Part shown: in pieces, positions 1 to 64,000 of the stretch
Layout of the letters: each line of letters begins with the position of its first letter
How positions within the stretch are numbered: the stretch's first letter is position 1
Source: Micrasema longulum
Taxonomy: Eukaryota; Arthropoda; Insecta; Trichoptera; Brachycentridae
Direction: 5' to 3'
NCBI GenBank assembly: GCA_022494885.1
Contig: JAGVSM010004547.1
Location: forward strand, 124,001 to 188,000
DNA length: 64,000 nt
The notes under the pieces: generated by a model
The model's database searches: none
Told to the model about the DNA's origin: nothing
The model's input: only the letters and a program-made list of their open reading frames with translations
Translations under genes and position numbers: made by a program

Positions 1-235
1 ATTATATTGAGGGGACCATACTAATGAAGCGAATTCGAGTTGACTTCGCACATAAGTATAGTAAAGAAGTTTTAATGTATTTGGTGATGAGAATGGCTTG
101 GAGATTCGTAAGATAAAGCCTAGAAGTCTGTACGCCTTATCTACTATTGTATTTATGTGATCTCTAAATAAAAGCTTATCATCCATCAGTACACCCAAAT
201 CTCTTGCTTTCATTGAACGATTGACAATTTTCCCA
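1..235 (-). pseudogene. Non-LTR retrotransposon ORF2 fragment (downstream of RT core), cut by window edge
   Basis: Read on the minus strand, an uninterrupted frame of about 75 codons runs from about 235 to the window edge. It carries the block normally found after the catalytic core of CR1/Jockey-type LINE reverse transcriptases: a DLGVLMDDKLLFRDHI motif, then KAYRLLGFI, then YVRSQLEFASLVWSP. This part binds template and product and is not catalytic. There is no start codon and no recognisable RT core upstream, so this is a truncated insertion whose 3' side lies outside the window. The clade cannot be fixed from this piece. Confidence 0.85.
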
Positions 236-1085
236 GATAGTTAGTATACAAGAAATGTTTATGAATTATTTGCTCCTTAAATAAATAGACAGGTAAAATA
301 TTTTTGTATAATATAAGAAAGAGAAAATAAAGTATTCTGTAAAAGATTAGGAGGTATTTTTTTATTTTAGTGTAATTAAAAAATATTAAAAACATAAAAT
401 ATTCCTATAATTAAAGGGCAACAAAATACGTATATCATTGAAAAAAAGTGTTAATATTTTAAATTTGAATCCAGGATAGTGCGTATTTTTTCAAAAAATG
501 AAAAATTTTAAAGTTAGGGATTTACGAAATATTATTAGTAAAACATTCTTTTTTTTTAAATCTGACAAGATAGTTGGCTGTGACCTGATTAAGGAACTTC
601 TTCGCGTTTGTAAAAGTTTTGCCGCCGTGTTAAAATGCAAATAGCATTTCGTGAATAAATAATATAACATGATCTTAGGTGTTTGTATCTTAATAATCGC
701 TCGTATGTTCGATGGCAGAGCCAATTCTCAATATTTCCACTCTAATTCAGCCACTTACCATTACCAAGTCCTCGTCCTTCAAATGTTGTAATCAAACATA
801 ATCCCATTAATCATTGGTGTTAAAGAATGATGGATTAATAATTATTTTCAAATCAATGCTGTCTACTAGCTAACGTGCCTCCCACAAAAGGTTATTATTA
901 ATAACACCTAATATACTATGTTTTCAAATATATAATATCATTCGAGTAATATGTGCATGCGAGAGGTAAACTACGGTAATTCCAAATATGACGAAATTCA
1001 GTTATTATTATGTCGAAACTAAATTTTTGTCCTCCATTGCGAGGTAAATAGCCTCTAATCTCTAGAATAACAAAGAGAAAGAGGG
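236..1085. other. AT-rich DNA without recognised gene
   Basis: Short minus-strand open frames exist here but have low-complexity, Phe/Leu/Ile/Lys-rich composition expected of AT-rich DNA. I see no repeat family, splice-like structure or RNA gene. Confidence 0.6.
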
Positions 1086-1760
1086 AAATTGGATATAAAA
1101 AAATGTTGTCCCACGCGCGGTAAAAATAAGACTTTTAAGTTTGTAAGTGAAAATTCTTGATGGAAGTTCATTGTAATTTAATAAAAATAAAATAAAATAC
1201 TTAAACTCATTAAAATAGCATTATATAAACTCATTAGTTAACCCGAAAAAAAAATTTGATAATGATCCTTAAGATAAAAAATACTTTATTTAATTTACTT
1301 TCAAATAACTTTGAATTATCTATCCTTACCTCTGTTTTGTATAAATACATTGAACTCCTTAATGAAGATACCAGTCTCGAAGATGTCGCGAAAGCGACGA
1401 AACCAGTCATTGGGTATTCCAAATTTGTGGATTAAAGTATCACTCGTCTTTTATTTATATAATAAAAAAAATAAGACCATTTAATTCCACCGCAAAGTTT
1501 CTTGAAAATGTATGAAATAAAATGATAAAAAATATATTAATGAAAACAAACTACTTTGAACGTCGCTTGTTCATATGAATCAACCAATGATAGGAGAGTT
1601 GTGAAAGATTTTCGGTTTACGGTACGCTAATAGACCAATCGTCAGAACTGACCGAGAAGAAGCGGAAGAGAACGTGAGATGTCGCATGCGGAGTAATTTC
1701 AGAAAAACAACACTTCAAAAAATTATAGCGCTGATAATACATAGAAATGATAAAATATTT
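1086..1760 (+). mobile_element. MITE family M2, copy 1, split by an insertion
   Basis: The left piece (about 1086-1135, GGAAATTGGATATAAAAAAA then CGCGCGGTAAAAATAAG) and the right piece (about 1475-1760, GCAAAGTTTCTTGAAAATG through AGCGCTGATAATAC) match consecutive parts of the intact copies at 2600 and 59277. About 340 bp in between are foreign. The insert ends with GAAGATGTCGCGAAAGCGAC followed by GAAACCAGTCATTG, a module that recurs at about 33045-33085. There is no coding capacity. M2 is non-autonomous; what mobilises it is unknown. Confidence 0.7.
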
Positions 1761-1816
1761 TAAAGTTTATATTTGAAGCACTAACTTTGCGGTTATTCAA
1801 TATAATAATATAAATA

Positions 1817-1869
1817 AAACAACTTTGTTTTTAACCACACCAAAATAGTGGTTAAAAACAAAGTTGTTT
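1817..1869. repeat. Perfect 22-bp inverted repeat with 9-nt loop
   Basis: The left arm (1817-1838, AAACAACTTTGTTTTTAACC then AC) is the exact reverse complement of the right arm (1848-1869), 22 of 22 bases, around a 9-nt loop. It lies just after M2 copy 1 and would form a strong hairpin as RNA or cruciform DNA. It is not part of any family I recognise here. Confidence 0.95.
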
Positions 1870-2401
1870 AATTTTAATTTTTTTATGATAAAATGTTTCT
1901 TTGACTTAGTTAAATAGTCAATTAACCAATGAAAGATATTAAAAAAACCCATTAAATTTCCTCGTTCTTATTTTATTATTGTAACTCCTTTCCACATTAG
2001 AGGTAAAAAAACAGTAAGAAAACATGCAGTACTAAAAAAACCTCCTAATCATATGTTATACAGAAAAATATTACAGTATTAGCTATTGTGTTATTAGCAT
2101 TACTGCTTATTTTTAACAACAAAAAACATGAAATAGGGTTGGCCATTTCCTGAGATAAAATAATTGGTTGGTTTATCAAAAATCTAAACAGATTTTGCAT
2201 GATAATAATTTTTTGAAAATTAAAACGTATTGTGGATATATAGGCACCCTTTTAACATTGGAATATTTAAAAACATAAAACTAAATTATTCTTACAAAAT
2301 ATAATCTTAGAATGAATAAATACCACTTATTTTACTAATTACAAAATAGTGTTTTTTTCTATCGCGGGAAAAAAATTATTTGGATTTACTGGTTTATTTA
2401 C
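1870..2401. other. AT-rich DNA without recognised gene
   Basis: Nothing identifiable. Composition is strongly AT-rich, with homopolymer A/T runs and no open frame of note. Confidence 0.6.
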
Positions 2402-2419
2402 TTAACCCTTATACTGCTA

Positions 2420-2439
2420 AACAACGATATATCGTTGTT
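2420..2439. repeat. 20-bp perfect palindrome at the piggyBac-like terminus
   Basis: AACAACGATATATCGTTGTT is its own reverse complement and lies 14 bp inside the left terminus of the piggyBac-like element. Subterminal palindromes of this kind often serve as transposase-binding sites in DNA transposons; that role is an inference here. Confidence 0.9.
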
Positions 2440-2599
2440 GTTAATCCCTATCATAAAGTTCTAACTAGACTGATGCTGACGTCATAATCCCCAAAAGGGT
2501 AAATGAATTCGGGAACTGCTTGTTGCACTTAACCGTCAGTGGTATAAAACATTTTCAAAACATAAAAATGACTTATTCGACGGCTTATTATTTAGTTTC

Positions 2600-2965
2600 G
2601 TACCTATTTCAGCCCTACGGAAAATTTTATACAAAAAATGTTTTCTTACGCGCTGTAAAAATTTAAGCATTAAATTGTACGGCAAAGTTTCTTGAAAATG
2701 AATAAAAAATCATTAAATTTTTTTTAAATGAAAACGAACAACTTTGAACGACGTCACTTGTTCATATGAATCAATCAATGATAAGAGGGTTGTGTAAGAT
2801 TTCCGGTTTGCTAATCGTCAATGGACCAATCAACAGAACTAACCGAGAAAAAGCGGAAGAGAACTTGCGACGTCACACGCGGATTAATGTCAGAAATACA
2901 AAACTTTAAAATATCGTAGCGCTGATAATACGATACATAAAAATTGAAAAAAAAAGCTTTGTCTA
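2600..2965 (+). mobile_element. MITE family M2, copy 2 (nested in piggyBac-like element)
   Basis: The sequence matches the other M2 copies almost throughout: CCCTACGGAAAATTTTATAC, a GCGCTGTAAAAATTTAAGC block, GCAAAGTTTCTTGAAAATG, a GACGTCAC box, ACAGAACTAACCGAGAAAAA, a second GACGTCAC and AGCGCTGATAATACGATACA. There is no ORF. Its position inside the piggyBac-like element shows it inserted later. Confidence 0.8.
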
Positions 2966-3541
2966 TTAACATTTTTTTTTTAAAACCTCTAAACATCCTC
3001 ATTATAAATTTACTTATGTTGTTTAAATTCGCAGTGCTTTTAAGAAAAGAGAAACGACTAAACACGGGAAACTTCTAGCTAGTCGGGACCTGAAACTGAA
3101 CTTTTTTACATTCCAAAAACAGTGAAATAAAAAATAAATCAATGTTAATAGTTAGATTTTTAATCACTTATATGATATTTGAGGAAAATAATTATATTTG
3201 GTGTTTTCCCCGCTATTGAACCCGAGTCAGTGATTACGAAAATATTGTACTTCGGTAATGAATAACTAATTGAATACTTTACCTTTAATATAATAACTCT
3301 TATCTAGTGAGGTCCCTATATCACCGGAAAACCCCATAATTAAGAATATAAACAAATAAGTAAAGAGCCATAAAACATAAAAATAATTCACCATGGAACC
3401 TAATGATTGTCAATTAGGACGTTTGAATATAAAAAAATCATTTGTTAATTTATTATAATGGGTACCCACAGTAATGGGAAATCAAAATGTTTTAGCTGTT
3501 CATTAGATAGTAATTATTGCTCTAATAACAAAACGTAATTA
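2966..3541. other. Body of the piggyBac-like relic without recognised coding sequence
   Basis: This AT-rich stretch is where the catalytic part of a transposase would be expected, downstream of the N-terminal ORF on the minus strand. I cannot recognise the DDD domain or the C-terminal cysteine-rich domain in any frame. Confidence 0.55.
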
Positions 3542-3799
3542 TTACCATACAAACTCTATTCTACAAACAAAACGTAAATGAGGTATATCAGCTCGATATT
3601 GATCCTTCAAAAATACTTCAGAAAAAGCTTCTTCGATTTCGTGCTCTTCGTAAGAGTCATATTATAAATTATTATCACAACCACTTAAAAAAATATCGTT
3701 ATTGTCATATTCACTTTCGGAATAGGTTGAGCTGCTAAGCCTCCGAGTTTCTCGGCGAGGTACTCTTATTTCTTTATCACTTTCACTATCCGTTATCAT
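3542..3799 (-). pseudogene. Acidic Ser/Asp/Glu-rich N-terminus of a piggyBac-type transposase, one internal stop
   Basis: The frame starts at ATG 3799-3797 and continues 86 codons to a stop at 3544-3542, with one in-frame TAA at codon 46 (3664-3662). The first part reads MITDSESDKEIRVPRRETRR and continues Ser-rich and acidic; after the stop an acidic EEHEIEEAF block follows. Acidic, serine-rich, poorly conserved N-termini are characteristic of piggyBac transposases, and the TTAA-bounded setting supports this. No catalytic residues lie in this part. It could instead be an unrelated acidic ORF in a non-autonomous element. Confidence 0.5.
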
Positions 3800-4299
3800 T
3801 TTGAATAATATATTTTGTAAATTTATTCATAATAAAAAGGACGCTTTGCAGAGTTAAATTGTTAATTAGAGTAACAAAGTAAGATTAAAAATATATATAA
3901 ATGTAAAAAATATGTAATTTACCTCAGCTGTTTGTAATTTCGGCAACTGTTGTCTATCTCGCTCAGTCCATTATGCGTGAACTAGCTATTATCGAAACGG
4001 AATATTTTTCTTAGAAGAAATATCAATTTGTGAGACAGTTGTACAAAAACATATTTTTTTTAAATTTAAATTATATTATAACAACTACCAAGAAATAATA
4101 TCACTTCTTTGTACATTTACCGGTTACCTTTAGGTTTCAATCTAAATAACTCCATACAAACATTTAGACATACTCAAAATATTGTTGATTGAAATAACTT
4201 GCATAAAAAATTTAAAGTAATTTTAGGCATTACCTAGGAGGTGAAATAATTTATCAGATGAAACTTACCGACATCAATAAAGGTTTCAGCTCTTTTAGT

Positions 4300-4510
4300 T
4301 TGCAAAAGTCAACAGATGGAAGAGTTGAGGTAATGTAAAAATAATCATGAATATGTATGTGTAGACATACCCAGAATAGTGAATATCTCGCAGTGTGTAA
4401 AGTGGTAATTTAAACCAGCCAATGACAGATCATAAGTCCTGTAAATGCCTAGACTTCCATATTCCCTTGGCAAAAATGTTTTTCCTATCTGTTGCAACAA
4501 ATTTCAAGAT
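4300..4510 (-). repeat. Repeat family R8, copy 1
   Basis: The minus strand carries the R8 consensus order: CAACAGAnnGGAAAAACATT, a GGAAGTCTAGGCATTTACAG block, CTTATGATCTGTCATTGGCT, then CACTTTACACACTGCGAGAT. It lies inside the piggyBac-like element and has no coding capacity. R8 has at least seven further copies downstream. Confidence 0.75.
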
Positions 4511-5119
4511 ATATTTTACTCATTTTTTTTTTAAATGCATTGATGGAAGTAGTAGGTTTGATAATTTATAACAGAGCACTTTGCTCCGCAATTAACAAAA
4601 AAACTATAATAATTATTTCGTTTCAATAATAATAATGCGCCTTGAGATTGCAGTACGAGATCAGTTTGTTTGTTTTTATTTTCAATTAAGAAAGGGTTTA
4701 CAACCGCTGTACGAAAATTGTCTATTTGCGGCACGAGTTGTCCATCTTGCTCACTCCATTAGGCTTGACTTAGATATTTATGAAATGGAAGATTTTTGTT
4801 GGAATTGCTATTAATTGATAAAACAGTAGTGTGTTTGGAAAACAACGTATTCGATAAAATATTTTTGAAATGTATAAATAATAGGATTTCTGATTAGATT
4901 CTTGAAAAACTGCGTAGCAGCGTAAGGGTTAAATGTACAATACAGCACTATTACCAATTAGAAAATAAACACGATTATAAAATAAAACGATTTCAATTGT
5001 TATTTTACTGAGGATAACGTTAGGTTAGTACTTATTTTTAATTCGCCTATAAAACAGGATTAACACCCTCAATTCCCAACTATTTTCCAATTACCAAGAT
5101 GTCTCGAGTAAGTATTGGT

Positions 5120-5320
5120 CGGAGTTAACCCTTAAACGGATGGGCGGTAGTCGCCGGGAGCAGGGTAGGGGAATGTCGTGACAGCCCCGTCCCCCGGCTG
5201 CCCGGTCAGCACCTTGGACTGCTGAGCTATGCCAGTCTTGCGGGGCCATTTATTACCTCGGCCCTGCCACGTCACAGGGGGAATCCCATGAGAGGACCCC
5301 AATAAACGACCCCAAATATA
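5120..5320. repeat. GC-rich repeat island (GGGCGGTAGTC...CCCCAATAAACGACCCC)
   Basis: About 200 bp with far higher GC than the surroundings: GGGCGGTAGTCGCCGGGAGC near the start and AGGACCCCAATAAACGACCC near the end. A similar module (GGCGGTAGTCAACAACCCGG) occurs at about 46830-46860, so it is probably a dispersed element such as a SINE head or LINE 5' UTR. No frame stays open across it. Confidence 0.5.
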
Positions 5321-5579
5321 CTGCGAAGATGCGATGAACCATTGATGTTAATCTTCAAAGACAAATTTTCAATTACATGTGTTAATTTTTTTAATTCTTT
5401 CATTTCTTCGATTGTTAATGAATAGTTCTTTCCAAACTCCTTAGATAACTCTACTTCCTAAACATTGCTCACCTCATCTTATAAAATTGTTGCAGTCAGT
5501 AAAATAGTAAAAATTTTCTACTTAAACTCAAATACGCAATACGGCTCCACCCCTTATCTGTGTCGACCTGTATTAGAAA

Positions 5580-5747
5580 AAAAAATTGTGCCTTATTTTT
5601 CGATTCAGTGCCCTTAGTCGCGTATGGAATTCTTCCAGCGATGCCGCTATATTTTATAGCTTCTTGGAAGTACATTTGTCCGACTCGTGCTAACCATTCA
5701 TTTACATGACACCACTTATGCTCTTGCACACGAGGCGTTAGTGTCAA
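5580..5747 (-). pseudogene. Mariner-like transposase C-terminal relic, inverted copy
   Basis: Part of a minus-strand frame reads VNEWLARVGQMYFQEAIK, corresponding to the WFxxQxxxFYxxGI region near the C-terminus of mariner transposases. Its DNA also aligns with the plus-strand relic at about 5908-5965 (shared CCAAGAA-CTATA-AA core). The rest is degenerate. It sits head to head with the plus-strand copy. Confidence 0.45.
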
Positions 5748-6008
5748 TGGCTGCTATTCACGAGGCTTGGATTGAATTTGTTGATCACTCCTTACATTTA
5801 CCTAATCTAGCCCCAAGTAAATACCGACTATTCCCATAATTAATTGGAAATTAACTGAGATATAAATTTTTGGAACACAATCCTGTCACGTGCTGTAAAA
5901 ATAGGTGGTCAGCAGGGGTTGGAAAAATGTTCTGCCAAGAAACTATAGAAATATTGGAGCATCACTGGAAAAATTGCATACAAGCCCAGGGAGTCTTCGT
6001 CAAAAAAT
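5742..6008 (+). pseudogene. Mariner-like transposase C-terminal relic
   Basis: From ATG 5748 the frame reads AAIHEAWIEFVDH followed by LHLPNLAPSKYRLFP. This matches the third catalytic block of mariner transposases (SPDLAPSDYHLFP type), with the catalytic Asp replaced by Asn. A frame change follows, then WSAGVGKMFCQETIEILEHH and WKNCIQAQGVFVKK before a stop, matching the usual mariner C-terminus. Mariner transposases use a D,D34D triad; the first two Asp are absent here. The copy is dead. Confidence 0.7.
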
Positions 6009-6244
6009 AAAGAATATTTTTTTTTATTCACTTCAAAATAGGTCAGGGGTGAAACATCTCAATCAGCACTTGTACTATTATTCCAAAAACAGGGATATAT
6101 GACTTCAACAACGTAGGGTAGGATATGTTTATTAGCCACGCTCATTTTTATCAAGGCTCCGTGAAAGAGAAGAACAGGTTGTTACAGGTAGTATACGCAG
6201 CAAAACACCAGTGAGCTGTGGTGTAAATACATCCAACGATATGA

Positions 6245-6466
6245 ACGTGTACTAACAATGGTTATATAACCCTACAATGCTCTTCCGACATTGTAGCGCG
6301 AGAAGGATATATGCTGCTGCTTGTCTTCCTCGCTGTGATGAAATGCTGGGATACTGGAAGCAAGCCTCGGAGAACGGCTGGGAAAAAGCCCAAACATCAT
6401 AATCATCCAATTGGTGAAACACTCATGGGAATCGAGATTGTAGCAGATTTGGAACAGGTCGCTTAA
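6245..6466 (+). other. Unassigned open frame with a hydrophobic N-terminus (51 aa from ATG 6311)
   Basis: A stop-free frame runs from 6245 to TAA at 6464-6466. From ATG 6311 it predicts 51 residues starting MLLLVFLAVMKCWDTGSKPR, which resembles a short signal peptide followed by a basic segment. GC content is higher than in the flanks. I recognise no family, there is no promoter or splice evidence, and the stretch around it looks like old transposon DNA. It is recorded as a curiosity, not as a gene. Confidence 0.2.
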
Positions 6467-6474
6467 GTGCCATT

Positions 6475-7255
6475 CTTCCTAATTTAGTTACCTATTCTAC
6501 GAATTTTTTTTTTAATCTTATTTTTTATTCAGATTTATTATCTTAAAATTCTTTTGGTTTTACGTTAAATGTTTTATTTGTTTTGCATCGATTATTTTAT
6601 CATACAATAAATATTTTTTTATTTTAGATTTTTCTATGCTTTGTTATAGGGCGGGTTGTATATTGCACTACCCGCTCAATCGAACTGGAATAAAAATTAT
6701 TATTATTATTGGTCTTTTGCCTGTGTTTGGGATAACTTCTGAGAAAATTCTATGTAATCGACTAATCTGGGATTTGCTTGGAAGAATCCAATTTTTGTTT
6801 TTATACCTCAAATCCCTACCGAAGACGCGATCTATAATATTGTTAACCATTTGAAAAGTAGTTAAGGAATATTCACATAAAATTTCTCTCGGTATCAAGA
6901 GAATATTTGACAATACGTGATGGCAAAAGCCAGTAAAAACTCTTGACTCAATTGAGGAAAATAAATATTCGAGTGTCTTTGTGCAGGTTTATAGTTATTA
7001 TTATTACAACTGATTAAAAAATCAATGTTTAATTGGAAATCGTGTTTAGATACTGAGCATAAGTAGGTCTCCAAAGTGAGACTCCAATTCGTTCCGGAGA
7101 AAGCCAATATTATTTTCTTCGAAGAAAAAACGTTTATCTTAAAACTAAAATCGCCCAAAGAGAAATTAAAACTGTAAAACACCTGGACGACGAACTTAAC
7201 TGGAAACAACGTGTGTCTGAGAGGATGTAGAATACATTTCTGTATGAAAACCATA
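6475..7255. other. AT-rich DNA without recognised gene
   Basis: Contains minus-strand frames of 81 and 121 codons without recognisable motifs and with composition of AT-rich non-coding DNA. A GGGCGGGTTGTATATTGCAC block at about 6650 precedes a short ATT repeat. Confidence 0.5.
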
Positions 7256-7261
7256 ACCATC

Positions 7262-7425
7262 GTGATGGCTACTCTCAGGTAAAAATCATGAAAAAATAAT
7301 CAAGTGGACATATGTCCGTCTCGTGGTGTATAGTGGCTCGTGCGTCAACAATGATCGAGGTTCCGGCTACGATTCATGTTAGACTCAAAGTGAAATATTT
7401 ATTTGAAAGGTGGTTCACTTAAATC
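7262..7425 (+). mobile_element. tRNA-derived SINE fragment, family S2
   Basis: It begins with GATGGCTACTCTCAGGTAAA, then a tRNA-like head (CCGTCTCGTGGTGTATAGTG ... CGAGGTTCCGGCTACGATTC) and the tail AAATATTTATTTGAAAGGTG. The same module order recurs at about 16105-16300 and 29787-29960. The A-box and B-box-like parts are degenerate, so it is not a functional tRNA. Confidence 0.6.
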
Positions 7426-7429
7426 CTTA

Positions 7430-8370
7430 GAAATTATGGAATTAGTTTTTTTAAATTTGATATTACTTACTTGTTTAACAAGTTAAAACTTTTATTATTT
7501 TCATATACTCACCGTGAGTAAAATATTGGTATTACTTATTATGAATGTTATTTTCATATTACAACAAACTGTCAATGGGCTTTATCGCATAAAAGAGGTC
7601 TTATCTTTGGGTTCCAATCTGAAATTTTATAAAGAAAACCTTTTACCTAATACGCATATAATCAGCATGTCAAAATATGTCAACAACACAGATAAACTGG
7701 AAAATATATTAATTTATTTTCTCGGCTATAACATTACACAGTTATACCCTTTTAATGTAGTTTTTAAATAGCAAAACTGTTGTTTATCTCTTGCCAGTTT
7801 GATGATGGTCACTGGTAAAAGAATTCAGAATTAAAAGTGATTAAAACTGAAAAAAAAAATCAAAACGATTATGGTTTTTGTTTTTATTTTTTTCGCTTCG
7901 CAATGTAGCGTGCAATTCAGAATTGTCTATGGGTAAAAAGTGGATAGTAGAAAAAAACATGTTTTTTTATTTAATGTCTTTGATATTTTAGCCTTTCTAT
8001 GCTTATTACATTTATGTGCTTATAACATACATGCCTACTTTGAAACTAGTAGTTAGATAACATGTTAGTTCTTGAAAGCATTAGTTTAAAATTTCATTTT
8101 AATCTAGCGGATTTGTTCCTAATTTATTATACTCTTTACATGTTTTGCAATTTAATATTTTCATATTTATTTTAACTGCAATTTAACTTCATTGCTTTAT
8201 AAACTTACTTGTTTGCCTGATTTCTTTCCAGCATCGACTTACGTACAGTTTTTAACATATAAAAAATGCCATTTACGGCATTTATAAATATTTTTGATTA
8301 TTAGTTTTTCATTTATATCAAAATGCATTACATGTATTCCCCATGAGTTACAATAACTCATTTTGGTCCT
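7430..8370. other. AT-rich DNA without recognised gene
   Basis: Includes an 85-codon plus-strand frame (7514-7771) with no recognised domain. I found no exon-like or repeat structure. Confidence 0.5.
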
Positions 8371-8374
8371 TAAG

Positions 8375-8535
8375 ATAATTATTTATTTATTTACACCTTT
8401 TGTCAAAAATACAATTTTACGTTCACTTTGCCCAGCTAACAAGGGTACATACCCCGTTCCAAGCTAGGCAATTACATTCTTATAAATGATCATAGTCAAC
8501 ATATTAATAGAGAGCACAGACTAATAAAATATAAA
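8375..8535 (-). repeat. Probable antisense LINE 3' tail
   Basis: ATTATTTATTTATTTACACC followed by a moderately GC-rich block and AT-rich DNA looks like the reverse complement of a LINE 3' end with a TAAATAAATAA-type tail. No coding part is recognisable. Confidence 0.35.
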
Positions 8536-8568
8536 CTTACTCGTATATACATTTTGATACGTATACAT

Positions 8569-8660
8569 TCACACATACACATATATATATATACACACAC
8601 ATATATACACATGTACGTACACACACGTACATACACCCATGTGCATACACATACATACAA
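8569..8660. repeat. CA/TA-rich compound microsatellite
   Basis: Runs of CACA, ATATAT and TACACAC alternate for about 90 bp. A minus-strand open frame across it (Tyr/Val/Cys-rich) is only a translation of the repeat. Confidence 0.9.
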
Positions 8661-8839
8661 TTACATTTATTATAATATACATTCATGACAAAACACACAA
8701 TTATTGTAAAAACTAAAATATTACAACAAGCAAAATAAAGATCAAAATACAAATACACTAAAAATACATAAAATACATAAAATTTTAACAGTTGTTTATT
8801 CTCCGGTGACAGCTGCCATCAAGCGGAAGCGACAAAGGT

Positions 8840-9055
8840 GGCTGTTTTGTGACTACGGATGCGGCTTATCGTATCGTATTTAGTTTTCTAGCGATCCTGG
8901 ACGCCCACGGCAGACATTTTACAGGCAGTTCTCGTCTGAACTGCGGAACGCGGACTTGACTCGGTGAACGCACGGAATTTAGCCACTGACACGGAGGCCA
9001 GAAGATAATTTGTGGATACCATACGCTCGTCATAGAGAGCAAAGGTCTCATCACT
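8840..9055 (+). pseudogene. LINE ORF2 C-terminal tail, family L-GRP copy 1
   Basis: The plus strand encodes SDPGRPRQTFYRQFSSELRN, then after frame damage EDNLWIPYARHREQRSHH. The copy at 13195-13470 encodes the same order (WRPGRPLLTICGQFASELRY ... LWNPYAPHRERIW). A GRP motif followed by Trp/Arg-rich sequence is typical of the extreme C-terminus of several LINE clades, including RTE-like. Only this tail remains. Confidence 0.6.
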
Positions 9056-9160
9056 TATCATTTCTGTAGTATAGTCCCTAACAACGCCATAAAAGCCTGT
9101 ACGTGTGGATGTTTTAACCTAAAACCGGTGCAGAGATTCGGTTGTGTGGTCGTAATGACT

Positions 9161-9193
9161 CCGCTATTGGCGCCTGGCCATTGGCAATAGCGG
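9161..9193. repeat. Short hairpin, 9-bp perfect stem
   Basis: CCGCTATTG (9161-9169) and CAATAGCGG (9185-9193) are perfect reverse complements around a 15-nt GC-rich loop. It lies about 100 bp after the LINE tail. Confidence 0.8.
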
Positions 9194-9559
9194 GCTATTG
9201 GGGATACTCATTTTGCCTAAATCACAATCGCCCTGATATTTACGAACAGTTCAAAAGGAATTAAATTTTAGTATTATCTTTCCCCATAAACTATCATATT
9301 CATCCCGCGTAATCGAAATGAAACAGATATGAATATAAATTAATAAGTTATTCTCTTAAAAAAGCATATATTTAGAATATTGGTTATCTTCGCCGTATAA
9401 AATTATAGCATTACGATATTCGTGAATGCATTTTCAAATAATTTAATTGATGTTATTAGTTGATAAATTAAGTTAAGATGCACATAATGTTGTCAACATC
9501 GACCCTGACGATTAACGGCACACAGAATAAAAACCCAAAAAAACTAATTTTATATTATT

Positions 9560-10210
9560 GGATAGTCATGTTAGGATCTGTGTTAGGATTTCGCCAGTAG
9601 TGTCTTGATAATTTGATGTTCCTCTGTGATTTGGTATAGATACGTATTGTTTTTCTTCTGTTGCTTGAGTGCACGTTGTAAAGGGGAAATTATTCTGTTT
9701 TCTATATGTATTTGGGTTTTGTGTCGTTGTTTGATTTGTTTGTATTACTACGTTCTTCTTTCTTTCCGATGCGGGATCTGGAGCGTGCGGCCGCGGTCTC
9801 AATTTGGAACTTACATTGTATTCCTTTACTTTCATACTGGGAAATTAGAAAAGGGTGATTGTGCTGACCATGTGTATTTGATTGATCACAAATTGACAAT
9901 ACTGCAGTGAGGGGTACAATAAAAGTTTTTGAAATTTCTTTGTTTTGTTATTCTCGCGGTTTGATTGTAAAGAAATATTACATTTTCGTAAGCTAAGGTT
10001 AGTTTTTAAAAAATTGATAGTGATATGTGAAACTGAAGAAAGACACAAGTCTTTACGAACAGTTTCGGGAAAGAGGTGGATGTTTTCATTGTATTGGATA
10101 GTCGCCAGCAAATTATGAGTATGTAGGTAGGTACTACTTATAAAAAACGCAGCGTTTATCCTTGTTTTAGGAATGTAGTTGCAGTTACTTGTCATCAGCA
10201 CGTATCTATA
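9560..10210 (-). other. Two adjacent unassigned minus-strand frames (possible retroelement ORF1 remnant)
   Basis: Frames at 10201-9845 (118 codons) and 9835-9566 (89 codons) follow each other. The second is rich in Gln, Asn, Thr and Pro (for example QTNQTTTQNPNTYRKQNN), a composition seen in gag-like ORF1 proteins of retroelements. I see no zinc knuckle, no RT downstream and no matching repeat copy here. Function is unknown. Confidence 0.2.
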
Positions 10211-10404
10211 TAATTACAAAAAATATAATATTTCATTTGAAATATTGGTGCACCTAAAATTATCAGATATGAAAAGAATACGTAAAAACCTGCTGAGAAA
10301 ACGCATGCCTACAATTCAGCAGGCCTTCAAATATATTATTATTTGTACCTAATTATTTATTAAAATACAAATGTACTCACATTATCGTGATATACCAAAA
10401 CATT

Positions 10405-10735
10405 TAAATTTTTGGGGGCCATTTACATCGAGTTGTAAATAAATAGGCGTTACAAAATAGGATTTTAGTTATTTGAGAGTGGGATTCAAACCCAGGACCT
10501 CTGATCCTTAAGTCTGCGAAACTGTTTTCAGTATGAAAAATTGAATATTCATATTTGAAAAATAAATGATCATTCTTGAATACACTTAATTATTTTACTG
10601 TCCTTGGACTAGCACCTCAAGCGTAAGACTGATCAGTTTACCCTCCTGTACCTGATGATCGAGATACGCTTTATGTTTAACAATGAAATACCCTACGCAC
10701 CATCATGTGTGAATAAGGGTTTGATGACGATGACG
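10405..10735. mobile_element. Composite of SINE pieces
   Basis: The first part (GGGGGCCATTTACATCGAGT ... GTGGGATTCAAACCCAGGAC) matches the antisense SINE at 32640-32790. The second part (GACTAGCACCTCAAGCGTAA ... GACTGATCAGTTTACC) matches the 3' half of the SINEs at 21176-21680, here in plus orientation. It ends with a GATGACGATGACGATGAA run. Confidence 0.55.
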
Positions 10736-10739
10736 ATGA

Positions 10740-11585
10740 AAACTCTTTAAATTTCCATTATAAAAATTATTTTACTTTGTAGACAATTGAAGATAACTCT
10801 ACTTGAATTCCCACTGTAAGCAGGGCTCAGGGATAACTACCACGATATAAAAAGTGTAATGGACTTTTTTTAGTAAAATATTCGTATTTTATTATGATTT
10901 TTCTAACTCGTTGACAAACGTTTTGAGCAGTATTCTATTCAAACTAATAAGAAAAGTTACAAAACCTATGTATAAAAATATCATACAAACAAAAAAATAA
11001 ATGTAAACTAGGAATTTTATTCCGCGCTTTTTTAATTCACTCGGCTAAAGGGAGTAGATTTTCAAGCCACCCTTGTTTCACAGACAACAATAATTGTGAA
11101 AATCCCGTCATTCGAGTTCTGTGCTCCCGGGGGCGAGAGACGACTTCCATTAAATGGATTGAACGAGAGCTAAACCTGATGTGGAAATAATGTTGTATTT
11201 GTCAAACGAAAAATATATTCTCTTGTTTCAGTTCCTATTGTAATAAGGCTTAGCCCTCCTAATCTGGCTCCTACAACAATATTATAATTAATCCAGATAA
11301 AAACTATATTTTCGTTTGGTTGGAAAATATTTGTTTTAGTTATAACTTATTATTATTCCACCAATGCGCATTCATTTGTGTATTTGATTTTGTCAATGTT
11401 TTAAATCATTAATTCTTAAGTTCGAGTACATTAGAATTTGTATATAAACTAATATAATCACTTACTTTAAAAACGAATATATTTATATCTTCTTACAGTA
11501 AATAAAACATTTATTTTTAAATATCATGCAAACTGTTTTCATTCTTCGTACATTTAGGCTTTTCATCATACATTTTTAAACCTTA
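10740..11585. other. No recognised gene
   Basis: AT-rich DNA with one slightly GC-richer block at about 11090-11180 (GTGCTCCCGGGGGCGAGAGA). No reading frame or repeat family was recognised. Confidence 0.55.
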
Positions 11586-11586
11586 A

Positions 11587-12496
11587 TAGGGGAGACCGAG
11601 GAGGGTTGAAACAGTTTTTACATTACTTAGTAGATCTCAACTTAAAATAGACCTACCTCAATGTACATTATATTTTAACGTAGTAATTTTTTTACAATGT
11701 ATAATTGAAATAAAACAATAAGAAACAATAATCGGGGTCAATGAGAAAATTGTCCAAAACTGAAAAAACTCCCTACGTTACAACTATCCTAGAACCGAGG
11801 TAAGTTGAAACAGAGGTCAAGGTAAGTTGTAACAGTTTGGTATATACTAAACTGTTACAGCTTACCTTGACCTCTGTCCTCAAATGGGGATTGTAATTAT
11901 TTATTTTTAATAAAAACAAAACCATTTTTAAAAATATTAATATTTATTTTTAAAAATACGCGTGAAACAAATTTAACTGCTGCAATCAACCGTTGGTATG
12001 TTCATCAATAAAGATATATTGGTTAGGCTTTACCTTGCAGTAAGCAATAGGGTATTTCGTACATATTGATTGGGCATTCTTAAACAAAAAACAATTAACA
12101 ATTCGGTGTCCAAATTCACACGACAAAACATTATCGTAATATAATATATAAAAGAGGATAGTTGAAACAGCTTTTTTAGGCCCAAAAAAACACGCTTTGT
12201 TCAGAATAATGGCTTTTACTATCTAAACTAGAGGCAAGCTATAAAAAAATATCACGCTTTGAAATATGAACAGTCAGTGCATATTGGAAATAATATCACT
12301 TCAGCGTTCACGTAATACGTATTAAATAACAGGCTATCAAAATACTGGCTAAAAACTTACTTTTGGTATTTTTTTCCGTCCAGATATCGTATACACACCA
12401 CCATTCCCTGTAGACTGCTGTTGCTGACTACATTAAGTGGCTCGTCAAAAAAACAATAAATCAATCATAGATTTCTCGAAATCACCGTCTCCCCTA
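11587..12496. mobile_element. Candidate DNA transposon with GGGGAGAC termini
   Basis: The left end TAGGGGAGACCGAGG (from 11587) is mirrored at the right by CACCGTCTCCCCTA (to 12496). That gives inverted repeats of about 10 bp bounded by TA, compatible with a Tc1/mariner-type target. The motif GAGG..AGTTGAAACAG or close variants occurs at least four times (about 11599, 11797, 11812, 12159), which is unusual and suggests repeated binding sites. A long hairpin lies inside. No transposase ORF was found. Confidence 0.5.
11810..11877. repeat. 29-bp inverted repeat with one mismatch
   Basis: The arms 11810-11838 (ACAGAGGTCAAGGTAAGTTG ...) and 11849-11877 are reverse complements with one mismatch around a 10-nt loop. 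The stem includes the GGTAAGTTGTAACAG motif repeated elsewhere in the same element. Confidence 0.95.
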
Positions 12497-12499
12497 CAT

Positions 12500-12721
12500 A
12501 ATATTATGTCAGGATTCTGTTTTTTTTTTAAATGGCAGCCTTACTCTATTCTTGTTTCTAGTCAAATTAAAAAAAAAATAACCTACTTAGCCTCTATTTT
12601 AGAATCAGCAGATGGGAAAGAGAGAATGTCGAAGAAAAATACACCACAATACCCAGACCAATTGAGAAAAAATATTTCTCGCGACGCCAGTTTTACAGTT
12701 ACCGTCTAACCAACTGAGCCA
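12500..12721. other. Short spacer between elements
   Basis: AT-rich sequence with no recognised gene, ending in the CGGCG that was duplicated when Transib element A inserted. The last 40 bp (CCGTCTAACCAACTGAGCCA) look like an antisense tRNA A-box region of a SINE, which may be the sequence into which Transib A jumped. Confidence 0.5.
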
Positions 12722-12726
12722 CGGCG

Positions 12727-12765
12727 CACAGTGTTTCGTTTCATACAAGCTAGAAACTAAAAATT
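12727..12765 (+). repeat. Transib A left terminus, RSS-like (heptamer, 23-bp spacer, A-rich nonamer)
   Basis: CACAGTG (12727-12733) equals the consensus V(D)J recombination-signal heptamer. After 23 bp lies CTAAAAATT, sharing the A5 core of the RSS nonamer. Kapitonov and Jurka (2005) proposed that RSSs derive from Transib termini with this layout; this copy fits. Confidence 0.85.
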
Positions 12766-13194
12766 CTGAATGTACTTTTAACTTACGTATGCGATTCATT
12801 TAATCCTAAAAATAGGTTTTTTTTAATTAAATATGTAATAATAATTCGTTTTATAAAAAATATGTCACATTTTGTTATTTAATAAACGAAATAAATTTTC
12901 TAGAAATTGATATCTGCATCCAATAATGTATTTAAGGATCATAAATAATTGAAATTATTACTTTAATTCTATTGACTGATAAATCGGTCAACCTATAAAA
13001 TAAATAATTGAAAATTATATTAGATACTTAGGCATAAAATAAAGATTTCACACGAGAAAACTAATCTGCCTTCACTTGTTTTGTCAGAATAACCATTTTA
13101 CAGCTGATTTTATTATGTTAAACATGACAACTGAAAGGGTTTAAATAAACTTAAAAGTTTGGCATTGTAAGGAACACAGAAGTGAGGCAACGGA

Positions 13195-13470
13195 CACAGC
13201 AACCCTTGGTATCTACTGTCATCCAAGGCGTTTTGGCTGGCAAGGCCATGTACTACGTATGCCTTCCGAGAGTCTTAACCATGCTTGCCTATGTTACAAG
13301 GCATCAGGTTCTTGGCGTCCTGGTCGTCCGCTGTTGACAATTTGTGGGCAGTTTGCGTCAGAGTTGCGGTACGTGGACTTAAGTTGGGAGGATGTACGGG
13401 AGGTCGATCGCTTGGCCGGAGGCTGATTATGGAATCCATATGCTCCACATAGGGAGCGGATATGGTATGA
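13195..13470 (+). pseudogene. LINE ORF2 C-terminal tail, family L-GRP copy 2, nested in Transib A
   Basis: The plus strand reads GWQGHVLRMPSESLNHACLC, then WRPGRPLLTICGQFASELRY, then VDLSWEDVREVDRLAGG before a stop, then LWNPYAPHRERIW. GHVLRMP followed by GRP is the signature of the C-terminal tail of RTE-like and related LINEs. Orientation is opposite to the Transib gene, and it replaces the position where the transposase's second Asp and Glu should lie. Confidence 0.7.
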
Positions 13471-13508
13471 TGATGATAAGACTTAAAGATTTTTAAATAA
13501 AACATTTG

Positions 13509-15161
13509 TTATAAGTGATTTTCAAATAGATGTATTTTGAGAAATATAAAAAGAGCATGTAATGTAGATAAGCCAAAGGAATAAAATTCTTGTCGAGAAA
13601 CTCTATTAATACTAATAGAGTTCATTTCACTGGGTTTGGCGCCACAAATATAACAGGACATGGTTGACTTATTTTCAGCCAAAACGTTGCGAATTTTACC
13701 ATCTACCATTGTTAAAAGCATTTTAAATTTTATGGACAATACTACACCTCCAATATTAACATTAAAATTTTCAAGTTTTTCAATTGCATCTTGAAGTTTT
13801 TCGATTTCAGACTTAGTAAGAATATCAGTTTCTTTGGCGAAAATAATTTAATAGGACGACAATAAGAGGTTGAGGAAGGGCTTAAATTTTGCCAAATTAC
13901 TATATTAGGGTCATCATTAAGCCTCAGTTGTATTGGAACGAATGACATAATAAATAAAAATTCATCTATTGCATGCTCTGTGTAAAATTTCTGTTTATAA
14001 TTACTATGTCCCGAGCTTCCATTTCTACCCCACTTGCATATAAGAGTCAGTACAGAACCTGAAGGAACTTTTTCTTTTAAGACTTCTGATTCTACATTTA
14101 GCAATCGTTGCACCGTATGATTTAAAATCGCTTGTAGCTGGATTTCTGCACTAGTTTCCGTTATTTTGACAAATTCCTCGCTCAGGCAACATGGTTTTTT
14201 TTCTTTTCTTAAACTATAAAATGCCGGATATATGTTGTGGCCGGTTTTTATGGCATTTTTACGCATAACTTTGTAGGAATGCGAAGATAATTTACAGTCA
14301 ACGTATAAACTTACCGCTTCCTCAATTGTCAATGCCCACTGTTTGTTTACTTGTTGACGTTCGCTACGTATTTTTGCTACTTCATTGGGAGTAGCTTTCA
14401 AAATTTTCTTTAGGAGATCGGCAACTGTGCGTTTTCCTGATGCTCGAATAGATACCTGCGTGGCAAACGAAAGTTCTTCAGATGTCTTCGTACTCACTAA
14501 ATCACGCACTTTTGTCCTTTTGCACTGATCACTGCATGCCCCAAAATCCTTTGCGGGCCTTCCAGTAGACGTAGATGGTTTATTCATGTCTACTGAAGGA
14601 CTTTGTCGAAAGTTTTCACATATCAAAATATTTTCACTACCGTCGAGCCACTCAAATTTTTTTTTAACAAATCTATCTAGTTTACAGCCAGATTCGGTCC
14701 ATTTTCTGCTTATATTTAAACAAATAAGCTTAATTTGATGTTTTAACAGTTTTTCACCACTTGCACCGAGTTCACCGACTTCAAATTTACTAACAATATT
14801 ATTTAACACTCCTTGAAGCCTTTCTTTCTTCGTCAAACTCGTCCACATCACGTACAATTCTTGCCTGGAAATCTCGTATCTGGTACCTGTAAAATAACAA
14901 AATAAGATAGATGCAACTTCGTGCGGTAAAATATTGAAACTGTAATGAATTAACAATAAATTGGTCTATTGAAAAATAAAAATAATATTTTGCTACTTTG
15001 ATATACTCTCCGAGATAAATTCTCGAGAAGTTAGAAATTGATATTTTTTTAACTACTGAAAAATACATAAGATAAATTATTGTTTTTTTAAATACCTAAA
15101 TGAAATACATTAAAATATTAGAAAAAAAACCATACAACATACCTTCCAAAATAGCTTCCAT
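13509..15161 (-). pseudogene. Transib A transposase (RAG1 core homologue), two exons, inactivated
   Basis: Exon 1 (15161-15143, ATGGAAGCTATTTTGGAAG) ends at a GTATGT donor. A 256-bp intron ends TTATTTTACAG, and exon 2 starts at 14886 in phase 1. Exon 2 carries the N-terminal block KRTKVRDLVSTKTSEELSFA and ALTIEEAVSLYVDCK, then KWGRNGSSGHSNYKQKF. The last is the first catalytic block, where Transib/RAG1 proteins have an Asp and this copy has Asn (GRNGSS). Next come VIWQNLSPSSTSYCRPIKL and, after a frameshift near 13850, LLTMVDGKIRNVLAENKS, the zinc-binding MSCYICGAKP and FGLSTLHALFIF, equivalent to the RAG1 CxxC and following region. The second Asp, the Glu and the C-terminus are absent. Active family members cut at CAC(A/G) termini by a hairpin mechanism in the nucleus. 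Confidence 0.9.
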
Positions 15162-15385
15162 TTTTTTTTAAATCGAAATAAAAAACTTTAAACTTGATAA
15201 ACAACCTTTACACGTCGGACGCCAAAATGCAAATAAATGTAATTAGGCTTTCAAAAACCAATTATCCGACTTTCATATTCTGGTATGAATCACCCTAAGC
15301 ATTAATCACCCCAATTAGGCTTACAATCGTCACACTAACTATCTGGTAATGCCCCATGACGTCATCGTTTAAGAATTCAAAAGTG

Positions 15386-15424
15386 ACTTTTTATCTTGTA
15401 GCTTGTATGGGTCAAAACACTGTG
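15386..15424 (-). repeat. Transib A right terminus, RSS-like
   Basis: Read inward on the minus strand: CACAGTG, a 23-bp spacer, then ATAAAAAGT, which agrees with the RSS nonamer consensus at six of nine positions. The TSD copy CGGCG follows at 15425-15429. Confidence 0.85.
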
Positions 15425-15429
15425 CGGCG

Positions 15430-15720
15430 CCATGCTTATGAAAATGTTTATTAAATAATATCTTATTGACAAAGTATTTGGACAAATAGAACTAAATTGA
15501 CATGGTGTAAGGGTCATTTGATGCTTTATATAATATAAGCACTTAAAATTTATGATTTATTTGTTTATTTGTTTATTGACTTTTTTGTACAATGGTAAAA
15601 TTATTTTGTAAAAATTATATACGAGTTGTAATAAATGTGAATTATATTTTTCTAAAGATATTTTTTAAGCACAAAATGCGTTTCAAAAAAAAACAAAAAT
15701 AAATTTTAAAATGTGACAAA
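15430..15720. other. AT-rich spacer without gene
   Basis: Begins with the remainder of the Transib A target site; the rest is AT-rich. Nothing else recognised. Confidence 0.5.
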
Positions 15721-15724
15721 TGAA

Positions 15725-16005
15725 ATAAACTAGCATACGCTATCTAAATATTTAAATTGTTCCTTTATCCTTCTTCTTTCTTTCCCATCCTGTCTCCTCT
15801 CTTCATAATATAGTGTTAATTTTTTTTTTATCTTTGCTTTTAATTTTTGTATAAAATTGTAAGATTCAATATGTCCATGTATTTTTAAGTTTCTCAATTT
15901 GAACGGTTTGGGTAGGTAGGAAGAAATTGCATGAAGACAATATGCCCGCCCTTATATGTATATATGTATATTGTATATGTATATAAAGTAATAAATAATA
16001 AAAAT
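15725..16005 (+). mobile_element. LINE 3' tail, family L-NVRD copy 1
   Basis: Near-identical in order to 22490-22855: ATCTAAATATTTAAATTGTT, CTTTCCCATCCTGTCTCCTC, GTAAGATTCAATATGTCCAT, then GAACGGTTTGGGTAGGTAGG and a TATATGTATATAAAG end with AATAATAAAA. Only the 3' UTR and the last few ORF2 codons are present, as usual for 5'-truncated LINEs. Confidence 0.75.
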
Positions 16006-16104
16006 AATACGAGAGTTTTTTTAAATTGGGTGTTATTATATCTTATTCAGTTCATTACAGTTATGTGTGTGACCAGGTAGCAGAACCTTAGACGAGCTTT
16101 TTTA

Positions 16105-16300
16105 ATTTGATCGCTACTCTTAGGTAAAAATCCTGGAAAAGGAAGTCGACAAGAAATAAGGTCGCTTCATTTACCATGCTTGAGATCCCGGTCTCGATCC
16201 CTGGTAGGGGGATGTAAAATATTGCTTTTAAAGGTGGTTCACTGCAATATTTCATTGTGGACTGGCACATAAAGCGAAGAACTGTTCACCTTACCTTCTG
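16105..16300 (+). mobile_element. tRNA-derived SINE, family S2 copy 2
   Basis: Order of modules: TCGCTACTCTTAGGTAAAAA, then a tRNA-like part ending TCCCGGTCTCGATCCCTGGT, then AAAGGTGGTTCACTGCAATA and GGACTGGCACATAAAGCGAA. The B-box-like part is recognisable. Matches 7262-7425 and 29787-29960. Confidence 0.65.
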
Positions 16301-16479
16301 TATAATAACTTCCGGTACGTGTAAATAGTATTTTATTTTTTAAGCGATGCGTTTAGTTGTTTTTATTCAATAGAAAATGTCATATAATATTTATTGCCAG
16401 CAGATAAAGGAAACTGACCTTTGAATATCCAATGGCATCTTTGATCCGTATTTTGTTGAACACTTCAATGTGGTGATTT

Positions 16480-16698
16480 GTGTGGTTTCTGATGAGCACA
16501 ATGCGCGATGAAAATCTTGAGGAACAAGTCAGAGAGGCCACAAGCGTAAATTTTCAAGTCCGCGTGTTTTTTCGTTCCCACTGCCGGATCTTCCCCGAGC
16601 GCGATCATACCGACCAAGGGAAACGTTGCCCGCCATCTCTGGGCGAGGAATTCAACTACACATTTAATTCACGAATTCGATTAAATGTGAGATCATGA
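16480..16698 (+). other. Moderately GC-rich open frame, not assigned
   Basis: A 72-codon frame containing CRIFPERDHTDQGKRCPPSL lies in a block with higher GC than its flanks. It has no recognised domain, no strong start context and no splice evidence. It ends in a hairpin. It may be old repeat or unique non-coding DNA. Confidence 0.2.
16659..16689. repeat. Hairpin CACATTTAAT...ATTAAATGTG with CGAATTCG in the loop
   Basis: Two perfect 10-bp arms (16659-16668, 16680-16689) enclose an 11-nt loop that itself contains the palindrome CGAATTCG. It lies 65 bp before Transib B. Confidence 0.9.
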
Positions 16699-16753
16699 AT
16701 CGATTTAATTTATCCTTTAACAGGGACAATCATCGCGCAAAATTGAACCAGCG

Positions 16754-18361
16754 CACTATGGTTCGTTTAGAACATGCTGGCTAGACAAAATGATTTTTTG
16801 CGATTTTTGTTTTCTTGTAACCTTTTATGGTTACATGATGCATCTTTAGGGTAATTAGAGGAAGTGTGTTCATTGGGTGGGTAAAAATGTATATTTACTC
16901 AAATTCTACAATATAAATAATAATAATATTTTATAATATTTAAAAAATACACGACAAAGAACAACAATAAACCTGAATTGGGTAGGTAGGTATTTGACAG
17001 ATGTTAAAATATTACAAAAAATCTAACTGGTAGAAAACACGTTAAACCGATAGGTTCCTGAAAATGAGAAGGTTTAATAGGTAGTAGGTACGTGACAACT
17101 CTTATAAAAAAGGTGTAACAGTTAAAAAACAATAGGTACAAGACAGGAATTACAAAAAACGTCGACATATAAAAACAGGTAAACTACCTTCTAAAATGTT
17201 AGACCTAATAACCTCTTTCTAATTAATTCTAATACCTCAGACTACCTGAGTTTTTTTTGGGAACCTCTCGTAGGCCATTTATCAAAGGGTCAGATGTGAT
17301 TAATAACAAATTCGACTTCGAGTCTAAATAATATGCCAAAGCCGCTTCTCTCGATAAGCACCTTTGACTGCTGTTTTCACTACTACTGACACTATCTTTA
17401 ATCAATTTGCACTTTTCGGGACTTTTATTTGCATTCCTAATAACAACAGCAAGGCTCCAGTTCACAGACGATCGCGCTGAAAACTCTGCTGCAGCCACGT
17501 ACTCATTTGTGTCGCGTGTACTAAACAGATCTTCAATTTTTCTCCTTTTTATTTTGTCACTGGACTAGTCAAAATTTTTGATTGGATTGGATAAAAAAAA
17601 TTAAACCAAAAATTATACAAGATTTATATTTAAAAATTAACCTAAAAATTATACAGCATATAAGTTATTAAAATATATAAATTATATGGCATAAATTAGT
17701 GGAAAATGCTCTTATGGTATTTTTTAGAGCCCTCTCAGAATCTTCGGTAATACCGGAAAAAACATATTTTGCAAACAATTCGCTATCCCGGTTTTCTTTC
17801 CCGTATTTCAGCCACTCTTCAAAAAATTCTGATCGTGAGATTGAGAAGAGGTGCTCTGGAAAAAAAATCTATAAAATAGTTCCACTTTTAGTTCCAGTTT
17901 TAGAAACAAAAATGTTCAAGCTACAATATTGTGTAAGTTTTAGCCATTTGACTTGTCTTGACAAGTCTTTCCGGGTTCAAAATAGGTAAAAATTACAGAA
18001 AAAAAAAGTGAAAATGAACTTTGGGATAGCGTAAAAAAAAAAACAAGCAGCAACATGTGTATTTGTTTTACAATAAAATATAGTACATACCTTCACCTCT
18101 AAAATTCATTACTAAGATAAACAAATACTACTATCAAAGTCAGTGTAACAAGAATATCAAATACAAAATTGCGAATGAATACTAGTTCACTTACCCCTTC
18201 TTTATATACTTACCTGCTACCCTCATCTACCGCGGCCCATAGGGCAGTAAAATTCTTGGAATTCGAAGTTCATGGGTTTTGTTTATCATATTAGGAATGT
18301 ATTTCCGGGAAATTCGGTAGTGAATTTTGTCTAGCTAGCATGTTCTAGACGAACCATAGTG
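16754..18361 (-). mobile_element. Transib transposon B (RAG1-like), 1.6 kb, with 5-bp TSD
   Basis: The 38-bp terminal inverted repeats start CACTATGGTTCGTTTAGAAC (left) and CACTATGGTTCGTCTAGAAC (right, reverse complement), with only two mismatches over 38 bp. The flanks are CAGCG at 16749-16753 and 18362-18366, an exact 5-bp duplication. After the CACTATG heptamer and a 23-24 bp spacer both ends have ACAAAAT, close to the RSS nonamer core. The minus strand encodes two N-terminal pieces of a transposase related to that of element A. The catalytic region is missing, so B is a non-autonomous derivative of a different Transib subfamily. Confidence 0.93.
17229..17855 (-). pseudogene. Transib B transposase N-terminal remnants
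   Basis: Segment 1 starts at 17855 right after TTTTTTTTCCAG and reads (x)HLFSISRSEFFEEWLKYGK, continuing to about 17690. It enters in phase 1 and reaches ISR after four residues, exactly as exon 2 of Transib A does. Segment 2 (about 17565-17229) reads DKIKRRKIEDLFSTRDTNEY, then VAAAEFSARSS and CLSREAALAYYLDSK, aligning with KRTKVRDLVSTKTSEELSFA, VSIRAS and ALTIEEAVSLYVDCK of A. A stop follows at 17229. The AT-rich gap between segments and the lack of the first-Asp block show internal loss. Confidence 0.8.
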
Positions 18362-18369
18362 CAGCGCGC

Positions 18370-18715
18370 TGGCCACAACACATTCCATGTAATAATATTT
18401 ATCCAGATAGGTGTATCTGCAGCGGCATTTGGAGTCCTTATGAAACTATGATGATGATTTATTTAGAATTAAAAATCAATAGAACAACACAGTAAATCAC
18501 AGTATATCTGAAAATACAATATATTTTTCTAGTATTAAATATTTTTTTATGTACTTGTTTTTCTTTTGCGTTGTATTAATTTTATGGTCGCCATACAATA
18601 CCTTAAATATTTGTTGTTTTCCTAACAAATTGTCTTTTGGTTCGGATGAAGGTAAGGAAATAAATACTTTTGAACTATATAAAGCGATCACGACTCTTCA
18701 CAAAATAATCATCTA
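18370..18715. other. AT-rich DNA without gene
   Basis: A 64-codon minus-strand frame exists but has no recognised feature. Nothing else identified. Confidence 0.5.
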
Positions 18716-18723
18716 ATTTATTG

Positions 18724-18930
18724 ATATAATAACTTATATTTACATATAGTTATTAATTTAAAAAATACTTTGTACACTTCTACTTATTTATTTTGACCAA
18801 TTAGCGCTTTCACCCTCTGGTCAGTAAATATAAGTTATTACATCATTACAATGGAATTCCATCAAGAATTGTCGATAAATAATTTAAATGAAATAATCTA
18901 ATTTATTGTTGACATGGGGAAAATTTAATC
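18724..18930 (+). mobile_element. Foldback MITE family M4, copy 1
   Basis: Contains ATAACTTATATTTACATATA, ACTTTGTACACTTCTACTTA, ATTAGCGCTTTCACCCTCTG and, after TATAAGTTATTACATC, the conserved ATTACAATGGAATTCCATCA. The same order is found at 38112-38500 and, inverted, at 54850-55105. No ORF. Confidence 0.75.
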
Positions 18931-18934
18931 CGTT

Positions 18935-19500
18935 GATGGTTGTATCGCTATTATATTAAATACTTTATTACGTCAACAGAATGTAGGTAGGTAGACAGTA
19001 AAATATTTTCATTTGGTATTTTTATGATATGACACTAGCGCATCATAAAAAAATAACGCCTCTGTGAACAGTAAAATAATTTATTTTCCCTTAGTAGAAC
19101 ACATCAAACAATAACCGTAATTCACTTACTGGAGTAGCTTTTGTGTTTAAATTTATTTTATGGAATAGACAATTGATATTGTCGTAGGTTCAATAACTGA
19201 AACCCAAAACATGACCTGTAATTTTCCTAAAAGTGTTAGAACTGTCTAGAGACTTTTTAAAGAATGTTTAACTTATTGGTCAGAATAAAGCCGGAATGTT
19301 AAAACACACCAAAACGCACTGGGGTATAATTAAAAAGATGACGCTTCGTATAACGCAATTTGAAATCGTATTCTAAAAATTATCCAACAACATTGAGTAA
19401 AAGCTCTAACTGTTTATGCCGCTTACTGTGAATTCAAAGCTGTACGAAAAACACTATTTCCCTCCAAATACAAGATTAACTCTGGAACCAATGTTGAATA
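18935..19500. other. No recognised gene
   Basis: AT-rich DNA with a GTAGGTAGGTAGAC tract at about 18983. No open frame or repeat was identified. Confidence 0.5.
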
Positions 19501-19519
19501 GAACACAAGTCGGGTTTTT

Positions 19520-19690
19520 TTCAATTTTTAGTTTTTTTTATATGGGAGTTGCTTTTTTATTTACCTTGCTTATAATATACAAGGTTTAAATATAAAATTG
19601 TGGATTTCTCTGCAATAAAATTTCTTTAAATTTATCTAAACTGTTAGGATCAGGAGGGATATACTTATGTGAACACAAGTCAGGTGCTTA
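19520..19690 (+). repeat. Dispersed repeat shared with 46610-46780
   Basis: TTTACCTTGCTTATAATATA, ATTTCTTTAAATTTATCTAA and GGATCAGGAGGGATATAC occur in the same order in both places with few differences. Type unknown. Confidence 0.7.
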
Positions 19691-19711
19691 GTGCCGAATA
19701 TGGTGTATACA

Positions 19712-20613
19712 TCTATATATATATAAATGAATCGCCGTGTTGTGTCTCGCAAAAACTTAAAAACGGCTTGACAGATTTACGTGCGGTTTTTGGCAAAATT
19801 TTCTAATTTACGTCAAGGTTCACAAATAATAATATCTTTAATATATTGAGTGGAAAAAAAGATACAAGCACATATGTGTTTTTATCGAGTTTCCAGGGTT
19901 GCATTCGACTGAAATGCATATATTGAAAAATTTGGAGAATGTTGTTTTTTTAATAAAAAAGGTTTTTTTTAAACGTTTACAACCAACTTTTATTTTTAAT
20001 GGATACTAAATTGAATAATTTCCTTACAATTCGTAATTTCTGCATAAAAACTGATTTTTAATGGATTTTGAGTAATGCTTAAATAATTTTAACCGATATT
20101 TGATACTCGTATATTTTTGAAAAACGAATTCTTACACAAAATACATCACTGTCGGTAAGTAGCCCAGAGTTTGACAATTCTTTATTTGAAAAAATAAATT
20201 ATTTTATGTTTTGGAATTCAATCATAAATAAGGACCTAAGTACCTACTTTGATTCATTATTTGAATATTAATATTTTAAAGTTTTGGAATTCATCATACA
20301 CAAGTATCTAGGTACCTACTTATCAACGAAAAGTCTTTTTCCTTTTATCCTGACATTTTTTGCATGCTTTACTATACAATCAGGCATTTTTCTTTTCAGT
20401 AGTGATTTTAGCACGATTTTGATTTGAACACGACGAAGCCTTTTAGCCAATCTCATGAGGAGATAAAATGAAAAACAAATTTATATTACGAATACATAAA
20501 TAGCTCAAAAAAGTCCAAAATAAATAACGTGTGTAATTAATTACGAAAAAAATGTTTGTTTAACCAGCTAATAGCATGCAAGTTGGGCAGAACAGCGTCT
20601 GTCGGTCCGCTAG
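19712..20613 (+). mobile_element. Non-autonomous Helitron, 902 bp
   Basis: The 5' end is TCTATATATATATAAATGAA followed by TCGCCGTGTTGTGTCTCGC, inserted after an A. The 3' end is GTCTGTCGGTCCGCTAG followed by T, giving the 5'-TC, CTAG-3' and A|T insertion signature of Helitrons; this 3' end is common in lepidopteran families. A short GC-rich hairpin (GGCAGA...TCTGTC) lies just before the 3' end. There is no inverted repeat, no target duplication and no Rep/helicase ORF. Inside is a direct duplication of a TTTTGGAATTCA...CCTACTT block (about 20212-20252 and 20282-20321). Confidence 0.85.
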
Positions 20614-20619
20614 TATTAT

Positions 20620-21170
20620 ATATAAATGCCCATTTCGTCATTTTGTTTTATTTCAATTGAAATTCGTTCGTCAATGATTCAAATCCCGTTTTTTTTATAA
20701 TGTTTAAGCTTAAAGAGGTGACTTTGATAATTACTCATAAATTGTTTCGTTGTATTGAATACGTACAAGAGATTGACTTTTACTCTCGTCGCCGATAGGT
20801 AGAACAGTCAGGCAGCTGAACATGATCACTTCGGAGATCGGTATGTTTCTAAAAGACAAATACTCTTCCAATCGGAGAGTGTAATGACTTTATGATATCA
20901 AGTCATAGCTCAAGGGTTCCTGACCTGGTATGTTGTCTCAATTTAGATCCTTAAATATTTTGTTTTATTTGTAGTGTTATTTTGGTCCAATAAAAATTCA
21001 TCTAAATTTTAATTCGTTGTTTTTTTAAGATTATTCTTAATGCCAACACAATTTATTCATAAAAATCCACAATATCTTCAAGTTCGTATAAAGTAAAATT
21101 GATAATGATTATAAAGTAGGAAGCTTACAGTGTGGCATTTAATATGTTTTTTTAAATCTACCAGCTAATT
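20620..21170. other. No recognised gene
   Basis: AT-rich, with one richer block at about 20780-20930. No frame or repeat identified. Confidence 0.5.
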
Positions 21171-21175
21171 CAAAC

Positions 21176-21440
21176 ATTTGTCGGCGTGGTGTAATGGTCA
21201 GCGCGTTTGCCTACCATTCAAGAGGTGTCAGGTTCGATTTCCGACATGGTTGATATGAAATATTTATTTAAAGGGGTGTTTTCGTACTAGAATATTTCAT
21301 AGCCCCTGGACTGGCACCTGAAGCGTAAGACTGATCATCTTACCTTCATGTAACAAAAAATTATCAAGATACCCTGCGATTGGTGCACCAATGCAGTGTC
21401 CTATGCACCATTAGGTGCGGAAAGGGAAGGATAAATTCAA
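21176..21440 (+). mobile_element. tRNA-derived SINE, family S1 copy 1
   Basis: The head GGCGTGGTGTAATGGTCAGC ... CAGGTTCGATTTCCGAC resembles a tRNA with A-box and B-box. The body follows (GGACTGGCACCTGAAGCGTA, AGACTGATCATCTTACC) with a tail ACCATTAGGTGCGGAAAGGG. It is directly followed by a second copy. Confidence 0.85.
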
Positions 21441-21468
21441 CATTTTGATACTAATACATTATATTTGT

Positions 21469-21680
21469 CCGCCTCGTGGTGTAATGGTCAGCGTGTTTGC
21501 CTACCATGCAAGAGGTCTCGGGTTCGATTCTCGACATGGTTGATATGAAACATGAATTTAAATGGTGTTTTCATTCCATAATGTTTCGTATTTCCTGGAC
21601 TGGTGCTTGAAGCGTAATACTGATCATGTGATCATCTTACCTTCATGTAACAAAAAAATATCAAGATTCGCTGCGATTTT
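21469..21680 (+). mobile_element. tRNA-derived SINE, family S1 copy 2 (tandem)
   Basis: CCGCCTCGTGGTGTAATGGT ... CGGGTTCGATTCTCGAC, then the same body as copy 1 with a short duplication (GATCATGTGATCATC). Same orientation, about 290 bp after copy 1. The better preserved head has near-consensus pol III boxes but lacks a proper acceptor stem, so it is not a tRNA gene. Confidence 0.85.
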
Positions 21681-21689
21681 CCTATAAAA

Positions 21690-22130
21690 TTTATTTTCTA
21701 TCATGTGTATTTGACGACTATGGAGAAAAATAGTTTATTCTTAATATACTTACCTTTAAAGTATTACATTTTAAAGATATATTGTTTTATTATAAGCACT
21801 TGCAATTACTTTCGGCATCCGCAACTTATGTGCGTTAAAGGGCATTGATTTTTTAATATTTTTTAAGCTTGTACTTAAAGTTGTAATTATATTAAATAAA
21901 GGAAAATCTATGCTCAAATTGATATAATTTATTTATGCACAGCAGACACTGTAATTATTCCGAGCCAGTGACCCGTATAATGTTGATTCTTATCCGAACG
22001 AATCGATTCAGTACCTAATTGTAATATCGTGAAAGTTTAAACGAACATTCCCGATCTTGGCTGAAATTCCTTTCAGACCGAATTCCTACCGCAACAAACG
22101 GGGAGGTCCAACCTTGCATCTGTGGAGTGT
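21690..22130. other. No recognised gene
   Basis: AT-rich to about 21960, then a moderately GC-rich low-repeat block leading into the minisatellite. Confidence 0.5.
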
Positions 22131-22134
22131 AGAC

Positions 22135-22199
22135 CCGGCAGCCGGTAGCTGGTAACCAGAAGCCGGTAACCAGCAGCCTGTGACCGGTAAGCAGCTGCC
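22135..22199. repeat. Degenerate AGCCGGTAAC minisatellite, part 1
   Basis: About five imperfect units related to CAGCCGGTAACCAG. The same unit recurs at 22998-23048, on the other side of a LINE tail. Confidence 0.8.
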
Positions 22200-22359
22200 T
22201 TATCGACAAAATGACTTTCCATTTCTTATCAAAAAATTTCCTCGAGAGATGATCTGGACTTTTTATGTGAGTCTTTCTCGATTTTAACTATCACTCAAAT
22301 AGACCAGATCTTGTCTCGAGGCCGTTATTTTTTATTTTGATGTTTGTTGCAGTATTTTT

Positions 22360-22860
22360 TTAGTTGTATTCGTACGTGTAGGTACGTTTCTTCCGACCTC
22401 TATCACAACACGGACTATCTCTTCGTTCTAGTGACGAGAGAACCCTTTTAATACCCTTTCATCGCTCTAATTGTCTTACCTCTTCTTTCAGAGTAGTAGC
22501 TGCTCGATTGTGGAATAATCTACCCACTAATGTTAGAGACGCCCCGCCCCTTCTTTATATACATTTAAGTCAAAATTGAAATGTCACTATCTAAATATTT
22601 TAGTTGTTCCTTTATTTTTCTTCTTTCCTTCTCATCCCCTCTCCTCTCTTCATTGTATAGTATTAATTTTTTTGTGTATTTTTTTTCATAACCTTTGTTT
22701 TTAATTTTTGTCTAAAACTGTAAGATTCAATATGTCCATGTTCTTGTAGTTTTCTCAAACTGAACGGTTCGGGTAGGTAGGAAGAAATTACCTCAAGGCA
22801 ATATGCCTGCACGTATATGTTTATAAAGTGTTAAAATAAAATAATAAAAATGCATCAAAA
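22360..22860 (+). mobile_element. LINE C-terminus and 3' UTR, family L-NVRD copy 2
   Basis: The frame at about 22490 reads VVAARLWNNLPTNVRDAP, the usual xARxWNxLPxxVR end of CR1/Jockey-type ORF2 proteins. The same 3' UTR follows as at 15725-16005, ending in A-rich TAAAATAAAATAATAAAAAT. It is 5'-truncated. Its position between two parts of one minisatellite suggests it may have inserted into it. Confidence 0.75.
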
Positions 22861-22997
22861 TAAAAATAAATTATTGCAACTAGTTACTTTGAACTGCATG
22901 AGGGCGTTTATAAATAAATAAATAACATAAGTGTGGGGTTAGCATACGAAAACAATTTTATGGAGCCGAAGTTCCGGAGACGAATGACAAAACGAAG

Positions 22998-23048
22998 GCA
23001 GCCGGTATCTATTAGCCGGTAGCCGATAACCGGTAACGAGCCGCTGAT
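22998..23048. repeat. Degenerate AGCCGGTAAC minisatellite, part 2
   Basis: GCAGCCGGTATCTATTAGCC and AGCCGATAACCGGTAACGAG carry the same unit as 22135-22199. GC-rich DNA (GGCGCGGGCGGCGG) follows. Confidence 0.75.
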
Positions 23049-23049
23049 A

Positions 23050-24885
23050 ATAGCAACGGCGCGGGCGGCGGAAACTTTCTATTGGGTACATCGTAAGTTA
23101 TCGCCTGAGAAACGCCAAAAGTTTTCAGCAAATTGTCCAAAGTTGTTCTAACCATCGTTTCTAGGAATGCGGTCCGGCTTTAGTTCCGCAGTAATCCGCT
23201 TTCTATATGGCCCGTAAAATGAACGTCTTTCAATAATCTGCCTAAGTATGAGTATTTTTTTAGTATATACAAATGTTTGCAGACAAGTTTCTATGGATTC
23301 ATCAAGAGTAACAGATATTTGCAAAAGAGGTGATGAACCTCTTCAAGAAGGAAAGTTGCACTCACAAGGCTGTCGCTTCATTGACTGGTTCAAGTGATCA
23401 CTTATAACATTCACCGATCTGCACACATTTAAACATTGATATTTTTTCAATTCTCTCTTTTAATTTTCAAGCTCATTCATCCGCATAAAGTTTCTATTTC
23501 TTAAGAATAATTAATCAACTTTCAATTAAATGAATTATTTTATCCACGAGGAAATACCTAAAAATTTTGTCCAATTTTCATATAACTTGATAAATTATCA
23601 ATCTCGATAAAGTGACGAACATAATCAAATTATTGTTGATCATTATTATAAGTGATAATAATCTGCAATCGTTTTCGTTAACATCTTAGTGCGTTGGTTA
23701 AAGTTGCGAGTTTATATAGTTGAGAAATGTTAATAATAAATGTATAATTTGATGATAATTAGGCATTTATATAAAAGTAAAAAATAAATAAGTACAGAAA
23801 CAAAAAACTAACAATTTTCTTTTTAGTACATTGAAGTTCAAGAAAGAAAGACCCGATAATGATTCCCGACTAAACTGACGCTTTTAAAAAAAAATATTTA
23901 CATTAATAAACATTTTGACACTTGTATCATTTTTATTACTTTTAACATTATTTAGTAAATAAGATCCCACCAAACCACTTTCTGCGGCTTGTTGGTGGAG
24001 ATTTATATTAATACTAAGTTTTATGATTTTACCTTAATTTATAAGAACAATGAATTTACAGATATAATTAACAGTCGAATAGATCAGTAATAAAAATACA
24101 AATTAATTTGGTTTTTTTATATACAATAATGTAAATATACAAGAAATATTTTTTTTACACATAAACCAGTTTAATAACTATTTATTGTGCATATGTAAAC
24201 TTTTGATCGAGTAGCCGCTCTCTTATTTCGCTTTTGTTACATTGTGTGTTAAATTACAGTTTTTTTGGCAATAAATTTAAAATGCTTGATTAACGCTTAA
24301 TGTCTTCTTAAAAATACAACTATATTACAAACATTAATGTCGGGTCAAGACTTACCCATCTTTACAACGTTTGTTCTATCTGACCCACCGCACTTAAATA
24401 TCATGATTTAATTAACAAAATAGCAATCCCTACCCAAAGAGCGGTCCGATCCTGAATACATATAAATATTATACATAATTACCGGGAATAATTAAAAATC
24501 ACTGAAATATCGCAATATTAATTGCCTACCTGAAATACGAAACTCTTACAAAGCGGTCTGCAAATTATCTAATTTGTAAAATAAAGTATTTTACCATCTG
24601 GATTTGAACTCAATTTAATAACGTTATTTTCCCTTAAAATTCTAAATTAGAATTTGATTGGTTGGAGTACCTACATCAGGTTTATAATTTCATATTTTAA
24701 AATAATATCTTTCTCTGTTCAATTAATTTATTATTTTCAACCTTTCACAAGCTAGTCGTGGAAATATTACACGTGTTTAATTTTTAATTGAAAAAAAGTC
24801 TGTATTATACACCAAACGTGTTTCTAATAGATTGGATTGGTTGCTCAGAGTAATAATTATTTTGCTTAAGCCCTTTCGCTCTTTT
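23050..24885. other. Low-repeat interval without recognised gene
   Basis: The first 200 bp are moderately GC-rich with no long frame (ATGCGGTCCGGCTTTAGTTC region). The rest is AT-rich. I see no exon, tRNA or repeat copy. Confidence 0.5.
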
Positions 24886-24888
24886 GCA

Positions 24889-25150
24889 TATCAGTAGTCA
24901 GATGTCAGAAGGAACCATCTGTAATTTTCAAAAATGTTCAGGAGAGCTGAAATACGTCTCAGTTTCAAGACTTTAATCCACAAACTAAAATATTTTAGTG
25001 TTGCTTTTCAATAGTAAATTACCATTTTAAATGACGCTGATTTTTTTATTTGTTTTTAGCGTGTATTTACTGAAATATTCATTCAAACTTTTGAAAACTA
25101 AAACATAGACAAAAATACAGATGGTCCCTTCTGCCATCTGACTACCGATA
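24889..25150. mobile_element. MITE with 34-bp terminal inverted repeats, 262 bp
   Basis: The left end (24889-24922, TATCAGTAGTCAGATGTCAG ...) and right end (25117-25150) are reverse complements with three mismatches in 34. The outermost TA could be a Tc1/mariner-type target duplication. There is no ORF and no other full copy in the window. Confidence 0.9.
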
Positions 25151-25154
25151 TAAC

Positions 25155-26335
25155 AAATGCGTTTCAAAATATAGGTTTAGTTTTTGGTTTAACAACAAAC
25201 TTGGAACGGAATTGTCTAATTTTTCTCATTGAAATAATGGTTCAAATGTATGACTTTTATTAATGCACGATTTCTATTTATTTTAATACATATTTTATTT
25301 CGGATTGGAAAAACGAAAACCATGATTGGTTCTGTGCTTCCTTGCGCCAAACGCGTACTCTGACTTTTATCTTTGTGAACGACTGAAAAAATGTATAAAT
25401 CTTTACAAATACTAGAGTTTTCCTATAAATCTATTTCCTCGTACGTTTTGGCAGTCAGGGGGGTACAATCTCAGGACGAGTCCTCACTTCCATCCCCACT
25501 TCGCCTCCACTCCGTATTCGGGAAAGCCGCTCCCAGAGGCATAAGAAAGCCATTACAATGGCGGGCTTAAAAGTCACATTCAAATATTTTAGGTCAATCT
25601 GATATGGAAATTTTGGAAAGGCTACGTGATCATGATCTCAATACGTTTAAACTTTCCCTCTACACAGTGACCCGAGTTTCGGCCGTTCTGTTCCCCAGGG
25701 AAGTCCTTTATTTAGACTCCAGCTTTAAGGGATTTTTATATTTATTTTACAATACGTTTTCTTAAACAATACTACAGTAAATCTGAAAACGAAAATACAT
25801 CTAAATCGAACATACTATGATGAATTTGTTTAAACAACGGATAATGCAGTCATGTAAAAATACATTAAGTTCTCAAATACTTATATGTGATAAAAGATTA
25901 ATAAATATATGGTATCAATAATTCTAAATAGTACAAATTAAAAATTGGTTTATAATATTTTATGTGATTAACGTTGTCTTCGGAATCGACCGACTTTTGC
26001 AACATAATTAGATGGTCCTCTTTCATAATAACTGTTGTTTGTATACGAGTATATGTTTATTTTTTGTTTAATCCAATATAAAATACAAATACATAGTTTA
26101 CAAAAATGTTTGTACAATAGGTACGGTACATTCAATATAATTTTTATTTTATTTGTGGATGTAGCCACTCCACTGGCCCACAGGCACGTTCTGGAGTGTC
26201 AGTGAATTATTTATTTTATACATAATTGTACATACTTTCACATCAATTGTTGAAAAATTCAAAAGAAATTAAAAATTAAAACATACCTACAACAATAAAA
26301 CGAAAAAGGACTTTCAAGAAACTAAAATTATATTC
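25155..26335. other. No recognised gene
   Basis: Mostly AT-rich. A GC-richer, non-repetitive stretch lies at about 25440-25720 (for example CAGGGGGGTACAATCTCAGG); no frame stays open through it. Confidence 0.5.
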
Positions 26336-26339
26336 TTAT

Positions 26340-26840
26340 ATATGAAACATATTCCTCAGCTTCCTGTCTAGTCATTTTAGCAATCCATTTATGGACTCTA
26401 GCTTTGAAAATATTGTTTTTCATTTTGTTCACCAATAAGTCCTTGCTTAAAAAGTTGTAAAGCTTAGGGGGCAGAAAAGTATAATGCCTTTGTCCGTAAT
26501 TTATTTTTATCTTTGGGAGCAGAAATATTGTCTTTTGTCTTTGCCTAGTGTCTTAAATTTGTTTTCCGTCATTATGTCTGTCAGGATTTTGATGGAAATG
26601 TCTTAAAAACGTCTTTATGTATATTTGTATTATGTCTAGTACTGGAAATTCTGTAAAAAGTTTGTCTGTAGAGCATTGGTAAGGCTTTTTGTTGGCTACT
26701 CTTGGTAGGGCTTTTTGTGCTTTTATTAATGGCTCTAATGTGGTTTTACTTGTTCCTCCCCATCCTATTATTCCGTAACTGATAGTTGACTGATAGTTCC
26801 GTAACTGATGTGTGTGTTTATTTTTGTACATTGTTTAAAG
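26340..26840 (-). pseudogene. LINE ORF2 C-terminal region, family L-YGI copy 1
   Basis: On the minus strand: YGIIGWGGTSKTTLEPLIKA, then QKALPRVANKKPYQCSTDKL, then FTEFPVLDIIQIYIKTFLRH. After frame changes come RHYTF and KARVHKWIAKMTRQEAEEYV, ending near 26340. This is the post-RT region of CR1/Jockey-like ORF2 proteins. No RT core is present. It belongs to the same family as 35545-36115. Confidence 0.8.
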
Positions 26841-26844
26841 TAAC

Positions 26845-28795
26845 CTAATGAAATACTTACAACACACACAGGTCTCACACATCCGTAATGAGATAGCTAT
26901 TTTAGCAACCATGCTTTCAATTACTAAATTAATTTTCTCCCTATTACTTGTTTTATCAATTGTAACATTTAAGTTTACAAAATTACAAAACATGAAGATT
27001 TCGACGGCACTGAAACTGAAATGAAGTCCGTGTATGCCGAATGTATTCTGTCGTTTTCCAAATTCAATGATTCAGAATAACTCCTAAAATACGCTTTTAT
27101 AGAAAAATACGATAAAAACTCAATTACGTATTTTTAAACATCAAATAAAACGCCATTCTGTTTTTACGTTTGATTTGTCGAGTGGCACGTGTAATGAAAC
27201 GTTTGATCGCCTTTTTTAATTACCTTTGTGAACCAGGTAGGTATTTAAATATTAATTGGCTTTTAAATTCGTATAAAAACGTCAACAGTACATATGTCGA
27301 TTTAAATATGAATTCACGACGAGTATAAAAAGGTTAGTCAAAATGTATTTTATTCGCCGACATATTTCCATCAACTTTTTCGAATACATTACCAATAACT
27401 CAGCCATTAACATGTTCGCATAGATTATGGAACACACTTTACAAAATGCCGATATGGAAGTCAAATTATTTCCTCAAAGAGAATATAAATGTTTGGTTTC
27501 AATTTTCATTGAAATTAATCTCGTCTCTGGCAAACTTCTCTCGGAGATGAAATCAGGCTGATTATTAAATGTTTAATTACGTTCTTTAACGATCTAACTC
27601 CTGAAGTCGAACCGCAAGCTTAAAGCATATTATTGACACTGCCAGAGGCGGAGGTTAGATAACGAAGCTGATAGAGAGATTTAACTTGGCTCGACAGGAT
27701 TCCACCAAGTTTCTATAAACTTGCTCCAAATTAAGATGTATTATTTAATTACCAAGTCGATTGGTGTTATGGGCTCGACGAGTTCCTAGGGGACCGTAAA
27801 TCTCGGATGATCCACTATTCGGAAGGAAAACGTCATAAAATTCACAACTCTATTAATTATGCAACCTAAACTGTTAAAATCAAGCGAACAATCTTAACCT
27901 ACAAGTTATCAACTACCTGTAATAATTAATATGTACTCCAGGCGCTTTGCCTACGCCATAGTGTATAATATAGCACAATGTAATCGACTATTGAAGGCGT
28001 AATTTCAACATTACATTTTAGTGGCATTTTTACCCGCTGAGTCATACATCATAATAAAAGTAGAATATATAAGCTTCTAATAACAGGTCCACCATAAATA
28101 ATTGAAAGGTTTTGTTGAAAATAATTGCCCATGAAATATTGCTGCGGAAGTAATGAATTACCAGAACGGCGGCCCTCTGTATTCTCGGGGCTGAAGGAAA
28201 ATAAATCGGCCTTTTCATGCTACGTACGAGCGGAGTACTACCTTCGGAAACCGCTTTTAGGAACCCTTTAAACAATTCATTTGCCATCATATTGAAGGAA
28301 GATAAGTGCGCATTATTCGTTCATTCATGATTAAATATCACAATTAAATATCACAACGCACCACCGGGATGCCAGAAGGTTATCTGGCCCAAAATTAATA
28401 CCCCAAGATTCCTTCAATATTCATCGTAATATCTGAAACTTTGTGAAATACTTTAAATCACTGAATAGATTATACTTAAACTATTCTATATTGCTTTTGT
28501 TGGTATATGCGATATTACAATGCGTGAATTATCGCACCGATTGAAAAACTGTTAAGCCACATGCATTGCTCAATTTTGCTGAAATCGCATTCAGTCATTG
28601 ATTTAATTACAGTTGAACAAACAATCAATTCATTTAATCTGTTTGTCATTGTGTAGATGCATAATTCATATTAGTAAAGATAAATTCTGTTCATTGCGCT
28701 GTCTAACTAGAATTAAATGCATAAATATACATAAGCGTACATATATCACTGATTTTTTTCTTTTTTTTAATCCACCTGGACTAATTACCTAATTG
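26845..28795. other. Low-repeat interval, possible conserved non-coding DNA
   Basis: From about 27500 to 28420 the sequence has mixed composition, few homopolymers and no match to any repeat family in the window (for example GGACCGTAAATCTCGGATGA, AACGGCGGCCCTCTGTATTC). No frame shows coding character. It has the look of unique intronic or intergenic DNA. Confidence 0.4.
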
Positions 28796-28800
28796 AGATG

Positions 28801-28877
28801 TACCGTATTTTGCGGATGATCAGACGCAGTCCAAAATTTATCTATCGATTTTGAGGAAAAAAAAATGACCGAAAAAT
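28801..28877 (+). repeat. Short MITE family M3, copy 1
   Basis: TACCGTATTTTGCGGATGAT then CAGACGCAGTCC, ending with CCGAAAAATG. Matches the ends of the copy at 32271-32394. Confidence 0.6.
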
Positions 28878-28879
28878 GA

Positions 28880-29785
28880 CTTGAATTTTTTGTAAACATA
28901 TTTTGAAGACTTATTTTTTTTTAAATAAAAGTAGACTAAAAAATTGTTTCGCCGTCGATAATTTCCTATTAAATCCCCTCTGAAATACCTAAAAGTGGTA
29001 GGGTTAAAAAGCACTTGCATAGGTGATTTTTTAAACAAACTTACACAAATTCTACGGATAAAAATAGATATGATCTTCAATAAGCAGATCAAAAGCTTAT
29101 ATCTAAGAGCCAATTTTAATTATTGCGTAAAATACATACCTACCATTCGGTAAAATATTTCACTTTGCTTCTCGGTAGACGCCGCGCCGAAGGTTAATTA
29201 CAGTTTATTAGTAACAGAAGACGGCAAAACTGTCACCGGATGTCAGTCGGGAGAACAGTGAATCCAATTCCCTAGCCACAAAGTTGCGACATCAAACATG
29301 CCAATCTCCCTACCACTGTTGGACATCGTAATTATTATAATCCACGCCCGTGATGGACAGGTGCTTTGTATTTTGTAAATTCATTAAAATAATTTAATAA
29401 TGAACTCCCAGAATTGAAACAAAAACGGGGGAAATTCAGTACCTAGCAAATTTAATCTGATTTGACTCACTTTATGTAATTTGATTTTACCCTTAAAATT
29501 ATTTTGATATTTTTGTCCACAAATAAAATGTTTAATACGAATCCTTGGCCAACGTTAAAAATTCAGATTTTCTAGGATAGAAACTCTCCTAATTCTCCGA
29601 GAGAAACTGAAGGCGCAGGGAAATAATAAACTAAGATGATGATTTAGAGGATATTTATGTTATACTAGCAACAAGTCGTAAGAACTTGCCAAGACAGGTA
29701 TTATAAGAGAGATAGTATTGATCCATCCGTGCTCGGGCGCAAAAGAGAATACAGTTCTGTGTGCGAAATGGAACCAGCGTTTTCG
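28880..29785. other. No recognised gene
   Basis: AT-rich DNA. A 91-codon minus-strand frame (28838-29113) is Phe/Lys/Arg-rich and overlaps the M3 copy, so it is not considered coding. Confidence 0.5.
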
Positions 29786-29786
29786 A

Positions 29787-29960
29787 CCCGATGGCTACTC
29801 TCAGGTAAAATCCTGAAAGAAGAAATCGAATGCTGATAACTCCGTCTTGTAGCGTATTAATTGGCACGTTTGCTCGAGGTCCCAGGTTAAACTCCTGGCA
29901 AGTTGAACGTGAAATTTTCATTTAAAAGATGGTTTTACAGTGTATCTCAAGGATCACTAA
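29787..29960 (+). mobile_element. tRNA-derived SINE, family S2 copy 3
   Basis: CGATGGCTACTCTCAGGTAA, a degenerate tRNA-like part ending CGAGGTCCCAGGTTAAACTC, then a TTCATTTAAAAGATGGTTTT tail, the same order as at 7262 and 16105. Confidence 0.6.
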
Positions 29961-29964
29961 CCCA

Positions 29965-30665
29965 GAAATATTTTATTTAACGTGTGTTTTATAATTTTTT
30001 TGTTCTTGATTCTTCTTAATTTATGAAATATAGAAACCAACGAAGCTTAATTAAATTATTGAAGCTTTTTATCTCTTTATACATCGGAGTTAGGTGGTGT
30101 ACAAATCACGTAAATTTTCAAAAGAAATTCAGATTGTATCGTCAGAAATTTTACCTCGGTTAGTTACGCCAACCCTTTGTGACCAGAAATTGCGAAATAT
30201 TTCATTGAGAATACACAATTATTCAAATACGTATTTCAATTTTTGATTTCTAAAATTGTACACACTTCACGCCGCAGAACCCAGAATTTTCTCAATCGCT
30301 TAACAGACTGAAAGATGAAGCATAAAACTGTTTTTTTTAAAGCTAAATATTAATAAATTATGTAGGCAAATTCATTTTAACCCTCTGCAATTTTATCAAA
30401 ACAGATCTATATCTCAAAAAGGACGAAGAAATTAACTAAATAAGGAATTATTTTAGGAATAAAGATCTCACTTAATATATCGATAAAGGTTTTATTTTAC
30501 TTGTTAAGTGGTTACTTATACAAGCCAATCATAGATCATTGTAAATCACGTCTTGTAAATTTTTAATTTTTAAATTGAAACTACTAAACTTTCTTATTCT
30601 TTTCTATAAAAATCTTTTTGTGTTGAATAATGTCAATAAATAAACAATCAAAGTATTCTAAACCC
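29965..30665. other. No recognised gene
   Basis: AT-rich; no repeat copy or coding frame recognised. Confidence 0.5.
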
Positions 30666-30669
30666 AGCG

Positions 30670-30980
30670 AGAAAGTTCAATGCTACGGAAAATTGGATAT
30701 AAAAAATATTTTCCTAAGCGCGGTACATAAAGTGGCGAAGTTTCTCGAAAATGTACCAAAAAAAGTAATAAAAATGATTTTAATAAACAAGAACTACTTT
30801 AAACGACGTGACAAGTTCTTCCAAATCAACGAATATTAGTTTTGTGATAGATTCCCAGTTTCCGGGAAGCTAACTAACCAATGAGCAAAACTCTAAGACT
30901 AGAATTTGTGGCGTCACGGGCGGAGTAATTTTAAAATTACAAAAATTTTAATATGTATTTTTATGATAAACGTTACTTTT
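30670..30980 (+). mobile_element. MITE family M2, copy 3
   Basis: TACGGAAAATTGGATATAAA, AGCGCGGTACATAAAGTGGC, ACTACTTTAAACGACGTGAC, then GTGGCGTCACGGGCGGAGTA. The order matches copies 1, 2 and 6. The 69-codon frame across it is a translation of the repeat. Confidence 0.7.
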
Positions 30981-31199
30981 AATTTTAACCAGCCATATTC
31001 GCTTAGTAAGAAAGCGCATCATGGACGTAAACCAATTGAAATTTAATAATATAATATTACCAACTGAAGAATTTTGACGTTCAAAGATTTTTATTTATTT
31101 ATTATAATTACGAAAATTCACATGATAATATACTAGCCATTTCATCATGGACACTTTAAAAGTATATTTATTTAATATTAATGTATTTCAATTCATTGC

Positions 31200-31300
31200 A
31201 GCAGAGAGGAAAAACGATTTGGAGGAGGGAATATCATCATAATAAAAAAAAAGTACATGATTTTGAGGGCATTTACAGAGATTATGACATCTTTCGTACG
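31200..31300 (+). repeat. Partial R8-like copy
   Basis: GCAGCAGAGAGGAAAAACGA and GAGGGCATTTACAGAGATTA correspond to the first half of R8, interrupted by A-rich DNA. Confidence 0.4.
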
Positions 31301-31489
31301 ACAAAAATAAAAAAATACGTTTTATTTAAAAACTTTTTTTATTACACACATACATCCTAAGCCATGATGAGTAAATCAATAAAAATATATCAATCGAACC
31401 ACACAAATAAAAGAAAAAAAAAATTATTGGTTGAAAAATATGTGATATTTAAACACATTTATTATTTCAATTCATTAAAACATTCATAA

Positions 31490-31625
31490 CTGAGAGGGAA
31501 AACATTTTCGTGGAGGAAATAAGGAAGTCTGGGCATTTATAGAGCTTATGTCCTGTCGTTGGCCGGCTTAAGTGGCCACTTTACACACTGTGTAACATTT
31601 ATTTTCATTCTGTCTAAGTTTAAAC
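31490..31625 (+). repeat. Repeat family R8, copy 2
   Basis: CTGAGAGGGAAAACATTTTC, GGAAGTCTGGGCATTTATAG, CTTATGTCCTGTCGTTGGCC and GTGGCCACTTTACACACTGT, in consensus order. Confidence 0.8.
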
Positions 31626-31874
31626 ATCTAGATTTCCTTCTGTTGACTTTAATAATTTTAACTTTAAAACGTTTATTGGATTTTGTGAAGGTAAAGAGCT
31701 GAAACCTAAACTGTATAATAAATGTACTTATTATCTGAATACAATCAAAAGGGTAAAAGTAAACTGAGGATAATGCATTTGCCATCTTGAAAAAGACAAA
31801 CAGCAAAGTCCAAGAGAAAGTATACATACTCGTATATATTATGTCAATGCATTAAAACGTTATGAAGTTATCAA

Positions 31875-31904
31875 CGTCCGGTCCGTCCGTCCGTCCGTCC
31901 GTCC
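31875..31904. repeat. (GTCC)n tetranucleotide microsatellite
   Basis: About seven units of CGTC/GTCC, starting CGTCCGGTCCGTCCG and ending in CATTG. Confidence 0.95.
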
Positions 31905-32270
31905 ATTGTTTGGGGGACCGTTTGACGCTTTGTTGTGTACCTATTGTAGGATGTTTTGCAGACCTTTCATCCCCTCAGCTAAAGTTCGTGCATTATTCTA
32001 ACTAGACGTCGGCGTCGTCCACTATTTAGTAGAACCTTATATTCAGTAAATTCAGTATCTAGATCTAAAATGCGAAGGCATTTTCTACATTTGTACGCAC
32101 GTGCTTGTCTTCCATGTTCGTGTAATTGCAATATGGCCATAAGTAAGAATGACAATTTTCGACACAAGCCTTCCGTACAATTTGCCAAACTCACAGTAAA
32201 AGGGGCAATGAAAATAGTCAAGTTAAATCAAATCTAAATTGCGGTGTACGAAATTCCATTTTTCAAATAA

Positions 32271-32394
32271 TCGTATTTTGTGGACGATGAGACGCATCGG
32301 ACCATAAGACCCATAACAATTTTTGGTTGAATTTTCAAAGTAAAAAAGTGCGTTTTGAAGTCCGAAAAATACGGTAACTTATATCAAAAATTAT
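32271..32394 (+). mobile_element. Short MITE family M3, copy 2
   Basis: Left end CGTATTTTGTGGACGATGAG; right end GTCCGAAAAATACGGTA. The ends are imperfect inverted repeats (TACCGTATTTTTCGGAC type). About 124 bp, no ORF. Confidence 0.65.
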
Positions 32395-32520
32395 TTCAAC
32401 AGAGAGGGAAAACATTTTTGAGAAGTGATATGGAAGTCTAGGCATTTACAGAGCTTATGACCTGTCATTAGCTGGTTAAAGTGGCCACTTTACACACTGT
32501 GTAACATTCACCATTCTGCC
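32395..32520 (+). repeat. Repeat family R8, copy 3
   Basis: CAACAGAGAGGGAAAACATT, GGAAGTCTAGGCATTTACAG, CTTATGACCTGTCATTAGCT and GTGGCCACTTTACACACTGT; the best-preserved copy here. Confidence 0.85.
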
Positions 32521-32635
32521 CATGTTTGAACTTTGTCCTAATCAGTGCATGTGCTTATTAAAATGCATGCCATGTTGGTTTTATATGTTTTTTTTTTTTT
32601 AAGAAATATTTGCGTTCTTATGATTTACCCAAATA

Positions 32636-32790
32636 TTTCATTTTGAGGGCCATTTTCAGCGAGTTGTAAATAACTCACTTTTAGAAAATGGAATAAAGTT
32701 GGGGTAGAGTGGGATTCGAACCACAGACCTTTGGTCCGTTAGTCCGAAACACTAGCCACAGGACTACAACCCGATCAACAAGTTTGTGCA
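32636..32790 (-). mobile_element. tRNA-derived SINE, antisense
   Basis: On the minus strand the tRNA-like head reads GTCCTGTGGCTAGTGTTTCG ... GTGGTTCGAATCCCACTCTA, with a good B-box, followed by a body ending GAAAATGGCCCTCAAAAT. Its body also occurs at 10405-10510. Confidence 0.7.
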
Positions 32791-33019
32791 ACAGCTATGG
32801 TAGAGGTGTATAGTGGGTTTTGCATGTTGATTTGCATGTTGGTTTGATTGGTGTCCTGACGAAGAGACGGGTACGACTCTAAACCGGTAGACATAGAAAA
32901 GTCGGTAAGTGTTTATTTACGAATATTCAATAACATTTCGTACAAATAATTAAATTAAATTACTTTTATATAATTTTGAGTTCACTTTCCTTAATATTTT
33001 TTTAAAGACATTTAATTTT

Positions 33020-33120
33020 ATAGTAAATATACAAGCTTTGAAGATGTCATGAAAGCTATGAAACCGGTCACTGATATTTTCAAAATAATAAATTTTCGTT
33101 TTTTTCGCATTTTATTTATA
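33020..33120 (+). repeat. Dispersed module (GAAGATGTC..GAAACCGGTCACTG) shared with 1360-1470
   Basis: CTTTGAAGATGTCATGAAAG then CTATGAAACCGGTCACTGAT and a TTTTATTTATATAATA tail match the insert inside M2 copy 1. In both places it touches an M2 copy, suggesting joint spread or a shared target preference. Confidence 0.6.
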
Positions 33121-33144
33121 TAATACAACTATTCTAATTTAACC

Positions 33145-33580
33145 TACATGAGTTTTGTTAAATCTCTCGTTTTAATGCAAAAGTTACGTAGTTTTTTTTA
33201 TATCTTAGTAGACTACAAAACTAAGACAAAAAGTTTGATTTTTTTTTATGTATCGTATTATCAGCACTACGATTTTTTAAAGTTTTTAAATATTAAAATT
33301 ACTACGCCCGTGACATCACATGTTCTGGTCGGTGAGTTCTGCTGATTGGTAAATGGGCTTCCCGGAAACCTAAAATTAATCATAACTTTCTATCAGTGGT
33401 TGGTTCGGATAAACTTGTAACGCTGTTCAAAGTTGTTTATTTTTATTTAAACTATTTTTATCCATTTTTTCATATATTTTCGAGAAAATTCGCCTTACAA
33501 AAATACTCCAATTTTACCACGTATAAGAAAACATTTTTTCATCCAATTTTCCGTAGTACTGAACTTCCCCGTGGTTTCAA
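33145..33580 (-). mobile_element. MITE family M2, copy 4 (expanded)
   Basis: On the minus strand: GAAGTTCAGTACTACGGAAA, ATTGGATGAAAAAATG, ACAAGTTTATCC, CACCGACCAGAACATGTGAT, GTCACGGGCGTAGTAATTTT, GTAGTGCTGATAATACGATA. Somewhat longer than other copies. Open frames of 65 and 110 codons on the plus strand are antisense readings of it. Confidence 0.7.
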
Positions 33581-33589
33581 TTTTGTTAT

Positions 33590-34610
33590 TGGACGTGTTC
33601 ACTTTTTGACGTTCCTCGGCTTTTTTATTTCACAAGAAATATGTGAAAGTTTAAGCGGAGGCAAAATTGTTTATCTTGTGGAACACAGTTTACAAGGTAA
33701 TGAATTAAACCAACCAAGGTATTTATAAAACATGTCAAGAGATATATGTTTCATATTATGAATACGAAATCCAATGTTCTCTCTAGACAGCTTGAATTTT
33801 CTTAACAATGAATTAAATCTCCATGTGCATTATCGCTGTTGATCCTCGCCTCACCCTAATGTGAACCCATTATATCTGTCTTTCTCTCTCTATCACTCTC
33901 CCCTCCCCCTCCCCGGGGGTGAAGTGGACCCGCGCAAACAACCCCTAGTCGCGTAGTACGTGTAAAGTGTAAACATTAAAATAAGAACTCGCGTAACGTA
34001 GAGTATTCGTGTCATTAAAAATTCCGGAAGGTTTCAATGGGACGGCTTTGTGAAACTCTGAAAGGTGTAAACAGAGCAATTTCGAGCATTGTTTGGGAGT
34101 AAAGAAGTATTTAACATTAGATTTTATTTTCAATGAAACGTTATTTAAAAGGGACAAACTCGTTCATAATACTCGCCCTTAAAATTACGCATACAAATTG
34201 TTACTTTGAGAAGCTTAAAATATTGAATTGTTCGCTTAAATAATTATTATTTTACGGCATTTACGATACCCAGATTTTTTAGAATCTTAAACGAAAATTC
34301 TAAACAAACAAAAATGGTTTTAAATGAGAGTTTTCCTGTTTAAGTTAAAAGAGGAACTCTTAAGATCGAGTTTTATCGTTTTTCTGAAGCAACTGTCTTA
34401 ATAAACGAATCTTCCAGTTGATGAGTAAACTTCGAAATGGAATTTACAGCAAACCGAAACAAATATCGGATTATACGAAGCGCACAGAAAAAACAAACAC
34501 AATTAAAAATACAAACTTTGCTCTCATCAACATAACAACACAGCTCTCTCGGGAAAGGAGGATACACCGAGTATAAAGACTTTACTTCTTTAAGAAGAAT
34601 TTGAACCTTT
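33590..34610. other. Mixed low-repeat DNA without recognised gene
   Basis: Contains a pyrimidine-rich run TCTTTCTCTCTCTATCACTC followed by CCCTCCCCGGGGG at about 33880-33920, and a non-repetitive block to about 34170. No splice-consistent exon follows the pyrimidine run. Confidence 0.45.
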
Positions 34611-34614
34611 TGAA

Positions 34615-34720
34615 TCGTATTGTGGTCCGGCGGTTGGTGTTGGGAACTCACGGATCACAGGTCCAAGGTTCGAATCCCTACCCCTACTTGATTCTCGTTT
34701 TCAAATAATAAGCTATTTAC
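34615..34720 (+). mobile_element. tRNA-derived SINE head
   Basis: TTGTGGTCCGGCGGTTGGTG ... CCAAGGTTCGAATCCCTACC has A-box-like and B-box-like parts. The A-rich or body region is short. Confidence 0.6.
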
Positions 34721-34734
34721 ACCTTTAAATTTGT

Positions 34735-34910
34735 TGCAACAGAGAGGGAAAACATTTCTGAGAAGGAAATATGGAAGTCCAGACATTTAAAGGGCCTGTC
34801 GTTGGCTGGTTTTAATGGCCACTTACAACACTAGGTAATATTCACCATTTTGCCTATGTTTTAACATAAACATTTCCTCAACTCTTCCATGTGTTGTTTT
34901 TTGTGAAGTA
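34735..34910 (+). repeat. Repeat family R8, copy 4 (extended)
   Basis: CAACAGAGAGGGAAAACATT, GGAAGTCCAGACATTTAAAG, CCTGTCGTTGGCTGGTTTTA, TTGCCTATGTTTTAACATAA and CATTTCCTCAACTCTTCCAT. Shows that R8 continues past the ACACTGTGTAA box to a CTCAACTCTTCCATG end. Confidence 0.75.
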
Positions 34911-34914
34911 AACT

Positions 34915-35540
34915 AACTTTTTTTAAAACATATTAACAAAAATTTACGTCAACCAAAGTTTACGTTTGATAATGTCAAGATGAAACGCGTCACATGTAAT
35001 TTTAAAAAATATTAAAAGTTGAATGAATTCTCAATAAAATCTCTCATTGCGGATACCTTATCAAATTTTAATATGGAATTCTACCAATTATCTGCGTACA
35101 CACTATATAAATAAAATCAAAAATAAATCAAATCGTACCTTTTTTTATATTAGCACTTTTTAATTTTCAATATCTATTGTGCTCTTCCAGTAGTCTTGAA
35201 ATAATTTTTTTTATACACATAAACCCACATACAGGTCATGCCTTTGTCGGTTTTTTTGTTTTGTTTTTTGATGGTGTATTTTTTATCAGCAGGATTTATT
35301 ATAAAAAGCAAAAAAATGTGTATTAATAAATAAAAGTTTTAAAAATACTACATATTAACGAACTAACTAAAAGCTCAACTCTTACATTGCAACCACGTAA
35401 TTCGTTGTTTATTTATTCGGGATAACTTTTACAGCGCCATTTACGTAAAAATCACATCAAGAGCGCTGAAATAATACGGGATAACATTTATTTTTTTTAT
35501 CTCATTAAAATATCTCCTACCTACCTTAAAACCGTATAAT
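34915..35540. other. No recognised gene
   Basis: Very AT-rich; nothing identified. Confidence 0.55.
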
Positions 35541-35544
35541 ATTA

Positions 35545-36115
35545 AAAGGAGGCACAAATAATATTAAAACCTCTTGAATCTGCTCAAAATTCGATCATTA
35601 AAATATTTTTTAAAAAGCCCTTCAGGTACCCCAGCGTCAAGTTGTTTGAGGAATTCGGGATCTTAGATATAAGGCAATTATATATCTTTCGAATATTAAT
35701 GTTTGTAAAAGCAAATTATTCTACCAAATTACAAAAGGAACACTCCCACGCTATCAGAAGTCAAATTAGAGGATGGATCCTGGGGTCTACCACAAACTTT
35801 GAATCCGAGCAAAGAAATTTTAGGTTTCTGGGCTCCATAATATTAAATATGTTATCTAAACATTGCAAGACCGTGACCCGGATTCAATTAAATAAATTTG
35901 TAAAAAAATATTTACTGGGTTTGTAGAGAAAAACTTACAAAAACATATTTTTCAATAATAAAAAGTATCATTAAATTAACTAGTAGGTAGTCATGTTATT
36001 CTTATTTTGCATAAAAATGTCTATCTTAAAACAGGTTATACCTAGTTAAGCAGACTAGACAAATTGTAATGTTAATAGACCGTGATTATTATTATTATGT
36101 ATGTACAAAAAATAA
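35545..36115 (+). pseudogene. LINE ORF2 C-terminal region and 3' UTR, family L-YGI copy 2
   Basis: The plus strand reads ILKPLESAQNSIIKIFFKKP, FRYPSVKLFEEFGILDIRQL, YIFRILMFVKAN and EHSHAIRSQIRGWI to a stop at 35926. The 3' UTR has a TTAAGCAGACTAGACAAATT motif and ends AAAAAATAAATG. It aligns with the minus-strand copy at 26340-26840 (KPY..STDKLF.EFPVLDI.QIYI). 5'-truncated, no RT core. Confidence 0.85.
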
Positions 36116-36184
36116 ATGTTTTCGAACGAATCTTCAGCATACGTCTCCACTCCGCGTGAAAAATATGATGGCGGTGTATGTTTT

Positions 36185-36495
36185 TGTTAAAAATTAGGAA
36201 GTTTAATGGTTTTTCAAACTTTTAATTCTTTAATAGACTATGAAACTTGGCCGAACGCTTTGTTTTTTATTTTTATGTATCGTATTATCATTGCTACGAT
36301 TTTTCACAGTTTTCCAATTTTTTTCATTACTCCGTTTGTGACGTCACTAGTGATCTTTGGTAGTTCATTTTTTTTTTTTTTTTTATACATTTTAAGGAAA
36401 CTTCACAATACAATTAAATACTCAAAATATTACTGTGTTTAAGAGAACATTTCTTATATCCAATTTCCCGTAGCACTGAATTTCCTCATTAAATG
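36185..36495 (-). mobile_element. MITE family M2, copy 5
   Basis: On the minus strand it starts AATGAGGAAATTCAGTGCTA and CGGGAAATTGGATATAAG, then contains GTGACGTCACAAACGGAGTA and CGTAGCAATGATAATACGAT. A T-rich run at 36367-36384 is an internal expansion. The tail is shortened. Confidence 0.75.
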
Positions 36496-36499
36496 ACTT

Positions 36500-37615
36500 T
36501 TATCTACCCTCTTGCGCTTTCATGAAAGTAAGCGTAATATAAATATGCCTTCATACATATATTAAGAAATCAAATGCGAAGATTTAAATTCTTTCCTTTC
36601 TGCATAAAATTTATGGGAATTTTATAGTCTCTTTTAATGCCTCCCCTCGGTACTTCACAAAAGAGACTCGCTCGCATATTCAATAAAAATATAAAATGTG
36701 CAAATATATGGATGCTAGTCTGCGTCATCTGGCTGAACAATTTCGCGTTAGTCCGTAGTCCGATATTTGAATTTGTGGGTCTGCCTCGAAGGAGGAGGTT
36801 ATTGAATATTAGCGCTATTACCACCACATTTTATTATTACACCCCTATAATGAGAGGCCTTATTGGGGTAACCCTGTAAAGCTCTTAGAACTCGGGGGAA
36901 ATATGTATAGAGCCAAGGAAATACCATTTTCCAAATAAACCCGTTGGAAGTATGTGAAAAAACTGAGATACACGATGAATCAAGGACAAATTCATACGAT
37001 GATTTGTGGTGATTCCACGCTCACATTATACTAAAAAATAAATTATTTATACAGCGCAATTCGTAAAATAGCAATAATAACAATGTTTTAATCGTCCGCA
37101 TCATAATTCTATGGCCGCTCCCTCTCAGCTGACTGCCAGCTTCTGTGCGTCTTTCCAAGTCAGGTGCGCGTACCGTAGTTCAACGCGTAGCATTTACCCT
37201 TTATACAAGTACCTTTATAGGACACCTAAAGTGGTTTACAAATATACCACCAGAATCAATCAGTATTTATTTTCTAATTATTAAGTCTTATGTCAAAAGA
37301 ATAAAGTAATAACGTGCACTGGTGGATCACTCTTCCACTCACCTTAAAAAAGAACATGTTTTATTAGGTTTGCGAGTCGTAAATCAACACAAAATATGTA
37401 TCCTATAAAGGTTTAAGACAGTTGCTACAGAAAAACGATAAAACTCGATCATGAAAAGAACTCTTTTAACCTGGAAATGAGGTCTGAGGATAAAACATTG
37501 GTGAAATACCTCTGCGCTATTTCAACAAGAAAACTCAAATTAAAAACAATTTCGTTTGTGAAAATTTTTCGTTCAAGATTCTACAAAATCTGTGTATTGA
37601 AATGCTATAAAATAA
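36500..37615. other. Low-repeat interval without recognised gene
   Basis: Two overlapping frames (36570-36827 minus, 36637-36879 plus) cross a GC-richer block (TCGAAGGAGGAGGTTATTGA) but neither has a recognisable domain. A further GC-rich patch is at about 37110-37190. The content is probably unique non-coding DNA. Confidence 0.4.
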
Positions 37616-37621
37616 AAAATA

Positions 37622-37795
37622 TTACAGCTTGCCCACCACATACAGCACACCGCATCTGAGGACATAAGTCTCCTTGGCGGTGACCACATACACGGAAAAG
37701 TTGCTCGTTGCCGAACGAGAAAAGCTGCCCGAGGGAGCTCTCTGTAATCTGGTAGCTTAAGCACCTTTGTGCTTAAAGAAGGTAATCTAGGAGTA
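37622..37795 (-). mobile_element. LINE 3' fragment, family L-CGY copy 1
   Basis: The reverse complement matches 57776-57935: GCTACCAGATTACAGAGAGC, TCCCTCGGGCAGCTTTTCTC, TTTTCCGTGTATGTGGTCAC and TCAGATGCGGTGTGCTGTAT then GTGGTGGGCAAGCTGT. Truncated at both sides. Confidence 0.8.
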
Positions 37796-37799
37796 CACA

Positions 37800-38110
37800 A
37801 TATGCACTTCATTGGATTGAGAAAAGACAGAAGTGAATTTTTTACTGACTGGGATTAAATTGATTGGACATGATCAATTCGCCGAAATGATAACAAAACT
37901 TTTTTAAATCGTCGATTTTCTTTTTTGAAGCCACCAGATCTGTTTATCCGACAGGACCAATAACAGAGCCAAGGATAGTACCGAGAAAATTCATTCAGTA
38001 ATCTTAGAGAGGGAGAAAGGGACAAGATCACAGAATCTGTTCAGAAGTTTGATAGGATGTCCGCAGCAGCACGAAGGGGAATCAAAAATTTTGAAAACAA
38101 ATAATTTATC
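37800..38110. other. No recognised gene
   Basis: Short spacer between a LINE fragment and a MITE. Contains GGGAGAAAGGGACAAGATCA; not assigned. Confidence 0.45.
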
Positions 38111-38111
38111 C

Positions 38112-38500
38112 ATAAGTTACTTATTGAAAATACTTGGTACACTTCCACTTATGTATTTAACTAATTAATAATTCAATTAGCTTTTCAGTCTGTCAATTAG
38201 TCTACAGATGCCCCAATGGCATCTTCAGACTGATGAATATAAATTATCCTTAAAGTGTATAATATTCACTGGTTTGATCAAGTCCATTAGAGGGTGAACG
38301 CGCTAATTGGTCAAACAAATAGGTGGAAGTGTACCAAGTATTTAAAATTAGTAACTTATATTTATATATATAAGTTATTACATCATTACAATGGAATTCC
38401 ATAAAAAATTATCAATAAATAGTTTCAATCAAATAAATCATTTGTCATTAAATTTACCATGACCTGATATAAACTAAGTAGTCCAGTGATCGGGGATAAC
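38112..38500 (+). mobile_element. Foldback MITE family M4, copy 2
   Basis: Arms ATAAGTTACTTATTGAAAAT (38112) and the reverse complement of GTATTTAAAATTAGTAACTT share TACTTGGTAC. A nested hairpin lies inside (CAGTCTG...CAGATGCC / GGCATCT...CAGACTG). After ATTACAATGGAATTCCATAA the family continues to CCATGACCTGATATAAACTA and AGTCCAGTGATCGGGGATAA, the latter also present, inverted, at 57521-57572. Confidence 0.75.
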
Positions 38501-38576
38501 CCAAGAAAAATTTATACGCTGACGAATTGAAGGAAAAAAAGAAAGGAAAGAAAGCTGCACCACCCTCCAGAGATCT

Positions 38577-39945
38577 TCAGCTATTGCCCTCAATCAAAAT
38601 ACATCCATTATCAGCAAAAGCTTGAACCATACATGTTGAAGAAAGGGAAAGTTCGAAAAAATCATCGAACAACACATTCCACAAAAGTGGTCCCAAAACA
38701 AAGCCTCGAAGACAGCCACATGAAATCTCACGTGATATAAGTGTACTTTTATCGGGATACACAACGTTTCGATTTAAAAAACAGTTTAATATAATTTTAA
38801 ATAAGTTTGCAGGTATTTGTCGAAGTTGTTAGTTGATAAGAATCATCGGCCACCAAGCATGGTCAAAGGCACCTGAGATATCAAGTTACATAATGAAGAC
38901 TCTTTTTTTGTTAGTGTTTTTAGCAAAATTTCTTGTCAAAATGATAGCATTTTTAGTAGAAATATTGGATCTGAACCCAAATTCCTTAGTGTTTATCGGC
39001 TTAGTTACATTTAAGTGAGACGCAAGTCTGTTACATATTAGTCGTTTCAGTGTTTTCCCCAGAATAGGCAGAATAGCGATTGGTCTATACGCTTTAGCAT
39101 CAGTACTTAGCCGATCGCAGCGCTTAGGAATACTTTTTATCAATCCCGTTTTCCAGCAATCTGGGAAGACACCTTTGGAAAGACATATATTAAACATGGT
39201 AAGGAGTTCAAATGGGGCTAAAGACCAGCACCTTTTTACAAGCGCAGGATCAATTCGATCTAGACAAGATGTTTTATTTAGGTTGAGATTGGAGACGATT
39301 TTTCCAACATCCAATGAGGATATAGGTGGTGACAACGAAGTTAATAGAATTAATACTGCATGTTCTCTAACCTGAATATGATGAATAGAATCAGAAGCTA
39401 TGTCTTTAGTAGGGATAAGTGCGTCAAGCAGAGCTGAAGCCATGTCCACAGCAGTGAGTGTAATGATACCAGTCAAAGAATGTTTAATACCAGTAATAGG
39501 CTTATCTTGCAAATTATTTTTGGGAATAAATCTTTATAGAGCAGAGCACCCCAGGGATCAGATTTTGATAGATAGTTTACTAGGTGGCGCCAACTAAGTC
39601 TTTTGGCTTTATCTATTGTAGTTTTGTATTTATTATCTGCCATTTTAAAATTTGCATCTAGTAAAGACAATGCTAAAGGATCACAGTTCGTCGACCCCTT
39701 TCGAGAGCTCTTCGTGCACGATTGAAAATTGTTTTTAATGCCGAAAGATTGGAATTCCACCATTTGTGACGAGTCAAAAGAGGAAGGAAGGTTCGTCTTA
39801 GCGCATTTTCTGCACAAGTTATACATGACGCTATTTCCTGAACCCCAATGTTCATTCTAGATCCATTTGATAAGTGAACTGAGCGTCAAAGTTTGACCAG
39901 TTTTCAGTTTTTGATCGAAAACGCGATGGGATTGGTAATGTAAAA
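38577..39945 (-). pseudogene. R1-clade-like LINE ORF2: linker and reverse transcriptase relic
   Basis: On the minus strand, from 39940 to 38577: an AENALRRTFLPLLTRHKWWN linker, AKRLSWRHLVNYLSKSDPWG, RT fingers KTSCLDRIDPALVKRCW, GVFPDCWKTGLIKSIPK and YRPIAILPILGKTLKRLICN, then GFRSN. Next is motif A as LDISGAFDHAWWP, preceded by an in-frame TAA, then GFVLGPLLWNVLFDD and the active site as FADN instead of (Y/F)ADD. The AFDxxWWP form is typical of the R1 clade. Several frameshifts separate the pieces; the endonuclease N-terminus and the 3' end are missing. The product would have been a target-primed reverse transcriptase. Confidence 0.9.
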
Positions 39946-39959
39946 GTATGATAAACGTC

Positions 39960-42770
39960 AGCTTTTAAAAAAAAATATGGCAAGTTTTACATTATTATAT
40001 AAATGACACAGATAATTTATTATTCTTTGACCAATAAAAAGTAAACTAATATATATATATCTACATTGAAAATAAACTGACCTGAACCTGAACCCTGAAC
40101 CTAATGTAGGATTTGACACGATATTTAGATTTAACATCATATTATAATTTTTTATGTGTAGTTTATTTTTATGTCATAAAGTATATCTGTAAACTTAACA
40201 TAATATTAACATCGACGTACACACATATACCCATATCGAGCCTATGTTTGGCATTTGGAAATATTATAGGTACGAGTATGTGATCGTAAATTTTGATACG
40301 TCATCAAAGCTGTTTACTCGACTGATCAGGCCTTCCCAAGCTTCACAAAAAAATAATTCCCGAAAAAATTCATTTAAATCTCGACAGAACTGTGGCATGA
40401 TGAAATTTATTAACTATTATTTAATTACCATATTTAAAAAAAAAACAATGTTTCATAATATAGTTCATAATAAAACAAAATCATTTTACTAATAATTTCA
40501 AAATATATAGAAACAATCCATACAATGTTCAATTGTAATGGTCATCCTTTATCTATTGAATTCATACTGCTCCATTCCTTTGCTTCGCTTTTATTCAACC
40601 GTCCTACAAGATTAAACATTTTTCGAAATATAATCAGTAAATGTTTGTGTCAGCTTGTAATAACATGTGTCCCATCAGCACGATGGTTATATATTTTTAT
40701 GCAACAACTTTGGCGAATGTGTAGGATTTTCATGTTAGTGTAATTGAATTTCTCTTTTGTGGCCCCATTAGTGTTCAATGTCCTGGATGAACATATTAAG
40801 TTTGCCAAAACGAAAGCCATTTTTAAGAGAAGAGTACAAGTTTGGATTTTGTCTAAGGAAAGAGACCATTGCCGGATACTGCTGCGAGTCATTAAATTCT
40901 GTTGATTACAATTATTGATGTTTGTGTAACAATTTTTATTTTTGATATACTTTGATAATATGTACGCTTCCACTTACCATTATGTAGTATCCCAACTTAA
41001 AACAGGGCTCTTGGACTCATGAACTTATGTAGAGATATGTTTTTTTTGGTACTGTTTATCTGTGTGTGAATAAATAAAGAAATAATAGATAAAATAAATC
41101 GTAATATTCAGAAACCTCAGAAGCCAACCGTAATACTTTTAAAGGGTTTACAAAAAAACTATTTATTGACTTTTTTGTTCGATGAAAGCATTTATTTTTT
41201 ATTAAGATTTCACAAAAAAGAATGGGTATTTTTATTTTATCAAAAATTAAGACGGTAAAGAGAATAGCGTATTTAAAAAAAGAATTTGAAAGTGGCTTGA
41301 CTTATGGCATTTAGTTTACTTGAATGACTTATGGGGTTTCTGAAAATAATGTCTTGGTGAACAAACATAGAAAAGTCGATATCGGTAGCTCAATCACAAA
41401 TAACTATTGACGTGCTTAAAAACATGCAAAGCATTTGAGCGATTACAATGAACAATAATGAACGTGCTTAAGTTATTGCAGTCACAAGTCAACGCGTGTG
41501 TAATCTCTTAAGTCAACGCTCGTTTCAGTTTGATTTTTGTTTTCCTCGTTAATAAATACAGTTCACTGGCAGAAAATCAGCGTTTACTGTAAGAAATAAT
41601 ACAATATATTGCATTTGCAAAATAGTAACGAGTATCTTATACACAAAAGTGAAAAATTAAATTACAATCACTATGACCACTGCTTTTCTTAACATTTGGC
41701 TTGCCAACCGCCGGCTAAATGCAAGAAATAGCATGATAAATAACAAATAAATAAATAAAAATACAAATTGGAATATTTTCCATATTTACACCGGTGAAAT
41801 TAAAATATGTGATTACGCAGCAGGATTATACGTCGCGGAACGTAAATATTTTGACATTTAATATTAGGTGTTCACGGATGTTGCATTGTGATTGCGAATA
41901 CGATAAACCATGGTGAGAATTTGTTATCACATCGCTTATTAGCACGTTGATAGTTATTTGTGATTGAACTACTGAACATATACTATTTTATTTGCCAACA
42001 TTTGTCGAAATGTTTGACCACAAATTTACTTTAAAAAATGAAAATTATTTAATCCAAACAGTTTATTCAACTTTACAATTCACTTTGTTCCATCTTTTGC
42101 TTTTTGTGAAGTATCATTTTTTTATTTCAGTTTTTAAATCTCTGGGTCTGTATTACAGTAGGAAGTCGACAGTTATATTCTATTTTGTCCATTAAGTGAA
42201 ATATTTTTTTCTGTATGGAAAATAGAATACGCGTCATTTTTTTTTTCTAAACATGTTCAATTACAGATTACTGATCTCAGGGTAATAATGCGGTGCAGCT
42301 GTAGAGACGCTCTATCGCTATACTAATACTGCCACGAAAAAAAGCGTTTTTGGTTTAGCAACAGACCTGAGTACATGCGGCTTATTGTTTAACTGTAAAC
42401 TTTAACTCTTTTCGTGATGATTATCCTAGAATGAATATTGTTTATATGGGCAGCTCTATAGCGTTATTTCTCTGATGTACCGATGAAGATACTTTAAATT
42501 TTCACACAAATATAGACATTTTCGTACATAAATTTCTATTTTACTTTATAGACAGTCTAAACTTTTAGAAAACTATATCAACTTTCCATTATAATCAAAG
42601 CCCAGGGGGACTTCCAATACTTTTCTACAAAAACTTGAAAATACTTTAAATATTGTTGAGTAGGTACCTATTTATATATTTTTGTGAGTAAAAGTGATTT
42701 TTATTGACTTTTGGTGCAAACTCTAATGTATAGGAGTGAATTGGAAAAATAATTAAGAAAGTAGGTTTAT
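39960..42770. other. Long AT-rich interval without recognised gene
   Basis: Several 60-107 codon frames occur on both strands with no recognisable domain. The region at 40520-40980 has more even composition and may be an old transposon, but I cannot place it. Small local repeat: GACCTGAACCTGAACCCTGA at about 40080. Confidence 0.45.
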
Positions 42771-42774
42771 TTAT

Positions 42775-43145
42775 TTATTTAACACTTTATACACATATTA
42801 AGGCGGGTATATTGCCTTAAGGCAATTTCTTCCTGCTTACCCAAACCGTTCAGTTTGAGAAAATTACAAGCACATGGACATATTCTAGGTAATTATTCAG
42901 AATCTCATAATTTTATACAAAAATTCAAAACAAAAATCAACAAAAAATTTACACTATACTATGACGAGAGGAGAGGATGAGGTGATGGGAAGGAAAGAAG
43001 GGGGAGAAAGGAACAACTCAAACATTTATATAGTGACATTTCAATCTTGATTTAAATGTAAATAAATAAGGGGCGTCTCTAACATTAGTGGTTAAAACAT
43101 TCCGAAATGCGATCTCTCGAGCGAACTTGCGGTAAAACGATGTAT
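42775..43145 (-). mobile_element. LINE C-terminus and 3' UTR, family L-NVRD copy 3
   Basis: On the minus strand: TTNVRDAPYLFTFKSRLKCH then YINV and stop, followed by the same 3' UTR as the copies at 15725 and 22490 (TCAAACTGAACGGTTTGGGT reversed here) and the end AAATAAATAAATAAACC. It shows the original frame after NVRDAP better than the other two. Confidence 0.8.
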
Positions 43146-43184
43146 TATAGGTGCACAAATGTCGAAATCCGTACACCTATGTAC

Positions 43185-43400
43185 GGCTGCGACAAGCATT
43201 ATCGACTAGAAGAATCTACGGTGCGAATGTTGATAGATGTAGAAAACGAGGAAGACCAATAGAGACTTGGCACGACCAAATCCAACAAATACTTGAAGAT
43301 GGACACGTCAAGGGTAGAAATAATCGGCCTGAGCGCATGAAAAGGGGGAAGAATGTAGAAGAAGCGAGGTCCGAATGTGATATGGCGTGTGCTCTCTATC
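43185..43400 (+). pseudogene. RTE-like LINE C-terminal tail
   Basis: The plus-strand frame reads RCRKRGRPIETWHDQIQQIL then EDGHVKGRNNRPERMKRGKN and EEARSECDMACALYLP. The (R/K)RGRPxxxWxDxI motif is common in C-terminal tails of RTE-like LINEs. No RT remains. It abuts the oppositely oriented L-NVRD tail. Confidence 0.6.
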
Positions 43401-43789
43401 TACCCCTACGGGGAAACGGCGTGATGCTTATCATTTCAGTATTACCGGTTTCGCGGTTTAGCGGGTTTTATTATTTTTACGTTTATTCTGCTCATGTATC
43501 TTATTATTTCTATTCTATTTAAAAATTAAAATTTTTAATTAAAAAAATGTGGTTCATGAATAAAAATAAAAAATAAATTTATTTCAATACTTAAAACTTC
43601 GTAATAACTTCGAGTAATTTAAGTATCGACGCAGAAAAAGTTGAGCCGTTACAAAGTATTTTACGATATTTAATAAAAAATAAATCATAAAGCTCGTAAA
43701 ATGATAATGTCCCTTGATTGATAACAACTGTGTATCAGAGGTCGCAAGTTTAGGGGCCTGAGTAAGTTAGCCTGCAGACCGCAACGTAA

Positions 43790-43880
43790 TCGGTAAAGGG
43801 CGGTTCTACACGCCGGCCGATACGCTTGCCAGAACGTTGGCAAATACGTATTGGCAAACGTGTAGAGGAGGGTATCTGTC
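43790..43880. repeat. GC-rich palindromic repeat piece
   Basis: TCTACACG ... CGTGTAGA are 8-bp perfect arms around a tandem of CGTTGGCAA/CGTATTGGCAA units. Related GC-rich blocks are at about 44230-44345 and 44640-44860. Confidence 0.6.
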
Positions 43881-43924
43881 AACCCACGTGATGAAGGTTT
43901 TAGTTCTTTTACTTAACAAAATTT

Positions 43925-44215
43925 AAAAGATGGAAGAGTTGAAGAAATGTAGATGTTTAAACATAGACAAAATAGGGATTTTTTTTTTTTTATTTTTATT
44001 TTCTTTTATTTAGGAAACATACAGTACAGTTACATAGTTTTATATTTTACACAGTTAGACTTAACTCTAATGGACCAGTGAAGTTTCCATCCATAACAAT
44101 ACATAGTGTGTAAAGTGGCCACTTAAACCAGCCAATGGCAGGTCAAAAGCCCTGTAAATGCCTAAACATCCATTTTTCCTTGTCAAAAATGATTTCCCAC
44201 TCCGTTGCTACAAAT
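43925..44215 (-). repeat. Repeat family R8, copy 5, with a roughly 100-bp insert
   Basis: On the minus strand: TTGTAGCAACGGAGTGGGAA, GCATTTACAGGGCTTTTGAC, CTGCCATTGGCTGGTTTAAG, GTGGCCACTTTACACAC, then after about 100 bp of insert TTTGTCTATGTTTAAACATC and CATTTCTTCAACTCTTCCAT. The insert starts with a T-rich run at about 43980. Confidence 0.75.
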
Positions 44216-44229
44216 TTAGGGGGTATTTG

Positions 44230-44860
44230 TAGCTGCTAAAGCTGGTTCACGCGCTGGCACACGCGCCGGCTGCCTGTTGTCGGTTTTTCAACACAGATCA
44301 AAGAGCGCTGGCGGAACGGTGGTGAACGTGTCCATACGTTGGTCCTGGGCCAAGATTACAAACGCTATTTTTATCGGTACATATCGAGACGATATGAAGT
44401 GAAATCGATATTTATGTAAGATAATACGTATTTTTGTTTGACAATTAAATATAAAGTTTTTTCGTCGGCATGTACTCGTATTCTATTTGTTATACAGAAA
44501 ACTTGATTTTACTATTGTATATAAAGTTGAAGAAAAATGTTGACTTACCATTGTAACGAGGACCCAGCTTTTTAGCTGTTACTACAATACGAACTACCGT
44601 AGAGGGAGCACTTGATTTTTAGTGCATTTGACATCCGCACATTGGCTCGCACGGACATACTGATGCAGAACGACTCGCTAACGTGCGTCAAGTTTAGCGA
44701 TTTCATTGCCAATACGTGCGCCAGCATATTGGCCAACGTATTGGCTTGCGTGATGAGCCGCCTCAATCGGTAAAGAAATATCGGAGGGCGAATTGGCGGA
44801 AAGGAGGAGCCCGCCTGAAAGATTTTTAATATCGCTAAATCGGACCGCGTCGGAAAACTT
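44230..44860. repeat. Cluster of GC-rich repeat modules
   Basis: TTCACGCGCTGGCACACGCG then CCGGCTGCC (44240), a GGGCCAAGATTACAAACGCT module (44347; also 50986 and 63505), and a block with ATACGTGCGCCAGCATATTG at 44713. Likely fragments of one or more DNA transposons; no ORF with a domain. Confidence 0.45.
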
Positions 44861-44984
44861 TATCACTTAGCCGTTATTGGTATTTGCCGTACATTTATTT
44901 TTGTTACAATCTTTTGAGGTTACACAAATGTTTGCAGAAAAAATACTGGATTTTGCCGCTTAGGGAGTTACTTAGATTAACGAG

Positions 44985-45115
44985 TTACAACAGAGATAGA
45001 GACCATTTTAGAGAAGGAATATAAAAGTCTAGGGCATTTACAAAGTTTATAAGCTGCTAAAATTAACAAGTGTGAGAATCAAAGAAATATAGATGGTAAA
45101 ATATAGGCAAAATGA
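44985..45115 (+). repeat. Repeat family R8, copy 6 (degenerate)
   Basis: TTACAACAGAGATAGAGACC, AGTCTAGGGCATTTACAAAG and TATAGGCAAAATGATGAAAG keep the R8 order at lower identity. Confidence 0.6.
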
Positions 45116-45494
45116 TGAAAGTTTTATTTAAAATTAAAATAAAAAAAATATTCATAAATTAGCCACTGATATAATTGTAGACGAAGACCTAAAACTTGAA
45201 AAAAAATGTAGTTAACATGGATACATTACGAGAATATCAGGAAAATGTCAAATACAACCTTCTAAAACGAGACAAGGACAGTCTAATAAACCATGGACTG
45301 AAATTATACAACTACCAGAAACTACCAGTTATAAACTACCAGAAAAAACTAAGCAAAAGACTCAGACAACCTTAACAAAAGATGTTAAAAATATTATCAT
45401 TAACAGTAGAATGTGAATTTCAAAAGTGAAAATATTTTATTAAATGTCTGTAACCCGTAAGGGTTTATCAATTAATTATTTTTTTAAATGTAAT

Positions 45495-45612
45495 TTACAC
45501 AGTGTGTAGGTTGGCAACCTTAAGCAGGCAACGACAGGTCATAAGTCCAGTAAATGGCTAGACTCCCATACATCCTTCTCTAAAAGGTTCACCATTTATG
45601 TTGTAATTTGAT
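45495..45612 (-). repeat. Repeat family R8, copy 7
   Basis: On the minus strand: GGATGTATGGGAGTCTAGCC, ATTTACTGGACTTATGACCT, GTCGTTGCCTGCTTAAGGTT and CTACACACTGTG. Confidence 0.7.
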
Positions 45613-45619
45613 CATATAA

Positions 45620-46605
45620 TTTTATCGGTGATAGCAGCACACAGCACAAGTTGAAGTATAAATTTCATCTTGCAATATGTGCATTGAATGCCGTGTCCGG
45701 GCGGATCAAAAATGCAGTTCTGTGTGTGAAATCACAAATCTTTACATTTATTACGTTTTAACTATTATTACCCTTAACTTTGTTCTACTTTATCTTTTAA
45801 CTATGTTGTACAAATTGGCTACGGCTGAAAAAATGCTTTCCTTTGAAAAGAGAGCTTGAGAAAATTTTTACACGAAACCAAAAAAGTTAACTTTAATTCT
45901 TGCCTTTTCTGAAAAAGGGAAGAAATGAGTTTTAGGGAAAAAAATAAGATAAAACGACTCATGTTACCTATTTTGATGAAAACGCAACAATCATCTAAAC
46001 TTTTTAAAGTTAACTTTTTGCAGCGCAACTTTACTGGCCTCTTACCACGGAGCCCGCCTTTTGTACTGGGTTAATTGGATTGAAATGAGCAGTAATTTGT
46101 ATTCGATGCTTAATTTTATTCATTCAGGTCAGTTATTTTGCCATTTTAATTTAAATCCGTTAGCCTTTAGGGTTTTTTTTTATTTATTCCAAAATTTTGT
46201 TCTTCCGTCCCTTCCGTCTGAACTTGAATAATATGACACATCTATTGTCAGAAAAGTTCCCGCAAATGTCTGATAATCTTTCAAATAAATCACAGTGTCC
46301 AAAATTTTACTCATTTCTAAAACACCAACGCGTCCAGTATTTAACATAAACAAATCTACTGTCAAAACATGTAAAAGTAATATAATTTAAGCGATAGGAC
46401 TTATTCAAATTATGCCCAGGGACACCACCCTACCCTTTTTCTCATGTATTTGTATTGCGTAGGATTCGAATCATTTACCTTTGTACAGTAAAATGGCATC
46501 CAAATAATAACTACTTTAATAGTACCTAAAGATTTACACCTTACACTTTTTTAACATCTATAGTTTTTCATAAAAAAAAAAAAATCATTTCTCATTTTTA
46601 CGACT
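45620..46605. other. No recognised gene
   Basis: AT-rich. Frames at 45677-45859 (plus) and 45819-46028 (minus) have no recognised domain. Confidence 0.5.
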
Positions 46606-46609
46606 TTTT

Positions 46610-46890
46610 CAATATTTTTTTTTATAGAGGAGTCGCTTAATTATTTACCTTGCTTATAATATACAAAGTTTATATTTCAAAAGTGGATTTTTCTGCAACT
46701 AAATTTCTTTAAATTTATCTAAACTGTTGGGATCAGGAGGGATATACGAATGTGGGCCAATCATGAACTTCTCAGCATTTGCTCATATGGAGAGGAAACC
46801 ACTTAAAACTCTTCAGAAGAACCCGGCCTGTTGGCGGTAGTCAACAACCCGGCCCTGACTGCGTAATATATGAGTGTGAATGCACTACAA
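46610..46890 (+). repeat. Dispersed repeat, second copy, followed by a GC-rich module
   Basis: TTACCTTGCTTATAATATAC ... GGATCAGGAGGGATATAC matches 19520-19690. Then GGCGGTAGTCAACAACCCGG recalls the island at 5120-5320. Confidence 0.65.
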
Positions 46891-46899
46891 TTGATATGA

Positions 46900-48885
46900 A
46901 TCATAAACGTATACACCATCTTTTTAATTTGATTTCGGCTAAATCTTTCGTTTATAAGCCTCGATAACCTAATAATTATTGTAAAAAAAATACGTTTGAC
47001 TATTTGCCGGTAAAAATAACAATTTTATTAAATCAATAATCAGAAGATTTACAGGTTGACGTGATCCTTCATTTTCTTATTTTTCTTCTGATAGATTTAT
47101 TGAAATATTAGGTAAGCATCCTTTAATTAAGTCTACTTTGATTAATTCATATAATAAATTATGGTTTCTAAATCTTTTAAAACGCTTTTTTTCAGTAGGC
47201 ATTGAAATACATTACGTAATTACTGTTTTTTTTTATTTCACATTAATCGCATAGTTTAAGCACTCGGCAAGCAAGATATAAGTTTTGCCTGTTTATGATG
47301 AGATAATCATATGAAACCCCATGAATAATGGCACGATTATATTGTGAGTGGAAGCTAACGCGAATGTAACTTCTAGATAAACAAAACAACTTTATTTATT
47401 AAATCTTAAGGCCGCTTTTGAACTTTGTTCTCAACAATAAGTTGCCTCTCCATCCATCATTTTCAACTCCGAAACCTTCAAACATCCCGACAGAAAACAA
47501 CAGGGCATTTTCTTTTGCTACGTATAATATACGTAACATAATCTTAAGTAAACTCTATTGTTGGCATTCAATAAAACTTTTAAGATATTCCCCAATCTCC
47601 ATTCAAACAATTAAACTACAAAAACACATTTCAATTTTAACCGATCAAAATATATAAACAAAATAAATATTTTCCTTAGATTTGGTACTTTCGTGGTTTT
47701 CTTTTTTTTTATTAATATTTATATAGTAAGGCTGCTGAATAATATGTTCTTAATTTTAAACTTAATTCAACAAAATTATTTTTTACAGTTTATACCCACC
47801 GAATACGTAAAACAATTTTGTGGTAAGTACCTACCTTTTATGTTGCAACAATCCAAATTTGAAATTAAGTACAATTCAAACCAGTTGCAATCCGATTATT
47901 TTACTAGTGTAAATATAAGATACTCGTACATCTTTTGTTTTTTCAAACAGATTTTTCTGTTTATCAAATTAAATTGGGCAAGTGGGCAGGTCTTTTGTTG
48001 TTTTAATATAATAAAATGAAAACATTATGCTTTTTTTTTTATTGTATGATAAATTCGGAAGAAAATAATTTTCTTTTCATTTCAAAATCAATTTTTTTTT
48101 TTTTTATTTATTTGGAAGTTCAACAAGAATACATAAAATACATACATTTTTTAAGTAAGCATTACTAACGTTCTTTATTTTTATTCTCAAATATAGAACT
48201 CCACCATCTTTCATAAATTATATAATATAAGTGTGTAAAATCAATTTAAGTAATAATAAAGATTAAGTTTAGTGAAAAGGTAGTATTCGTTTGAAAATGC
48301 CCCGAAAGGGCAAAACAATTTTTTTTTTTAACAAAATAAATAAAATTAGTAGACTGAAATTAGTGTTCGTTTTAAATATTGAGATATGAATAAAAATGAG
48401 CTTTTAAAGATAAATGTTTTGCATCCACCTTTACTGGAATCAAACCCGAAATCTAATGCATAGTATCTTAGCGCGGACAAGACAGACAAAATTGTTAAAA
48501 ATCTAAAATGTTTTATTTGACACTGAAGAATTCGAAATATCGCTGTAATGTAGTTAAATAAAACTAGAATCCATTTTTCGTGAAAAGCAATTTCGTGAAG
48601 AAATCTCGGATGATTAATTCCGGGATGGGAATAGATTCTACATACATTCTAGACTGTTCTAGACTTACCTAAATCGCTTACCATTTCACATTTCACTCGC
48701 TATCACTGCCAGGGGGGAATATCTTCATTTTACCTGAATTATTGGCGGCGTCTTCATCTCTAGAACTATCTCGTCACGCACGGCTACCCGGCTGCTGCTT
48801 CATTGCTCCATTCCTCGGTTGTTTCCAAACCTACACTTGAATAGACCAATATCTCAATCGAGATGAGGAATAATATTAATAGTAA
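46900..48885. other. AT-rich interval without recognised gene
   Basis: Frames of 79 and 108 codons (47418-47657, 47693-48019) are Phe/Ile/Asn-rich without domains. A degenerate antisense tRNA-like head (TGGAATCAAACCCGAAATCT) lies at about 48430. A GC-richer, non-repeated block lies at about 48690-48850. Confidence 0.45.
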
Positions 48886-48889
48886 TCAA

Positions 48890-49025
48890 AATTTATTGCA
48901 ACCGACAGGGAAATATTTTTGAGAAGGGATGTAGAAGTCTAGGCATTTACGGGGCTTATGGATTGTCATTGACTGGTTTAAGAGGCCGCTTTACACACTG
49001 TGTAACATTCCATATTCTGGCTGGT
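48890..49025 (+). repeat. Repeat family R8, copy 8
   Basis: TTGCAACCGACAGGGAAATA, AGTCTAGGCATTTACGGGGC, TTATGGATTGTCATTGACTG and CGCTTTACACACTGTGTAAC. Confidence 0.8.
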
Positions 49026-49034
49026 TTTCAAATG

Positions 49035-52000
49035 TATTTTTTAAAATATTTATTTAACTTTTTGTACATAATGTTAATTGTACATTGGCGGGCTTTTTGG
49101 CACATGGCAATTTCTTTCAACCAACCATTAAAATAAAGGTTTTATTTTTATAATTCAAGTTACAAAAAACTTAAGATATACTATATAAAAATAGAAATAA
49201 CCGTTTTTGCAAATAAATTATCTTAAATCAATAGTATTACTCAATGGGGAAAAAGAAGGGAAAAAGAGGAAAGGACGAGAGATTAACTTTTGTGTGGCTG
49301 TGATGTTACACTAGTCGACATGAGACACTAGACTTTATATATCTCTCTTATTTTTTTAAATGATGAATTCATATTTTTTGTAATCTTCAATTTGACATTT
49401 TCACACCCGATTTGGATAACTGTGCTATATGTTGATACAAAAAATATTTATCCTTGCTATGCGAAGAATAAATGTCCGCTAATTCTGCAACACATCTCTA
49501 CAGATACCTTATACAAGAGAGAGCGCGAAGATAGAAATCATAACAAGGATGACAGAGACGCTGCGGCGGGTGTTGTCTAAAACAGATGAAGTCTTCGGTC
49601 GGTTGATGACAGCGATGGGCACGCGCGCGCGTTACATGAGCGGCGTATTTGTGATTTTTAATTTATTTTGCTACAACAGGGCTAAATCATATGTTTATTC
49701 GCATAAATTATGGAAAAGGAATTATTTAACAGTATATCTCCGTGTTTTTTTTTTCAAATGTCTGAACTTTAGAATATTCCGTCTTTTACTTGTGGTAACA
49801 CGATGTTACATCACCACGCGCAAAGGGATTATTTACCACCGTCTTTTAAGAGTTAAGGAAGAGAAAGGAGATGTTTCTTTAGGTGATTTAAACAGAGATA
49901 CTGTAGTAACATCATTGATGGTGGATGGGAGATGATTCCACAATCGAGCCGCCGCTGCCGTTTAAAACACTAACATTTCCTCAGCTCTTGACTTTTGTGA
50001 AGGAAAACAGCGGAGTTTATTGATGTGAATGAGATTAATCTGGCTGAATTATTTCACCTACTAGGCAACGCATGAAAATACTTTAAAAATGTTATGCTTT
50101 TTATTTTTATACCAATTATCAACAAATTAAGCGGATATTCTCGTGAGCGTTTTAGAATAACGATTTCAGTAAATTGGCTATGCGCATCACTACGTTGTGT
50201 ATTTTCTGTGAAACTTTTCTTATTAAATTTTAGTTTACAAACTTTTGAGTCTTTATTTCGAATCCGAGATTTCTCAGAACCCACAATTAGGTTTAATCAT
50301 GAAATTTATCATTGTTCTCGAGAAACTGAATTCCATCGTGTTTATTGTATTATTTCCTTGAAAATCATTATTCAGTGACTTATTTATTAATTTCACAATT
50401 TAATTTATTGCCTTTGTTCCGGTATAAGTTAATCGAATCCCTAAAAGGGGATCGATACAAAACAGAGATAATTTATAGTTATTTTTTTGAAAACACTTGG
50501 ATGATAATTATGATATTATATATCGCCATGTTAAACTGCAAAAGTATGGTTTATTCCTATTATTAAAATAAAGTCGATCACGTGCAATATGCGTAAATAA
50601 CATACTTCTAGAACCATCCATCATTATTAACCTATGACGAAAATACAAATATCGCCATCACCTTTGGACTTTCTTCCTTGTGTCTGTATTTAACTTGCCA
50701 TTGAAAATATTTTTTTTCATTTTTCATCATTTTGTTTCCATCCATTAGCGTTCATTTTCTTCTCGGTAAGCTTGACAGAAGATTGATCATATCGCAAACT
50801 AATTCGGTTTCAGTCACTTTCAAAAGCCAATATCTACTGGCGTATTAGTTCAGTACGTTATTGTCCTGGCAATAAATTAACACACAGTTTATTTATTTTA
50901 ACACGCAATAATTGTGGCTAAGTAATTGAGCATAACGTTAAAATGAGTTATTGAACAAACTGCACACTCAATACTACAAAGCCAGGGCCGCAATTACAAA
51001 CGCTATCTTCATCTCAACTTTCCTACTATCTCTAACTAAATATGCTCTACCGACCTGGATGTATGTGTTTTTATTACGTCATGATCAAATTCAACCAAAA
51101 GGTAAGTGCGAAAACTTTACTCCGTGTTCAATGTTTAATTAAAATCATAGTATTTCTCTTTCCTATTAAAAATAGGCTTCTTTGTGATAAAAAGCAGCCA
51201 CTGTGAAACGATTTAAAATTTAAATAAATGACAATTAAAGCAAAACGTCCTCATTTTTAAACGACTTGTAAGTTTAACATTTCGTCCGTTTGTATCTACC
51301 GAGGTATAATAAAGCCGGCTTTACCAATATGTAAATAGATGCTTTTAAAGAGATAGGAACAAATATTATAATGATTATATTATATTTATTTTTCATAGTG
51401 GCAATCTTTTTATCAAATTTTAAAGGTAAAAAAAGAACGGCTAGATGCCGCTATATGTAATGTCATCATATAGCCACAACGTCTCTCCATCTAGACGTTT
51501 AATTTCAAAACTGACAGTTACGTCAGAATTTATTTAGCCTTCAAAATTTACTTATTTCTATTTCGTATTTTAAATAGACTTTTATGAAAAAAAGTGGCCA
51601 CCTCAGAACGACAAAAAATTAAAATAAATCGGAATTTAAGCAAAAATTGTTCGGTGTAACAACATTTTTGTCACTTTTAATGCGTAGAACCCTCGGTACA
51701 TGCGTGATCATTCGGAAGAATAATTTATCTTCAACTATGACGTCATAATGAAGGTATGTCACTTTAGTGTGTAGGTATATGTACCGTGGCGTACACGTCC
51801 CTTGGTACATATCGATGTACCTACCCAAATTTAAAGGTAGAAAATCGGTAGTGTATCTTCGTAATCGCTAGGGAGAATTTATCTTCAACTATACCGTCAT
51901 GGTGAAGGCATAACGTCCTTAACTGCCCATTGTAATCGCGGCCCATAGGGGTTTAAATCAATGATCCGTGTGGCCAACATTGGTTGATTTTAATGATTAC

Positions 52001-52190
52001 ATAAAAACATTCCAAAACGTGTTATTAAAAGTTAATTATACGAAATGCAAATCCTTTCTCGAATAAAATAATACTGAACAAAACTTGGGGCACAATCGTA
52101 TAGCATTAGGTGAATCGTAGGCATATGAAATCCGGCTCGAGGGACTATAATATTATTGTAAAGTAAATATTAAACAAACATTATTTCTCC
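49035..52190. other. Long interval without recognised gene
   Basis: Starts with a sequence like an antisense LINE 3' end (TTGGCGGGCTTTTTGGCACA). A 128-codon frame at 49549-49935 has a GC-richer start but no domain. At about 49975-50005 an R8 end fragment (CATTTCCTCAGCTCTTGACT) is visible. A GGGCCGCAATTACAAACGCT module is at 50986. Confidence 0.45.
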
Positions 52191-52194
52191 AAAT

Positions 52195-53400
52195 TTTAGA
52201 GAGAACACTGTTTTTGATACGCGACTGCGTAAAAGACAGCAGTAGCTACAAAACACAAGGCAAGTAAGCGGAAATTAGTTCTGATTGTCGAGCAAATTAA
52301 ATTAAGCATTTTAAGACCGGAAATGTGTTTCTCTGCTCGCCAAAGCCACGAAACGCCAGAAACAGTCGCAGAATATCTAATTAACTCTAATGAAGTCGTA
52401 GGAACTGCTTCTGAAACTTTGCAAAGATAAAACAAAGTAGCGTTTCGATTCGCTTCGATTACGAGCATTTCTGATATCTCTGATGCTCAATTATATATCT
52501 ATCTTGAGGAAGAACTCATTTCAGATAACTTACAACAAGTGTCTTCTGAACTCCGGGGAAGTCGGAAACTTGTCAATCTTGACTTATTCATTTTCTTCGT
52601 AAAGTCTAAACGAGTCAAAAAACTCCGAAATTGATTTTCGGCTCCAAAAACTAAACCTTTATAAGAGACGCATTAATCAAACGTCCATTTTTATTGTTTA
52701 TTTGTAATTTAATTTTAAAATCCCATTTTTCTAATCATTATTCAGTTATTATTAAGACTATTCAAAATCATTATTAGGATATTTAAAATCAACATTGAAA
52801 ACTGGAATTTTGTAATTTTTATCATTTTCGTATGTCAAATATTAAGAAATATCAATACACGCTAATATTGTAGAAACTCGTCATACCAATATAAAACAAG
52901 CAAGGAGTTTTACAAACCAACTTGGTTTATATCAATATTGACACTCGCTCGAAATTCGTAGCTCGCACAAGGCTGAATTCAAATCAAATACGGCAAATTT
53001 ATTTGTTCAATTTATAATAAACTCGCGACCAAATGTTCCCGAGTCGCTACCTGTTAATGTTTTTCTATCTCGGAGACTGGCATAAAGAACATTCTCAAAC
53101 TTGAAAACTCGATAAAGAAGAAAATTGATACTTGTGTACTGAAGGCTTGATAAGTTTAATCAACATTTTCTCTACGGTTTGAAGGCCCTTTCTGGTTTAT
53201 TCTTTTATAAGTAAGCGGAGAGTTAATTATTTCCGAAGCGAATTATTTTTCGAGATTATAGACGAATGCGGGAGCTGCCTGCGGAACGTTTATATATATA
53301 TTTATGTTTCTGGAAAATTATTCCATAAAGCATCCCGCAACTTTACTTTACTTTAGAGTATAGGAAGACTAGAGCTTAGGAATGAATTACATGCGTAAAA
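52195..53400. other. Low-repeat block, possible conserved non-coding DNA
   Basis: Balanced composition, few homopolymers and no match to repeat families in the window (for example AGTCGTAGGAACTGCTTCTG, GTATAGGAAGACTAGAGCTT). A 90-codon minus-strand frame (52196-52468) shows no domain; it has no supporting splice sites I trust. Confidence 0.4.
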
Positions 53401-53404
53401 TACG

Positions 53405-54845
53405 ACATGTAATATAAAGTACATTTACATTTATAATAATCAGATACATTTTGTTAGGCTGGACCAACAGCTTTCTTTCTTAATTTTATCGAACACAACT
53501 TATGGAAAATAAAACACAATGTATGTTCTTATTATTTACATTTTATTAGTTCATTCCAAGTTCGGTTACAACGTTAGAAACAATTATAACAATATTCACC
53601 CTCCAACCAAAACATATTACATATCTACAAGAATTAAAAAATAGATGTATATTTTTATAAAACTTCAATAATATCAATATATCCATAAATGAGATAAAAG
53701 GGAAGACAAGAAACTGAAATCTATAAAAATTAAATTTTACTAAAATTTTATAAAATGGAATGTTTTTATTTCCGTAGAAATCTTTTAGCCCAAAAATCTT
53801 TTTAAAAAAGGACTGTTAAGGAAAAATCATTTTCTATTTTTAAAAAAAAATCTAAATGGTATAAACAAAATAATAGATAACTACTTTTGAAATGTAATTT
53901 TTCATAAATTTAGGTATGTATAAAAATGTTCCTGTTGACATAATATTCTATTATACAAAATGGATGAGATATGTTCGGGCATTGTATGGAAAGTAGAAAA
54001 TGTTTGATTATTCCCACGATTATTATTACTATAGAAAAGATATGTGAAGGCATCGCCTTAGTCTACATCACCAATAGGATCTAATGAAATTCTGTTAATT
54101 TATCATATAACATACATAATTAGGTTTTCATTATTGTCCAATATTCCAATGAATAAGTACATCGAAAAATTATATTCGTTACATGCATAGAAAATGGCTT
54201 AGACTATAAGAATGATCAAATTGTGAAACGATAGAAATGTCAAAAATTTAAACATTTTAATGACAACAGCGAAGGAGGCGAGGCGAAAACATGTTCAAAA
54301 ATGTCAGACGCAAAAAGTTACAAAACCTATTGCAAAACATTTATTTGGCATCTTCAGGACTTAACTGAGAAAGGTATTAGATAATAGAAACATGTTGCGA
54401 CATATTTACATGAGATTTTATATACAGGCGCATTGAATGCGCACATTCCTTTAAATTAGACTATTATTTGTGATAAATTGCATTAGAAAAACTAGAGAGG
54501 GAGAAACCACAATATTAGCTATTATGTTTAAAGAGATTCACTCACATATGATTAGTTAGTGTTTAAGGATAACATCATAAGTCCGTTCGAATGTTTTTCG
54601 TTACAATATTAATATCGTGTAAATCACATTGTTTTCATTACTTCACTAGTAAACTGGAGATTCTTTGTTTTCACGGTGCCATTTCTTCAGAGTTCTGCAA
54701 ACCATCAAGTGACTAAAAAAATAATATAAACATTTTAAACAAATGCAAAGAGAAATGGTTATGGTGGGTTATCATAATTGAAATCAAAATAACTTTTATC
54801 AGTAGTTGATCTACTGATGTAAGTTATTTCATATTCAAAACATAT
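53405..54845. other. No recognised gene
   Basis: AT-rich throughout with no repeat copy or frame of interest. Confidence 0.5.
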
Positions 54846-54849
54846 CAGT

Positions 54850-55105
54850 TAATTAGATTTATGTTATTTATTGCCGATTCTTGATGGAATTCCATTGAAA
54901 GTATACAATAATAACTTGTATTTGAATATAAGTTATAAATTAAAAATACACGGTACACCTCCACTTATTTATTTAATCTTCTGAATTCAGTCTGAAGTTG
55001 CCTACTAGAGGGTGAAAGCGCTTATTTGTCGTCAAATAAATGCGTTGAAGTGTACCGTGTATTTTTAATTTATAACTTATATTCAAATATAAGTTATTAT
55101 ATAAT
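54850..55105 (-). mobile_element. Foldback MITE family M4, copy 3, nearly palindromic
   Basis: The arms 54908-54961 and 55047-55100 are reverse complements with very few mismatches over about 54 bp (ATAATAACTTGTATTTGAAT ... ACACGGTACACCTCC). The centre holds CTGAAGTTGCC and AGAGGGTGAAAGCGCTTATT. The upstream TTGATGGAATTCCATTG is the inverse of the block that follows copies 1 and 2. No ORF. Confidence 0.9.
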
Positions 55106-55254
55106 ATCAGTTAATATTTAAAAACAACATTTATTTCACAATTCGATATTTCTATGGGTTTTGCTTTACTGAATACTAGAATATGTTGATTCAATTTGGC
55201 CTATATTTTCAACATCTACAATCATTTACATATATGAAATTAGTGATTTATTTA

Positions 55255-55435
55255 TTAGTTTATTTTTGCACCACAACAGGCCAGGAGGTCCGATTACAGT
55301 GGTGAATTACATCCCAGAACACCCAGGCATGAGAAAAATCACATTTTAATTTTTGTGCTGTCACCGGGAATCGAACCCGGAACCTTTCGTATGTGAGTCA
55401 AGCTTCTAGACCACTACACCACGGAGGCCGCCTAT
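55255..55435 (-). mobile_element. tRNA-derived SINE, about 180 bp
   Basis: On the minus strand: GGCCTCCGTGGTGTAGTGGT (A-box), CGGGTTCGATTCCCGGTGAC (B-box), then CATGCCTGGGTGTTCTGGGA and a tail GTGCAAAAATAAAC. The best-preserved SINE head in the window. The anticodon arm is not tRNA-like. Confidence 0.85.
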
Positions 55436-55773
55436 GATGAGATGAATAAATTAACTTTATACTTTATCCACTGAATTTCTGCCAATTTATTTGGACATGA
55501 AATTTGACATGATACATTTCAATTAACTTTTACAAAGAAGTTGAATTAATTTAAATATTCTGGATTTAAAATTTTTTAAAAGGTTAAAAAATGTGAAGTT
55601 AACATTTTTTCATTAACAAATATAATATCCTAAGTAGTAAGTAGTAAATATTCACCCTTTTTCATTACAGCAAATGTTTGAAAACAATTCTGAATGAGAT
55701 TTTAAAATATTTATTAGGGATAAGAGGGAAAGAGACGTATAATTAAAAGACGCGTTGCCTTACTAGCCGTATC

Positions 55774-56503
55774 TAGGGTTGTCCTCTGACAAAAAAAACC
55801 GGACAAGATTTAAAAAAATATTATTTAATGACAAAACAAAAGAACAAACTACACAAAAGTAATCTTAATATATAAATCTATTTTTCAATGTATTTTGCAT
55901 TCGATGCCCACTGCTTTTAATACAATTTTATTGCCCGAGATTGCATCTCTAAATTCAGTGCAACTTGCATTAATATTGAGAAAAATGCACAGTTCACTTC
56001 TAACGGTGTTTACGGCCAAACGATTTCTTTCAACTGACCATAAAGTCTTCATCGCGCTGAATATTCTTTCTACAAAAGCATTCGATATGGGTATGCTACA
56101 TACGTATTGTACGATTTTCAACAAATTCGGTGCTGCTTCCGTATTGAAAAATTTGCACTACATTTTAATGGAGGTGCCTTCGGCTTCGAGTGAAGGAAAA
56201 ACACTTTCAAGTGCAGCCAGTTCTTCATAAATATTTTCAGGGGGAGTTTGCTGCTTCCATGGAGATAATGACCATAACTCAACACGGAACACGGATGGCG
56301 GGCGGCGGGGGGCATCTGCTCGTCGAGCACCAGAGTTAGCGGTGCCGCGCCGCGCCGGGTTTTTTTTCAGCCCAAGTGCCAAAAATTACACGAGTTTTTT
56401 AAAACCGAACCATCTTTTGTCCGGTTTACCAAGGTTTTGTTGACCGGACAGACCGGAAAAAAAACGGACTGTCTGGTCAGAAACCGGACATCTGGCAACC
56501 CTA
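55774..56503 (-). mobile_element. hAT transposon derivative, 730 bp, with 8-bp TSD
   Basis: The ends are TAGGGTTGTCCTCTGAC at the left and CCGGACATCTGGCAACCCTA at the right (TAGGGTTG inverted repeat). The flanks are GCCGTATC at 55766-55773 and 56504-56511, an exact 8-bp duplication diagnostic of hAT elements. Repeated ACCGGAC motifs lie near the ends, as usual for hAT subterminal sites. Only the transposase C-terminus remains, so this is an internally deleted copy. Confidence 0.93.
55885..56270 (-). pseudogene. hAT transposase C-terminal dimerisation region, broken
   Basis: From about 56270: ENIYEELAALESVFPSLEAE, a stop, CKFFNTEAAPNLLKIVQYVC, then SIPISNAFVERIFSAMKTLW and ERNRLAVNTVRSELCIFLNI to a stop at 55885. 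IPxSNAxVERxFSxMKxxW(T/S)xxRNRL is the hallmark of the hAT C-terminal domain (Dimer_Tnp_hAT), which dimerises the transposase and contributes the last catalytic Glu. The zinc finger, the RNase-H fold and the insertion domain are missing. Confidence 0.9.
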
Positions 56504-56511
56504 GCCGTATC

Positions 56512-56937
56512 TGATATTTGAGGGCATTGGAAGCAAAGATAGCAAGCTCCCGTTTTGGTGTTTTCGAGAAAAATGATAAAAACTGCTACACTAATGCCAA
56601 AGAGAGTCTTCATGTTAGAAATGTTATTTCCACTGAACTCAAACTTTATTAGAAACACGAATTCAAAAAACTTTCTTAATATTTGTATGGCACGGCCATT
56701 TTGAAAATTTAAATCTCAAGCCTGTCATTGGTCAAATAAAATGGCTGATGGATATTGCTGTGCTTCCAAACACTATTTTCAAACCATCAGAAGTATGATT
56801 TTAAACTACATTTGCAACTCAACTCGTGATTTTAATAAAAATAAAGTTGATAAACTACAGAATGACGTCATAACCAAAAGAAATATTTTTTTGGAGGTTG
56901 CTATCTTTGCTTCCAATGCCCTCATTTGGCAAATATC
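56512..56937. mobile_element. Inverted-repeat element hosting the hAT insertion
   Basis: GAGGGCATTGGAAGCAAAGA then TAGCAAGCTCC (56520-56550) is mirrored by GGAGGTTGCTATCTTTGCTT then CCAATGCCCTC (56893-56923), about 30 of 31 bases. The direct repeat CGCGTTGCC at 55751-55759 and 56937-56945 may be its target duplication, which would place its left end just before the hAT copy. No transposase. An 83-codon plus-strand frame across it has no domain. Confidence 0.65.
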
Positions 56938-56945
56938 GCGTTGCC

Positions 56946-57500
56946 CTCAAATAGAGATAGCAAATCACGATACATATGGAAAAATCGTGTGAAAGAGAGA
57001 TAAACATAGTTCCTCAGTCCATATTTCTGCGTAGCTCGTGACCATAACTATGACACTGGATGAATGTTATTCTTTATGTACTTTAAAATTAAAGTGTACT
57101 TTAAACATAACACGTTTGCGACTTATTCATTAAATTGAAATAACACATTCTGTTCTGTTCTGTTATTTTGATACTCATAATTGCAATGCAATTGAATAAA
57201 AAATAAATACAACCTTCGGTCAAAGAGGATTGACCTACTACTCGAAAAGTGTACAATCTACTTCCATTATTCATAAGGACAATTAGTAAGTTCTCACAAT
57301 ATTAAATTGCTATTAAGAAATGGATGGTGGAGGTGGGTAGCGCACGGATCGATGAGTGGATCAAGCCAAATAGGTAAAATGTATGCACTGTTTATGAAAA
57401 AAAATTAATTGGTCTATATAAATTGGTTATATTTTTTAGGAATATTTTTGTTTTTTATTGTTTATTATGTTAATTATAATTAGGTTAATTGGATTAATTA
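56946..57500. other. No recognised gene
   Basis: AT-rich. Nothing identified beyond short repeats such as GTTCTGTTCTGTTATTT. Confidence 0.5.
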
Positions 57501-57504
57501 CGTT

Positions 57505-58075
57505 TTTTTATTGTTATTATTATCCCCGATCACTGGACTACGCAGTTTTTATCAGGTCATGGTAAATTTAATCAAAAATTATTTGTTTTTAATATTGTTG
57601 ACTCCTCTTCGTGCTGTTGCGGATATCCTAACCAATCTTCTGAACACATCCTCTGGTCTTGTCCCTTTCCCCTTCTCTATGATTACCGAATGGAGCTTCT
57701 CGCTACTATCCGTGGCATACAGATATACAGATCTTGTGGCTTCCAAAAAGAATTTCAAGTCTTTTAAAAAGTTTCTTTCAGCACAAAGATGCTAAGGCTA
57801 CCAGATTTCAGAGAGCTTCTTCGGGCAGCTTTTCTCGTTTGACAATGAGCAAATTTTCCGTGTATGTTGGCACTGCCAAGGAGAATTATGTCCTCAGATG
57901 CGGTGGGCGGTATGTGGTGGGCAAGCTGTGTTATTATTATGTTAACTTTGTTAAATAGCTAATCTTAGACATGTTTCACATTTTGTAATGTTTCCCTCAG
58001 CACGGGACACCTCAGTAAGGGAACATTATTATGTATAAAAAAAAGAATACAAACAATGTAAAAGTATAAATAAAT
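57505..58075 (+). pseudogene. LINE ORF2 C-terminus and 3' UTR, family L-CGY copy 2
   Basis: Frames at about 57610-57730 give CGYPNQSSEHILWSCP, the Cys/His (CxnHxxxxC) motif at the C-terminus of many LINE ORF2 proteins, followed by FPLYDYRMELLATI-type sequence in damaged frame. The 3' UTR has CAGCACGGGACACCTCAGTA and ends TAAATAAATAAATAATT. The first 60 bp (CCGATCACTGGACTACGCAG) match the end of M4 copy 2, inverted. Confidence 0.7.
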
Positions 58076-58370
58076 AAATAATTAAAGAATTTTATCATTA
58101 TACAGACCGCAATTTTTCTTCGTAGCGTCACTTCTGATAAAGCTGAGAAAGTCGTCCGTTAGATATGAAAAGTGAGGTAGGCTATTACCCACGAATTGAA
58201 ATGCCATCGACTTCGCGCTTGTAACGCGTCAATTTAATTATACGTATTTGGATGGGGATTTATATGTTTGTCGAACCTGTAACAGTTTGTAACATTCGAT
58301 TGAAAGAACAATGTCTCACCATCAGTGGCAGGGACGGGGGCTGGGGCGGGGAGGCTCCGCCCTCCGGCCC

Positions 58371-58457
58371 CTAGGGCGGCAGACCGTGCACACGTGCGGA
58401 CAGGAAGTTGTGGAGGATGAACACGGCTGGCTTGGGGCTTCCGTCCATGTCAAGTTC
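58371..58457 (-). CDS. Putative 3'-terminal coding exon of an unidentified host gene
   Basis: On the minus strand TATATTTCTACAG (acceptor, 58470-58458) is followed by GAACTTGACATGGACGGAAG. In phase 0 this encodes 28 residues, ELDMDGSPKPAVFILHNFLS then ARVHGLPP, and a TAG stop at 58373-58371. Third codon positions are strongly GC-rich (GAC, GGA, AGC, CCC, AAG, GTG, TTC, ATC, CTC, CAC, AAC), unlike the AT-rich surroundings, and GC-rich presumed 3' UTR follows. An alternative phase (NLTWTEAPSQPC..., about 45 codons to a TGA at about 58325) is also open, but its codon use is less convincing. The gene is unknown; upstream exons should lie on the minus strand beyond 58.5 kb, possibly outside the window. 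Confidence 0.6.
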   Translation of the reverse strand, partial: ELDMDGSPKPAVFILHNFLSARVHGLPP

Positions 58458-58464
58458 CTGTAGA

Positions 58465-59275
58465 AATATACATTATACATATATAATAAAATATGAAAAT
58501 CATTACGCACTGCTCTGTCGTTATATTATATATACAAATATAATTATTATGCCTTAGTAATTTTAAAACTATGTTTTATTTTCTTTTTACATTAATGAGC
58601 CTTAAAGGGTTTTTTGAAACATTACAAAATCAAATGCAAAGAAACAAAAGAAGCAAAAGAAGATACAGAAAAAATAAAGAAAAGCAATAGTATTATTGAG
58701 ATAGTGAAAAAAAGCAATAGGTCGATAATTATAATTTAGAATGAAAATACTTGACGGAACAAATGTTTGGATTAACTATATTGGATACAAAATACTGTTT
58801 GTTTGGATACTACAGTTTCATTGATTTTTAAATGCTTTTGTGATATTCAAAAAAGGTTTAATAATGAATTAATCATTCATAAGAAATGGTGTCATATTAA
58901 AAAACTTAATGTTTATTTATCAAAAGAAAACAACAGTCATTGTAACAAAAAAATTAAATATTAACAAATAAACCAAAATTATAGGCCAATAATAGTTTTC
59001 TTTATATAACTTAATACAATGCCAAAAAATAAAAAAATAGCATACCCGATAAGGATATATGATGTTATATTATCACGAATAATATTATCAAGGGCATAAC
59101 TTTCGATATTTATTCCAAAATAATACCGTTGTAATAAGAAAAGAAGCTCCGTAATATTTTGTAAATATTTTTTTAATAATACTTCAAACAAAATAAAACT
59201 TAACCAAATAATATTATTTATTTGAACAAAAAATATTTCTTTATGTCTTCTTAAAATTTGATTTGGAATAATTGG
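58465..59275. other. AT-rich DNA, presumed intron of the minus-strand gene
   Basis: No further exon, frame with a domain, or repeat copy recognised. Confidence 0.45.
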
Positions 59276-59276
59276 A

Positions 59277-59657
59277 AATGAGGAACTTCGGCCCTACAGG
59301 AAATTGGATACAATAAATATTTTCTTGCGCGCGGTAAAAATTAGAGCATTAAATTGTACGGCAAAGTTTCTTAAAAATGTAGGAAAAAAAATAAAAATAT
59401 TTAAATAAAAACGCACTACTTTGATAGACGTCACGTGAAATCTGTGAAGTATATCCGGTTGACTTACCGTAAACGAAGTAATGGAAAGAACTAACAGAGA
59501 ACAACCTCTGACGTCACATGAGGAGTTATTTCAGAAATACAAAACTTAAAAAAATCATAACTCTGATAATAGGATATATGAAAAAAAAAATTGTCTTAGT
59601 TTAATAGTCTATTAACAAATATAAAAAATTTTAAAAAAGACACTGAATTTCCTCATT
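59277..59657 (+). mobile_element. MITE family M2, copy 6 (complete, 381 bp)
   Basis: Starts AATGAGGAACTTCGGCCCTA and ends CACTGAATTTCCTCATT; the ends are inverted repeats of about 15 bp (AATGAGGAA.TTC). Inside are GGAAATTGGATACAATAAAT, TGCGCGCGGTAAAAATTAGA, AGACGTCACGTGAAATCTGT, CCTCTGACGTCACATGAGGA and ATAACTCTGATAATAGGATA. This copy defines the family boundaries. I see no clear target duplication. Confidence 0.85.
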
Positions 59658-59659
59658 GC

Positions 59660-61318
59660 GCACTTTAGTCCTACTTACGACGACAGTATTTTGGAATAGA
59701 TTAATGTTACATATGAATAAATGGAAATTACAATCACTAGGCTATCATAATTTTGAGATGTTTTATAAACTTATGAACAGTATGAAATTTCAAAAAATAG
59801 TAAGCATTCAAGCATCGTACAGTCAATTCAAATATTTATTACACTTTACTTATGTGTGATTTTGTGTTTACTTGGTTCTCTGACAGGCACTAACACGCTA
59901 ACATAGGCTTCGAACGCACTGTACGAGTACGCGTAATTTTTTTGTTTCTATTCATATTCTGTCTTTATTTTTATAAACATTCAAAAAAATATTATATACA
60001 CGTGTTTCAGGGCCAGAACTCAAAACTTCAGAGGAACATTCCTCATGATAAACTGAAAAAAAAAATCCTCATATTTGTTTTCCAAAAACTCTTTGTTTTA
60101 ATTATTTGAAAACATAGTAAATCCTTAATTTCTCTGACTAGCATCCCATCCACTAACCCCTACTCCTCTCCTACCCAGTCGCTTCCCTTGTCCGCGTCCG
60201 GTGCGATACGTTGGTCAAATACGTTTTTTATCTGAAATTTTTATTAGAGGCTTCATTTTCAAATTATAAAAAAAACATAAAAAGAGTTTTTGGACAAAAA
60301 AATTAGGATTTAAAAAAAGTTTACTTTGAGAAATGTTATTCTGAAGTTTCGCGGTCTGGTCCTATAACACCGTGTATAAGTCACCCATATACGTATAAGA
60401 CAGGTATTGGTTTATATATTTGAAGTATGTTATTTTTACTTTATTCATGACATACATAAATTATTTTCCTTTTAAAATTTTATTTGCACACATTGTTTAA
60501 TTATTTTTTTATATCTAAATATGTGTTTTATATAAAACTGCTATGTTATATATGTATAGTATTTATGTAAAATAATACTTTTATATTTAAGTTTTTCACA
60601 TTATATTGAAATGTTTATATTATTTTTAATGTGTATCTTTTTAAGGTAAAAGGCACTGCGTGCCGTGTATATTAATAAATAAATAACATTCGCTCTGCAC
60701 TGCCTTTTACTGAAATAAAAAATATATTATTTGTACATACTAATTTAATTTCCATACAACTCTATTTTAACACACACTTTCATTTCTTAATTTATTAATC
60801 TTCTTCATTTCTTCATTTATCAATCTTCTCATTCTTGGGTGCAATGATTCTAACTTTTCTACGTTAATTTTTAAGTGGTTACGTGATTACGATTTAAACA
60901 TGGTTACGTGAGTTACGTCTTACATTTTACTATAATAGTGAATAAAAAACCAGTATGAATAATATTTTATACTCAAGTACTTTGATGAAGTTAATTCACT
61001 AACGAAATAATTTCACGTCGAGTTTATTAGAGCATCAAATAATATTATACATTAACCCCTAAGAGATATTTCTGAGCGAGATAACAAGGCGTTAAATGCT
61101 GAGTTCGCAAGAAGCAAGTACATAGTACGAGATACGCAGAGCCGTAGTTTGGTGTAAATGGTGCTAAGAACGTCTTCAACAGCCGACCGGGGAAGACTAG
61201 ATAAGTATAGTAACAATGTTGGAACAAAACACTTTAAAACAGATGTCGAAACTTTCATTTTATATAACGCGGGAAGTCTGTACTAACAACGCACTAGTAA
61301 CTATAATTATACATTTTA
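59660..61318. other. No recognised gene
   Basis: AT-rich with small frames only. A TAATAAATAAATAAC stretch at about 60672 may be a LINE tail. Overlapping minus-strand frames at 61045-61258 have no domain. Confidence 0.45.
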
Positions 61319-61319
61319 A

Positions 61320-61510
61320 GTTTTTTTAAAGGTTTGTTTTTTTACTATTTATATATACTTTTTTTTAAATTAAATCTTTTACTTTGTTTTTTACAATGTT
61401 TTTTTTATTTGAACAAGGTATTTTGCTATCTTTTTTTTATATGGTTTTTGCTACATATATATTTTTTTGTACTGCGTCTTTTTTATTTGTTTTTTTATTT
61501 TTTATTAAAA
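61320..61510. repeat. Degenerate T-rich tandem array, part 1
   Basis: Irregular repeats of TTTTTTACTATTT, TTTTACTTTGTTTTTTAC and TTTTTGCTACATA. The 65-codon Phe/Leu/Tyr frame across it is a repeat translation. Confidence 0.6.
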
Positions 61511-61729
61511 ACAAATAAAAATACAATATAACAACTAAATACAATTTTTTACATTAATCAAATACATATATTTACATTAACGTTTCCCATTACGTAAAAT
61601 AAATAAACAATTCTTGTGTACATAATGGGGAGTGACGTTTTACAATAGTTTATTTTATTTTAATTAATAATATTTTTAGAATAACATAAATAAATTACAA
61701 AAAAGATATAAACGATGTTTTCAAACAGT

Positions 61730-61935
61730 GATACATAAAGAAGAATTATAGATGTATTTTTTCACTTCATTCTTAAATATATTGTATTCCTGACTGTACT
61801 TTTTATTATCTTTGTTCATTTCATTAAAGAAAAAGATTCCTCTGTAAGTATAATGATGTTGTGCAGTAGTTGTTTTTAATTTAGGAATTAAGATATTACC
61901 ACCTGTTCTAGGTCTCGTACTTACGTTTTGAGACC
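61730..61935 (-). pseudogene. LINE ORF2 C-terminal fragment
   Basis: On the minus strand: RTGGNILIPKLKTTTAQHHY then TYRGIFFFNEMNKDNKKYSQ, then YNIFKNEVKKYIYNS. This matches the last part of L-YGI type ORF2 proteins (compare RHYTF ... KWIAKM at 26340-26560). Confidence 0.7.
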
Positions 61936-62139
61936 TAGAAATACTACTATTTATTTTATCTTTATGTATTTAAAGCAAAAAATTATTTTTCTATAGCAAT
62001 TTTATATCTAAAACCTTTTTTTTTTAATAATTGAACAGTGGGAAAAGTATACGGTTTTTTCAAAATAATTTTTATAATTTATTTTTGAATTTTTTCAACC
62101 GGTTAAATATTTGTTTTAAAAGCACCTTTTTACACTAAG

Positions 62140-62275
62140 CTTTTTTTTTAAGCACTGTTTTACTTTGTTTCTTACTATGTGTTTTGTATTTACTACGTAT
62201 TTTACTGAGTTTTTAAATATGGTTTTTTACTATATTTTTGACTATGTTTTTTTACTATGTATTTACAAAAAAATT
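62140..62275. repeat. Degenerate T-rich tandem array, part 2
   Basis: About eight irregular units of TTTTTACTATGT / TTTACTACGTATTTTAC type, the same style as 61320-61510. It directly precedes the open frame at 62282 and could act as a pyrimidine-rich tract. Confidence 0.65.
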
Positions 62276-62281
62276 GTCTAG

Positions 62282-62599
62282 CAGCATGCTTTTAGAGTAT
62301 TTTTGCAAGTGCAGCAGTGGTTGAATAACCGACTGCCATCTGAAAAGTGGGGGTCGATACCAGGTAACGATGGAACACTGGAGCCCCTATCAACAAAGGA
62401 CTATGCCGCACTTGACTATCTTGAACACCATTTTTTTATGGATGTGCGTCTGGTTGTGAAGGACGAAGTGGATGTCGAAAGGCCGGGACAAAATGCTTTT
62501 AAGCCTGCGGCAACTTCCTGTCAAGGAACTTGTACAAACGGAATTCCACCAGAAGACGAGGAACTCGATGAGGATTTTTTGCCAGCAGATGAATTTTGA
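62282..62599 (+). CDS. Unassigned acidic open frame, possibly a terminal exon or transposon ORF end
   Basis: A frame opens after TAG at 62279-62281 and runs about 105 codons to TGA 62597-62599. It has no ATG near its start, but an acceptor-like TTGTCTAG lies just before it. The predicted peptide includes VQQWLNNRLPSEKWGSIPGN, TLEPLSTKDYAALDYLEHHF, VRLVVKDEVDVERPG, and an acidic end PPEDEELDEDFLPADEF. Codon choice and GC content look coding, unlike the flanks. I do not recognise the family. The acidic tail and isolated setting suit either the last exon of a plus-strand gene or the C-terminus of a DNA transposase. Confidence 0.4.
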   Translation, partial: QHAFRVFLQVQQWLNNRLPSEKWGSIPGNDGTLEPLSTKDYAALDYLEHHFFMDVRLVVKDEVDVERPGQNAFKPAATSCQGTCTNGIPPEDEELDEDFLPADEF

Positions 62600-62604
62600 A
62601 CTTA

Positions 62605-63780
62605 AAATTATTCAGATTTTAAGAAAGGGTACTATTGTTTTTATATTCATATAAACCTACTATTTAATGTAAAAAGTAAGTTTTAGCCGTGTACCTACTA
62701 GGACGAAAAATCTTCAATATATGATTTTTCATGATTTTTTTGTATTTTGTCTGCCTTGTATCTCCGGAAACATTACTTCTTTAAAAAAATACAAGTGAAT
62801 TTTTTTATAGATTATTTTAATTACTACAGGGTATTCGTAAAACATTTTTCGCTAGGACTGATAGTTTCGGAGATATTTGAGAAAAACCGTGAAAAAGAAC
62901 CTTTAACCCACCTCCCCCCCCTGCCCTTAGCGGACCCGCAACCCTCATGGACTTTAAGTATGTTATGCAGTAGCTACCGACAAACGATCATGCCAAGTAT
63001 CAAAACTCCGGGCTTTTTTTCCTTCGAAAAGTCTAATTTGCCTGGGCTATAATGTTTAGGTGAAACTTTAATTTGGCCATACAGATTTTTTGTCGTTTAT
63101 TTAGCTTCCAGCTTTTATTAGAGCTCGAGTACGTGTGGCATAAACCTTGGGATTTTTTGCATCTAAACTACATACTCGGATTAAGTTGATGTCGTCAAAT
63201 GTCGCTTAAGCTCCTATGGCTATCAGCGCCTCACATTATATCATAACTTCTTACTGCCTTATTCAAGAAATTGTTTAAATGGATTTAATTGTGTGCATAT
63301 TAATAAGCTAATGACAGGTGCTTGAAAATTATATCCTTATCATATAGTTAAATTCGAATTCGCTGTCAAACGAAAATTAAGAATAGTTTAATTTACTTAA
63401 TAATTGGTCGCTTCACTGATGAAACAATCTTAGAAAGCGTTTTATAAAATATTCGATTCCGTAGTAGTAATAAAATAGTTAATTAAACAAACAAAAACTC
63501 TGAGGGCCGCGATTATGAACGGCTATCTTCATCGGTATACCTTATAATCAAAAATAAATGGGAATTTGGCAAAATACTCGCCATTTGCGACGATACGTTG
63601 ATCCCAACGCTTTGTCCAATCCAATTGTCCATGCACTTTTCATAGGCCTGCAAAGGTTTGGCTTTTAGCTCTCGCAGTGAATTCTCTTTTATGCCATCAC
63701 TTTATTTACTAATTTAATTTAATTTATTGTGTTTATGGCTTATTTGGTGCCATGTCATAATAGAGGCAATCAACTGGTAA
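62605..63780. other. Mixed repeat-like DNA without recognised gene
   Basis: At 62840-63040 a block (AGTTTCGGAGATATTTGAGA, CCACCTCCCCCCCCTGCCCT) looks like dispersed insect repeat DNA. At 63505 is the GGGCCGCGATTATGAACGGC module shared with 44347 and 50986. No coding exon seen. Confidence 0.4.
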
Positions 63781-63784
63781 AGAA

Positions 63785-64000
63785 TTGACGATGTTAGGAT
63801 TCGTTCTGCGTACTGCCGGGGTTTTCAACAATACCCGCGTGCTGAGAACTCTTTACAACTCCTTGGTGCGGAGTAAACTCGAGAGTGGTTCGATGATTTA
63901 GGGGCCTCTCTGAAGTACTCTCTTATGATAGAGAAAATCCAAAAGAAGTTTCTAAGATATCTCTACATGAGAGAGTGCGGGTATTATCCTTGGTTCTAGC
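63785..64000 (+). pseudogene. LINE ORF2 fragment after the RT core, cut by window edge
   Basis: The plus-strand frame gives MLGFVLRTAGVFNNTRVLRT then LYNSLVRSKLESGSMI, a stop, and after a frame change MIEKIQKKFLRYLYMRECGY. This is the same region of ORF2 as at 1-235, in another LINE of the CR1/Jockey group. At least one stop and one frameshift are present. Confidence 0.8.

Follow-up and report, generated by a model that had tools for sequence, protein, structure and literature searches.

The Transib families set out by Kapitonov and Jurka in 2005 are said to have in common a heptamer that starts with CAC, an A-rich block ~23 bp inward from it, and a 5-bp duplication of the target. PMC8355894 and PMC6941560 describe Transib families by these same features, and CGNCG figures as their target in PMC4735498 and PMC5704228. 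HzTransib of Helicoverpa zea, with a length of 3518 bp and the 5-bp GC-rich duplication GCTCG (as given in PMC1852546), is reported to cleave DNA in a RAG-like manner (in the account of PMC6941560). Transib ends that resemble the recombination signal sequences (RSSs) of V(D)J recombination are treated in PMC6941560, PMC8355894, PMC8289069 and PMC7204232, the first two of which already contain heptamers identical to that of the RSS. The spacers of RSSs are described as poorly conserved (PMC9723617).

Transibs with RSS-like ends are thus already known, and the element at 12727-15424 of the window (the whole 64,000-nucleotide stretch of the Micrasema longulum genome that was analysed) is a well-preserved but ordinary case. 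It almost certainly belongs to a recently active Transib family, here called F1, as a non-autonomous copy with an internal deletion. F1 resembles HzTransib in the DDE transposase of its long parent and in its 5-bp GC-rich duplication; it is unlike HzTransib in that the parent belongs to a distinct family and that the window copy lacks a complete transposase. The CAC heptamer, the A-rich block and the 5-bp duplication are those of the Kapitonov and Jurka families, from which F1 would be set apart by an end sequence of its own that includes CATACAAGCTA. Like the 23-RSS of V(D)J recombination, the F1 end has the heptamer CACAGTG and 23 bp leading to an A-rich block; unlike it, both ends have the 23-bp spacing, the nonamer matches at only 5 or 6 of 9 positions, and the spacer is conserved among copies and is part of a transposon end. 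ProtoRAG and the RAGL transposons share with F1 the CAC ends and the GC-biased 5-bp duplication, and differ from it in that F1 has a single gene, with no RAG2-like frame found in two long copies (L039 and L040), and 23/23 spacing instead of 27/31. Text searches of the literature, within the text that they reached, found no mention of F1.

Layout of the window copy

The features of the element are collected in Table 1. Direct reading gives CACAGTG, 23 bp and CTAAAAATT at the left end, and CACAGTG, 23 bp and ATAAAAAGT at the right end (as the reverse complement from 15424); an exact CGGCG duplication (12722-12726 and 15425-15429) bounds the element, and the two 40-bp ends are inverted repeats of 80% identity. 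The inverted CACAGTG ends with 23-bp spacers and the CGGCG on both sides had been predicted just so. The pattern CACAGTG-N22/24-WTAAAAAKT has one match in the window, which is the right end, and none in 100 shuffles; the left end fails it at the first letter of the nonamer.

Table 1. Features of the F1 element, its flanks and the neighbouring F2 element (positions in the window)
Feature	Position	Strand	Remarks
tRNA-derived, presumably SINE-like head; target of the insertion, with CGGCG at its end	12680-12726	-	presumed A-box-like TGGCTCAGTTGG; same head beside L009, L014, L023, L024, L030, L034
Target-site duplication CGGCG, left	12722-12726	.	read directly
Left heptamer CACAGTG	12727-12733	+	identical in 36/36 aligned copies
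Left 23-bp "spacer", includes CATACAAGCTA	12734-12756	+	invariant over 36 copies
Left A-rich nonamer-like block CTAAAAATT	12757-12765	+	5/9 versus RSS nonamer
Presumed LINE 3' piece, ATGATGATGATA tail	13150-13485	+	boundaries approximate, by eye; ORF 13145-13426
Transposase fragment with Asp-2 (MVDGK) and CYICG motif	13509-13847	-	frame differs from that of 13742-14965
Internal deletion junction AGC	13554-13556	.	1.48 kb of parent missing
Open stretch of 407 codons (transposase, N-terminal and central parts)	13742-14965	-	HzTransib 6pqn, E 6e-24
Catalytic Asp-1 codon, here AAT (Asn)	14021-14023	-	long copies: KWGGDG
Predicted GT-AG intron between 7-residue first exon (ATG 15161) and main exon	14887-15142	-	by eye
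Right A-rich nonamer-like block ATAAAAAGT	15386-15394	-	6/9 versus RSS nonamer
Right 23-bp "spacer"	15395-15417	-	36-copy alignment
Right heptamer CACAGTG	15418-15424	-	read directly; 36-copy alignment
Target-site duplication CGGCG, right	15425-15429	.	read directly
Second Transib (family F2), internally deleted	16754-18361	-	ends CACTATG; transposase remnants 17238-17901

The minus-strand open stretch of 407 codons bears out the expectation of a RAG1-core-like protein: it matches HzTransib (PDB 6pqn) with E 6e-24, has 27 database homologues at 26-50% identity, and shares 91% identity with the transposase of the long F1 copy L039 across 383 residues. When the 27 relatives were used as tblastn queries, residues 1-432 (of 692 in the nearest relative, P0001) were covered, and no more transposase was found between the change of frame, near 13830-13850, and the left end. 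That change is a frameshift. The first catalytic motif, KWGxDG, reads KWGRNG, so that the first Asp is Asn; the second Asp is kept and the Glu is absent. Among four reading frames of the window, Pfam gave weak matches below the curated cut-offs, none of them to RAG1. With its C-terminus missing, the window copy has no complete open transposase, and the adjective "near-complete" of the original prediction has to be given up: the residues after 432 of 692 are gone together with the catalytic Glu, and the parent is 1.48 kb longer.

The piece at 13150-13485 we take to be of LINE origin (Pfam had no match for it), just as we take the repeat at 12680-12726 to be a SINE and its minus-strand TGGCTCAGTTGG to be A-box-like. 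The LINE piece is present in the long copies as well: L039, L040 and L042-L044 align over element positions 1-830, and L039 and L040 carry a matching 111-codon stretch of it; it therefore predates the deletion, or in any case is not specific to the deleted copies. Elsewhere in the window (38886-39533) a 215-codon open stretch looks, by eye, like a LINE reverse transcriptase. Three copies that form one clade (L036, L037 and L038) share ~95 additional bases within the LINE piece.

Copies of F1 and their long parent

A search of the insect's own genome (584 Mb in 5184 contigs) gave 43 matches and scored 40 of 881 candidates, so that the copies studied are probably the best-preserved ones. With the window copy, 39 fetched loci make 40; four cut by contig ends (L041, L045, L046, L047) were left out, and the alignment and the counts of ends refer to the remaining 36, that is, the window copy and 35 others. 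CACAGTG starts all 72 of their 72 ends, and 35 of the 36 have exact 5-bp duplications (L038 does not). By length, 28 are like the window copy, at ~2.7 kb (L035 has 2631 bp), three measure ~2.8 kb, and five measure 4.18-4.19 kb. The 28 are 98.0% identical on average in pairwise comparison (97.1-99.96).

The long copies hold an extra 1.48 kb between two AGC triplets, precisely where the window copy jumps, and a tree branch with 100/100 support separates all five from the short ones. Of the 31 short copies, 27 preserve the AGC junction intact, three (L030, L032 and L033) carry altered bases at it, and one, L035, has a local deletion. In the 36-copy alignment, then, the short copies are deletion derivatives with one common junction, which also contradicts near-completeness. 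Their longest open stretches measure between 189 and 485 codons. One substitution and two gap columns separate the window copy from L009, which sits at another site; from L010 it is separated by four substitutions and a single gap column, again with different flanks. An open stretch of 485 codons survives in L009 and L010, and the frameshift is therefore private to the window copy. The change of Asp-1 to Asn is common to these three, and L032 also has AAT there (4 of the 36).

The parent, 4.19 kb long and present in three copies in this genome, has an open frame of 718 codons in which D, D and E are in place. Those 718 codons run without interruption in L039 and L040, with the motifs KWGGDG, MVDGK and GQLSEEAQEARNK; the third stop-free frame of this length is that of C164 (L041, a copy truncated at the left by the end of its contig). 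Frameshifts interrupt the transposases of L042, L043 and L044. Between L039 and L040, which occupy different sites, there is one substitution in 4188.

Residues 213-672 of the parent protein match HzTransib 6pqn with E 4.5e-123, and its D, D and E (in L039 and L040) align with 6pqn D109, D208 and E419, which correspond, at a constant offset of 17, to D126, D225 and E436 in the HzTransib numbering found in PMC6941560. The protein also matches RAG1 chains (2.3e-8) and the Pfam RAG1 family PF12940 (6.1e-10). The predicted Transib identity and kinship with RAG1 are thereby upheld from a parent in the same genome; a profile match to RAG1, proposed as a check, was obtained with this intact parent and not with the frames of the window. 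F1 combines a RAG1-core-like DDE transposase, catalytic residues intact in the parents, with inverted CAC-heptamer ends, an A-rich block ~23 bp inward, and a 5-bp duplication with a preference for CGNCG. Among the best 120 of 161 relatives of the parent protein, identity is at most 53% over at least 80% of the length, and reaches 60% over 56% of it; the named relatives, among the matches listed, are insect proteins, including one of Spodoptera litura (50%).

The family is far larger than the sample. A 26-bp end pattern occurs 190 times exactly in the genome (~95 elements' worth) and 298 times if two mismatches are allowed, the reversed-pattern control giving 0 in both cases; a scan of viral contigs for the pattern gave 0. 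Forty pairs of ends were assembled by hand among those listed: 32 span 2.6-2.8 kb, six span 4.1-4.3 kb, one spans 1.7 kb and one 3.2 kb.

Termini, spacers and recombination signals

On the left, the first 49 bp of F1 are invariant in the 36 copies, whereas 19% of interior columns vary (binomial 3e-5); on the right, the last 56 bp vary at two columns (binomial 7e-4), namely at position 14 (C in 26 copies, G in 10) and, in one copy, at position 27. Eight further copies were picked by protein match and fetched blind to their ends. Their left termini differ from the window copy at 0 of 392 positions, compared with 47 of 1268 immediately inward (Fisher 4.6e-6); their right termini exhibit no contrast (2 of 392 versus 11 of 1459, p 1.0). 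These Fisher values are optimistic, the rows sharing ancestry. Seven of the eight have matching 5-bp duplications, read by hand, the exception being C2996. The comparisons support a probable constraint on the left end twice over, and on the right end once, through the 36-copy alignment. The notion of "frozen" ends was discarded on a check of the sampling: 190 of the 298 near-matching ends are exact genome-wide, and 108 are not. Three ends chosen for lacking an exact match to the pattern proved to be two with CACTGTG and one that had lost its heptamer. L051 and L052 have CACTGTG, not CACAGTG, as right heptamer.

Two other Transib families bear on what the spacer may be. A second element, of family F2, lies 1.3 kb from the F1 element in the same orientation, and was absent from the original prediction. 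It is flanked by an exact CAGCG (16749-16753 and 18362-18366) and has 39-bp terminal inverted repeats at 95%; its transposase consists of N- and C-terminal remnants. Its heptamer, CACTATG, is that of ProtoRAG (as given in PMC8289069). Family F3 (L048-L050; C1300:19506-22818) has an open 729-codon transposase that is 45% identical to that of F1; its right heptamer is CACAGTG, where a single additional G precedes a CGTCG, and its left heptamer, after CGTCG, has decayed to CACTGAG. Leaving out that decayed end, the five ends of F1, F2 and F3 share CAC..TG.TT.G......ACA.GCT........AAAA.., and part of the spacer is therefore common to families (F1 and F3) whose proteins are 45% identical. This sequence comparison suggests that some of the recognition site lies within the so-called spacer, a feature by which Transib ends would differ from RSSs.

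How close, then, are the F1 ends to a recombination signal? The window element has the heptamer consensus and the 23-bp spacing of the vertebrate 23-RSS, exactly and at both ends, as had been claimed from direct reading. An RSS-identical heptamer is ordinary for Transibs. Moreover, in the recombination assay of PMC9723617 the preference for CACAGTG is only marginal, and CACTATG ranks within the top two or three heptamers; identity of the heptamer by itself therefore predicts little. Against the nonamer ACAAAAACC at spacing 23, the left block scores 5/9 and the right 6/9, and a random plus-strand position in the window scores at least 5/9 in 8.7% of cases and at least 6/9 in 2.2%: the resemblance is weak and near chance. 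The left end reaches 6/9 at spacing 22, and three ends of F2 and F3 score better at spacing 24 (6/9, 7/9, 6/9). With near-chance nonamers, published precedents for the heptamer and a conserved spacer, the description of the element as an unusually close mimic of a recombination signal finds no support.

It is accordingly rather doubtful that these ends are functional 23-RSS mimics, cut efficiently by vertebrate RAG1/2 together with a 12-RSS partner. The consensus heptamer is followed by TT at both ends, CACAGTGTT ranks in the top quartile (0.829) of the 12-RSS assay of PMC9723617, and in data from that same source a cryptic nonamer, CTAAAAACC, to be compared with CTAAAAATT at the left end, accounts for 22% of normalised signal-joint reads; all of this speaks for cutting by RAG. 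Against it stand the nonamer scores of only 5/9 and 6/9, the merely marginal preference for the consensus heptamer, the 23/23 rather than 12/23 pairing of the ends, and a report, in PMC8289069, that mouse RAG is inactive on ProtoRAG ends. Somewhat less probable still is the combined case, a recently active Transib whose ends have by drift already come to suffice as 23-RSSs for vertebrate RAG1/2. Were it true, one and the same element could be cut by its own transposase, reading the spacer (for example CATACAAGCTA), and by RAG, reading heptamer and nonamer, and would offer a direct test of the shift in end recognition from spacer-reading to nonamer-reading.

Probable mobilisation in trans, and target sites

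The favoured reading is that a recently active Transib probably mobilised the window copy in trans. The 4.19-kb parent encodes a DDE transposase of the HzTransib/RAG1 type, which is predicted to bind the ~40-bp ends and, as extrapolated from HzTransib, to cut them by a nick-and-hairpin reaction; the excised element would then enter a CGNCG target, duplicating 5 bp. A single ancestor lost 1.48 kb between the two AGC triplets while keeping both ends, the deleted derivative presumably multiplied in trans, and the window copy landed in the GC-rich head of the presumed tRNA-derived SINE. Activity was recent, because near-identical pairs (the window copy and L009; L039 and L040) sit at different sites, and the family may be active at present. 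A precedent exists in Drosophila, where Transib1 insertions that are identical but for large internal deletions are described (PMC12974806). Two other readings have next to no probability. An autonomous, near-complete Transib would agree with the intact ends and the 407-codon open stretch; it is refuted by the deletion of the C-terminal part with the Glu (residues after 432 of 692) and by the longer parents, to which the frameshift and the Asn at Asp-1 can be added. Domestication of a RAG-like gene, or membership among the RAG1L-RAG2L transposons, would account for the RAG1 homology of the parent and is contradicted by the multiple copies with terminal repeats and duplications, by the varying open stretches of the 31 short copies, and by L039 and L040, in which neither strand has a stop-to-stop frame of more than 116 codons other than the transposase (a test that applies to genes unbroken by introns). 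The F1 element leaves the accepted link between Transib and RAG as it was; an apparently young Transib family with open-framed parents and CACAGTG heptamers is of use for comparing how Transib and RAG read their ends.

The 5-bp duplication had been put forward as a Transib trait, and the flanks agree. Of the 36 left flanks, 34 are CGNCG: CGGCG (14), CGACG (11), CGCCG (5) and CGTCG (4), the other two being CGGTG and CGCTG. By eye, seven of the 36 insertions hit the same CGGCG/CGCCG of the tRNA-derived repeat (the window copy, L009, L014, L023, L024, L030 and L034), as did L066, outside the 36. Two uninterrupted copies of this repeat, within L015 and L042, have GCCACGGCG with CCTGTC immediately after it, and a single CGGCG. 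The empty site with one CGGCG, which was to be sought at the orthologous position in a sister species, was thus seen in paralogous form only. CCTGTC follows the second CGGCG in L009 and L034; the window has CCATGC there.
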